DNA of 40,081 nucleotides from Oceanospirillaceae bacterium. Its GTDB lineage: Bacteria > Pseudomonadota > Gammaproteobacteria > Pseudomonadales > Balneatricaceae. Positions 1-40,081 of the stretch are shown in pieces (position 1 is the first letter of the stretch; each line of letters begins with the position of its first letter). The translations under genes were made by a program, and so were the position numbers. The notes beneath the pieces are model-generated. The model was given only the letters and a program-made list of their open reading frames with translations, was not told where the DNA came from and did not search any database. The stretch lies in NCBI GenBank assembly GCA_013215375.1, contig JABSRB010000048.1:1-40081 (forward strand). The letters are read 5' to 3'.

Positions 1-216
1 TTAATTAAGAAGTTTTTTTGTGTTAAAGTCAATTTCGATTTATTGTAAATGTAGTTCAGGATTTATGAAATGTATATATTTCAAATATTTACTGTAAATG
101 TGATTGAATAGGATTCATAATTGCATTCAGTGTAGTATACACAGCACCAAATACAGTAGACCAATCAAATCATAACCGCTATTTTTAGTTCATAAGATAT
201 TTCATTTGTAATGATT

Positions 217-297
217 ATGAACGTAAGAAACTTTGTAAACGCAATTATACTGGTACTCGTGGTGGTCAATTTACCTCGGGGCTTTTTGTTGACGTAA
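217..297 (+). CDS. Leader peptide of branched-chain amino-acid (ilv-type) attenuator
   Basis: A 26-residue open frame whose residues 10-17 (codons at 244-267) read IILVLVVV: eight consecutive Ile, Leu or Val codons, with further Leu codons at residues 19, 24 and 25. This is the hallmark of the ilv and ivb leader peptides of enteric bacteria, where ribosome stalling on scarce Ile/Val/Leu-tRNA decides terminator formation. The stop codon lies 18 nt before a strong terminator whose 5' arm can pair alternatively with the last codons. No clear Shine-Dalgarno is visible before the ATG. No ilv gene follows: the next gene is on the other strand. It could be a chance frame, but the codon run plus the adjoining attenuator makes that unlikely. 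Confidence 0.6.
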   Translation: MNVRNFVNAIILVLVVVNLPRGFLLT

Positions 298-346
298 ACA
301 AATACAAAAAATAGACCCCCGCTTCGCAAGAACCGGGGGTTTTTTT
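277..346 (+). promoter_or_regulatory. ilv-type attenuator: antiterminator and Rho-independent terminator
   Basis: The terminator pairs ACCCCCG (315-321) with CGGGGGT (334-340), seven base pairs, followed by T340-T346. A competing antiterminator is visible: CGGGG (277-281) plus TTTTTG (283-288) can pair with CAAAAA (305-310) plus CCCCG (317-321), which uses up the 5' arm of the terminator. The left strand lies inside the last codons of the leader peptide, so ribosome position would control it. From memory, the E. coli ilvGMEDA attenuator terminator has the same CCCCCG/CGGGGG stem and T-run. No gene in the same orientation lies downstream. Confidence 0.72.
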
Positions 347-370
347 ACGTCCATGGATGGACTGTCAGGA

Positions 371-577
371 TTTTTGTTCCTGACAAATCTCAAGTTCTCA
401 CATCCATGTGAGCTAAGCCAAAGAGCGTATATGTTCAGGATGAACGGTCAGCTTTTTTGTTCCCGACAAAACCTAAGTACCTACTTCCCTGTAGGAAAAA
501 CGTAAGTGACGCGGCGTTATTTTGTTCCCGACAAATCACAAGTACTCACGTCCGTGTGAACAATACTAAAGAGCGCT
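371..577. repeat. Three tandem copies of a two-hairpin repeat
   Basis: Three imperfect units each carry TTTGTTCCYGACAAA (373-387, 456-470, 521-535), a 5-bp stem with 5-nt loop. Ten nucleotides after the first and third copies, and nine after the second, comes a second small hairpin with a TCC-containing loop: CTCACATCCATGTGAG (397-412), CCTACTTCCCTGTAGG (480-495) and CTCACGTCCGTGTGAA (545-560). The first and third units end in a shared AAAGAGCG. Unit spacing is 83 and 65 bp. The second hairpin varies by compensating changes (CTCAC/GTGAG versus CCTAC/GTAGG), suggesting that structure is conserved. It lies between the attenuator and the 3' end of the NYN gene. Confidence 0.7.
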
Positions 578-585
578 AGTTTTTG

Positions 586-1059
586 TTAAATTAAATCCGC
601 CATCAGAATTTCTCGATGTGTATCAGTACAGTCCATTAATGTTTTGGCAGTGAGCTTAGTCACTGAGTGCACTTGAGTGATGACGTTTTTATGTTTGGCT
701 ACATGTTCTAGCAATATAGAAAAATCCCCATCCCCTGAAAGTAAAATTATTTTATCGACAACTGGTGCTTGCTCCATAATATCAATGGTGATGCCAACAT
801 CCCAGTCGCCTTTAGCGCTGCCATCTGCTCGCTGAATATAAGGTTTCAGTTTTACATTAAAGCCAATATGACGCAATGCCGCTTGAAACTTTTGCTGTCC
901 AGTATCGTTGCTATCTATCGCATAGGCGGTAGCGTTAACTATGTCATGATTTTTAGAGCAATCACGCCAAAATTTACGGTAGTCAAAAGAGCGATTATAA
1001 ATGGCTTTAGTGGTGTAATAGATATTCTGTACATCTACAAATATGGCTGTTTTATGCAT
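586..1059 (-). CDS. NYN/PIN-domain (LabA/DUF88-like) protein, putative RNase
   Basis: A 157-residue protein starting MHKTAIFVDVQN. The acidic cluster pattern is that of the NYN branch of PIN-fold nucleases: FVDVQN at residues 7-12, KGDWDVGITID in the middle, and LLSGDGDFSILL near the end. These Asp residues would hold a metal ion. The family includes LabA-like proteins and is generally taken to cleave RNA, though many members are untested. The frame stays open 44 codons upstream (to 1191), but that part is low-complexity, lacks family resemblance and would overlap the divergent gene, so the ATG at 1059 is preferred. No strong Shine-Dalgarno is visible. It is divergent from the AlkC gene with about 100 bp between start codons. 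Confidence 0.82.
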   Translation of the reverse strand: MHKTAIFVDVQNIYYTTKAIYNRSFDYRKFWRDCSKNHDIVNATAYAIDSNDTGQQKFQAALRHIGFNVKLKPYIQRADGSAKGDWDVGITIDIMEQAPVVDKIILLSGDGDFSILLEHVAKHKNVITQVHSVTKLTAKTLMDCTDTHREILMADLI

Positions 1060-1162
1060 GATAGTTTCAGTTTGTCGATTATTAGAAAAAGTTAATTGAT
1101 CCTGACATGATCTGTCTTTGTGGTGGAATATACTAAAAATATTTGGGATGTAATAGATTACG

Positions 1163-2263
1163 ATGAAAAATTCTTTGAATAAAAGTGCCATTGAACGTAT
1201 TGGAAATAGTTTTGCAGCTGCTTGGCCTGATTTCTCCGTGGATGTATTTACTGCTCAAGCCACTGAAGGTGTTGATGGCTTAGAGCTTAAAATGCGGGTT
1301 AACGCTATTATAGAGGTTTTGGCTCAACATCTGCCTGATGATTTTGAGATGTGCGTTCCTATCTTGTACAAAGTTAAAGATGTTTGGATTAAGGGGGATA
1401 CAGCGGATGCATATCAAGTTTTTGCCGCTTGGCCTGTCATTGATTATGTCGCAGTTTATGGCGTTAATAGACCCGATTTGGCGCTGCCATTATTAAAACA
1501 TTTAACATCGCTTTTTTCCGCTGAATTTGCAATAAGGCCTTTTATCGAAGCGCATCCCCAGCTGTGTCATACCTTTTTCACCCGTTGGATTGTTGATCCC
1601 GATGAACATGTCAGAAGGCTGGTATCTGAAGGAACAAGGCCTAGGCTGCCATGGGCTAGCAAGCTTGCTATTTTTATCGAGAATCCTAGTCTTAATACAG
1701 TGCTCTTAGCGCAATTAAAAGATGACTCAAGTTTGTATGTTAGACGCTCAGTGGCAAATCACCTAAATGACATCGCTAAAGATCATCCTGAAGTTGTATT
1801 AGATCTTTGTGAGAGCTGGATTAAAAATGCCAATGAGCAAGTAAAGTGGCTGATTAAACATGCCACAAGAGGATTGGTGAAGCAGGGCAATAAACGGGTC
1901 TACCCACTGTTAGGTTATACGCCAGATCCCTGTATTGAGAAAGTAGTGTTGGATATTCAATGTAAACAAATAGATCTTGGGCAGAGGTTGCAGTTTAAAG
2001 TCAGCATTTGCTCTGGGGCTATCAGTTCACAAAACATGGTAGTAGATTACGCGATAGGTTTTATGAAGGCTAATGGGGTTTGTCGAGATAAGGTGTTCAA
2101 GCTAAAAAATATAACCATCAGCCAAAAGCAAACCTTGGTGCTTGATAAGTCACATCTACTTAAGGCGATTACAACCAGGCGCTATTATAGTGGTGTACAG
2201 ACTTTGAAAATTTTGATCAATGGCGTGGAAGTTGCCAAGTCAAAGTTTGAATTAAGTTGTTAG
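1163..2263 (+). CDS. alkC: AlkC-type DNA alkylation-repair glycosylase
   Basis: A 366-residue HEAT-repeat protein of the AlkC branch of the AlkC/AlkD superfamily, which removes cationic alkylated bases such as 3-methyladenine and 3-methylcytosine without flipping them out. Helical repeats run to about residue 250, including EHVRRLVSEGTRPRLPW (148-164) and LYVRRSVANHLNDIAKDHP (191-209). Glu121, Trp164 and Asp203 fall where I recall the active-site residues of characterised AlkC. The C-terminal ~100 residues are beta-rich and match the Ig-like domain of the longer AlkC subgroup, which contacts the DNA backbone. The gene stands alone and ends at a hairpin shared with the convergent ABC permease gene. 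Confidence 0.85.
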   Translation: MKNSLNKSAIERIGNSFAAAWPDFSVDVFTAQATEGVDGLELKMRVNAIIEVLAQHLPDDFEMCVPILYKVKDVWIKGDTADAYQVFAAWPVIDYVAVYGVNRPDLALPLLKHLTSLFSAEFAIRPFIEAHPQLCHTFFTRWIVDPDEHVRRLVSEGTRPRLPWASKLAIFIENPSLNTVLLAQLKDDSSLYVRRSVANHLNDIAKDHPEVVLDLCESWIKNANEQVKWLIKHATRGLVKQGNKRVYPLLGYTPDPCIEKVVLDIQCKQIDLGQRLQFKVSICSGAISSQNMVVDYAIGFMKANGVCRDKVFKLKNITISQKQTLVLDKSHLLKAITTRRYYSGVQTLKILINGVEVAKSKFELSC

Positions 2264-2268
2264 TAGTA

Positions 2269-2299
2269 GACTCAGGGCCTTTGTCTCAGGCCTTGAGTC
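2269..2299. terminator. Hairpin between convergent alkC and permease genes
   Basis: GACTCAGGGCC (2269-2279) pairs with GGCCTTGAGTC (2289-2299), eleven pairs with one G-U and a 9-nt loop. Neither side has a clear T-run, so it may protect 3' ends as much as terminate. Confidence 0.6.
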
Positions 2300-2307
2300 A
2301 ATTAGCG

Positions 2308-2991
2308 TTAGCGAGTAACTAAAGCGTATTTCTTTTCGGCTTTGCCAATTAAAATCGTAATGATGTAGTTGAGCAGCAGATAAAATGAGCCGGCTATGAT
2401 AATAGGCTCAAAGGGGCTGAAGTACTCTGAAGCTATTTCCTTGTAAACACCAGTCATGTCCATGATGGTAATGGTGCTCGCCAGTGAGGTTGACTTCACC
2501 ATCAGGATTACTTCATTACCATAACCTGGTAGCGCTTGGCGCATGGCCAACGGGAAGGTGATGCGTTTAAACAATTGCAGCGCATTCATGCCACAGGCTT
2601 TACCGGCTTCTAATAATCCTACTGATACCGATAAAATACCACCGCGTATAATCTCGCTAGTGTAGGCGCCTGTATTCAGAGTGAGTGACAAGATGGCACA
2701 GAACCAAGGTTCTTTGAAAAAATACCAGAGACCGACTGCGTCCAGCTCATCTCTAAATTGGCCAGAGCCATAATAGATTAAAAACATTTGAATGAGTAGC
2801 GGGGTGGATCTAAAAATATAAACAAACAGGTAAGCCGGTTTGTTGAGGAGGCTGTGTTGACTGAGGCGGCCAAGTGCCACAATAACGGCAAGAAAAAAGC
2901 CGAAGAATAGTGAAATGCTAACCAGAGCAAGTGTTACAGGAAGTGCCTGTGCAATTGCCGGTATAGATTCTTTAATTATATCAATATCCAT
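2308..2991 (-). CDS. Polar amino-acid ABC transporter permease (HisM/ArtM/OccM type)
   Basis: A 227-residue inner-membrane permease of the His/Glu/Gln/Arg/opine (PAAT) family. It has about five hydrophobic segments, an N-terminal LPVTLALVSISLFFGF segment and the EAA loop EAGKACGMNALQLFKRITFPLAMRQALPGYGNE around residues 127-160, which docks to the ATPase. Its ATG at 2991 lies 1 nt beyond the stop codon of the upstream permease, behind AAGGAG with an 8-nt spacer, so the two are translationally coupled. It forms the heterodimeric membrane channel with the next gene. The substrate cannot be read from sequence: basic amino acids, opines or an N-acylated amino acid are all possible. Confidence 0.88.
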   Translation of the reverse strand: MDIDIIKESIPAIAQALPVTLALVSISLFFGFFLAVIVALGRLSQHSLLNKPAYLFVYIFRSTPLLIQMFLIYYGSGQFRDELDAVGLWYFFKEPWFCAILSLTLNTGAYTSEIIRGGILSVSVGLLEAGKACGMNALQLFKRITFPLAMRQALPGYGNEVILMVKSTSLASTITIMDMTGVYKEIASEYFSPFEPIIIAGSFYLLLNYIITILIGKAEKKYALVTR

Positions 2992-2992
2992 G

Positions 2993-3703
2993 TTATGAGC
3001 TCCTTACGCCACGATTAGCCCATTTTTCAATGGATAGATAACCTTTATCTGAAAGTGATGCCAAGATAAGGAACAAAATAAGTCCGGTGAGGAAAAAGGT
3101 AAAAGGTTGCTTTTCACTGCCCGCGCCTATTTGGGCGATACGAACAATTTCAGCGAGACCTATAACAGAGATCAATGATGTCTCTTTAAGGGTTAGCTGC
3201 CAAACGTTGCCAAGTCCTGGCAGCGCATAACGCACTACTTGTGGAAATAAAATGCGTCGAAATCTGGTGGCTGTGTTCATGCCGACTGCTTTAGCGGCTT
3301 CAATAGTGCCCGTTGGTACCGCAAGTACGGCGCCGCGAATTACTTCAGTGGAGTAAGCGCCTGAACTTAAGCCTATGCATACCACGCCCATCAAAAACAC
3401 TGGAAGTTCTATATAATCAGAATAATTAAATACTCCTTTAGCGACAGACATTAGCAGCGTATTGCCACCGTAAAAAACTAGATAGATCACCAGTAATTCA
3501 GGTATGCCGCGGACAATGGTGGTGTAGCCATTGGCGAGTGCTTGAAGTGATTTGTAGCTACTTAGTTTCATTGTAGTAGCGCCTACTGCCAGCACTATAC
3601 CAAACCCGAAAGAGCAAATAGCGACGCTGATGGTCATTAAAGTGCCGTAGAAGAACTCATCTCCCCAGCCGTTTGCGCCCCAGCTTAAAATAGTTAAATC
3701 CAA
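2993..3703 (-). CDS. Polar amino-acid ABC transporter permease (HisQ/OccQ type)
   Basis: A 236-residue partner permease with five to six hydrophobic segments and an EAA loop (TIEAAKAVGMNTATRFRRILFPQVVRYALPGLGN, about residues 131-164). The start is a TTG at 3703, preceded by AGG with a 7-nt spacer. No ATG gives a full-length family protein. It sits about 105 bp after the binding-protein gene, with a strong hairpin in the gap. Order on this strand is binding protein, HisQ-like, HisM-like; the ATPase gene is divergent. Confidence 0.87.
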   Translation of the reverse strand: MDLTILSWGANGWGDEFFYGTLMTISVAICSFGFGIVLAVGATTMKLSSYKSLQALANGYTTIVRGIPELLVIYLVFYGGNTLLMSVAKGVFNYSDYIELPVFLMGVVCIGLSSGAYSTEVIRGAVLAVPTGTIEAAKAVGMNTATRFRRILFPQVVRYALPGLGNVWQLTLKETSLISVIGLAEIVRIAQIGAGSEKQPFTFFLTGLILFLILASLSDKGYLSIEKWANRGVRSS

Positions 3704-3765
3704 AGTAATACCTGATTGAAAAATAAAAATGGTTAAAGAGTAGTAATAGCTAGACCAAGATGAAG

Positions 3766-3791
3766 AAGCAGGTCGCTATAGCAACCTGCTT
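3766..3791 (-). terminator. Intercistronic hairpin between binding-protein and permease genes
   Basis: AAGCAGGT (3766-3773) pairs with ACCTGCTT (3784-3791), and the 10-nt interior contains GCTATAGC, which can extend the helix. There is no T-run on the minus strand. A hairpin at this place usually stabilises the upstream mRNA or attenuates read-through, giving more periplasmic binding protein than permease. Confidence 0.6.
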
Positions 3792-3808
3792 ATGTTCAAA
3801 AATAGTAT

Positions 3809-4645
3809 CTATTTGGTAGAGGCGTCGAAACCGAACCATTTAGTCGCTATTTTAGAGACAGTACCGTCTTCGATCGCTGCATTAATAGCAACGCTGAATT
3901 TATCGGCAAGTACTTGATCATCCTTACGTAAGCCAAGACCTACGCCTTCGCCAAACGGTCCCTCTGAAAAGCCAGGGCCAATTGCCATAAAGTCTTCACC
4001 TTCTTCTTTTTGGAAAAGCGGGTGCCAGTAGCTCATCGCGGCAAAAGCGACGTCAACACGGCCTGATTGAAGATCTAAATCTAGCTGCTCTTGTGTTGCA
4101 TAAGTGCGGATAGTGGCATCATCTTTTAAGTATTCTTTCAAAAAGTTTAAGTGAATAGTGCCTTTTTGTACGCCGATGTTTTTGCCTTTAAGTGCCGCGA
4201 GTGTCGCATCAAGGGCTGTTTTTTCGCCAGCATCTAACTCAGCCAGTGAAATTTTGTCTGCTGCAACTATAAAGCTAGCCAGCTCGGAATCTTTGTTTAC
4301 AACAAAAACAGCGGGGCTAGATGCATAAGAGCGTGAGAAAGTGATTTTCTTTTTGCGTTTATCTGTAATAGACATGCCAGCCATGATGACATCAAATTTA
4401 CCGGCTTGAAGAGATGGGATAATACCATCCCAAGCAGTTTGTTCCATGCTGCACTCAAGTTTAGCACGTTCACAAAGGTCTTTATAAAGATCGATTTCGA
4501 AGCCTTCTAGCTGTCCTGCACTGTTAAGAGCATTCCAAGGAGGATAGGCGCCTTCCGTTGCTATTCTAACAACATCTCCAGCAAACACTGTGTTGGATAA
4601 TAAAATTGTTGCAGCAATGGCTGCAGAGGCTAACGTTTTTTTCAT
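3809..4645 (-). CDS. Periplasmic amino-acid-binding protein of ABC transporter
   Basis: A 278-residue family 3 solute-binding protein (LAO/HisJ/OccT type). The N-terminus MKKTLASAAIAATILLSNTVFA is a signal peptide with likely cleavage after residue 22, followed by GDVVRIATEGAYPPWN, the typical first strand and ligand loop. GFEIDLYKDL, DGIIPSLQAGKFDVIMAGMSIT and IGVQKGTIH are conserved family segments, and Arg and Asp of the ligand pocket are present. The start is ATG 4645 because translation from the upstream in-frame ATG (4705) would bury the signal peptide. Ligand specificity is not determinable; the resemblance to the basic amino acid and opine group is general. Confidence 0.9.
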   Translation of the reverse strand: MKKTLASAAIAATILLSNTVFAGDVVRIATEGAYPPWNALNSAGQLEGFEIDLYKDLCERAKLECSMEQTAWDGIIPSLQAGKFDVIMAGMSITDKRKKKITFSRSYASSPAVFVVNKDSELASFIVAADKISLAELDAGEKTALDATLAALKGKNIGVQKGTIHLNFLKEYLKDDATIRTYATQEQLDLDLQSGRVDVAFAAMSYWHPLFQKEEGEDFMAIGPGFSEGPFGEGVGLGLRKDDQVLADKFSVAINAAIEDGTVSKIATKWFGFDASTK

Positions 4646-4998
4646 TATTTTAATCCATCTATTAATTGTTGTTATAATTTGTATGCATTTTTCGCTTTTA
4701 AACAAAAGAGCAGTGCATAGACAAATATATTCAGGGCCTATATTACATTCATTAGATGGGGCTCGATACGGCCTTTACAGCCAATTTTTTAAAAATAGCG
4801 ACATTTATTTAGACAATTGTGCATGCATTGACCTGTTTGTAATAAGGGCTATGATAATCTCCATTTTATATTTAATAATGCGTGTTAATGAGGTTGGCAA
4901 GACTAGATTTGTCAGGCCTCAAAAGTTACGCTAAGCATATTATATCCATTCCAAAAGAGAGCTTCATGCACTGGGCTCTTGTTATTATGAGCCTAAAC
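4646..4998. other. Divergent control region of the ABC transporter
   Basis: About 350 bp, AT-rich, between the binding-protein gene (leftward) and the ATPase gene (rightward). It must hold both promoters. I see a palindromic TGCATGCA near 4822, but no convincing ArgR box or other named operator. The downstream end (4882-4998) is an in-frame extension of the ATPase frame that does not look like protein of that family. Confidence 0.45.
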
Positions 4999-5772
4999 AT
5001 GTCAGATAAAAATATAGCAATTAATGTCAGTAATATTCATAAAAGCTTTGGTGATCTAGAAGTACTGAAAGGGATTGATTTGCAGGCGAGAAAAGGTCAG
5101 GTCATTTCAATTATAGGTTCTAGCGGATCGGGGAAAAGCACCTTTTTAAGGTGTATTAATATGCTTGAAAACCCTACCCAAGGTGAAATTGAAATAAGCG
5201 GAGAGAAACTTAAGCTATCACGTAATAAAGAAGGCGACTTACAGGCCAGTGATAGTAAGCAGTTAGAGCAAGTTAGGCAAAAATTAGGTTTTGTTTTTCA
5301 AAATTTTAATCTATGGCCGCACATGACAGTACTTGAAAATATCATTGAGGGGCCGGTGCAGGTCCTGAAAAAAAGCCGCGCAGAAGCTATCGCCTATGCA
5401 GAGGAATTAATGGCTAAGGTCGGTCTGACTGACAAACGAGATGTGTATCCAGCAATGTTATCGGGTGGACAGCAACAGAGGGTATCAATAGCACGTGCAT
5501 TGGCTATGGACCCTGAAGTAATGTTGTTTGATGAGCCTACCTCCGCCTTAGATCCTGAGTTGGTTGGGGAAGTATTAAAGGTGATGCGCGATTTGGCAAA
5601 AGAGGGTAGAACTATGTTAATAGTGACCCATGAGATGAAATTTGCGCGTGAGGTTTCAAACAAGGTGATGTTTTTGCATCAAGGTAAAGTTGAGGAGTTT
5701 GGGACACCTGAAGAAGTGTTTGATAATCCTAAATCTGAGCGTTGCAAGGCGTTTTTGTCTTCGGTATTTTAA
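4999..5772 (+). CDS. Polar amino-acid ABC transporter ATPase (HisP/OccP type)
   Basis: A 257-residue cytoplasmic ATPase of the PAAT family. Walker [10 protein letters not shown] is at residues 40-48, the Q-loop is [12 protein letters not shown], the signature LSGGQQQR, Walker [15 protein letters not shown], and the switch His lies in VTHEM. It would energise the two permeases encoded on the opposite strand. The start at ATG 4999 gives the usual [18 protein letters not shown] opening; in-frame ATGs at 4987 and 4966 are alternatives, and AGAGAG before 4966 is the only weak Shine-Dalgarno. Splitting the ATPase from the rest of the transporter across a divergent promoter is less common than a single operon. 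Confidence 0.88.
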
Positions 5773-5852
5773 ACATCCTCTTTTTGAATCGCCATTATTA
5801 ATGCAGTATTTTCATAGTACTCGTTAATCATCTAAATTTTACAGGTATTGAT

Positions 5853-6965
5853 GTGTCCCATTACGTTGAAAAAATTTCTTTAAAATCCCCGAGTCCTGGT
5901 ACTACTAGATTTTTAACGGTGCATCGTTTTATCAGCGAGCACGGTGGTCCCAAAGTCTATTTACAAGCTGCCTTGCATGCAGATGAATGGCCTGGGCTAA
6001 TTACGCTGCAGCACTTGTTAGCACAGCTGATTGATTTAGACGCCAAAGGTTTGCTTAAGGGCGAAATTATATTGGTTCCCTATGCCAATCCTATTGGTAT
6101 GGATCAGAGTATCAATGGCACTTTATTAGGGCGTCACTCTTTTAGTGGCGAAGGTAACTTTAATCGCAATTGGCCAGATTTATCTGCGGTTGCCTTAAAA
6201 GCGTTAGAGACAGAAAATCCCAGTGTAGACAATGTAAAAATGGCACTGTTGCAGGCCGTTAAATCGCTAGTGTCGGTGACACCGTTGCAACAGCTGAAGA
6301 AAACATTGCTGTCGTTATCTATTGATGCGGACATCGTGTTGGATCTTCACTGTGATTCCCAGGCGCTATTGCATCTTTATAGTAATTACCGACATGTAGA
6401 GCAGGCTAAAATCTTGGCCGAGCATTTACAAATACCTGTTTTGTTGCTTGAAGATGAGCCGGGCGGCTCGCCTTTTGATGCGGCGCATACTCTTCCTTGG
6501 ATAGCTGTAGAGAAGCAGCTTTTCCACAGCTGCTTTTCAGCAACAATAGAACTTAGAGGCGAAGCTGATGTGAATGATACTTTTGCGGCGCAAGATGCGC
6601 AGGGTATTTTGAGCTTCTTAGGGACGCAAGGAGTAGTGCTTGATGGCGATTATGTCGTTGAGCCTTTTGTGGTTACAACCACTGACCTCACAGCGGTGGA
6701 TGCAGTAGTGGCGCCAATAAGCGGTATTATTTGCTGGAAAGTACAGCTAGGTGATGTGGTAGAAAAAGGCCAGCTAATTGCCGAAGTTGTTGATTTGACA
6801 GCCGCAGCTCCGACGCAAGGGCGCACGGATGTATATAGCAGGACTACAGGGGTGTTATTTGCGCAGCGTGGTGCAAAGTTAGTCACTGAAGGTGATAATG
6901 TGGCAAAAATAGCGGGAAGTGAAGTGCTAGAGAATGTTGGCGGTGGAGGATTGCTCGCTCTCTAG
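5853..6965 (+). CDS. Succinylglutamate desuccinylase/aspartoacylase-family (M14) deacylase
   Basis: A 370-residue zinc hydrolase of the AstE/AspA branch of the M14 carboxypeptidase clan. The zinc ligands are visible as HADE (His42, Glu45) and His166 in VLDLHCD. NFNRNWPD (102-109) supplies the substrate-binding Arg, and Glu233 in ATIELRGEAD is the likely catalytic base. The C-terminal ~80 residues (PISGIICWKVQLGDVVEKGQL onward) form the beta-barrel cap of this family. It starts at GTG 5853, with AGG about 8 nt upstream. It follows the ABC ATPase on the same strand after 80 bp, which suggests that the imported compound is an N-acyl amino acid hydrolysed here. The exact substrate is unknown; DoeB, AstE and aspartoacylase are relatives with different substrates. 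Confidence 0.8.
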   Translation: MSHYVEKISLKSPSPGTTRFLTVHRFISEHGGPKVYLQAALHADEWPGLITLQHLLAQLIDLDAKGLLKGEIILVPYANPIGMDQSINGTLLGRHSFSGEGNFNRNWPDLSAVALKALETENPSVDNVKMALLQAVKSLVSVTPLQQLKKTLLSLSIDADIVLDLHCDSQALLHLYSNYRHVEQAKILAEHLQIPVLLLEDEPGGSPFDAAHTLPWIAVEKQLFHSCFSATIELRGEADVNDTFAAQDAQGILSFLGTQGVVLDGDYVVEPFVVTTTDLTAVDAVVAPISGIICWKVQLGDVVEKGQLIAEVVDLTAAAPTQGRTDVYSRTTGVLFAQRGAKLVTEGDNVAKIAGSEVLENVGGGGLLAL

Positions 6966-6986
6966 GAGCTGTGAGGTTAAGATAAA

Positions 6987-7013
6987 GCGCCAGCTGGCAG
7001 TAGCAGCTGGCGC
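6987..7013. terminator. Bidirectional hairpin between deacylase and purB
   Basis: GCGCCAGCT (6987-6995) pairs perfectly with AGCTGGCGC (7005-7013) around a 9-nt loop, between the convergent 3' ends of the two genes. There is no long T-run on either side. Confidence 0.65.
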
Positions 7014-7020
7014 AATGTGG

Positions 7021-8595
<1,575 letters not shown>

Positions 8596-9267
8596 TTACC
8601 GAGAGGCTAATATTTTTTCTACACTCTGTTTTAGTCGAGATTTAAAAAACAGTAAATGCCAGCGTTTTCCGCCAACTTGACGCCAAAGAATAGCAGCGCG
8701 AATACCTGCTAGTAACAGCGCGCGCACCTTTGCAGCGTTTTCTTTGTTTTGTAAATGTCGCGGGTCACCTTGCACTTTGATTCTAAAACTAAAGGTGCTG
8801 ATGGTATCTTGATACAAACCATCCAAACCCGCAATGATATTACTGTGGGTGCGGTTGCCTTTTGATTCGCTGTCTTGCCCGTCGATAGGATAAAATTTAT
8901 CTGCTTTTATGATTAGCGCTTCAAGGCGTTGTGCCATTAGCGATAACATCTTATCGTTATTGGCTAGTTTCTGTTGCAGCATAATCATCGATAAAACGTA
9001 GTTAGTGATATTTGCGCTATTGCCCTTTTTACGTTTATCAAGCGTGTGTAATAGCGCGTTAAATCCTAGTCCGAGACTGTTAGTTAACTGTTGCTTACCG
9101 CCAAAAACTTGCTCAGTATTATCTGGATTGAGCTGAAACAAACTATTGATAGAAATTTCAAAATTGCTCTGGGCCATCATGCCCTTATTGGCAATTTGGT
9201 CCACCAGAGATGCTGCTTGAAACATAGCGGCTATCGCAATAGCCTGTTCATCTTGATTTCTAGACAT
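8596..9267 (-). CDS. hflD: HflD homologue (high frequency of lysogenization protein)
   Basis: A 223-residue, mostly helical protein. It matches the HflD pattern: N-terminal AIAAMFQAASLVDQIANKG, then SLFQLNPDNTEQVFGG, and C-terminal KVRALLLAGIRAAILWRQVGGKRWHLLFFKSRL. In E. coli HflD is a peripheral membrane protein that sequesters lambda CII; its normal cell role is unclear. It starts 32 nt after the mnmA stop, in the usual mnmA-hflD-purB order. The start at ATG 9267 fits the family's short N-terminal lead. Confidence 0.93.
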   Translation of the reverse strand: MSRNQDEQAIAIAAMFQAASLVDQIANKGMMAQSNFEISINSLFQLNPDNTEQVFGGKQQLTNSLGLGFNALLHTLDKRKKGNSANITNYVLSMIMLQQKLANNDKMLSLMAQRLEALIIKADKFYPIDGQDSESKGNRTHSNIIAGLDGLYQDTISTFSFRIKVQGDPRHLQNKENAAKVRALLLAGIRAAILWRQVGGKRWHLLFFKSRLKQSVEKILASR

Positions 9268-9299
9268 ACAAATTCATACCGTCACTGGACTTGAAAAAA

Positions 9300-10433
9300 T
9301 TATTTACCGGTCGCTTCAATCACGCCGCCACCAATACAGATGTCATCTACGTAGAAGACGACAGATTGACCCGCTGTGATGGCGCGCTGTGGCTGCTTAA
9401 AAATGACTTTAAACTCTCCGTTATCCAATTCTTGAATACGGCAAGCTTGATCTTCCTGGCGATAACGGACTTTAGCCACACACTCAAAATCGATGTTAGG
9501 TGCCAGTCCTCTAGGTTTGTGGTTTATCCAAAAAATATCACTGGCCGTTAGCCAATGGGTAAAGAGTAAATCGTGTTGCTTGCCTTGGACTGCCAGAAGT
9601 TGATTGTTATTTAAATCTTTACCTGCAACAAACCAAGGGTCTTCTGGGTAGTTTTTAAGGCCGCCTATCAATAGACCCTGGCGCTGGCCAATGGTGTAAT
9701 ACATCAAGCCTGCATGTTCGCCAATGACTTCACCACTTTGCGTGACTATTTTTCCAGGCTGTGCCGGTAAATACTGTTGTAGGAAGTCTTTAAAGCGGCG
9801 CTCGCCAATAAAACAAATGCCTGTGCTGTCTTTTTTGTTATGGGTAATTAAGTCATGCTCTTCTGCGATCGCTCTCACCGCAGGTTTCAATAGCTCACCC
9901 ACTGGGAACAAAGTTTTAGCTAGCTCATGTTCGCCCACTTGATGGAGGAAATAGCTTTGATCCTTGTTGTCATCCAGGCCTTTTTGCATTTGTACTACAA
10001 GATTGCCGTTGGCATCAGTCGTTTCTTTGCGTCTTACATAATGACCGGTGGCAATATAATCAGCACCCAGTTCTAAGGCATATTCCAAAAAGGCTTTGAA
10101 TTTGATTTCTCTGTTGCAGAGGATATCTGGATTAGGCGTGCGGCCCGCTTTATATTCCTCAAGGAAATGTTCAAATACATTATCCCAGTACTCGGCGGCA
10201 AAATTGGCTTGGTGCAGCTTTATGCCCAATTTATCGCTAACAGCTTGGGCATCTTTTAGATCTTCAATAGCGGTGCAATAATCTGTGCCGTCATCCTCAT
10301 CCCAGTTTTTCATGAACAGGCCTTCAACTTGATAACCTTGTTGTATCAATAATAAAGCGGATACAGAGGAATCTACTCCGCCGGACATTCCGACGATGAC
10401 TTTTTTGGTGGCGTTATCATTAGGCTTGTTCAT
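9300..10433 (-). CDS. mnmA: tRNA-specific 2-thiouridylase
   Basis: A 377-residue enzyme that adds the 2-thio group to U34 of Lys, Glu and Gln tRNAs, using ATP and sulfur relayed by IscS and the Tus proteins. The PP-loop [12 protein letters not shown] is at residues 15-26. The two catalytic cysteines are Cys106 ([12 protein letters not shown]) and Cys207 ([10 protein letters not shown]). The C-terminal beta-barrel domain ends with [17 protein letters not shown]. It heads the mnmA-hflD block. Confidence 0.96.
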
Positions 10434-10607
10434 TTAACGGTTATAACTCTTACTATAGTTGGATGAAATTATTAATTTCAGGAGGATTAGAGAGAAAATG
10501 CGTGCAATTTCGTTTATCTAAATTAAGTGCAGTATAGTAGCGCTTTTGTGTTTTTATCTAAAGCGACTAAACAAGAAAAATGCAGCAAAAGTGATTTCAT
10601 TCACTAA

Positions 10608-10631
10608 AAAACCTATTACTATATAGGTTTT
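10608..10631 (+). terminator. AT-rich hairpin just upstream of moaE
   Basis: AAAACCTAT (10608-10616) pairs with ATAGGTTTT (10623-10631), followed by GTTTTA. It ends 17 nt before the moaE start. It may be a weak terminator of an upstream transcript or a 5'-UTR control hairpin; with only three GC pairs I cannot choose. Confidence 0.35.
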
Positions 10632-10648
10632 GTTTTAGGCTTAAATCC

Positions 10649-11101
10649 ATGTCTCAGAATTTAATACAAATACAAACCTCGGACTTTGTGCATGCACAGC
10701 TATTTGACTGGTTACAAAATGGCAATGCTAAGCAGGGGGCTATCGTCTCGTTTACGGGGCTGGTACGAGACAGCTATGCTAATGATTTGCAGTATTTGTA
10801 TTTAGAGCACTACCCGGGCATGACAGAGAAATGTTTGCTAAAGATAGTAGAGCAGGCGAGAAAACGCTGGGATCTGGCTAAAGTAGCAGTGGTGCATAGA
10901 GTAGGGCGTTTGCATGTGAATGACAATATTGTCTTTGTAGGGGTGGTTAGTCCACATCGAGCCGAGGCGTTTCAAGCGAGTCAATTTATCATGGATTATT
11001 TAAAAAAGGACGCGCCTTTTTGGAAAAAAGAAACGCTGGATGATTCTGAAACTTGGGTGTCTCAAAAGCAATCAGACATTGAGGCGGCAAAGCAGTGGTA
11101 G
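10649..11101 (+). CDS. moaE: Molybdopterin synthase catalytic subunit
   Basis: A 150-residue protein that transfers sulfur from thiocarboxylated MoaD to precursor Z (cPMP) to make molybdopterin. Conserved features are FTGLVRD (35-41), VVHRVGRLHVND, VVSPHRAEAF, and the active-site lysines Lys119 and Lys126 within DYLKKDAPFWKKE. The length equals E. coli MoaE (150). No moaD or other moa gene is adjacent, so the partner subunit must lie elsewhere. It is divergent from mnmA. Confidence 0.95.
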   Translation: MSQNLIQIQTSDFVHAQLFDWLQNGNAKQGAIVSFTGLVRDSYANDLQYLYLEHYPGMTEKCLLKIVEQARKRWDLAKVAVVHRVGRLHVNDNIVFVGVVSPHRAEAFQASQFIMDYLKKDAPFWKKETLDDSETWVSQKQSDIEAAKQW

Positions 11102-11140
11102 GGATATTGGCAGTAAAGTAAATTGATTAAGGAAAAGCCA

Positions 11141-11163
11141 CCCGATCTGTTAAACAAATCGGG
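11141..11163. terminator. Hairpin between convergent moaE and DAHP synthase genes
   Basis: CCCGAT (11141-11146) pairs with ATCGGG (11158-11163); TGTT and AACA inside can extend the helix. It lies centrally between the two 3' ends. Confidence 0.55.
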
Positions 11164-11187
11164 CGTGCTACTTATACAAAAGCTTGT

Positions 11188-12255
11188 TTAACGGTTCATT
11201 AATACCGTATTTAGTTTCTTGTGCATTTCTAACATGCAGTCTTCTGTTTGTTGCCAATCGATACAGCCATCGGTGATCGAAACCCCATATTCAAGATCGG
11301 CAGGGTCTGCAGTCATTTTTTGATTGCCGTAGCCGATGTTGGACTCAATCATTAATCCAACAATAGACTTGTTACCTTCCAGTATTTGACGGGTAACATC
11401 TTTGGCAACTAAAGGCTGGTTAGCAGGATCTTTGGACGAGTTCTCATGCGAGCAATCAACCATGATGTTGGCTTTTAGGCCCGTTTTTTCAAGGGCTTGT
11501 TCACTGCGAGCAATATTGACTGAATCATAATTAGGTTTGCCACCGCCACCTCTTAATACTAAGTGACCGTATTGGTTGCCATTAGTCTTTATAATGGAAA
11601 CTTCTCCAGCTGAATTAATACCCAGAAAACTGTGCGAATGACTCACTGATTTTAGTGCGTTTGTGGCAACATCTAACCCGCCATCCGTACCATTTTTGAA
11701 ACCAACAGCACATGAAAGTCCCGATGACATTTCACGGTGTGTTTGTGATTCTGTGGTACGTGCACCAATGGCTGACCATGAAATTAAATCTTGCAGATAC
11801 TGTGGTGAAATTGGATCCAGTGCTTCTGTGGCCAGTGGTAAACCTAGTTCAGAAATGTCTAATAACAGTTTACGTCCTATGTGTAGACCCTTTTCTATCT
11901 CAAAAGAATCATTCAAATGGGGGTCATTAATTAGGCCTTTCCAGCCAACGGTGGTTCTGGGTTTTTCAAAATACCCGCGCATTACAATATAAATAGAATC
12001 TTTTACTTTTTCAGAAAGTTCTTTTAGGCGTTTAGCATAATCTAATGCCGCTTCAGTATCGTGTATAGAGCAAGGACCTATTACGACAAATAATCGCTTA
12101 TCAGTACCATCTAGTATATTACGAATGACTTGGCGACCCTCAGTGATGGTCTTTTTGGCCTTATCAGTCAAAGGCAGTTTCTGTTTTAGTCCTTGTGGGG
12201 TTATCAAAACCGTGAAGGAATCTACATTTAAATTATCAACTTGGTTATTATTCAT
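11188..12255 (-). CDS. aroG: 3-deoxy-7-phosphoheptulonate (DAHP) synthase, class I
   Basis: A 355-residue enzyme of the AroF/AroG/AroH family. It condenses phosphoenolpyruvate with erythrose 4-phosphate, the first step of the shikimate pathway. Seen are VVIGPCSIHD (near residue 57), MRGYFEKPRTTVGWKGLINDP, GARTTESQTHREMSSGLS, GHLVLRGG, and VDCSHENSSKDP with metal-binding residues. The N-terminal extension VITPQGLKQKLP is where feedback inhibitors bind in the E. coli isoenzymes, but I cannot tell whether Phe, Tyr or Trp is the effector, so the symbol is only by family. It stands alone with 420 bp of AT-rich DNA upstream. Confidence 0.92.
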   Translation of the reverse strand: MNNNQVDNLNVDSFTVLITPQGLKQKLPLTDKAKKTITEGRQVIRNILDGTDKRLFVVIGPCSIHDTEAALDYAKRLKELSEKVKDSIYIVMRGYFEKPRTTVGWKGLINDPHLNDSFEIEKGLHIGRKLLLDISELGLPLATEALDPISPQYLQDLISWSAIGARTTESQTHREMSSGLSCAVGFKNGTDGGLDVATNALKSVSHSHSFLGINSAGEVSIIKTNGNQYGHLVLRGGGGKPNYDSVNIARSEQALEKTGLKANIMVDCSHENSSKDPANQPLVAKDVTRQILEGNKSIVGLMIESNIGYGNQKMTADPADLEYGVSITDGCIDWQQTEDCMLEMHKKLNTVLMNR

Positions 12256-12675
12256 GTGCTCTTGGGTCCTACCGGGTGTAACAGCGTTACAACTTAAAGT
12301 TATATTAGGTGAAACCTTTGTAACATATATTTTTGAGTCGGATAAGAGGCTTATAAGTATTAATTTAAATAAGTACTAAATAGTTGAATAGAGAGTTAAG
12401 AAATGGCGTAAACGTCCATTTAACGGGCCTCTTAGGCATAGGTATCCATAAATATATCCGCTAAGTAAGGTAATAAGAGCTAACTGGTTTAGTAATACTT
12501 ATATAATATACACCAGTGATAAAATCCAATATTTTCTAAATTAATAAAATTTTTAATAGAACTAAGACTTATAAATCAAGTCTATGCTAAGCATTAAAAA
12601 TAACCAGGCATTACTTTTGATCCTCTCCTAAATCGAGCCATTCAATGTAGTGCCTTTTTACCTAAACTGGAGTTT
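12256..12675. other. Long AT-rich intergenic region between aroG and dsbD
   Basis: It holds both divergent promoters. A TATAAT hexamer is visible at 12502-12507, without a good -35 at normal spacing. A loose CTTAG/CTAAG pairing and ACTGGT/ACCAGT pairing flank AT-rich loops. I find no coding frame, and no Trp/Phe leader peptide or terminator that would indicate attenuation of the DAHP synthase gene. Confidence 0.45.
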
Positions 12676-14523
12676 ATGTTGTTTCAAATGACGGTTAGAA
12701 AGAGTTTTATATTAGCAGTACTGTTATGTGTTCAATTTTCTGCCATGTCTGTTAATGCTGGTTTATTTGGCAACAAAGAATCAGCAGATCCAAGACCTGT
12801 CAATGAAGTGTTTTTATTGACCACAGATCGCATTGATAAAGATAAATTACTATTACGCTGGGATATCCTGGATGGATATTATCTTTATGACAATCGTATG
12901 AAATTCAGTGATGGTAAAGAACAGGCGATAGCTGAGATAAGTCGTAGTCCGACCAAAGCTAAAGACGATCCATTGTTTGGTCAAGTTCAGGTTTACTACC
13001 ACAGTAGTGAAATAGTGCTCGATTTGAAGAAATACCAAGGGCAGCGCTCACTGTCGCTTAATATTGGCTATCAGGGATGCTGGGATGGAGGCGTTTGTTA
13101 TCCGCCTGTTAGTGAAACTCGTGACATTGAGTTACCCCTGATAGAGATTGATGATACAAAAAAATCTTTGCCAGCTGTATTGACTAACGATGAGCTAACA
13201 ACCAACAAATTCAAATCTGCCAGTCAGCAAGATTATTTTAGCGCTATTTTGAGTGATGGGAATTTAGCATGGGTAATGGCTGTGTTTTTTGTCGCAGGCC
13301 TAGCTTTATCACTCACCCCTTGTGTATTACCAATGATACCTATTATATCAAGTATTATTGTTGGGCAAGGGGAAAGCGTGACTAAACGCAGAGCTTTTAC
13401 TTTAACTCTGGTTTATGTATTGGCAGTGGCGCTTACCTATACCATCGCAGGTGTTTTAGCGGGTATGTTTGGTGAAAACTTACAGGCGCTGTTGCAGGCA
13501 AGCTGGATCATTATTGTATTCAGTGGTGTTTTTGTGTTGCTCGCGTTGTCCATGTTTGGTTTCTATGAGTTGCAATTACCCGCAGCACTGCAGGGAAAGT
13601 TGGTCAGTGCTAGTAATAATCAACGCAATGGTAATTATTGGGGTGTTGCGGTAATGGGCGCTTTGTCGGCTTTAATCGTCGGGCCTTGTATGGCGGCTCC
13701 ATTGGCTGGAGCGCTTATTTATATTGCGCAAAGTGCCGACCCAGTGCTGGGCGGGTTAGCCTTATTCTCGCTAAGCATGGGCATGGGTGTACCGCTATTA
13801 TTAGTGGGATTTTCTGCCGGTCATTTTTTACCTAAAGTCGGTGCTTGGATGAGCAATATTAAAGCCGGTTTTGGGGTAGTGCTGATATTTATGGCTATCT
13901 ATATGTTAGACCGGATTGTAAGTATCGAAGTAACCCAGCTGTTAAGTGCCATCACCGTTATCTTTAGCGCTATTTTTATGGGGGCACTAGCGCCGATCAC
14001 CGACAGTAGCTCAGCTATCAAGAAGATGTTGAAAGGGTTGGGGTTGATAGGTTTGGTTTATGGCTTGAGTTTATTAGTGGGTGTATTTATCGGGAATGCT
14101 AAATTCACGCAGCCGTTACAAGGCTTAGCTTTGAATGCAGGAGTACCGTCGGTTAATAAATCACCTTTTATAAAAGTGACCTCTCTTAATGCGTTAGCGC
14201 CAATCTTACAAAATGCAAAATCAGCAGGACTGCCAGTGATGCTCGATTTTTATGCTGATTGGTGTATTTCTTGTGTAGAGCTAGAACAAATGTTCGAAGA
14301 GAGGGAGGTGGCCGCGCAATTAGCCAAGATGCGTTTGGTAAAGGTAGATTTAACGGACTTTAATCAAGATGCAAGGGCGCTATTAGAGAAGTACCAAGTA
14401 CTTGGGCCCCCAGCGTTAGTGTTCTATAACGCCAGTGGCAAAGTGCAGCAGGGCATGACTATTGTCGGTCTAGTGCCGACTAAGGCGTTTCTTAATCACA
14501 TTGAACCATTAATTAAGCAATAG
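12676..14523 (+). CDS. dsbD: Thiol:disulfide interchange protein DsbD
   Basis: A 615-residue inner-membrane protein. It passes electrons from cytoplasmic thioredoxin to periplasmic DsbC, DsbG and CcmG. The signal peptide covers about residues 1-28. The N-terminal domain has Cys135 and Cys141 (GYQGCWDGGVCYPP). Eight membrane segments follow, with Cys216 (SLTPCVLPMIP) and Cys338 (LIVGPCMAAPLAG). The C-terminal thioredoxin-like domain has the CxxC pair Cys530/Cys533 (YADWCISC). All six redox cysteines are present. The start at ATG 12676 is preceded closely by GGAG; an ATG at 12688 is also possible. It is a single gene, convergent with ddl. Confidence 0.95.
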   Translation: MLFQMTVRKSFILAVLLCVQFSAMSVNAGLFGNKESADPRPVNEVFLLTTDRIDKDKLLLRWDILDGYYLYDNRMKFSDGKEQAIAEISRSPTKAKDDPLFGQVQVYYHSSEIVLDLKKYQGQRSLSLNIGYQGCWDGGVCYPPVSETRDIELPLIEIDDTKKSLPAVLTNDELTTNKFKSASQQDYFSAILSDGNLAWVMAVFFVAGLALSLTPCVLPMIPIISSIIVGQGESVTKRRAFTLTLVYVLAVALTYTIAGVLAGMFGENLQALLQASWIIIVFSGVFVLLALSMFGFYELQLPAALQGKLVSASNNQRNGNYWGVAVMGALSALIVGPCMAAPLAGALIYIAQSADPVLGGLALFSLSMGMGVPLLLVGFSAGHFLPKVGAWMSNIKAGFGVVLIFMAIYMLDRIVSIEVTQLLSAITVIFSAIFMGALAPITDSSSAIKKMLKGLGLIGLVYGLSLLVGVFIGNAKFTQPLQGLALNAGVPSVNKSPFIKVTSLNALAPILQNAKSAGLPVMLDFYADWCISCVELEQMFEEREVAAQLAKMRLVKVDLTDFNQDARALLEKYQVLGPPALVFYNASGKVQQGMTIVGLVPTKAFLNHIEPLIKQ

Positions 14524-14545
14524 TCGTTTTTTGAATAGCGATGAA

Positions 14546-14576
14546 TTAGGCGGAGCCTAAATCATCAAGGATTTAA
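14546..14576 (+). repeat. Hairpin repeat, copy A (downstream of dsbD)
   Basis: TTAGGC GGA GCCTAA (14546-14560) is a perfect 6-bp stem with a 3-nt loop. The 20 bases AGGCGGAGCCTAAATCATCA (14548-14567) recur exactly at 24004-24023, and the next ~10 bases are similar. Both copies follow the stop codon of a rightward gene (24 and 31 bp after), so this may be a 3'-end or dispersed intergenic element. Confidence 0.7.
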
Positions 14577-14689
14577 TTCCCCGCCCCTTGGGCCGTCAGC
14601 TTGTAAAAACTAAAAGTCACTAGGAATACCCCGCATCCGTAAGTGAAGGCTCGCGACGCGAGAGGGCTTGCCCCGGGGATCGTTATTCA

Positions 14690-15799
14690 CTATTTAGAGT
14701 GGCTAGATAATCTCATTTTTAGTTGATGTTCAGCGAGTGCAATATCAATTAGCTGGTCAATTAAGGACGAATATTCTATGCCGCTTTTTTGCCAGAGCTT
14801 GCTGTACATGCTGATGGGGGTAAAACCCGGCATAGTGTTCACTTCATTAATATAAATTTCGTGACTAGTTCTGTTAACAAAGAAATCTACCCGAGACAAA
14901 CCGCTGCCATCAATAGCCTTGAAAGCAACCACTGCGGCTTCTTGGACTTTTTTCATGACATTTTCAGGTAATGCCGCTGGAATAATTGTCTCAGATTTGC
15001 CATCAAAATATTTTGTCTCGTAATCGTAAAACTCTTTCCCTGCCAGTATTTCGCCGACAACAGAGGCTTTTGGGGAGGATGTGCCCAAAATGGCACATTC
15101 AACTTCGGCACAATTATCTGCAGCTTGTTCTATTACAATCTTGTTATCAAAACTAAAAGCTTCTTTTATCCCAGCCTGTAACTCGGAGCTGTTTTTAGCT
15201 TTGGAAATACCGATACTAGAGCCCATGTTGGCAGGTTTTATAAAAACAGGGTAGGGAAGTGAAGCTTCAACCTCGGTTATTATACTTGCAGGGGCAGAGG
15301 AAAAAGTATGATAGTTAAAAACTAGATACTCCATCTGCAGCAGGCCTGCTGCTTTAAATGCATTTTTTGCTAATGCTTTGTCCATAGCAATGGCTGAGGC
15401 GGCAACGCCACAACCGACATAGGCGACATTGGACAACTCAAACAAGCCTTGTATAGTGCCATCTTCGCCGTAGGGGCCATGTAACACAGGAAAGATTACA
15501 TCGAGTTGGGCCAGCGTTTCACCACGCTTTTCAGGGCTGTTGTTAATGAGCGCTGCACTGGCGTTAGAAAAATCGATACTAGTGGCAAGTAACTGTTGCT
15601 CATCGACCGTTTTGTATTCCAAAGCATTTTGGTTGTTGTCAGCATATAGCCATTGTCCGGTATGAGTAATACCAATTAAATGTACGTTATACTTTTCTTT
15701 ATCTAACGCTGCCACTATAGATTTTGCAGACATTAAAGAGACTTCATGCTCAGCTGAGCGGCCGCCAAATACGACGCCAAGGTTTATTTTTTTTGACAT
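14690..15799 (-). CDS. ddlA: D-alanine--D-alanine ligase (DdlA type)
   Basis: A 369-residue ATP-grasp ligase that makes D-Ala-D-Ala for peptidoglycan. Seen are GGRSAEHEVSLMSA near the N-terminus, HGPYGEDGTIQG, KPANMGSSIGISK (ATP and substrate contacts), and EVNTMPGFTPISMYSKLW near the C-terminus. The length and EDGTIQG loop match the DdlA/Van subgroup, not the shorter DdlB found in the dcw cluster. ATG 15799 gives MSKKINLGVVFGG; the frame extends to an ATG at 15826, but those residues are not family-like. It is a single gene outside any cell-wall cluster, so a second ddl may exist. Confidence 0.93.
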   Translation of the reverse strand: MSKKINLGVVFGGRSAEHEVSLMSAKSIVAALDKEKYNVHLIGITHTGQWLYADNNQNALEYKTVDEQQLLATSIDFSNASAALINNSPEKRGETLAQLDVIFPVLHGPYGEDGTIQGLFELSNVAYVGCGVAASAIAMDKALAKNAFKAAGLLQMEYLVFNYHTFSSAPASIITEVEASLPYPVFIKPANMGSSIGISKAKNSSELQAGIKEAFSFDNKIVIEQAADNCAEVECAILGTSSPKASVVGEILAGKEFYDYETKYFDGKSETIIPAALPENVMKKVQEAAVVAFKAIDGSGLSRVDFFVNRTSHEIYINEVNTMPGFTPISMYSKLWQKSGIEYSSLIDQLIDIALAEHQLKMRLSSHSK

Positions 15800-15920
15800 T
15801 TTAAACTCGATAAAAGAATACAGCATTAAGATTCAGATTATGATCTGCCAAGTTAGGTATTTCAATCGCTTTTAAAAGATAAAGAGCATCTGTGAAGGCT
15901 ATAGAGGTTAGAGTGGATAA

Positions 15921-16093
15921 TTAACTAGTTCTTATCCAGAAACGGGGTCGTAGCGAGGGAGACCCAATTGCTTGAGATGCACGATACTAGATGTGGGCGT
16001 TTGGTCATTCCAAATAACGACATCTAGTAGTGAGCAGATCGAGCGAGTGGGACTTTCGCAGTAGACATCTGTTTCTGGATGGGAACTAACTAA
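15921..16093. repeat. 173-bp inverted-repeat element with nested hairpin
   Basis: The outer arms 15921-15943 and 16071-16093 are complementary over 23 positions with four differences, two of them G-U compatible in RNA. The core holds a second structure: ACTAGATGT (15986-15994) pairs with ACATCTAGT (16020-16028), and TTTGG (16000-16004) pairs with CCAAA (16010-16014), separated by a symmetric 5-by-5 internal loop and capped by a 5-nt loop. No open frame fits inside. The right arm covers the stop codon of the GNAT gene (16090-16092). It could be a miniature non-autonomous element, a structured RNA, or an integron-like recombination site; nothing seen settles which. Confidence 0.72.
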
Positions 16094-16635
16094 GTGTTTA
16101 GGCTGTTGGGGTTTAATAGACCGTATCGGGCATGATCGACAACTTTGCCATCTAGGTTATCTGCGTGTCTTAAAATACCCTCTAATTCAAAATTGAGGGA
16201 TTCGCATATTTTACGACAGTTAATGTTATCGGTGGCGATGGAAATCTCTAGCTTTTCTAGTTTGAGAAATTCGAAGGCGTATTCAATCATTTTGTGACAA
16301 GTTTTTGTCATGATGCCGCGACCTTGAAAATCTTGAGATATTAGGAAGTTAAGTTCCGCTTTGGCCAGTTCGGGATTGATATGACAAAGCCCAACATAAC
16401 CTATTAACTCGCCTTTAAAGCTCACCCCGCATTGGACGGCTGTTCCACACGCGTATTCAAACAGGGATTGCTCAATTAAATTAGTGAAATAAGCAGCATC
16501 GATAGGTTTATCAGACCAATTATACCATCTGGTTAGTTGCAACTTGTTGCTTTTAAATAGTTTTATAAAATCGTTTTTAAATTTCTGATGTAAAAACACA
16601 ATATCAATATTTTGATCGACATTTATTTTAAACAT
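16090..16635 (-). CDS. GNAT N-acetyltransferase, RimJ/RimL type
   Basis: A 181-residue acetyl-CoA-dependent acetyltransferase. The RimL-like pattern shows in LTRWYNWSDKP near the N-terminus, GELIGYVGLCHINPELAKAELNFLI (75-99), and the acetyl-CoA loop QGRGIMT (104-110). KICESLNFELEGILRHAD is the usual C-terminal segment. Relatives acetylate ribosomal-protein N-termini, spermidine or antibiotics, so the target is open. Its last codons overlap the inverted-repeat element, which may have trimmed or replaced the original 3' end. Confidence 0.85.
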   Translation of the reverse strand: MFKINVDQNIDIVFLHQKFKNDFIKLFKSNKLQLTRWYNWSDKPIDAAYFTNLIEQSLFEYACGTAVQCGVSFKGELIGYVGLCHINPELAKAELNFLISQDFQGRGIMTKTCHKMIEYAFEFLKLEKLEISIATDNINCRKICESLNFELEGILRHADNLDGKVVDHARYGLLNPNSLNT

Positions 16636-16742
16636 AGTTAGTGCCTATACTTTTATCCAATGTGCATCATTTATAATGAACCGAATATGAATAAATGTAA
16701 AGTATCAAGCCTATGTTAGGAGTTCACTGCTTACAAAGTGCA

Positions 16743-16761
16743 GACGAAATTTTATTTCGTC
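16743..16761 (-). terminator. Hairpin downstream of rlmF
   Basis: GACGAAAT (16743-16750) pairs perfectly with ATTTCGTC (16754-16761) around a TTT loop, directly after the rlmF stop. A T-run is lacking on the minus strand. Confidence 0.5.
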
Positions 16762-16765
16762 ATAA

Positions 16766-17743
16766 TTATTTACATAAACGTTGCGCAGCCCAATCCTGAC
16801 GCTGTTGCGTATTGAGAAAAGACCAAGCGATAAATCGGCTTATTTTATTTCCCTGTGACATTTTAATAACTTGAACATCTTGTACTTTTATATCATTGAG
16901 ATACTTCTTTAAAGAGCGAATATGCTCACTTTTTGATACTAAAGCACTAAAATATAAGACCTGATCAGCGTACTGCTGGCTTTCGCTTATCATTGATTTT
17001 ATAAATCTAAGCTCTCCGCCCTGGCAAAATAACTCTGCTTGTTGACCACCAAAATTCAATTTATCAGTAGAAACTGGTGCTGCAGCGCTATTACGACTTT
17101 TAATCAGGTTATCCCTTTTGCGTTTATTACCCGCCAGTGCCTCTTTTAAAGAGGAGTGAAAAGGCGGGTTACACAGTGTCAGGTCAATTTTTTGCCCGTT
17201 AGCAATTATCCCTTTAAAGAACTTCATCGCATCTGTTTGATGAATTACTTTAATTTTTTTTGCTAAACCTTGGTTTGCCTCAATGATGAGTTTTGCAGAG
17301 GCGACAGACACTGCATCAATATCACTGGCTATAAAAGACCATCGATAGCTTCGTTGACCTAAAATAGGATAAATGCAGCTCGCTCCAGTACCAATGTCAA
17401 TGACTTTGACTTTTGCATGATCCAAGATGTTTTTACCTGCGCAGTTTTGCAGTAGGTCTGCCAGATAGTGAATATAATCGACACGTCCTGGGATAGGAGG
17501 GCATAAGTAACCCTGGGGGATTTGCCAGTGATCAATATTGTAATGCGTTTTTAGTAGGGCTGCGTTAAGGTTGATTACCGCTCCAGAGTCAGAAAAATCG
17601 AGGGTCTGTTTACCTTCTCGCTCGTATATATAGTGGCTCAATGGAGGGTGTTTTTGGCAAAGAAGTGCTAAATCATACCGACCTTGGTGTAAGTTTTTGG
17701 GATGTAAATTTTGTTTGGTGTTGTTTTTTTTACTAGCAATCAT
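16766..17743 (-). CDS. rlmF: 23S rRNA (adenine-1618-N6)-methyltransferase
   Basis: A 325-residue SAM-dependent enzyme that methylates A1618 of 23S rRNA. It matches RlmF (YbiN) from the start: LHPKNLHQGRYDLALLCQ, then GYLCPPIPGRVDYIHYLADLL (79-99), the SAM-binding VIDIGTGASCIYP (114-126), and the catalytic NPPFHSS (192-198). It lies 40 bp after the GntR-type regulator gene on the same strand. Confidence 0.94.
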   Translation of the reverse strand: MIASKKNNTKQNLHPKNLHQGRYDLALLCQKHPPLSHYIYEREGKQTLDFSDSGAVINLNAALLKTHYNIDHWQIPQGYLCPPIPGRVDYIHYLADLLQNCAGKNILDHAKVKVIDIGTGASCIYPILGQRSYRWSFIASDIDAVSVASAKLIIEANQGLAKKIKVIHQTDAMKFFKGIIANGQKIDLTLCNPPFHSSLKEALAGNKRKRDNLIKSRNSAAAPVSTDKLNFGGQQAELFCQGGELRFIKSMISESQQYADQVLYFSALVSKSEHIRSLKKYLNDIKVQDVQVIKMSQGNKISRFIAWSFLNTQQRQDWAAQRLCK

Positions 17744-17783
17744 AAAGAGGAGAATAAACTGACGTTGAATATTGAATAAGTGA

Positions 17784-18434
17784 TCAAATATAATATATCA
17801 GTCGCTCTAATGCTATCTTTGCCGCCTTAATATCCTTATCTAAAATAAAAGAAACTAAGTCGCTCGCAAGTAATGCATAAGCTTTGAGGTTGGTATCTGG
17901 ATTTTCTATCACTGATATTCTTAATAAGCGGCCTTGCTGGAATAGTTTTTCTTGCTGATTAATAATACGTGTACAGCCACAAGCGCTAATGATTTTTCGG
18001 TGCAATAGTCGGATATTTTCTTCAAAATCAAGTGCAAATTGACGAGGATCTAAAGTGGCGCTAGTGCAGCTATCAATCCAGCTCTTATGTGCCTGGATGA
18101 CCATGCCATGCCAGTGAATGTTACCGTTATTTATCGATTTTTCAATACCTTCGCATTCAATTTCAACTCGGCTTTCTAACACATAACTGGTGTCATTATT
18201 GATAGGTCTCATCACTTGGTAAAGTAACTGAGGCGTTAATTTGAGAAAACCTTCATCCTCAAGTCTCTCCAATGCTTCGATCAAGTATGAAGTACTGCCT
18301 CCGTATTGTATGGACAGAAATTTGGTATCAAGTATCAAGTCAGTCGCCAGTATGCCAAATAAAATATCATGGCGTATTTGGCTTACTAAGAGGTCTGCTA
18401 TTTTTGAAGAGTCACTATCTAACACATTTAACAA
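17784..18434 (-). CDS. GntR-family regulator with FCD-like effector domain
   Basis: A 216-residue protein. The N-terminal ~70 residues look like a diverged winged helix-turn-helix of GntR type (IRHDILFGILATDLILDTKFLSIQYGGSTSYLIEALERLEDEGFL). The helical C-terminal domain has FEENIRLLHRKIISACG and the closing helices of the FCD fold. The start is TTG 18434, supported by AAGGA with a 7-nt spacer; a GTG at 18425 is less well placed. The position next to the CoA-transferase genes suggests a role in short-chain acid metabolism, but this is inference. The gene could equally regulate something distant. Confidence 0.72.
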   Translation of the reverse strand: MLNVLDSDSSKIADLLVSQIRHDILFGILATDLILDTKFLSIQYGGSTSYLIEALERLEDEGFLKLTPQLLYQVMRPINNDTSYVLESRVEIECEGIEKSINNGNIHWHGMVIQAHKSWIDSCTSATLDPRQFALDFEENIRLLHRKIISACGCTRIINQQEKLFQQGRLLRISVIENPDTNLKAYALLASDLVSFILDKDIKAAKIALERLIYYI

Positions 18435-18509
18435 TCTAGCTTCCTTGCATAGCGGTTAACAGAGAGTTGAGCGATGGTTATAACCGCATTTGATAACGGC
18501 ATAGTGAAT

Positions 18510-18842
18510 TTATTGTGTGTAAAAGTCAAAATATTTTTCAATAGGTTGATAAACCTCAAAAGCGGGCTTTTCGTAAGGATGACTTTCAATAAGTGCTTGT
18601 ACGGCTTGATCAACATTTTGTGCAGTGCAAAGCACCTCCACACGAAATTCAGCGACAGCTTGGGTTTCATTGATGTTGCCAATATGCGGGGTAGCATTAG
18701 GGCTAGGTATAAAATGACCTTCCCCAAGTACTTGCCAGCAACACTGCGAGTAGTTACCTAAACTACCCGCACCCGTTGCAAATATAGCTTGTTTGACGCG
18801 CTCACACTCTGCGCTAGGGACGTAAAATATTAACTTATACAA
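18510..18842 (-). CDS. YqfO/Nif3-like stand-alone domain protein
   Basis: A 110-residue protein opening with YKLIFYVPSAECERVKQAIFATGAGSLGNY and ending in a HPYEKPAFEVY segment. This is the CutA-like insert domain of Nif3/YqfO proteins, here as a free-standing protein as in many gammaproteobacteria. Its biochemical function is not known. The start is assigned to TTG 18842, because AAAGG sits 7 nt upstream; an ATG at 18869 has no Shine-Dalgarno and adds non-conserved residues. Confidence 0.82.
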   Translation of the reverse strand: MYKLIFYVPSAECERVKQAIFATGAGSLGNYSQCCWQVLGEGHFIPSPNATPHIGNINETQAVAEFRVEVLCTAQNVDQAVQALIESHPYEKPAFEVYQPIEKYFDFYTQ

Positions 18843-18921
18843 GCATATACCTTTATACAGGCTAAGCATTTGTGTAAATCTGAATACAATTGCCTAGTGA
18901 TTTTTGTTAATTAGAGTAGCC

Positions 18922-19578
18922 CTAAAACTGAATTTCGGGTACTACATCTGGGATTATTAACTTGCCTTCTGTCAGCGCTTGGATCTCTTCAATGCTAACG
19001 CCTGGAGCGCGCTCTCTAAGAACAAAAGCACCGTCAATGATTTCCAAATAAGCTAGATCAGTTAATACTTTCTTTATACATCCAGCGCCTGTTAAAGGCA
19101 AAGTACATTTAGCAAGTAATTTTGAAGCGCCGTGTTTAGAGGCATGTGTCATAGTGACAATGATGTTATCCGCACCTGCCACCAAATCCATGGCGCCACC
19201 CATGCCTTTGATTAATTTTCCTGGGATCATCCAAGAGGCAATGTTGCCTAACACATCAACTTCAAAAGCGCCTAATACAGTGAGGTCAACATGTCCGCCT
19301 CTGATCATTGCAAATGAATCTGCCGAGGAGAAAATAGAGGCCCCAGTCGCGGCAGTTACCGTCTGTTTGCCTGCATTAATCATGTCAGCATCAACTTCAC
19401 TATCTAGCGGGAATGGCCCCATTCCCAATAACCCATTTTCTGATTGAAGCATAACCTCGATATCGTCGGGAATGTGATTGGCGACTAACGTGGGGATGCC
19501 TATTCCTAAATTTACATAGAAGCCATCTTGTAATTCTCTGGCAACTCTAATTGCCATTTGTTCACGAGAAAGTGCCAT
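18922..19578 (-). CDS. scoB: 3-oxoacid CoA-transferase subunit B
   Basis: A 218-residue beta subunit of succinyl-CoA:3-ketoacid CoA-transferase type. It activates acetoacetate with CoA from succinyl-CoA. The catalytic glutamate is Glu47 in QSENGLLGMGP. GIGIPTLVANHIP and GGHVDLTVLGAFEVD are strongly conserved SCOT segments. It follows scoA after 89 bp on the same strand, and the pair makes one functional enzyme. The LysR gene divergent to scoA is the likely regulator. It allows growth on ketone bodies, or supports polyhydroxybutyrate or branched-chain breakdown. Confidence 0.93.
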   Translation of the reverse strand: MALSREQMAIRVARELQDGFYVNLGIGIPTLVANHIPDDIEVMLQSENGLLGMGPFPLDSEVDADMINAGKQTVTAATGASIFSSADSFAMIRGGHVDLTVLGAFEVDVLGNIASWMIPGKLIKGMGGAMDLVAGADNIIVTMTHASKHGASKLLAKCTLPLTGAGCIKKVLTDLAYLEIIDGAFVLRERAPGVSIEEIQALTEGKLIIPDVVPEIQF

Positions 19579-19667
19579 ATTATTTACTCCTTGTCACAAT
19601 GAATATTGAATTGCGACATAGTTAATTTCAATGTATAAAAAAATGACAGATCAAATAGATCAGAGAA

Positions 19668-20366
19668 TCAATCTCTTACAGTGCGTTGTTCAATACGTTT
19701 TTCAAAGGTTCCCTGGATGACACGATCAACGTATATACCGGGTGTTTGAATTTGGCTGGGATCTAACTCGCCTGGCTCGACAATTTCTTCAACTTCAACA
19801 ACCGTAATTTTTCCGGCTGTGGCTGCTAGTGGGTTGAAGTTTTGAGCTGTATTTCGATAGATGACATTACCAAACCTATCGGCTTTCCAGCCTTTAACAA
19901 TGGCAAAGTCTCCAGTGATCGCTTCCTCTAAGATGTACTTACGCCCAGAGAATTCACGAACCTCTTTACCATCTCCAACAGGGGTGCCATATCCAGTTGC
20001 CGTATAAAAGGCGGGAATACCTGCACCGCCTGCGCGCATTTTCTCAGCGAGAGTTCCTTGAGGCGTTAGCTCGACCTCTAGTTCTCCTGCTAATAATTGT
20101 TTTTCGAAGAGGGCGTTTTCACCAACATAGGATGAAATCATTTTTTTGATTTGACGATCTTCAAGTAACACGCCTAGTCCAAAACCATCGACGCCGCAAT
20201 TATTGGAAACCACGGTGAGGTTTTTTACACCGGATAATTTTACTTGGTTTATTAAATTTTCTGGAATACCACAGAGACCAAAACCACCGGCCAAAATAGT
20301 CATACCATCGCTCAAACCCGAGAGGGCTTCTTCGTAGCTATCTACAACTTTATTAAATCCAGACAT
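19668..20366 (-). CDS. scoA: 3-oxoacid CoA-transferase subunit A
   Basis: A 232-residue alpha subunit. The CoA-transferase signature [20 protein letters not shown] is at residues 20-39, followed by [17 protein letters not shown] and [24 protein letters not shown]. It pairs with scoB to form the heteromeric enzyme. It is the first gene of the leftward transcript, divergent from the LysR gene across about 240 bp. Confidence 0.93.
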
Positions 20367-20607
20367 TGAAAATACCTCGTATCTTAAAAGATTTAATTTT
20401 ATTCTGGATTAAGCACTAATATTTAGCAAATAAAAAAAATGTTAACATATATTAATTGGCTTTATAAATATGCAGGATCTGCTACTATCGATAATAATAA
20501 AAAAATCAAACAGCTTTGTGAAGAGTCGTCTATCGACAGTTTTGTCAGGATTAGTTAGTACATGTTCTGCGCAGTTAACACATTGCTGGTATTTAAAAGG
20601 GTAACTC

Positions 20608-21507
20608 TTGAATTCACATTTCACCGTTAAGCAGTTAAGAGCATTTGTCGCTGTCGCAAAAACACGCAGTTTTACTGAAGCTTGTGAGCAGGTGCATTTA
20701 TCTCAACCTGCACTTAGTATTGCCATAAAAAATCTTGAAGATTCACTTGGCGGAAAGTTATTGATGCGCACCACAAGGGCCTTAAGATTGACACCAGAAG
20801 GTGAAGTGTTTTTTAAGACGGCCATGCGTTTATTGACCGATTGGGATGATGCCTTTGAAGAAGTACAAAGTCGATTCTCATTGTATCGCGGTAAAATATC
20901 GATTTCTTGTATGCCTTCGTTTGCCGGTAACCAGCTACCCGCGATTTTATTGAAGTTCAGACGCAAACACCCAGATATTAATGTCGCTATTCAAGATGTT
21001 ATCGCAGAGGAAGTGGTTGAGCTAGTCAGAACAGGCCGCGTTGAAATAGGCATTAGTTTTGATCCTGGGGATGCTGAAGACTTATTGTTTGAGCCATTAT
21101 TTGAAGATAATTTTATAGCGGCATTCGCTCCAGATCACGTACTTGCGGACAAAACTGAAATCACTTGGGAGGAGGCTATCCAAAATGAACTTATTGCGTT
21201 GCAAAGACCTTCCAGCATGCGTATGCAAATTGAGCGGGAGCTTGAAAAACTAGATTTAAACCTCAATGTCTCGTATGAAGCGCACCAATTGGCGACAGTT
21301 GGGCGTATGGCTGCGACAGGAATGGGCATTGGCTTAGTACCCACATTATGTGAAAGGCAAATGAAAGAGCTTGGCGCAATTTGTATACCCATCATAAATC
21401 CTATCATATCTCGCAAAGTGGGTATCATTACCCGTAAAAGATCTGCTTTATCTGCGGCGGCACAGGGAATTGTCAACGAATTAAAAGACAGTGTACAGGA
21501 AAGCTAA
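20608..21507 (+). CDS. LysR-family transcriptional regulator
   Basis: A 299-residue LysR regulator. The N-terminal helix-turn-helix is LRAFVAVAKTRSFTEACEQVHLSQPALSIAIKNLEDSLGGKLLMRTTR (10-57), followed by a two-lobed effector domain. It starts at TTG 20608 with AAAAGG and a 7-nt spacer; no ATG preserves the HTH. Divergent placement beside scoAB points to control of that operon and of itself. I searched the 240-bp spacer for a T-N11-A palindrome and found no convincing one. Confidence 0.9.
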   Translation: MNSHFTVKQLRAFVAVAKTRSFTEACEQVHLSQPALSIAIKNLEDSLGGKLLMRTTRALRLTPEGEVFFKTAMRLLTDWDDAFEEVQSRFSLYRGKISISCMPSFAGNQLPAILLKFRRKHPDINVAIQDVIAEEVVELVRTGRVEIGISFDPGDAEDLLFEPLFEDNFIAAFAPDHVLADKTEITWEEAIQNELIALQRPSSMRMQIERELEKLDLNLNVSYEAHQLATVGRMAATGMGIGLVPTLCERQMKELGAICIPIINPIISRKVGIITRKRSALSAAAQGIVNELKDSVQES

Positions 21508-21606
21508 CAACCCTCATTGTGTGTGAACCCCATTTTACAAAAAGAGTTGTATTGTTAAATAACGACTTCAAATTTGGGCTTTTCTTTATATATGTCTATG
21601 CTTTAC

Positions 21607-21676
21607 CAAGTATCTAATTAATCTTTGCCATTAATAGTCTGCTCTTGCTTCGCGGCGGCTGTTAATTAGGTACCTG
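21607..21676 (+). promoter_or_regulatory. Long inverted repeat in the 5' region of the channel gene
   Basis: A 15-nt arm (21607-21621, ending in GTATCTAATTAA) is complementary to 21662-21676 (starting TTAATTAGGTAC), with two G-U pairs and a ~40-nt GC-rich interior. It ends just before the GGAGGAGG ribosome site of the channel gene. It may be a 5'-UTR control structure or the terminator of an upstream transcript. Confidence 0.5.
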
Positions 21677-21695
21677 TTATTGGAGGAGGTAAATA

Positions 21696-22625
21696 TTGGA
21701 AAAAATCATGGATGAAATAGAAGCTGAAGATGCTGGTTTTTGGCGAGTCGGTAAATACGATAAAAACACTAAACTCGTCGACAGATTAGAAAAACGTGCC
21801 CACTTAGATTGCCCCATGACTGATTTTAAATTATCGAGAGTTGATCTTAGTCATATCAATTTGGTTAACCGTAATTCTAAACAAGGTTACCAGTTTGTTA
21901 ATTCAGATTTCTACCGTTCCAATCTTTCGGGGGCGCATTGCTTTAAAGTAAATTTTTCTGGCTGTTCTTTAATGAAAGCCAATTTTCAATACGCCAATCT
22001 GCACTGTGCGAATCTAGAAAATTGTAATTTATTAGGTGCAAACTTTGAACATGCCAAACTTGAGCATATTCACTGGGGTGAAGAAATCCTGCAAGTACAG
22101 CAGGCCAAACAATCTAATGATGCAGCACAAAGAGAAGATTTGTATGAGCAGGCGGAAGAGATATATCGTCACTTGCGTAAAGTAACAGAAGATGAAGGCC
22201 TGTTTGAACTCTCTGGTAGGTTCTTTCGCAATGAGATGATAGCCCGTCGCATGCAATTACCTCAGTTTAGTGGGGCAAGGCTACTATCTAAGATAGTAGA
22301 TCTGTTTTGCGGTTACGGTGAAGAGCCTTTAAGAATTATAGGATTCACTTTACTATTAATCTTTGTCTATGCATTATTTTACCTTCTGTCTGGATTGCGC
22401 TATGAAGGAGAAATCATCCAACTGAATTTATCATTAAGTTTTGCGCAAAATGTATGGCATTTATTAGATGCGATCTATTTTAGCATCGTTACCTTTACTA
22501 CATTAGGTTATGGCGATATTGCACCTCACGGATTCTCTCGTTTTCTAGCGTCTACAGAGGCATTATTAGGAAGCTTTACTATCGCATTGTTTGTGGTAGT
22601 GTTTGTAAAAAAAATGATTAGATAG
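21696..22625 (+). CDS. Pentapeptide-repeat protein fused to two-TM potassium channel
   Basis: A 309-residue membrane protein. Residues about 40-125 are pentapeptide repeats (cores such as DFYRSNLSGA, ANFQYANLHCANLENCNLLGANFEHAKL), which form a right-handed beta-helix. A charged helical linker follows. The C-terminal channel has TM1 near 211-232, a pore helix with the K+ selectivity filter TTLGYGDI (268-275) and TM2 near 285-304. It therefore most likely conducts potassium, with the repeat domain as a cytoplasmic sensor or scaffold; gating is unknown. The start is TTG 21696, directly served by GGAGGAGG; ATG 21708 is the alternative. Confidence 0.88.
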   Translation: MEKIMDEIEAEDAGFWRVGKYDKNTKLVDRLEKRAHLDCPMTDFKLSRVDLSHINLVNRNSKQGYQFVNSDFYRSNLSGAHCFKVNFSGCSLMKANFQYANLHCANLENCNLLGANFEHAKLEHIHWGEEILQVQQAKQSNDAAQREDLYEQAEEIYRHLRKVTEDEGLFELSGRFFRNEMIARRMQLPQFSGARLLSKIVDLFCGYGEEPLRIIGFTLLLIFVYALFYLLSGLRYEGEIIQLNLSLSFAQNVWHLLDAIYFSIVTFTTLGYGDIAPHGFSRFLASTEALLGSFTIALFVVVFVKKMIR

Positions 22626-22683
22626 AAGGGTTCTATAAACTAGGTTAAACTGGTTTAAACAGAATTAGTTCAAGTAACCAATT

Positions 22684-23478
22684 ATGCCTAAACAAACAGA
22701 TACAATTGAAAAAGTACAGCGAGCTGCCGATCAATTACTGGCTAATGGTCAGCGTCCCACTCAGCAGGCAATCAGGGATATTATTGGTACGGGTAGCATT
22801 ACCACTATCAATAAAGCGCTGAATATATGGTGGTCAACCTTATCCAAAAGGGTCAGTAGGCAAAGCGAGCATCCCGCATTACCGGAGCCTGTTATTAGTG
22901 CTGCCTCGAAATTGTGGGATCAAGCACTTGCCTACTCACAAGTTCTATTAGAAAAGCAGCAGCGGGTATTAGATGAGAAATCTGCTCAGGCTAATGTAAT
23001 AGAACATCATAAATCGGCACTTTTACAAGATAACTTTTTCACCGTACAGCAGCAAAATAATCGGTTATTGAAAAATAATGAAGAATTATTACAGCAAAAA
23101 CAGGGTTTAGGTGAAAAAATACATGATTTGGAATCTTTATTGATACAAAAAAATGCAGAAAGTGCAGAGTTTGCTAGGCTTAATAAACAGAATGAAATTT
23201 TGCTAGAAAAAAAAGCCACGACAATGCCTCAGGAACAGGCGCAAATTCTGTTTCAGGCCAAAATTGATCTAAAAGTTAGCGAGAACGTGGCGAGCGATTT
23301 AAAAGGAGCACTAGCAAAAAGCGAATCTCAGAGCCTTCAATTACAGCAAGCACTAATTGATCTTGAAAAATCTAGTATGAAACAAATACATAGATTAGAG
23401 TTAGTCATTGCTCAACAAGATACAAAATATAATAATGTTCGTGAACAACTAACAAGTTTTCAGGCATGTGGCCGATAA
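22684..23478 (+). CDS. KfrA-like DNA-binding coiled-coil protein
   Basis: A 264-residue protein. Residues 5-60 match the KfrA N-terminal DNA-binding domain (VQRAADQLLANGQRPTQQAIRDIIGTGSITTINKALNIWW). From about residue 80 to the end it is Gln-, Glu-, Lys- and Leu-rich and should form a long coiled coil. Plasmid KfrA proteins autoregulate and help organise partition complexes. Here it lies among chromosomal genes, 58 bp after the channel gene, so a nucleoid or regulatory role is more likely. No Shine-Dalgarno is evident before ATG 22684. Confidence 0.83.
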   Translation: MPKQTDTIEKVQRAADQLLANGQRPTQQAIRDIIGTGSITTINKALNIWWSTLSKRVSRQSEHPALPEPVISAASKLWDQALAYSQVLLEKQQRVLDEKSAQANVIEHHKSALLQDNFFTVQQQNNRLLKNNEELLQQKQGLGEKIHDLESLLIQKNAESAEFARLNKQNEILLEKKATTMPQEQAQILFQAKIDLKVSENVASDLKGALAKSESQSLQLQQALIDLEKSSMKQIHRLELVIAQQDTKYNNVREQLTSFQACGR

Positions 23479-23551
23479 AAAGGCTGAGCATATAAGCCTC
23501 GCAAACTTTGTATTAAGTGTTGAACGATAAGTTTTGTAAATGGGAAGGTCG

Positions 23552-23974
23552 ATGGAATACGATTTAGTAGAACAAGCCAGTTACGAGCACATAAAAACGA
23601 TATTATTGGACTGTGTTAATGATGATGTCGTTAATTGCTATAGCCTAGAGAATTTTGACGTAGCGAAATCTGTCTTAATTAAAGAAAAGTTAGTGGGAAA
23701 AACAGTACAGCTGCTCGATGAAGACGATTACGTTTTACAGCAAGTAACTAGCAAGAAAAGAGAAGTAGCAGATGGTGAGGTAGAATTTTCTGATCGACAA
23801 TTAGCCGTCATAAAAGCACTTGAAAAAGTATTTAATCACTGTAAGCGAGAGGGGATTAAAGTGATTGGTTATAGTGATGAACTAGTTGCATACCCCGCTA
23901 ACTGTAATGATCAGGAACAAGCTTCGGAATTTTGTTTGGAAATTAATACCAGTGAAACCTATAAAGGCGCCTAA
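23552..23974 (+). CDS. Acidic protein of unknown function
   Basis: A 140-residue soluble protein rich in Asp, Glu and Val, with no signal peptide, membrane segment or motif that I recognise. The ATG at 23552 is preferred because GGGAAGG lies directly upstream; an in-frame ATG at 23540 adds only MGRS. It follows the KfrA-like gene on the same strand by 73 bp and is followed by a hairpin repeat. Codon use looks like that of its neighbours, so it is probably a real gene. Confidence 0.62.
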   Translation: MEYDLVEQASYEHIKTILLDCVNDDVVNCYSLENFDVAKSVLIKEKLVGKTVQLLDEDDYVLQQVTSKKREVADGEVEFSDRQLAVIKALEKVFNHCKREGIKVIGYSDELVAYPANCNDQEQASEFCLEINTSETYKGA

Positions 23975-24002
23975 CTGGAAATTTAATGCCGATTAAGATG
24001 GA

Positions 24003-24033
24003 TAGGCGGAGCCTAAATCATCAGGGTTGATTT
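24003..24033 (+). repeat. Hairpin repeat, copy B (upstream of response regulator)
   Basis: TAGGC GGA GCCTA (24003-24015) is the same 3-nt-loop hairpin as copy A near 14546, with 20 identical bases (24004-24023) and partial similarity beyond. It sits 28 bp after the stop codon of the preceding gene and 130 bp before the response-regulator start. Confidence 0.7.
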
Positions 24034-24165
24034 TCATCGTGGGGCGAGGGCTTATAAACAGCCAAACAGATTAGAGCTAACGTGTTACCCAGTAAATATG
24101 CGATACGCTAGCGCTTTTCACAAGAATTTATATTCAAATAATGGATTAAGAGTTGAGTAGTTAAA

Positions 24166-24816
24166 ATGACGATAAAAGTATTGTTGGTTGATGACCATGA
24201 AGTGGTACGTGCAGGATTTAAAAGCATTTTAAATTCAGAAAAGGAAATCGATGTCATTGCTGAAGCCAAATCAAGTGTAGAGGCCTATGATTTATATAAA
24301 ACAAAATTACCCGATATAGTGGTAATGGATCTTTCGCTTCCCTCTGATTCAGGTACATCTGACAGTACCCATGGTGGAATCGAAGCGATCCGCCGTATCT
24401 TAGCATTTGATAAAAGCGCAAAAATTCTGGTGCTTTCAGGCTTTGACACAGCGCCATTCCCAAGTACGGTGATTAAAGCGGGCGCAAAAGGCTTTTTAAC
24501 TAAGCGTGGCCCGGCAAATGAGTTAATAACAGCGGTTAAAACCATCGACAGTGGTCAGCAATACCTCTCGCCAACCGTTAAAGCTCAGCTTGAAGGTAAA
24601 GGTTCTGAAAGCCCGCTTTCAATCTTAACTAAACGAGAAATTCAGATATTCTCACTCTTAGCAGATGGTCGTAAGGCTTCTGAAATCGCTGATAATATGT
24701 GTTTGTCTAATAAGACCGTACATGCACATAGAGCCAACATATTACGCAAATTATCCCTTACTAACAATTCAGAGTTAGTGCATATGGCTATACGACATGG
24801 TGTTGTAAGGCCGTAG
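24166..24816 (+). CDS. Response regulator, NarL/LuxR type, GacA/UvrY-like
   Basis: A 216-residue two-component regulator. The receiver has Asp9/Asp10, the phosphoacceptor Asp55 (VVMDLSLP) and Lys113 (FLTKRG). The LuxR-type helix-turn-helix spans 152-197 (LTKREIQIFSLLADGRKASEIADNMCLSNKTVHAHRANILRKL). The segment FDTAPFPSTVIKAGAKGFLTK, with its DxxPFP pattern, resembles GacA/UvrY more than NarL. A ~10-residue insert (SGTSDSTHGG, 62-71) follows the phosphorylation loop, unlike GacA. No histidine kinase gene is nearby and uvrC, the usual neighbour of uvrY, is absent, so it may be a paralogue of the main GacA. Confidence 0.85.
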   Translation: MTIKVLLVDDHEVVRAGFKSILNSEKEIDVIAEAKSSVEAYDLYKTKLPDIVVMDLSLPSDSGTSDSTHGGIEAIRRILAFDKSAKILVLSGFDTAPFPSTVIKAGAKGFLTKRGPANELITAVKTIDSGQQYLSPTVKAQLEGKGSESPLSILTKREIQIFSLLADGRKASEIADNMCLSNKTVHAHRANILRKLSLTNNSELVHMAIRHGVVRP

Positions 24817-26315
24817 AAATTGCATCTATCAGCATGTTCTCAAATGCATGCTTTTAGTGATGCTCCCACATCATTAATATCACCAAAAAATAAGTTAGAA
24901 GGGACTAATTAGCAGTAATTAAAAGCCCCTCTGTTTATTCAAATGGCCCTCTAAAAGTAAGAGTACCTGCCCCAAATAGATTGACGACTTCTTAAATACC
25001 CACTGTAATATTGTTTGAGCTAAGCTATTATTCCGCTTTTTAATTTGGACAATGTGGAGCATCGATCTTGCTTGCTTGATATCTTAAATGCCTAGTTATC
25101 GTTAATGGTTTTTTCTCTCATAAAACATAAAGATAACGCGGTTGCGAGGTTTTTGCCTGGTCGTTTCATGTAAAAGGTAACTACCATTACTCTAAACCCT
25201 CAATAGGTTATCTATTGCTATGTTCTGTGAGGCACTGTGATGCGTTATAGGTGCTCTGCGGCTCTCTATGATAGCCTTGTTAGCCGGATCCGTGGTGAAT
25301 GTGAGATTCCCAATTTGATCATTCGCCTATGGCTGGGTACAGAAAGAGCTGCTATGTCATCTTTGATACTCAGAGTAAGCTTGATCTCAGGGCTGTATAT
25401 TTGTATTTATGCAACATTTAAGTTTTCATGTCTTTCAAACCGCCAATTTTTATCAATAATCTAAAAACATACAGATGATTGCTATTCCCGCCATGCTGAA
25501 ATAAAAATCCACCCTGCAGCTAACATTTGTATGATCTATGAACTGATTAAATTTGGTGAGTGCTATATTTGATGTTGTTGATGTATCTTCATAAGCCGAA
25601 GAGCCAATTGATCTACGAAACTATGGAGCGGGTTATTTCAACAGGTTGAAGGCCGCAGCTATGTAGTCATTGTATATTTATTAACGATTACTGTGTTAGG
25701 GAAGTAGCGAATAAGTCACAGATTTTCCCTACGGGCGTACAGGATAGTTAGTGCTCTTTGTTAATGGCTTTCGCCGGGCAACCAGCCCGCCTGTAGCCAT
25801 TGCCTCAATCACAAACAATTCTGTGCGCCAAGGGCGTTTGGGACTTGTTCGCTGTTTCCTTAGCAGCCAGTGTTTTTTATTACAGTAGCGAAGCTATTAT
25901 TGTTGAATTTAAGGTTGGTGGTGATACCGCTGAATTTATACCCTGTGTGGCTGTGTAGATAGGTCCAGCTTTTGTTTTCTACTGGTCGTTAATCCGCATT
26001 GAATAATTTAGTTTATCCCATCGTCGCTAGCATCATTAATTTTACGAAAGTAAGTCTTGGTACGGTATGTTTTTTGTACGGTGTCAGGCAAAAGGGCGCT
26101 TTAGCTGTTTTTATGGACAATTCTGTCAAAAATAGAATTTTAGTACGTTTGAACTGCTCAGTAAATTTTATGTGACTCTAACGATATTTAATAAATAATG
26201 AAATATAAACAATGTATTAGTGAGTTTTTGCAGGATGAATCCTGTCTTTTTTGTTCTTATTTTAGCTTAGAAACCGCCAATATTTGCACTCTTTTAAACA
26301 ACGAAAAAATAAAAA
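24817..26315. other. 1.5-kb region with no convincing gene
   Basis: No frame here has both a plausible start and recognisable protein character. A possible terminator of the response regulator is at 24897-24932. A nested hairpin lies at 25763-25801 (AATGGCT, CGGGC, AACCA, GCCCG, AGCCATT, with 5-nt symmetric internal loops). A small hairpin with T-run is at 26231-26252. Some stretches around 25230-25360 and 25730-25870 are locally GC-richer and coding-like but broken by stops, which would fit decayed genes or a degraded mobile element; no transposase motif is readable. Confidence 0.5.
26231..26252 (+). terminator. Small Rho-independent terminator in the gene-free region
   Basis: CAGGAT GA ATCCTG (26231-26244; effectively a 5-bp stem with a TGAA loop) is followed by TC and six Ts (26247-26252). 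The orientation is rightward and no gene ends nearby, which suggests a non-coding transcript upstream. Confidence 0.4.
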
Positions 26316-26544
26316 TATAATTCATAAATTGGTTTAACTGTCTCTTATGGACTACTCTTAAAGAGTCGTCAAAGCGACAAATACAGATTATGTAAGTTCA
26401 AGGAAGATGTAGCTGAATTATTAATATACACCAGTATTAAGCATTTTTAATCGACTAATACTGGTGAAAATTTATGATTTCTATCAGGGAATCGCTCTTT
26501 GACGACTTGGGTTTTTGCTAACCCTATCCCAAGTCGTTTTTTTT
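26316..26544 (+). ncRNA. Candidate structured RNA with terminator/anti-terminator switch
   Basis: A TATAAT at 26316-26321 could start a rightward RNA of roughly 215 nt ending at a strong terminator: ACGACTTGGG (26502-26511) pairs with CCCAAGTCGT (26528-26537), followed by seven Ts to 26544. A perfect 11-bp hairpin CACCAGTATTA/TAATACTGGTG (26429-26439, 26456-26466) lies in the middle. AGTCGTCAAAG (26364-26374) is exactly complementary to CTTTGACGACT (26497-26507), which overlaps the terminator's 5' arm, so the two helices exclude each other. Three ANGGA motifs (26347, 26400, 26486) recall CsrA/RsmA-binding sRNAs. No same-strand gene follows, so it would be a free sRNA. The -35 is weak. Confidence 0.5.
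26502..26544 (+). terminator. Strong Rho-independent terminator
   Basis: A ten-pair perfect stem (26502-26511 with 26528-26537) and a T7 run, rightward. The end overlaps the stop codon of the convergent aminotransferase gene. It does not serve that gene, whose transcript runs the other way. Confidence 0.85.
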
Positions 26545-27826
26545 ATTTGTCAGTTGATTGCGCTTCAATCGTAACTAATTGAATACAAATGCAAAGGACC
26601 TCCATAGCGAGGTTAATTTGCATTAAATTTGGCAAAGTAGGCGCAATGCGAATATTTCTGTCCCTGGGATCATTTTTATAGGGGAAAGTCGCACCCGCTT
26701 CGGTGAGTATGACACCAGCATCTTTTGCCATCGCTATTATTTTTGCAGCACAATTATCCATGACGTTCAAACTGACAAAATATCCACCGGTGGGTGTTGA
26801 CCACTGTGCAATACCTAATCCCGCTAAGTTCGTCGAAAGTACGTTTTGCACTGCCGCAAATTTAGGGACTAAGATGGCCGCATGTTTTTCCATATGGGCA
26901 TGTATTCCGCTGAGGTCTTTAAAAAAGCGTACGTGTCTCAGTTGATTAATCTTATCTGATCCAATCGTTTGCACAGCAGTATGAGATTCGAGCCATTGTA
27001 TATTTTGGCAACTGCTGCCGATAACAGCAATACCGGCACCAGCAAAACTTATTTTTGAGGTTGAGCCAATCATAAACACTCGGTTGGCGTTCCCCGCGGC
27101 TTCACAACTGCGTAATAAATTTTTAATTTCACTATGCTGCGCCGTTAAGTGATGAACGTTATAGGCATTGTCCCAGATTATTTTAAAGTCAGGTGCTGCG
27201 CATTCCATAGCCGCTAGACGATCAACTGCTGCATCACTGACAGATAATCCACTTGGATTGCCGTACTTGGGGACAAACCACATGCCTTTAATACTGCTAT
27301 CAGCACTCACTAAACGTTCGATTTCATCCAAGTCTGGATCACCATTTTTCAACAAATCAATCGGAATCATTTTAATATTAAAGTGTTCGCAGATTGAAAA
27401 ATGTCGATCATAACCAGGTGCAGGACAGAGAAAAGAAATTTTCTCTAGCTGGTTCCAGGGCTTTGCTGAGTCGGTACAGCCATGGCTCATCGACCTAGCT
27501 ATAATGTCATGCATTAATCCTAAGCTAGTATTGGCGCCAATGAATAGCTCTTGCTCAGTAACCTCCATATAGGCTGAAAATAAGGTCTTGGCTTCACTAA
27601 TACCTGACAGCCCACCATAGTTTCGACAGTCGATGCCACTGGCATCCATATAATCTGTGCTATCTAAAATGTTCAGCATAGGGTTGGCTAAATCCAATTG
27701 CTCAGAGCACGGTTTACCACGTGTCATGTCCAAATTGAGCGCTTGATCTTGATACTGGCGATATTGTTGTAAAAGCTGATTAGTATTAGCTGCGGTTGCA
27801 GCCAATTGCTGAGTATTTTGCGGCAT
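26543..27826 (-). CDS. Aspartate aminotransferase, class Ic (AspT-like), PLP-dependent
   Basis: A 427-residue fold-type I aminotransferase of the group resembling Corynebacterium AspT, not the AspC type. LDMTRGKPCSEQLDLANPML near the N-terminus and DCRNYGGLSGISEAKTLF are typical of this group. The PLP lysine is Lys258 in GSTSKISFAGAG. FVPKYGNPSG and IWDNAYNVHHL hold the Asn and Asp/Tyr cofactor contacts, and RIAPTLP near the end holds the carboxylate-binding Arg. The start at 27826 is chosen because GGAG lies 6 nt upstream; an ATG at 27838 lies before that Shine-Dalgarno. The gene stands alone. Confidence 0.87.
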   Translation of the reverse strand: MPQNTQQLAATAANTNQLLQQYRQYQDQALNLDMTRGKPCSEQLDLANPMLNILDSTDYMDASGIDCRNYGGLSGISEAKTLFSAYMEVTEQELFIGANTSLGLMHDIIARSMSHGCTDSAKPWNQLEKISFLCPAPGYDRHFSICEHFNIKMIPIDLLKNGDPDLDEIERLVSADSSIKGMWFVPKYGNPSGLSVSDAAVDRLAAMECAAPDFKIIWDNAYNVHHLTAQHSEIKNLLRSCEAAGNANRVFMIGSTSKISFAGAGIAVIGSSCQNIQWLESHTAVQTIGSDKINQLRHVRFFKDLSGIHAHMEKHAAILVPKFAAVQNVLSTNLAGLGIAQWSTPTGGYFVSLNVMDNCAAKIIAMAKDAGVILTEAGATFPYKNDPRDRNIRIAPTLPNLMQINLAMEVLCICIQLVTIEAQSTDK

Positions 27827-28369
27827 ACCTGTCTCCATAAATGAAAATAAGGATAAAGATCGAAGTTTGTCATTTTAATGATAGGTTTTGCTGCATGCAA
27901 CGCTTTTATTACGTGCAGCAGGCTGAAATTGAAAATATCAATCTAACACAAGTATTTGATTGGAATATAAGTTTTAGGCATTGTTTGATTTGGCTGTATA
28001 TCCTTTAAACGTGCATGCTCCAGGTTATCAAATATCTGTTAATTGAGATGATTTATCCATCCTTGGGAGCTTTGATTTTTTAACCCTGTATTTAAAGAAT
28101 AGGAAGAGTGGAGAATGCTGACAATTGAGTCAGTTTTGGCGCATATAGATAGAGAATATATAGAATCCCGTTATAATAATGGCAACAGATGTATGTAAAA
28201 CTTTAGTGATTAAATATTGCGCTTATTTTTGAAAAAACCGTTTTATAGCCGTTAAAATGTCAGATTTATATTAAAATCTGAATGAAAAAAGTAACTATTT
28301 AATAGTGTCTGGTTAAAGAAAACCGGTGAAATTATAACTATTTAAATAGACAAATGTTTTAGGATTAAC
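27827..28369. other. 540-bp divergent intergenic region before the phosphoribosyltransferase gene
   Basis: AT-rich, with promoters in both directions expected. It contains a possible 27-residue frame (28115-28198), an 8-bp hairpin TCAGATTT/AAATCTGA at 28260-28281, and a GCTGCA/TGCAGC pairing near 27890. No other coding sequence is seen. Confidence 0.4.
28115..28198 (+). CDS. Possible 27-residue small protein
   Basis: An ATG at 28115 opens a 27-residue frame beginning MLTIESVLAHIDREYIESRY, preceded by AGGAAG with about an 8-nt spacer. It is amphipathic and helical-looking, with no recognised family. It may be a translated small protein, a remnant of a longer gene's N-terminus, or chance. Confidence 0.25.
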   Translation: MLTIESVLAHIDREYIESRYNNGNRCM

Positions 28370-28936
28370 ATGACAAAAAAATATATAGATGCTCAACAAT
28401 TGCTAGATGATTCATACAATCTAGGATTGAAAATATTAGACAGCGGTTGTAAGCCAAATTATATCGTGGGTGTATGGCGTGGGGGCACTCCTGTAGGAAT
28501 TGCTGTACAAGAGTTGCTAGATTTCTTTGATATCAAGTGTGATCATATTTCGATTCGTACGTCTTCCTACACAGGGATTGAAGAGCGTGTATCGAATGTG
28601 CGTGTACATGGATTAGATTACATTATTAAAAACATCAATGCAGAAGATACTTTACTCATTGTTGATGATGTATATGATTCCGGTCTATCAGTGGCGCAAA
28701 TTATACAAGACATCAGTAGAAAATGTCGTCGTAACACTCCGGTAATAAAAGTGGCCACTCCCTATTTTAAGCCAGACAACAACAAGACAGGTCGCGAGCC
28801 TGATTTCTACTTGTATAAAACGGATGAATGGTTAGTTTTTCCTCATGAACTTACTGGATTAACCAAAGAAGAATTATTAAGAGACAAGCCGGGTATAGAC
28901 GTAATACGTCAACGTATCGAGCAATTAAAAGACTAG
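28370..28936 (+). CDS. Hypoxanthine phosphoribosyltransferase-like protein
   Basis: A 188-residue type I phosphoribosyltransferase. The PRPP-binding motif LLIVDDVYDSGLS is at residues 95-107, and the N-terminal loop YIVGVWRGGTPVG (31-43) binds pyrophosphate. A C-terminal extension DEWLVFPHELTG fits the hypoxanthine/xanthine group (salvage of purine bases to nucleotides). Substrate preference among hypoxanthine, xanthine and guanine cannot be read. It is a lone gene with a weak GCTCCC/GGGAGC hairpin (28946-28985) after it. Thematically it complements the urate pathway further right, but is not linked to it. Confidence 0.83.
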   Translation: MTKKYIDAQQLLDDSYNLGLKILDSGCKPNYIVGVWRGGTPVGIAVQELLDFFDIKCDHISIRTSSYTGIEERVSNVRVHGLDYIIKNINAEDTLLIVDDVYDSGLSVAQIIQDISRKCRRNTPVIKVATPYFKPDNNKTGREPDFYLYKTDEWLVFPHELTGLTKEELLRDKPGIDVIRQRIEQLKD

Positions 28937-28945
28937 GCTCTATTG

Positions 28946-28985
28946 GCTCCCTCGTTTGTGAATATTTTTTTACAGCGGTGGGAGC
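28946..28985. terminator. Weak hairpin between convergent genes
   Basis: GCTCCC (28946-28951) pairs with GGGAGC (28980-28985) around a 28-nt loop that contains a T7 run, between the phosphoribosyltransferase and Sel1-repeat genes. Confidence 0.35.
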
Positions 28986-29000
28986 TTCTTGTCATCAACT

Positions 29001-29735
29001 CTATTTTTCGTAATTACCGCGGTTTTTGTCTAGCCATAAAGTGACATTTTTCCTAGCCACTTTTAATTGCTCAGCACTCATTTTTTCAGAGAGTAGTTTA
29101 ATCTCTTGGCCTGTATCTATTTGTTCTAATGCCAGAGAAAACCACACATACGCTTGTACTAAATCCCGCGTTACTTGTTCGCCCTTTAAATACAGGTGAG
29201 CTAAGTCTAATTGCGCATTGGCTTGGTCTTGATTGGCGGCTAAGTTGTACCATTTTAACGCATTATCAATATTGACCACGGTTCCTTCACCATAGCGATG
29301 TAAATTCCCCAAGTTGTATTGGAAATCAGCATTGCCTTGTTCTGCCGCTCTAGCGAACCAGTGGAAAGCCAGATTGTAGTCTTGTTCAAGGCCGATTGCT
29401 TGATAATAGAGATAACCTAAATAGAATTGTGCAATATCGTCATTGAGTTCCGCGGCGCTACGATACCATTTAATCGCTTTAGCAATATCCCTCTCTACGC
29501 CATCGCCTTGTTCATACATACTGGCGAGTATTCGTTGGGCGGGGGGGCTTCCCGTTTTAGCAACAATTTGCAGGGTACTAAAAGTCGCGGTTTCTAAGTG
29601 CTCATCTGAAGCTGCAGCAAAAGTGCCAACTGACAGTGTAAATAATAAAATAGAGACGCTGTTAATTAACACTCTATTTTGTCCGAGCAAGTTATTTAAA
29701 TCTAAAGACCTAATTAATAACAAAAAATATGGCAT
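29001..29735 (-). CDS. Sel1-repeat (TPR-like) exported protein
   Basis: A 244-residue protein with about four Sel1-like repeats of ~36 residues between residues 60 and 200 (for example AQRILASMYEQGDGVERDIAKAIKWYRSAAE and AQFYLGYLYYQAIGLEQDYNLAFHWFARAAE). They form a helical solenoid for protein-protein contact. A hydrophobic stretch (about residues 23-42, ending TFAAAS) is a signal peptide or anchor, so the protein should be periplasmic. ATG 29735 is preferred because GGGGA lies about 5 nt upstream; the frame continues to 29813. The partner is unknown. Confidence 0.78.
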   Translation of the reverse strand: MPYFLLLIRSLDLNNLLGQNRVLINSVSILLFTLSVGTFAAASDEHLETATFSTLQIVAKTGSPPAQRILASMYEQGDGVERDIAKAIKWYRSAAELNDDIAQFYLGYLYYQAIGLEQDYNLAFHWFARAAEQGNADFQYNLGNLHRYGEGTVVNIDNALKWYNLAANQDQANAQLDLAHLYLKGEQVTRDLVQAYVWFSLALEQIDTGQEIKLLSEKMSAEQLKVARKNVTLWLDKNRGNYEK

Positions 29736-29936
29736 AGGTTTCCCCAATATAATCATTAGATTTATTCTAGTAAACATAGCTAAAATAGATAACATATTTA
29801 CTAAATAAACCAAAATATTGCGTGCGATACTCGCTCTAGATACATTTAAGCTAGTTATTGATCTTTTAAAGACTAACGTTCTAATTGCAGTTGGCTGGCT
29901 TGGCTAAATTTAGTGGCCACATCCCTGATCCTGACC

Positions 29937-30371
29937 TCAGTTTCCAGCATCCGCTAATAATTGTAAACCTTGTAATACCTGTGTTTGTTGCTCAGCGTTT
30001 AATTTGTTTAACATCTTCGTTAGTTTATTGCTGTCCAGCACCGAGGACTCTTGCAGTGCTGTGCGTCCGGCATCGGTGAGTAAATATCGCGTGCGACGTT
30101 GATCGTTGTCATCGATCTTGGTCAGTAATACCTTGAGTGCTACTAAGTGATTGAGTGCTTCAGACATTGTGGAAGGTGCAACATTAAGATGGTTAGCTAA
30201 CTCTTTGTTGTAGCGATATTTTCCATCAAATATATGAACAAGGATGTTGAGGTCGCGATCAGTGAGTTGGCCCTTTGCGGATTTTGCCTTGCTGTGCTGT
30301 TGATGGCAGGCAAAATATATTTTTGGATATAATACTTGGATCTGCAATACATTGTTTTCAATATTGGACAT
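29937..30371 (-). CDS. MarR-family transcriptional regulator
   Basis: A 144-residue winged-helix regulator. Residues ~40-105 hold the DNA-binding part: LTDRDLNILVHIF, NKELANHLNVAPSTMSEALNHLVALKVLLTKIDDNDQRRTRYLLTDAG, with the DxRRxR wing. It starts at ATG 30371; an in-frame GTG lies at 30383. Divergent from an SRPBCC protein and an ABC exporter, it probably represses them, as MarR proteins often do with efflux genes. No operator palindrome was identified with confidence. Confidence 0.85.
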   Translation of the reverse strand: MSNIENNVLQIQVLYPKIYFACHQQHSKAKSAKGQLTDRDLNILVHIFDGKYRYNKELANHLNVAPSTMSEALNHLVALKVLLTKIDDNDQRRTRYLLTDAGRTALQESSVLDSNKLTKMLNKLNAEQQTQVLQGLQLLADAGN

Positions 30372-30557
30372 GATGAGTTTCACGAATGAGAGAAGTTCGG
30401 TTAACCTAACTTTGCTTGTATAGGCGGCTTTGAATTATAGAATGGCAGATCAGTTGGGTCTATGTCGAAAGAAAGAAATAAATAAATGCTACTAGCGTTT
30501 ATATCTAAAATTTCGACTTAAACTAATCGATCTTATACAAATATAAAAGGTAAATAG

Positions 30558-31055
30558 ATGAGCATAGCCGTAAAGATTACTCTTACCATGGTCGTGATAT
30601 TAGCACTTTCAATACTGGTGGTAGTGTTGATCGGAAAAGCGCTACCGGTAAAACATCAAGCACAGCGTAGCGTCGTGATAGAGGCTGGCGTGGCACAAGT
30701 GTGGGCCATGTTAACCCACTACTCACAAATGCCACAGTGGCGTGTCGAGCTTGTTAGTGTAGAGAAAATATCTGCTGCTGTTTGGCTTGAAACCGACAAG
30801 TCGGGGAAGAGTATCGCTTTCAACACCACGGCATCTGTCCCTGAGCAAACTTTAGTGCGTACTATTGTCGGCGAGGATTTGATGTTTGGCGGGAGTTGGA
30901 CTTTTGAATTGAGGGCGCAAGGATCATATACACAGCTAACGATCACCGAAAATGGTGAAGTGTATAACCCGTTATTTCGCTTTGTAGCCAAATATATTAT
31001 GGGTTATAACTCATCTATGGATAAATTTTTAGGGCAATTACAGTTGGCGCTTTGA
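30558..31055 (+). CDS. Membrane-anchored SRPBCC (START/polyketide cyclase-like) protein
   Basis: A 165-residue protein with one N-terminal membrane segment (residues ~5-28) and an SRPBCC domain (VVIEAGVAQVWAMLTHYSQMPQWRVELVSVEKI to the end). This fold binds hydrophobic ligands. AAAAGG with a 7-nt spacer supports ATG 30558. It lies upstream of the ABC exporter on the same strand and divergent from MarR, so these may form a MarR-controlled lipophile-handling unit. The ligand is unknown. Confidence 0.75.
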   Translation: MSIAVKITLTMVVILALSILVVVLIGKALPVKHQAQRSVVIEAGVAQVWAMLTHYSQMPQWRVELVSVEKISAAVWLETDKSGKSIAFNTTASVPEQTLVRTIVGEDLMFGGSWTFELRAQGSYTQLTITENGEVYNPLFRFVAKYIMGYNSSMDKFLGQLQLAL

Positions 31056-31184
31056 TGTTTGTCTCTGACCGCAGGTTGATGAAAAATAGTGATGAGCTAT
31101 ATGACGAAAACGACTATTTTTTGTATACTAGCCAGCCATTTGCTCTGCAGAGAATTACTCCGGATGCCTCAAGCACAAGCTAAG

Positions 31185-32975
31185 ATGACTGACAGCCAGT
31201 CTAAAGAGAAGCCAAAATTACATCGTTCAACTTTCAGCATACTATTGTCTTTTGCGTTGCCTTATCGAAAAACCATGTTCTTCGCCATGTTAGCGCTGAT
31301 TTTTACCGCGGGTATTACCTTGTCTATTGGCCAAGGCTTGAAGATGATGATCGACAATGGTTTTGTCGCCCAATCGAATTCACAGCTCAATCAGGCAACG
31401 CTGATTATATTAGTGCTTGCGGTACTGATGGCGGGGGGGACTTATGTACGTTTTTATTTAGTTTCCTGGTTAGGCGAGCGTATATGTGCAGATATGCGCA
31501 GAGCGGTTTTTGATCATTTGGTGGAACTGCATCCCAGTTACTTTGAAACCAATCTCAGTGGCGAGATCATGTCGCGGTTGACCACTGATACCACTTTATT
31601 GCAAACGATCATAGGCTCATCAATGTCGATGGCACTGCGCAGTGGTTTAATGCTAATCGGCTCAGTGGTGATGTTATTACTAACAGATGCCTGGTTGACG
31701 ATGGTGGTTTTTGTAGCGGTGCCTGTGGTGTTGCTACCTATCTATATCTTTGGTCGCAGGGTTAGAGAGCTGTCCAAGCAAACTCAAGACACCGTGGCCA
31801 ATGTCGGTACTTATGCCGGTGAGATCATTCAGCAGATCAAAACGGTGCAGAGTTATTCGCGTGAAGGTTTTGAGCGTCAATCTTTTGGCCGTGAAGTTGA
31901 AAAGTCGTTCGAGGTGGGCAAGGCGCGCATCAAACAACGTGCATTATTAATTGCCGCGGTATTGTTGTTGGTGTTCTCATCAGTGGCAAGCATGTTGTGG
32001 TTGGGCGGCAGTGCGGTAATATCTGGGGAGATGAGTGCGGGCGTGTTAGGTGCTTTTATCTTCTATTCTATATTGCTTGCCACCTCGGCCTCTACTATCT
32101 CCCAAGTTTGGGGCGATTTACAAAGAGCAGCAGGGGCGAGTGATAGACTGGTTGAACTGTTACAAGTGGAGAGTGAGATAGTTTCTTCACCTACAGCAAT
32201 AAAAGTTGATGCACAGTTTAAAGCTTCAATAAGCTTCGATAATGTGTCATTTTACTACCCATCACGCCAAGGTCAGGCGGCTTTACACGGCATTAATTTT
32301 AGTATTTTACCGGGTGAAACAGTGGCAGTGGTAGGGCCCTCGGGGGCCGGTAAATCGACGTTATTTGAGTTGGTACAACGCTTCTATGATCCAGTCTCAG
32401 GTGTGGTGAAATTTGCTGATATTGATATTAAAACCTTAGAGCATCACCAGTTACGCGATCAAATGGCGCTCGTGCCGCAGCAGCCAGTACTGTTTAGCAA
32501 TGATGTGCGTTACAACATCAGCTATGGCAATCCAGAGGCGAGTGATGAGGAGATTGTCGAGGCTGCAAAAGCGGCCAATGCGCATGACTTTATCATGCAG
32601 TTACCCGAGCAATATAATAGCTACCTTGGCGAGAAAGGGGTGCGTTTGAGTGGAGGACAAAAACAGCGCTTAGCCATTGCACGAGCCATCCTTAAAAACC
32701 CTAAAGTGTTGTTGTTAGATGAGGCGACCAGTGCCTTAGATGCGCAAAGTGAGGCGAAGGTGCAGCAAGCGCTAGAGCACTTAATGCAGGGGCGTACCAC
32801 CTTGATCATTGCCCATCGTCTTGCCACCATCTTGGATGCGGACAAAATTATGGTATTAGATCAAGGCGAGATCATCGCCATCGGCAATCACCAGCAATTA
32901 TTGCAAAGCTGTCCGCTGTATAAACAATTGGCAGAATTGCAATTTAGAGAACCACTACTAGTCACTGAGAAGTAA
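31185..32975 (+). CDS. ABCB-type (MsbA-like) ABC exporter
   Basis: A ~596-residue half-transporter with an N-terminal six-helix export domain and a C-terminal nucleotide-binding domain. In the latter: Walker A GPSGAGKST, signature LSGGQKQRLAIARA, Walker B VLLLDEATSALD, and the switch His in IAHRL. It would work as a homodimer in the inner membrane, exporting a lipid or drug. The start is uncertain: the frame is open from 31089 with in-frame ATGs at 31092, 31101, 31164 and 31185, none with a good ribosome site. The last is chosen because the residues before it are not family-like. The stop lies 12 bp from the convergent micro-protein gene. Confidence 0.85.
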   Translation: MTDSQSKEKPKLHRSTFSILLSFALPYRKTMFFAMLALIFTAGITLSIGQGLKMMIDNGFVAQSNSQLNQATLIILVLAVLMAGGTYVRFYLVSWLGERICADMRRAVFDHLVELHPSYFETNLSGEIMSRLTTDTTLLQTIIGSSMSMALRSGLMLIGSVVMLLLTDAWLTMVVFVAVPVVLLPIYIFGRRVRELSKQTQDTVANVGTYAGEIIQQIKTVQSYSREGFERQSFGREVEKSFEVGKARIKQRALLIAAVLLLVFSSVASMLWLGGSAVISGEMSAGVLGAFIFYSILLATSASTISQVWGDLQRAAGASDRLVELLQVESEIVSSPTAIKVDAQFKASISFDNVSFYYPSRQGQAALHGINFSILPGETVAVVGPSGAGKSTLFELVQRFYDPVSGVVKFADIDIKTLEHHQLRDQMALVPQQPVLFSNDVRYNISYGNPEASDEEIVEAAKAANAHDFIMQLPEQYNSYLGEKGVRLSGGQKQRLAIARAILKNPKVLLLDEATSALDAQSEAKVQQALEHLMQGRTTLIIAHRLATILDADKIMVLDQGEIIAIGNHQQLLQSCPLYKQLAELQFREPLLVTEK

Positions 32976-32987
32976 TAGTACTGTTAA

Positions 32988-33116
32988 TTAATCGGGATCT
33001 TTATAAATGAGCGATCGCGCTTTTATAAAGCCCCAGACCATAGCGCCAGCCATGGCAAATATTCCGAGTAAACTGGGCCACAGTGTTTCAAATACATAAG
33101 GGTCTATACCAAACAT
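32988..33116 (-). CDS. 42-residue single-pass membrane protein
   Basis: A micro-protein, MFGIDPYVFETLWPSLLGIF followed by a Gly/Ala-rich hydrophobic stretch and a basic-acidic tail ending KDPD. It has one membrane helix (about residues 13-33) with a Lys/Arg-containing C-terminus likely in the cytoplasm. AAGGAG with a 6-nt spacer before ATG 33116 is the best ribosome site in the neighbourhood, which argues that it is translated. A perfect FNR/Anr box lies 116-129 bp upstream. It may be a small subunit of a respiratory complex (compare CcoQ and CydX), but it matches none that I know. Confidence 0.68.
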   Translation of the reverse strand: MFGIDPYVFETLWPSLLGIFAMAGAMVWGFIKARSLIYKDPD

Positions 33117-33231
33117 AATCGTCTCCTTAAAGATTAAAAATCTAAGATAACCATTATTGCTGGTGCAGATATTGATGTAGGACAATAAATAGTGGGAAGT
33201 TAACGGGTGAGTTTAGCTGTGAGAAAAAACC

Positions 33232-33245
33232 TTGATATAGATCAA
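33232..33245 (-). promoter_or_regulatory. FNR/Anr box
   Basis: TTGATATAGATCAA fits the FNR/Anr consensus TTGATnnnnATCAA at all ten defined positions. It lies between the puuD stop and the 42-residue gene. Reading leftward, TAAACT about 16 nt further on is a possible -10, but the spacing is shorter than the usual class II arrangement. Confidence 0.65.
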
Positions 33246-33324
33246 TATTTGAGTTTGTCTAGTCGACCTTTTTGCAGAGAAGTATAGGTTACTGCTTCAA
33301 AAAAGATCGACTAACAAGCTCGAA

Positions 33325-34518
33325 TTACTGCTCGATGTTCGCCCCTTCAATAATCCATTGACCGAGTAATTGACGCTCAGCATCTGTCATGTGCGTCATA
33401 TTGCCCAGCGGCATTACCTTGGATGCGACGGCTTGCGCATTAATTTTTGCTGCTTGGAGTTTAATTTGTGCAGCAGTATCAAACATCACCCCAGCAGGGG
33501 CTGTTTTGAACAGTGGGCTGCTAGGTGCTGCTGCATGACAACTACTGCAACGCTGCTCAATAATGCTTTTAACCGCACTAAATTGCACTTTAGGTACCGC
33601 CGTCTCGGTGTTGTTTTGCGGCGCGGTTTTAGGCGCGACCACAAAAGCTAAACACACCATGCCAAGCGCAGCAGCTGGAATTGTCCAGGCAAATTTTTGG
33701 CTTAAGTGACGGGTGTTGAAATAGTGGCGTACCAACACACTCAATACTGCCAGCGCAGCCAATACTGCCCAGTTATACTCGTGTCCATAAGTACTGGGGA
33801 AGTGGTTACTGATCATGATAAACAGAATCGGTAGGGTGAAGTAGTTATTGTGTCTAGAGCGTAACAAACCTTTCGCCGGTAGACTCGGATCAGGCGTTTC
33901 GCCTTTCTCTAAAGAGGCGACCATTTTTCGTTGCGCGGGCATGATCACAAAAAATACATTGCCAACCATGATTGAGCCAATAATAGCACCAACATGAATA
34001 AAGGCACCGCGACCACTAAATACTAAGGAGAGCGCCCACGCAGCGCACACTAACAGTAGAAACAAGACCGCGCCTAACATTACTGGTTTTTTAGCGAGTG
34101 GCGACTCACACAAGGTGGTATAAATAAGCCAGCCGGCAATTAAGCTGGCAATACTAATACCTATTGCACCAAGCGAGCTTAGGTCTGAGCCAGGAGCTAT
34201 TAGGTAGAGTTCAGCATTGAGGTAATAGACCACGGCCAGTAGCGCCATCCCCGATAACCAAGTGGTATATGCCTCCCATTTAAACCAGTGTAAATTTTCT
34301 GGCATTTCAGGTGGAGCCAACTTGTATTTTTCTAGATGATAAATGCCACCACCGTGAATAGCCCATAAATCTCCGGCTAATCCCTCTTTAGGGGCGCGTC
34401 TATCTAAATGATTTTCCAGCCAGACAAAATAAAATGAAGCGCCTATCCAGGCAACGCCAGTGATCATATGTGCCCAGCGAATAGCCAAATTTAACCATTC
34501 TGTGTAATGGGGATCCAT
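33325..34518 (-). CDS. puuD: Membrane urate oxidase (urate hydroxylase) with cytochrome c domain
   Basis: A 397-residue protein with about eight to nine membrane helices (DUF989-type N-terminal part, residues 1-295) and a C-terminal cytochrome c domain. The haem c site is CSSCH (324-328), and Met369 in VMPLGN is the likely axial ligand. Known PuuD proteins oxidise urate to 5-hydroxyisourate and pass the electrons to the respiratory chain instead of making hydrogen peroxide. The haem domain faces the periplasm, so c-type cytochrome maturation is needed. It is the last gene of the leftward puuE-uraD-alc-allA-puuD set, 24 nt after allA. Confidence 0.93.
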   Translation of the reverse strand: MDPHYTEWLNLAIRWAHMITGVAWIGASFYFVWLENHLDRRAPKEGLAGDLWAIHGGGIYHLEKYKLAPPEMPENLHWFKWEAYTTWLSGMALLAVVYYLNAELYLIAPGSDLSSLGAIGISIASLIAGWLIYTTLCESPLAKKPVMLGAVLFLLLVCAAWALSLVFSGRGAFIHVGAIIGSIMVGNVFFVIMPAQRKMVASLEKGETPDPSLPAKGLLRSRHNNYFTLPILFIMISNHFPSTYGHEYNWAVLAALAVLSVLVRHYFNTRHLSQKFAWTIPAAALGMVCLAFVVAPKTAPQNNTETAVPKVQFSAVKSIIEQRCSSCHAAAPSSPLFKTAPAGVMFDTAAQIKLQAAKINAQAVASKVMPLGNMTHMTDAERQLLGQWIIEGANIEQ

Positions 34519-34542
34519 TTATAACTCCTATAATTTAATAAC

Positions 34543-35067
34543 TTAAGACGATGAGCCTGAGAGAGCAAGCTGTGGGTCTAACATTATTTGTACACCCTCA
34601 GCAAAATAGTACTCATCGCAATTGTTGCCATCACCCGCACGATCGACCACTAAAAAGTCATCGCTGGCGGCGCAGCACAAAATAGGGTGGTGCCAAGTGC
34701 CCAAATGATAATTTATGCCCTGCTCGCCAGTGGCAATAAACGCTTGCACTTGGTCGAGTTCAGGTTCGGGGCCTGCTGGTGCCACCACGATCAGAAACGG
34801 CTGGCCTTTAAGTGGCATAAAAGCCTGACTACCTTTGGGGTGGCGCTCTAACATCTTGACCTGCAGCGGCATGGTGAGGCTCTTGGCCCGAAAAATACTA
34901 ATAATAGCCTTGTCACTAGCATCACTTAGCTCAACTTGGGCTAGGCGATGAAAGCGTTGTGTATTATTGTTATTGATCATAAAGAAATCGCTGTCCGCGG
35001 TTTCTATCACATCACCAAAGGGCGCAAAAGCTGCCTTGCTCAAAGGCTGTACCTTTAGAACCAACAT
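34543..35067 (-). CDS. allA: Ureidoglycolate lyase
   Basis: A 174-residue cupin-like enzyme that splits ureidoglycolate into glyoxylate and urea. Family features are LSKAAFAPFGDVIET (8-22), MLERHPKGSQAFMPL, FLIVVAP, and NYHLGTWHHPI with metal-binding histidines. ATG 35067 lies 1 nt past the alc stop, so the genes are coupled. The frame runs further upstream into alc, but those residues are not AllA-like. The final product glyoxylate would enter central metabolism. Confidence 0.92.
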   Translation of the reverse strand: MLVLKVQPLSKAAFAPFGDVIETADSDFFMINNNNTQRFHRLAQVELSDASDKAIISIFRAKSLTMPLQVKMLERHPKGSQAFMPLKGQPFLIVVAPAGPEPELDQVQAFIATGEQGINYHLGTWHHPILCCAASDDFLVVDRAGDGNNCDEYYFAEGVQIMLDPQLALSGSSS

Positions 35068-35068
35068 T

Positions 35069-36085
35069 TTAATTATCGCCTGATATAGGGCTAGTCGCGC
35101 TAATAGTGCCAAACAAACGCATCCGGCTAACACCGCCGTCGGGGAATATGTTTAAGCGCACATGGCTGATAGGGCCAATATTTTTTAGCTGAGCGCTAAA
35201 TTCGTGCTCGCTGTGCATCTGCAGTTTTTGTGAAGGAAGCAGCTCTTGCCAAAACAGACTCTGGGTCTCTATTTGTGCATCGGTACCGCCTTTAACCAAT
35301 GCCCCTTGAATGGAGCAGCTATCCGGGAAATTACCTTTAAAGTGTAAAGTGTCTATTAATACTTGCGATATCTCTCCCGCGTGACCCAACTCAACAATCA
35401 CCCAATCGTAGCCAGGGGTACGACGTCTTGCGGTTTCCCAGCCATCGCCCATATTAACCCCGCGACCGGGATTGAGTATGTTAGACATTTGACCAAAGTG
35501 TTCATCGGAACAAGCCAGTGCTCGGCCACCATTTAAACAGCTGGCTAGGTCAAGCAGTTGCTCTGGATCTTGCGCTGACCAATCGTGATGGGGCATACCA
35601 TACACACGTAAACGCGCGATGCCGCCATCGGGAAATATGTTAAAACGCAAATGACTAAAGGCCTGTGTTGAATCTATCGCATGAAAATGTTGCGAGTCGC
35701 CTTTAAGATCAACCGCTGGCAGGATTTCTTGCCAAACTGTTGCATCGGTTGGGTCGCCACTGGTACAAAAGCACCCCTCTAATGAAGCGGAGGGAGGATA
35801 GTTACCGGTGAAAAAGGCGGTATCTATTTCAACGCCTTTAATGACGCCGCTAACGCCGAGCTTAATTACCGCGTGATCATAGCCTTCAAAGCGCTTGCGC
35901 CTTGACTCCCAGCCGTCCATCCACTTGCCGTTATCATCAAAAACGCCTTCTTTCCAGATGGCAGGCAACGGATTTAACATACGATTAGCATCGGCAAACC
36001 AGTCATCACTGACACTGATCACTTTAGTACCTAGACGACTATCGGCTAAGTTAAGGTATTTTTGAAAGCTATTGGATTCTGTCAT
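35069..36085 (-). CDS. alc: Allantoicase
   Basis: A 338-residue enzyme that hydrolyses allantoate to ureidoglycolate and urea. It has two homologous beta-sandwich (jelly-roll) halves, each with a GMG/DGWESRRRR-like segment ([25 protein letters not shown] and [25 protein letters not shown]) and a repeated [18 protein letters not shown] / [21 protein letters not shown] 36085 is used; a GTG at 36133 would overlap the uraD stop. The urea released suggests a urease or amidolyase elsewhere. Confidence 0.93.
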
Positions 36086-36122
36086 GGTATTCACTTTTTT
36101 ATATTTAATTTTCTCTGCGCGG

Positions 36123-36638
36123 TTATAAGTCACACAGCCGAAATAAGGCTATTTTATTGATTTCTAAGAGGGCGCGTTGAAACTCACTGGGCACATCGTT
36201 ATCAATACGCTGCTCAAATGCCGCTAATATTTCCAGTTTATTGCTGTCCTTTACCGCCATAATAAAGGGGAATTTAAACTTGGCTTGGTACCGGCTATTT
36301 AGCTCGGTAAAGCGAGTAAATTCCTCTGGGCTGCAATTACTGATGCCCGCACTGGCCTGCTCATTATTGGAAGCTTGGGTCAAAGTACCAGCGATGGCAG
36401 CTTTGCCCGCTAAATCTGGGTGGGCGTTAATCAGTGCCAATTTTTGTTGATCATTGGCGCTTTCAAGAATTTGGCTCATCAGCGCCAGCAACTGATCTAC
36501 ATTATCGTGACTCGAAGTTAGGCCGCTGTCGTAGGCCCCTTGTGCAATCCAGCTAGAGTGCTCGTAGATGCTACCAAATACGTTAACGAAATCATCCCGT
36601 TGCATCTTGCTTGGGGAGTGTTTATTAAATTTATTCAC
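36123..36638 (-). CDS. uraD: OHCU decarboxylase
   Basis: A 171-residue helical enzyme that converts 2-oxo-4-hydroxy-4-carboxy-5-ureidoimidazoline to S-allantoin. The catalytic histidine lies in [10 protein letters not shown], followed by the typical EQASAGI...[14 protein letters not shown] segment. The start is probably GTG 36638, 4 nt after the puuE stop, with AAGGCGG about 9 nt upstream; an ATG at 36671 would overlap puuE by 29 nt. It acts directly after HiuH. Confidence 0.91.
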
Positions 36639-36642
36639 GCTG

Positions 36643-37557
36643 TTAATCCGCCTTGTAGGGATGTGTGACACGCCAGTGATTGGCGATATCGATGCGTCTG
36701 GTTAGCCAAACTCTATCATGACTGGCCACATACTCAAGAAAGCGTTGCAGTGCTGCGATGCGACCGGGGCGTCCTGCTAAACGACAGTGTAGTCCGATAG
36801 ACATCATCTTGGGTGATTGCTCGCCCTCTGCATACAAAGTATCAAAGCTGTCTTTGAGGTATTGATAGAATTGCTCACCGCTGTTAAAACCTTGAGCGGT
36901 GGCAAAGCGCATATCGTTGACGTCTAAAGTGTAGGGGATAACTAAATGTCCTTGACCCTTGTTATCAAGCCAATAGGGCAGGTCGTCGTCATAGGCATCA
37001 CTGTCGTAGGCGAAGCCGCCTTCGCTCATCACTATATCGCGAGTATTGGGGCCAAGACGACCGGTATACCACCCCAGCGGGCGCTGCCCAGTTACCTTGG
37101 TAATGATCTCTATCGCTTTTTGTAAGTGTTGCTCTTCTTCAGCGCGCGGCATATTTTGATAATCTATCCAGCGATAACCGTGACTGCATATTTCATGACC
37201 GGCTTGAGCCATCGCTTGCACGACTTCTGGATAGCGCTCCACCGCCATAGCCACGGCAAACACGGTAAGTTTAATTTGATATTTATCAAACAGTCGCAGC
37301 AGGCGCCAAACACCGGCACGTGAGCCGTATTCATAACATGATTCCATGCTTAAATTACGGGCATTGGGCAGGGGCTGCGCACCGGGCATCTCCGAGAGAA
37401 ACGCTTCAGATTCGCTGTCGCCGTGTAATAGGCAACGCTCGCCTCCCTCCTCATAATTAAGCACAAAGGAGACTGCTATACGGGCTTTATTTGGCCACTG
37501 TGGATCTGGAGGGTTAGCGCCGTATCCAATTAAATCGCGCGGATAGTTCGTAGACAA
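36643..37557 (-). CDS. puuE: Allantoinase, PuuE type
   Basis: A 304-residue polysaccharide-deacetylase-fold protein, the non-canonical allantoinase that hydrolyses allantoin to allantoate. Seen are YPRDLIGYGANPPDPQWPNKARIAVSFVLNYEEGGE at the start, HGYRWIDYQ, GWYTGRLGPNTRD and the metal- and substrate-site residues typical of PuuE. It starts at TTG 37557 with GGAG 8 nt upstream; the upstream in-frame ATG at 37632 lies over the operator and would add an unlikely hydrophobic lead. It heads the leftward operon, with a GTATAC palindrome ~65 bp upstream. Confidence 0.92.
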   Translation of the reverse strand: MSTNYPRDLIGYGANPPDPQWPNKARIAVSFVLNYEEGGERCLLHGDSESEAFLSEMPGAQPLPNARNLSMESCYEYGSRAGVWRLLRLFDKYQIKLTVFAVAMAVERYPEVVQAMAQAGHEICSHGYRWIDYQNMPRAEEEQHLQKAIEIITKVTGQRPLGWYTGRLGPNTRDIVMSEGGFAYDSDAYDDDLPYWLDNKGQGHLVIPYTLDVNDMRFATAQGFNSGEQFYQYLKDSFDTLYAEGEQSPKMMSIGLHCRLAGRPGRIAALQRFLEYVASHDRVWLTRRIDIANHWRVTHPYKAD

Positions 37558-37621
37558 AGTGGTCACTCCATTTAAAATAAGGGTAATATATAATATTTTA
37601 GTACAAAAAAATAATAGATGC

Positions 37622-37633
37622 ATTGTATACAAT
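37622..37633. promoter_or_regulatory. Putative GntR operator O1 (puuE promoter)
   Basis: The perfect 12-bp palindrome ATTGTATACAAT lies 65 bp upstream of the puuE start, next to AT-rich -10-like sequence. TNGTATACNA-type sites are typical of FCD-type GntR regulators. Two more sites with the same core occur at 37739 and 39217. Confidence 0.65.
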
Positions 37634-37885
37634 AATTATGCTTTTATACCACAAACTACTTACAGCAAGCGGGAATTGTGTAACATATAGAGCAGATTAG
37701 GCGCTTAAATGTCATTATTACAGAGTAAATGGTTAATTATGTATACAAAATAGTTATTGTTGTAGAATCAAAAAATACTGCTAAATTAATAAAGGGTTAT
37801 AGAGGGGCAATGCTAAGTGCATTACTGTCTACCTTAAAAAAACAAAATATGAGGAGTGGTAGGGACAACCTATCACAGATTAGCT
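37634..37885. other. Divergent control region between puuE and hiuH
   Basis: About 330 bp between the two start codons. Besides the two GTATAC sites it is AT-rich with no gene. An in-frame extension of hiuH back to GTG 37856 exists, but GAGGA directly abuts that codon, leaving no spacer. Confidence 0.4.
37739..37750. promoter_or_regulatory. Putative GntR operator O2 (hiuH promoter)
   Basis: ATGTATACAAAA has the TGTATACA core (37740-37747) with one mismatch in the flanking pair. It lies about 140 bp upstream of hiuH on the hiuH side of the divergent region. Confidence 0.5.
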
Positions 37886-38254
37886 ATGGGTTTTCTTTCA
37901 ACGCACGTATTAGATACCGCCAACGGCTTACCGGGGCACAATATTCCTATTTCGCTTTACAGCGTCAGTAAAGGTGAGGGCAATAATGAAAGTAAATTAC
38001 TGTTAGGTACTTACACAACCAACAGTGATGGGCGCTGTGATCATGCTCTACTTGAAGGGGATGCCTTTAAAGTAGGCGTGTATGAACTAGTGTTTAGCGT
38101 TGCTAGTTACTATCGTGAACGGGGCATGCAATTACCAGAACCGGCTTTTCTAGACGAAGTAGTGTTGAGGTTTGGCATTAGTGATGCGCAAGAGCACTAT
38201 CATGTACCACTACTGATATCCCCCTACAGTTATTCAACTTATCGCGGTAGTTAA
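37886..38254 (+). CDS. hiuH: 5-hydroxyisourate hydrolase
   Basis: A 122-residue transthyretin-like enzyme that hydrolyses 5-hydroxyisourate to OHCU. The catalytic set is His7 (LSTHVLD), Arg50 (DGRCD), His106 (YHVPLL) and the C-terminal YRGS tetrapeptide (119-122), which separates the hydrolase from animal transthyretin. ATG 37886 gives the standard MGFLSTHVLD opening. No signal peptide is seen, so it is cytoplasmic. It is divergent from the other pathway genes. Confidence 0.95.
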   Translation: MGFLSTHVLDTANGLPGHNIPISLYSVSKGEGNNESKLLLGTYTTNSDGRCDHALLEGDAFKVGVYELVFSVASYYRERGMQLPEPAFLDEVVLRFGISDAQEHYHVPLLISPYSYSTYRGS

Positions 38255-38372
38255 ACCTAAATTCGACAGTTCCATCTAGGTTAAACGTTAAGAGGGGAAT
38301 AAGTTGCTTAAACTGCAAAACAGTTTATCTTTGTTCTCCTCAATATAATTACTCTAAGCAAACGAAAAATTT

Positions 38373-39092
38373 ATGACCAAAAAATCCTCAAAGTCTGTTA
38401 CTGCTGATCAATACCCGCTTAAAAAAACCCAAGATGATGTTGTCTATGAACATATCTTTGAAGCGGTACTAGAGCAACGTTTAGCGCCAGGCACTAAGCT
38501 TAATGAGGAATCTCTCGCCGAAATATTTGCCGTCAGTAGAACCATTATCCGCCGTGCGTTATCACGATTGGGTCATGAGCAGGTGGTTGAGCTTCGCCCG
38601 AATCGGGGAGCTATTGTGGCAACCCCTAGCGCCGCACAAGCGAGAAAGATTGTATTGGCCAGAAGAGTGATTGAAAAAGCGGTGATCGAGCTGGTGATTG
38701 ATAATGTAAACTCTGAGCAGTTGCAGTTATTACGACAATCTGTAGATAGCGAGAAACAGCACTTTGAGCGCGGCGATCGAGGTGCAGGCATCCGTCAATC
38801 TGGTGAGTTTCATTTACTGCTGGCTAAAATAGCAGACAATCCGCCGCTGCTAAGTTTTCAGCGCAGCTTAGTTTCCCAGTGTTCGCTGATTATCGGGCAA
38901 TATGAAAACAGCCCGCAATCACACTGTTCATACGATGAGCACTATCAGTTGATCGCGGCGATAGAGCAGGGCGATAAAGTCAGTGCCGCCACTTTGATGA
39001 GCCATCATTTAGATCACATCGAAAACAAACTATCACTGGATGAACAGCAGAGCACTGATAATTATTTAAAATCGGTATTCAGTGATATCTAA
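38373..39092 (+). CDS. GntR/FCD-family regulator of the urate locus
   Basis: A 239-residue regulator. The winged helix-turn-helix is LAPGTKLNEESLAEIFAVSRTIIRRALSRLGHEQVVELRPNRGAIVA (37-83), followed by an all-helical FCD effector domain with metal-site-like residues (GEFHLLLAKIADN, YDEHYQLIAAI, MSHHLDHIE). It sits between hiuH and the permease. GTATAC palindromes in the puuE, hiuH and permease promoter regions are likely its operators, with a purine breakdown intermediate as probable inducer. No such site precedes the regulator gene itself. Confidence 0.88.
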   Translation: MTKKSSKSVTADQYPLKKTQDDVVYEHIFEAVLEQRLAPGTKLNEESLAEIFAVSRTIIRRALSRLGHEQVVELRPNRGAIVATPSAAQARKIVLARRVIEKAVIELVIDNVNSEQLQLLRQSVDSEKQHFERGDRGAGIRQSGEFHLLLAKIADNPPLLSFQRSLVSQCSLIIGQYENSPQSHCSYDEHYQLIAAIEQGDKVSAATLMSHHLDHIENKLSLDEQQSTDNYLKSVFSDI

Positions 39093-39216
39093 ATCACCGC
39101 TTATTATTGCGTAAATAACCCTCATTATTTCTCTTCCCAGATAACATAGGGCTTGCATCATCGCGCGTGCATATCTCTAACGTTAAGAACACTTTAAAAT
39201 AAAACCTAAGTTTAAA

Positions 39217-39232
39217 TTTTTGTATACAAAAA
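39217..39232. promoter_or_regulatory. Putative GntR operator O3 (permease promoter)
   Basis: TTTTTGTATACAAAAA is a perfect 16-bp palindrome in the 250-bp gap between the regulator and the permease, 110 bp before the permease start. It shares the TTGTATACAA core with O1. A TAGACA/TATCAT pair 20-45 bp downstream could be promoter elements. Confidence 0.65.
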
Positions 39233-39342
39233 ATCAAAAACATCTAGACAATAATTATCATAGTGGTTAGTTTGTGATCAGCGCTGTTTGGTAATGCGTT
39301 ACCTGAGTTAAGGATAAAAAAAATAACAGAAAGGAAATCACA

Positions 39343-40081
39343 ATGTCAGACATAGCAGAAGATACTGCAGATCAAACACTAGATTCCAAAGCATTTGCCA
39401 CCCCTGAACAACTAAAAGACCCCAATTATTTCCCACCATTGAAAGTGGCGATTCCATTGGGAATTCAACATGTACTGGCGATGTTTGTCTCAAACATCAC
39501 CCCCGCCATTATTATCGCCGGTGCTGCAGGTTTTGGTTTTGGTTCTAACTCTGCTGATTTCCCCTCGATGATCTATATGATGCAAATGTGCATGTTGTTG
39601 GCGGGTGTCACCACCTTATTGCAAACCATAGGCTTTGGCCCTGTGGGTGCACGTTTACCGATAGTGCAAGGCACGAGTTTTGCCTTTATACCGATCATTG
39701 TGCCCTTAGTGGCAGGTAAAGGCGTAGATGCGATGGCGGCCATTGCGGGCGGCATTTTAGTCGGCGGTTTATTGCAGGCAGCGCTAGCACCTTTTATTGG
39801 ACGGTTACGCTTTGCACTACCGCCGTTAGTCACTGGGTTGATAGTGACCATGATTGGCCTATCACTGTTAAAAATCGGTATCCAGTATGCGGCGGGAGGT
39901 GTACCTGCCATAGGCACGCCAGAATTTGGCTCGCTACAAAACTGGGGGGTAGCCAGCGTGGTTATTATTGTTACTTTAGGTTTTAAATTTTACACACGCG
40001 GCATGCGCAGCGTCTCTGCCGTATTACTGGGACTGGTAGCAGGTTATATCGTTGCCTACATGCTCGGCATGGTCAATTTTG
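39343..40081 (+). CDS. NCS2-family urate/xanthine permease, N-terminal part (cut by window end)
   Basis: An open frame from ATG 39343 to the window end, 246 codons. AAGGAAA lies 7 nt upstream. The protein begins MSDIAEDTADQTLDSKAFAT and then shows the NCS2 signature GIQHVLAMFVSNITPAIIIAGAAG with the Gln-His of helix 1, IVQGTSFAFIPIIVPL, and further membrane helices. NCS2 proteins import uracil, xanthine or urate with protons. Context strongly favours urate or xanthine. The C-terminal half with the purine-specificity motif is outside the window. Confidence 0.9.
   Translation, partial: MSDIAEDTADQTLDSKAFATPEQLKDPNYFPPLKVAIPLGIQHVLAMFVSNITPAIIIAGAAGFGFGSNSADFPSMIYMMQMCMLLAGVTTLLQTIGFGPVGARLPIVQGTSFAFIPIIVPLVAGKGVDAMAAIAGGILVGGLLQAALAPFIGRLRFALPPLVTGLIVTMIGLSLLKIGIQYAAGGVPAIGTPEFGSLQNWGVASVVIIVTLGFKFYTRGMRSVSAVLLGLVAGYIVAYMLGMVNF

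Follow-up and report, generated by a model that had tools for sequence, protein, structure and literature searches.

Why should a complete attenuator of the ilv type stand alone, with no ilv gene behind it? The question is raised by the first 346 bases of the window, by which we mean the whole stretch of DNA analyzed here, namely all of contig C43 (40,081 bases) of a draft genome (G000) with 96 contigs and a completeness of 95.3%. The window begins exactly at an end of C43, which the sequence alone could not reveal to the first-pass annotation, and the leader starts 216 bases from this contig end. G000 is assigned to the same genus as the relative G004.

An attenuator with all its parts

The region comprises the following features, in order along the contig.

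157..185, plus strand: candidate promoter TAGACC-N17-TATTTT, seen by eye, with 4/6 matches per hexamer; weak
217..297, plus strand: leader peptide ORF MNVRNFVNAIILVLVVVNLPRGFLLT, ATG217 to TAA297, 26 codons plus stop
237..346, plus strand: match to covariance model R1 (see below) as an ilvG-type attenuator, 59.5 bits, E 2.6e-12 in 157 kb
244..267, plus strand: eight consecutive Ile/Leu/Val (ILV) control codons, IILVLVVV, from the translation
277..321, plus strand: predicted antiterminator, 277-281 paired with 317-321; by sequence, 283-288 could also pair with 305-310
314..346, plus strand: attenuator terminator hairpin, C316-G321 with C334-G339, plus T7 (340-346)
347..585, plus strand: dispersed repeat array directly on the T-run of the leader terminator, from a repeat search of G000
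586..1059, minus strand: convergent NYN-domain-like gene (stop 586-588), the next gene after the repeats; NYN is a putative domain assignment

The leader of 26 residues with its eight consecutive Ile/Leu/Val codons and the CCCCCG/CGGGGG terminator with T7, all claimed in a first-pass annotation of this DNA, are thus present, as is the arrangement behind them, in which only repeats precede a convergent gene. An in-frame alternative ATG at 211 would extend the leader by MI. The terminator stem (314-321/334-341) contains an inner 3-bp stem, is followed by a U-tail to 346 and folds alone at -18.1 kcal/mol. For the antiterminator, which had been placed at 277-288/305-321, one half is borne out, as 277-281/317-321 is present in the minimum-energy fold of 270-321 computed with arm 4 withheld (-10.6 kcal/mol), but the other half, 283-288/305-310, is possible by sequence and absent from the folds. 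When 272-346 is folded, the terminator (-22.0 kcal/mol) is ahead of the antiterminator (-14.9 kcal/mol) by 7, and in the full fold a protector helix (252-265/271-283) pairs mostly the ILV codons with arm 2. The candidate promoter is not listed by a consensus promoter scan; it is positioned like the TTGACC-N17-TATTTT ahead of the ilvB leader of G004. The window holds two eight-codon ILV runs, one of them complete with leader and terminator, and 5.0 Mb of first-order Markov sequence of the window's composition held 50 such runs and 0 complete leader-plus-terminator cases.

Judging by homology and folding, we infer a sensing mechanism as in ilvL. With charged Ile-, Leu- and Val-tRNAs, the ribosome would clear the leader and the 3:4 hairpin would end transcription at about 346; with scarce Ile, Leu or Val, the ribosome would stall at 244-267, allowing 277-281 to pair with 317-321 (2:3) and the polymerase to read on. 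Read-through would enter only the repeat array and the antisense of the NYN 3' end, and because nothing else lies downstream the attenuator controls no visible gene.

Membership in the ilvG class

A profile (A1) of ilvG/ilvB-type acetolactate synthases found 27 loci at 676 bits or more in 244 genomes of the order, with the next match at 620.6 bits; two of the 27 (L150 and L151) had helped to build the profile, and one genus contributes several of them. Of these ilvG-type loci, 25 have a leader rich in ILV or Ile codons upstream (21 recognized by script, L151 separately, and L154, L155 and L165 by eye), while the remaining two, L166 and L176, have a terminator without a clear leader. Upstream of the ilvG-type gene and terminator of L176 (G248) we noted by eye a frame in which Asn-Val units recur up to a final DVIVPILANSGALID; it is perhaps a valine leader that has grown by repeats.

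The covariance model R1 was built from an alignment of 15 ilvG-type attenuators of the same order, with the window left out, and searched against 17 sources. The antiterminator helix changes its register from one relative's sequence to the next. The window, whose E-value across the whole genome is 8.4e-11, ranks third, after L127 (a training member that shares its locus with L151) and the ilvL of E. coli K-12. Leaders outside the training set scored 44.5 (L167), 40.4 (L168), 35.2 (L123), 34.8 (L124), 30.8 (L152) and 24.9 bits (L122), and seven further rows reached at most 14.8 bits, including the true leader of L175 (14.8); E. coli ivbL, in L149, was not matched at E <= 1. R1 therefore does not reach all branched-chain leaders. 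No Rfam family reached its gathering score within the window; below cut-off were Thr_leader at 23.5 bits (cut-off 55) and His_leader at 21.2 bits (cut-off 49).

Because of the R1 score, the leaders before 25/27 ilvG-type loci and the ilvBN leaders in its own genus, we conclude from sequence comparison that the element is a transcription attenuator of the ilvG (ilvL) type, ribosome-mediated and structurally intact, so that its first-pass description as a complete ilv-type attenuator now has the backing of an independent model and of leaders at loci of known type. It has the ILV-codon run, the terminator after the leader stop, the exclusive antiterminator on arm 3 and the homology with members of the class. 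What it lacks is a branched-chain biosynthetic gene downstream, where repeats and a convergent gene are found instead, and it is therefore classed by descent and structure and not as a working operon leader.

What such leaders control in relatives

When the leader region was used as a DNA query against 57 genomes (G000 and relatives), the window itself was the sole match. Because the leader sequence evolves too fast for a plain DNA search to find relatives, we traced it via the ilv genes. Searches of plasmid and phage collections gave short pieces only, at E 0.03 or worse, and two exact-pattern scans of viral contigs gave no match.

In three species of the same genus (G004, G005 and G006) a valine-rich leader and a terminator lie ahead of ilvB and ilvN. 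In G042, an Ile/Leu/Val leader much like that of the window, NIIMLLVVVINISARG, is followed first by a small ORF, then by an ilvG-type gene and finally by a short ORF that takes the position of ilvM. None of the 29 ilvI-like loci (L086-L114) showed an ILV leader plus terminator ahead of the gene on its own strand, the eight matches listed for these loci falling inside, behind or opposite the gene; the same scan caught 4/5 leaders before isozyme genes (L122, L123, L124 and L127) and missed L126. No convincing leader was found upstream of the ilvD and leuA-like loci scanned in the genus. The check on relatives proposed with the first-pass annotation, namely which of ilvB, ilvG and ilvI follows such a leader, thus finds branched-chain leaders ahead of 25/27 ilvG-type loci, ahead of ilvBN in three congeneric species and, upstream on the gene's strand, ahead of none of 29 ilvI-like loci.

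We made two further observations at these loci. All three species of the genus (L122, L123 and L124) have the same ilvB leader peptide, MKFAIQALITQLLHVVSVVVLVVVNVSS, and one close to it occurs in L152, which belongs to a member of another family (G103); this likeness is higher than expected for a leader, and horizontal transfer of ilvBN is possible. Moreover, a hydrophobic small ORF of about 38-70 residues lies between attenuator and ilvG in L127 and L153 (G042 and a relative), as does ilvX in E. coli.

Across 116 genomes of the family, with R1 at E <= 0.05 and strict filters (and 31 candidates scored for each genome among the rows listed), matches were found in 70/116, the best besides the window at 39.9 bits. 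The 18 matching loci inspected are mostly plain terminators; at L190 the locus begins at a contig end and the leader is present. The branched-chain leaders recognized among the 18 are the ilvBN leader and an Ile/Met-rich leader in G290. The latter, at about 1495-1590 of L186, consists of a short leader, MSCITTKIMMIIHTNRGLVG, and a terminator directly before a threonine-dehydratase-like gene (ilvA-like, by eye), and is possibly an Ile/Thr attenuator in the same family. This search missed the G004 ilvBN leader, which gave 24.9 bits when scored on its own locus, and the absence of divergent leaders in the family is therefore soft. The ilvG-type leader looks rare in this family, and for this reason one possible history is that an ilvG operon was acquired horizontally and later lost.

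The ilvG/ilvB-type gene is missing from the assembly

At the TIGR00118 cut-off a single acetolactate synthase passes in G000, an ilvI-like gene on contig C11 (865 bits) with an ilvH-like partner behind it; two weaker relatives lie below the cut-off (312 and 209 bits). R1 found no leader at the ilvI-like locus. With the ilvG profile the best score in G000, 590 bits, is that of the same ilvI-like gene, against at least 676 bits for the 27 ilvG-type loci. The neighborhood in which ilvBN lies between GDSL and epimerase genes in G005 and G006 is split in G000, with its genes apart on C53 and C67. As profile searches find the ilvI type only and the genes of the ilvBN neighborhood lie apart, the ilvG/ilvB-type gene is missing from the G000 assembly altogether and not displaced within it. 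The earlier statement that no ilv gene follows the leader is true for C43, and the assembly as a whole is without a gene of this type. Because the genome is about 95% complete, ilvG is possibly in the organism and yet unassembled or unbinned.

A broken neighborhood and a repeat array seated on the terminator

In all five genus relatives that have an NYN match (G001, G002, G003, G004 and G006), NYN is convergent with a nearby cold-shock gene, cspA, with a response-regulator gene beyond it; G005 has no NYN match. In G000, cspA and the response-regulator gene are on contig C20, separate from NYN. The leader therefore sits where cspA is expected. In these relatives the NYN locus gave no leader with R1. 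Positions 1-230 of the contig have no convincing match in the genus relatives, and the leader is therefore seen in no relative, before or after the break. Short ILV ORFs downstream of NYN in L015-L017 were considered as kin of the leader and rejected, as they gave no R1 match at E <= 1.

The array between leader and NYN belongs to a dispersed family, with 28 further matches at 17 other places in G000. At 13/17 of these places the array starts, by regular expression, directly on a T-run (TTTTTTATG...CAGGATG-like), and at 12 of those 13 a hairpin folds right up to the T-run, the exception being L214, where no hairpin reaches it. At L217, missed by the regular expression, a terminator behind a tRNA-like end lies some 20 bases before the repeats (by eye), and two loci of G004, L051 and L081, resemble the 12 terminator-seated arrays (by eye). 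In the window, the T7 of the leader runs into ACGTCCATGGATGGAC, a variant form of the GTACAGGATGTAC palindrome usual in these arrays, in keeping with the pattern of the 12/17; the array thus sits on the attenuator terminator as other arrays sit on ordinary gene terminators. The first ~220 bases of C20 are repeats of this same family.

The arrays at window 347-585, L075 (1-220), L210-L225, L051 and L081 open with the palindrome GTACAGGATGTAC, GTTCAGGATGAAC or GTCCATGGATGGAC, the stem of which varies in a matched way around a constant GGA core. These palindromes may resemble the CAGGAUG hairpins of CsrB-type RNAs.

Why the leader stands alone

What is directly established is the identity of the element, the intactness of its parts, an assembly without ilvG/ilvB, a cspA/NYN neighborhood that is broken and a junction at which an array sits on the terminator. 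On these we base a model, to which we give an even chance, whereby an ilvG-type attenuator was cut off from an ilvG-type operon by a break in a terminator-seated array, through inter-array rearrangement or through loss of the operon. At this junction, the array occupies the attenuator terminator on one flank and borders NYN on the other, where a cspA-side array should end; inter-array recombination, insertion, operon loss or the wrong join of two arrays would each yield such a junction. Insertion is indistinguishable from rearrangement because the sequence of the cspA-side end of C20 is absent from C43 (its last 15 bases outright, its last 22 even allowing 2 mismatches). We infer that the break at the array is biological and recent; against this, selection for a function in the present would likewise have kept all parts intact. 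Most likely the chromosome, or its assembly, was broken within the repeat array; our first choice is a separation there through rearrangement or gene loss, with an assembly or binning artifact next. The earlier suggestion of a relic left after an ilv operon moved fits the missing gene, but the orphan state is known from one draft genome only, near a contig end and beside a repeat array, so that a technical cause is possible.

According to the artifact explanation, which we regard as a serious if somewhat doubtful contender, two arrays were misjoined, the leader really lies before ilvG-type genes, directly or across repeats, on a contig outside this bin, and NYN and cspA are still neighbors facing each other. 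In favor of this, the leader falls within the terminal 346 bases of a draft contig, the cspA-NYN order is intact in 5/5 relatives checked, and the contig that carries cspA ends in the same repeat family. Moreover, the GC content of 1-346 is 31%, as compared with 36-49% per segment in the next 7.6 kb, although intergenic regions are usually low in GC anyway. On the other hand, the longest exact stretch that the window array shares with any of the 17 other arrays of G000 is 32 bases, which makes a simple misjoin to one of them unlikely, and C43 lacks the end sequence of C20, which a branch on shared k-mers would have repeated there.

The old attenuator terminator may instead have been retained as the 3' terminator of the convergent NYN transcripts, an explanation that we consider improbable. 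A scan of 1-1100 lists two terminator-like sites, one per strand of the hairpin at 314-346, and no other such site from the NYN stop to the end of the contig. On the minus strand the hairpin has a folding energy of -18.8 kcal/mol, and in G004 and G001 a hairpin lies between cspA and NYN, with A runs before and T runs after it. Yet the hairpin lies about 250 bases past the NYN stop, behind the array, and such a role has no need for the leader ORF, the control codons and the antiterminator, all of which are intact. A terminator role for NYN alone might preserve the hairpin.

There is similarly little to be expected of an autonomous unit without a cis gene, whose RNA or peptide would report Ile/Leu/Val supply in trans or whose hairpin would have been co-opted as the terminator of the convergent gene. 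If true, an array of small palindromic hairpins read only under starvation would amount to an RNA-output "operon" switched by amino acid supply. Least credible is the specific form raised in the first-pass annotation, a free-standing sensor whose attenuated RNA of roughly 130 nt or 26-residue peptide would act in trans by analogy with the trpL leader: all attenuator parts are intact and a precedent, peTrpL, is reported for Sinorhizobium meliloti (PMC7298713), but no target is apparent, the promoter is weak, no other R1 match in the 116 family genomes under strict filters reached 40 bits, and the recognized branched-chain leaders among the 18 loci inspected precede ilvBN or an ilvA-like gene, with no second orphan among them. 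Beyond the intactness of its parts, nothing in this genome favors action in trans.

If the break is biological, as in our preferred model of separation at the array, terminator-seated repeat arrays can part a regulator from its operon and leave the regulator intact; if the element is an autonomous sensor, the idea of the trans-acting attenuator is extended to branched-chain amino acids. In either case the locus presents a textbook device together with a warning, since a regulator found orphaned at the very end of a draft contig raises, before anything else, the question of whether the join is right. The literature covered showed neither a case of an orphan attenuator nor one of repeats seated on terminators, which does not prove that none has been published.

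Comparison with known systems

The rnTrpL leader of S. meliloti still precedes its trp gene, whereas the leader of the window is without a cis gene. Like the element described here, rnTrpL/peTrpL is an attenuator leader, and action in trans is reported for it (PMC7298713). Within the genus, the ivbL-like ilvBN leader MKFAIQALITQLLHVVSVVVLVVVNVSS of G004, G005 and G006 is also a branched-chain attenuator and belongs to an acetolactate synthase isozyme; it differs in being valine-rich, in a main run without isoleucine, in its R1 scores of 24.9-35.2 bits and in lying at another locus. The ilvG-type attenuators of the order (such as L151/L127 of G042, L157 and L167) have in common with the window the ILV run, the CCCCCG...CGGGGG terminator and an RG/GG turn that encodes the CGGGG arm; in these, an ilvG-type gene follows downstream, in some (L127 and L153) with a small ORF between. 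Finally, E. coli ilvL, the attenuator of ilvXGMEDA, shares the ILV-rich leader and the CCCCCG-type terminator arm with CGGGGG, and its R1 score of 61.1 bits compares with 59.5 for the window. Thus the window attenuator is a further case of the well-known E. coli ilvL kind, with the difference that ilvL is followed by ilvX and then, 140 bases on, by ilvG, and the window's leader by repeats and a convergent gene.
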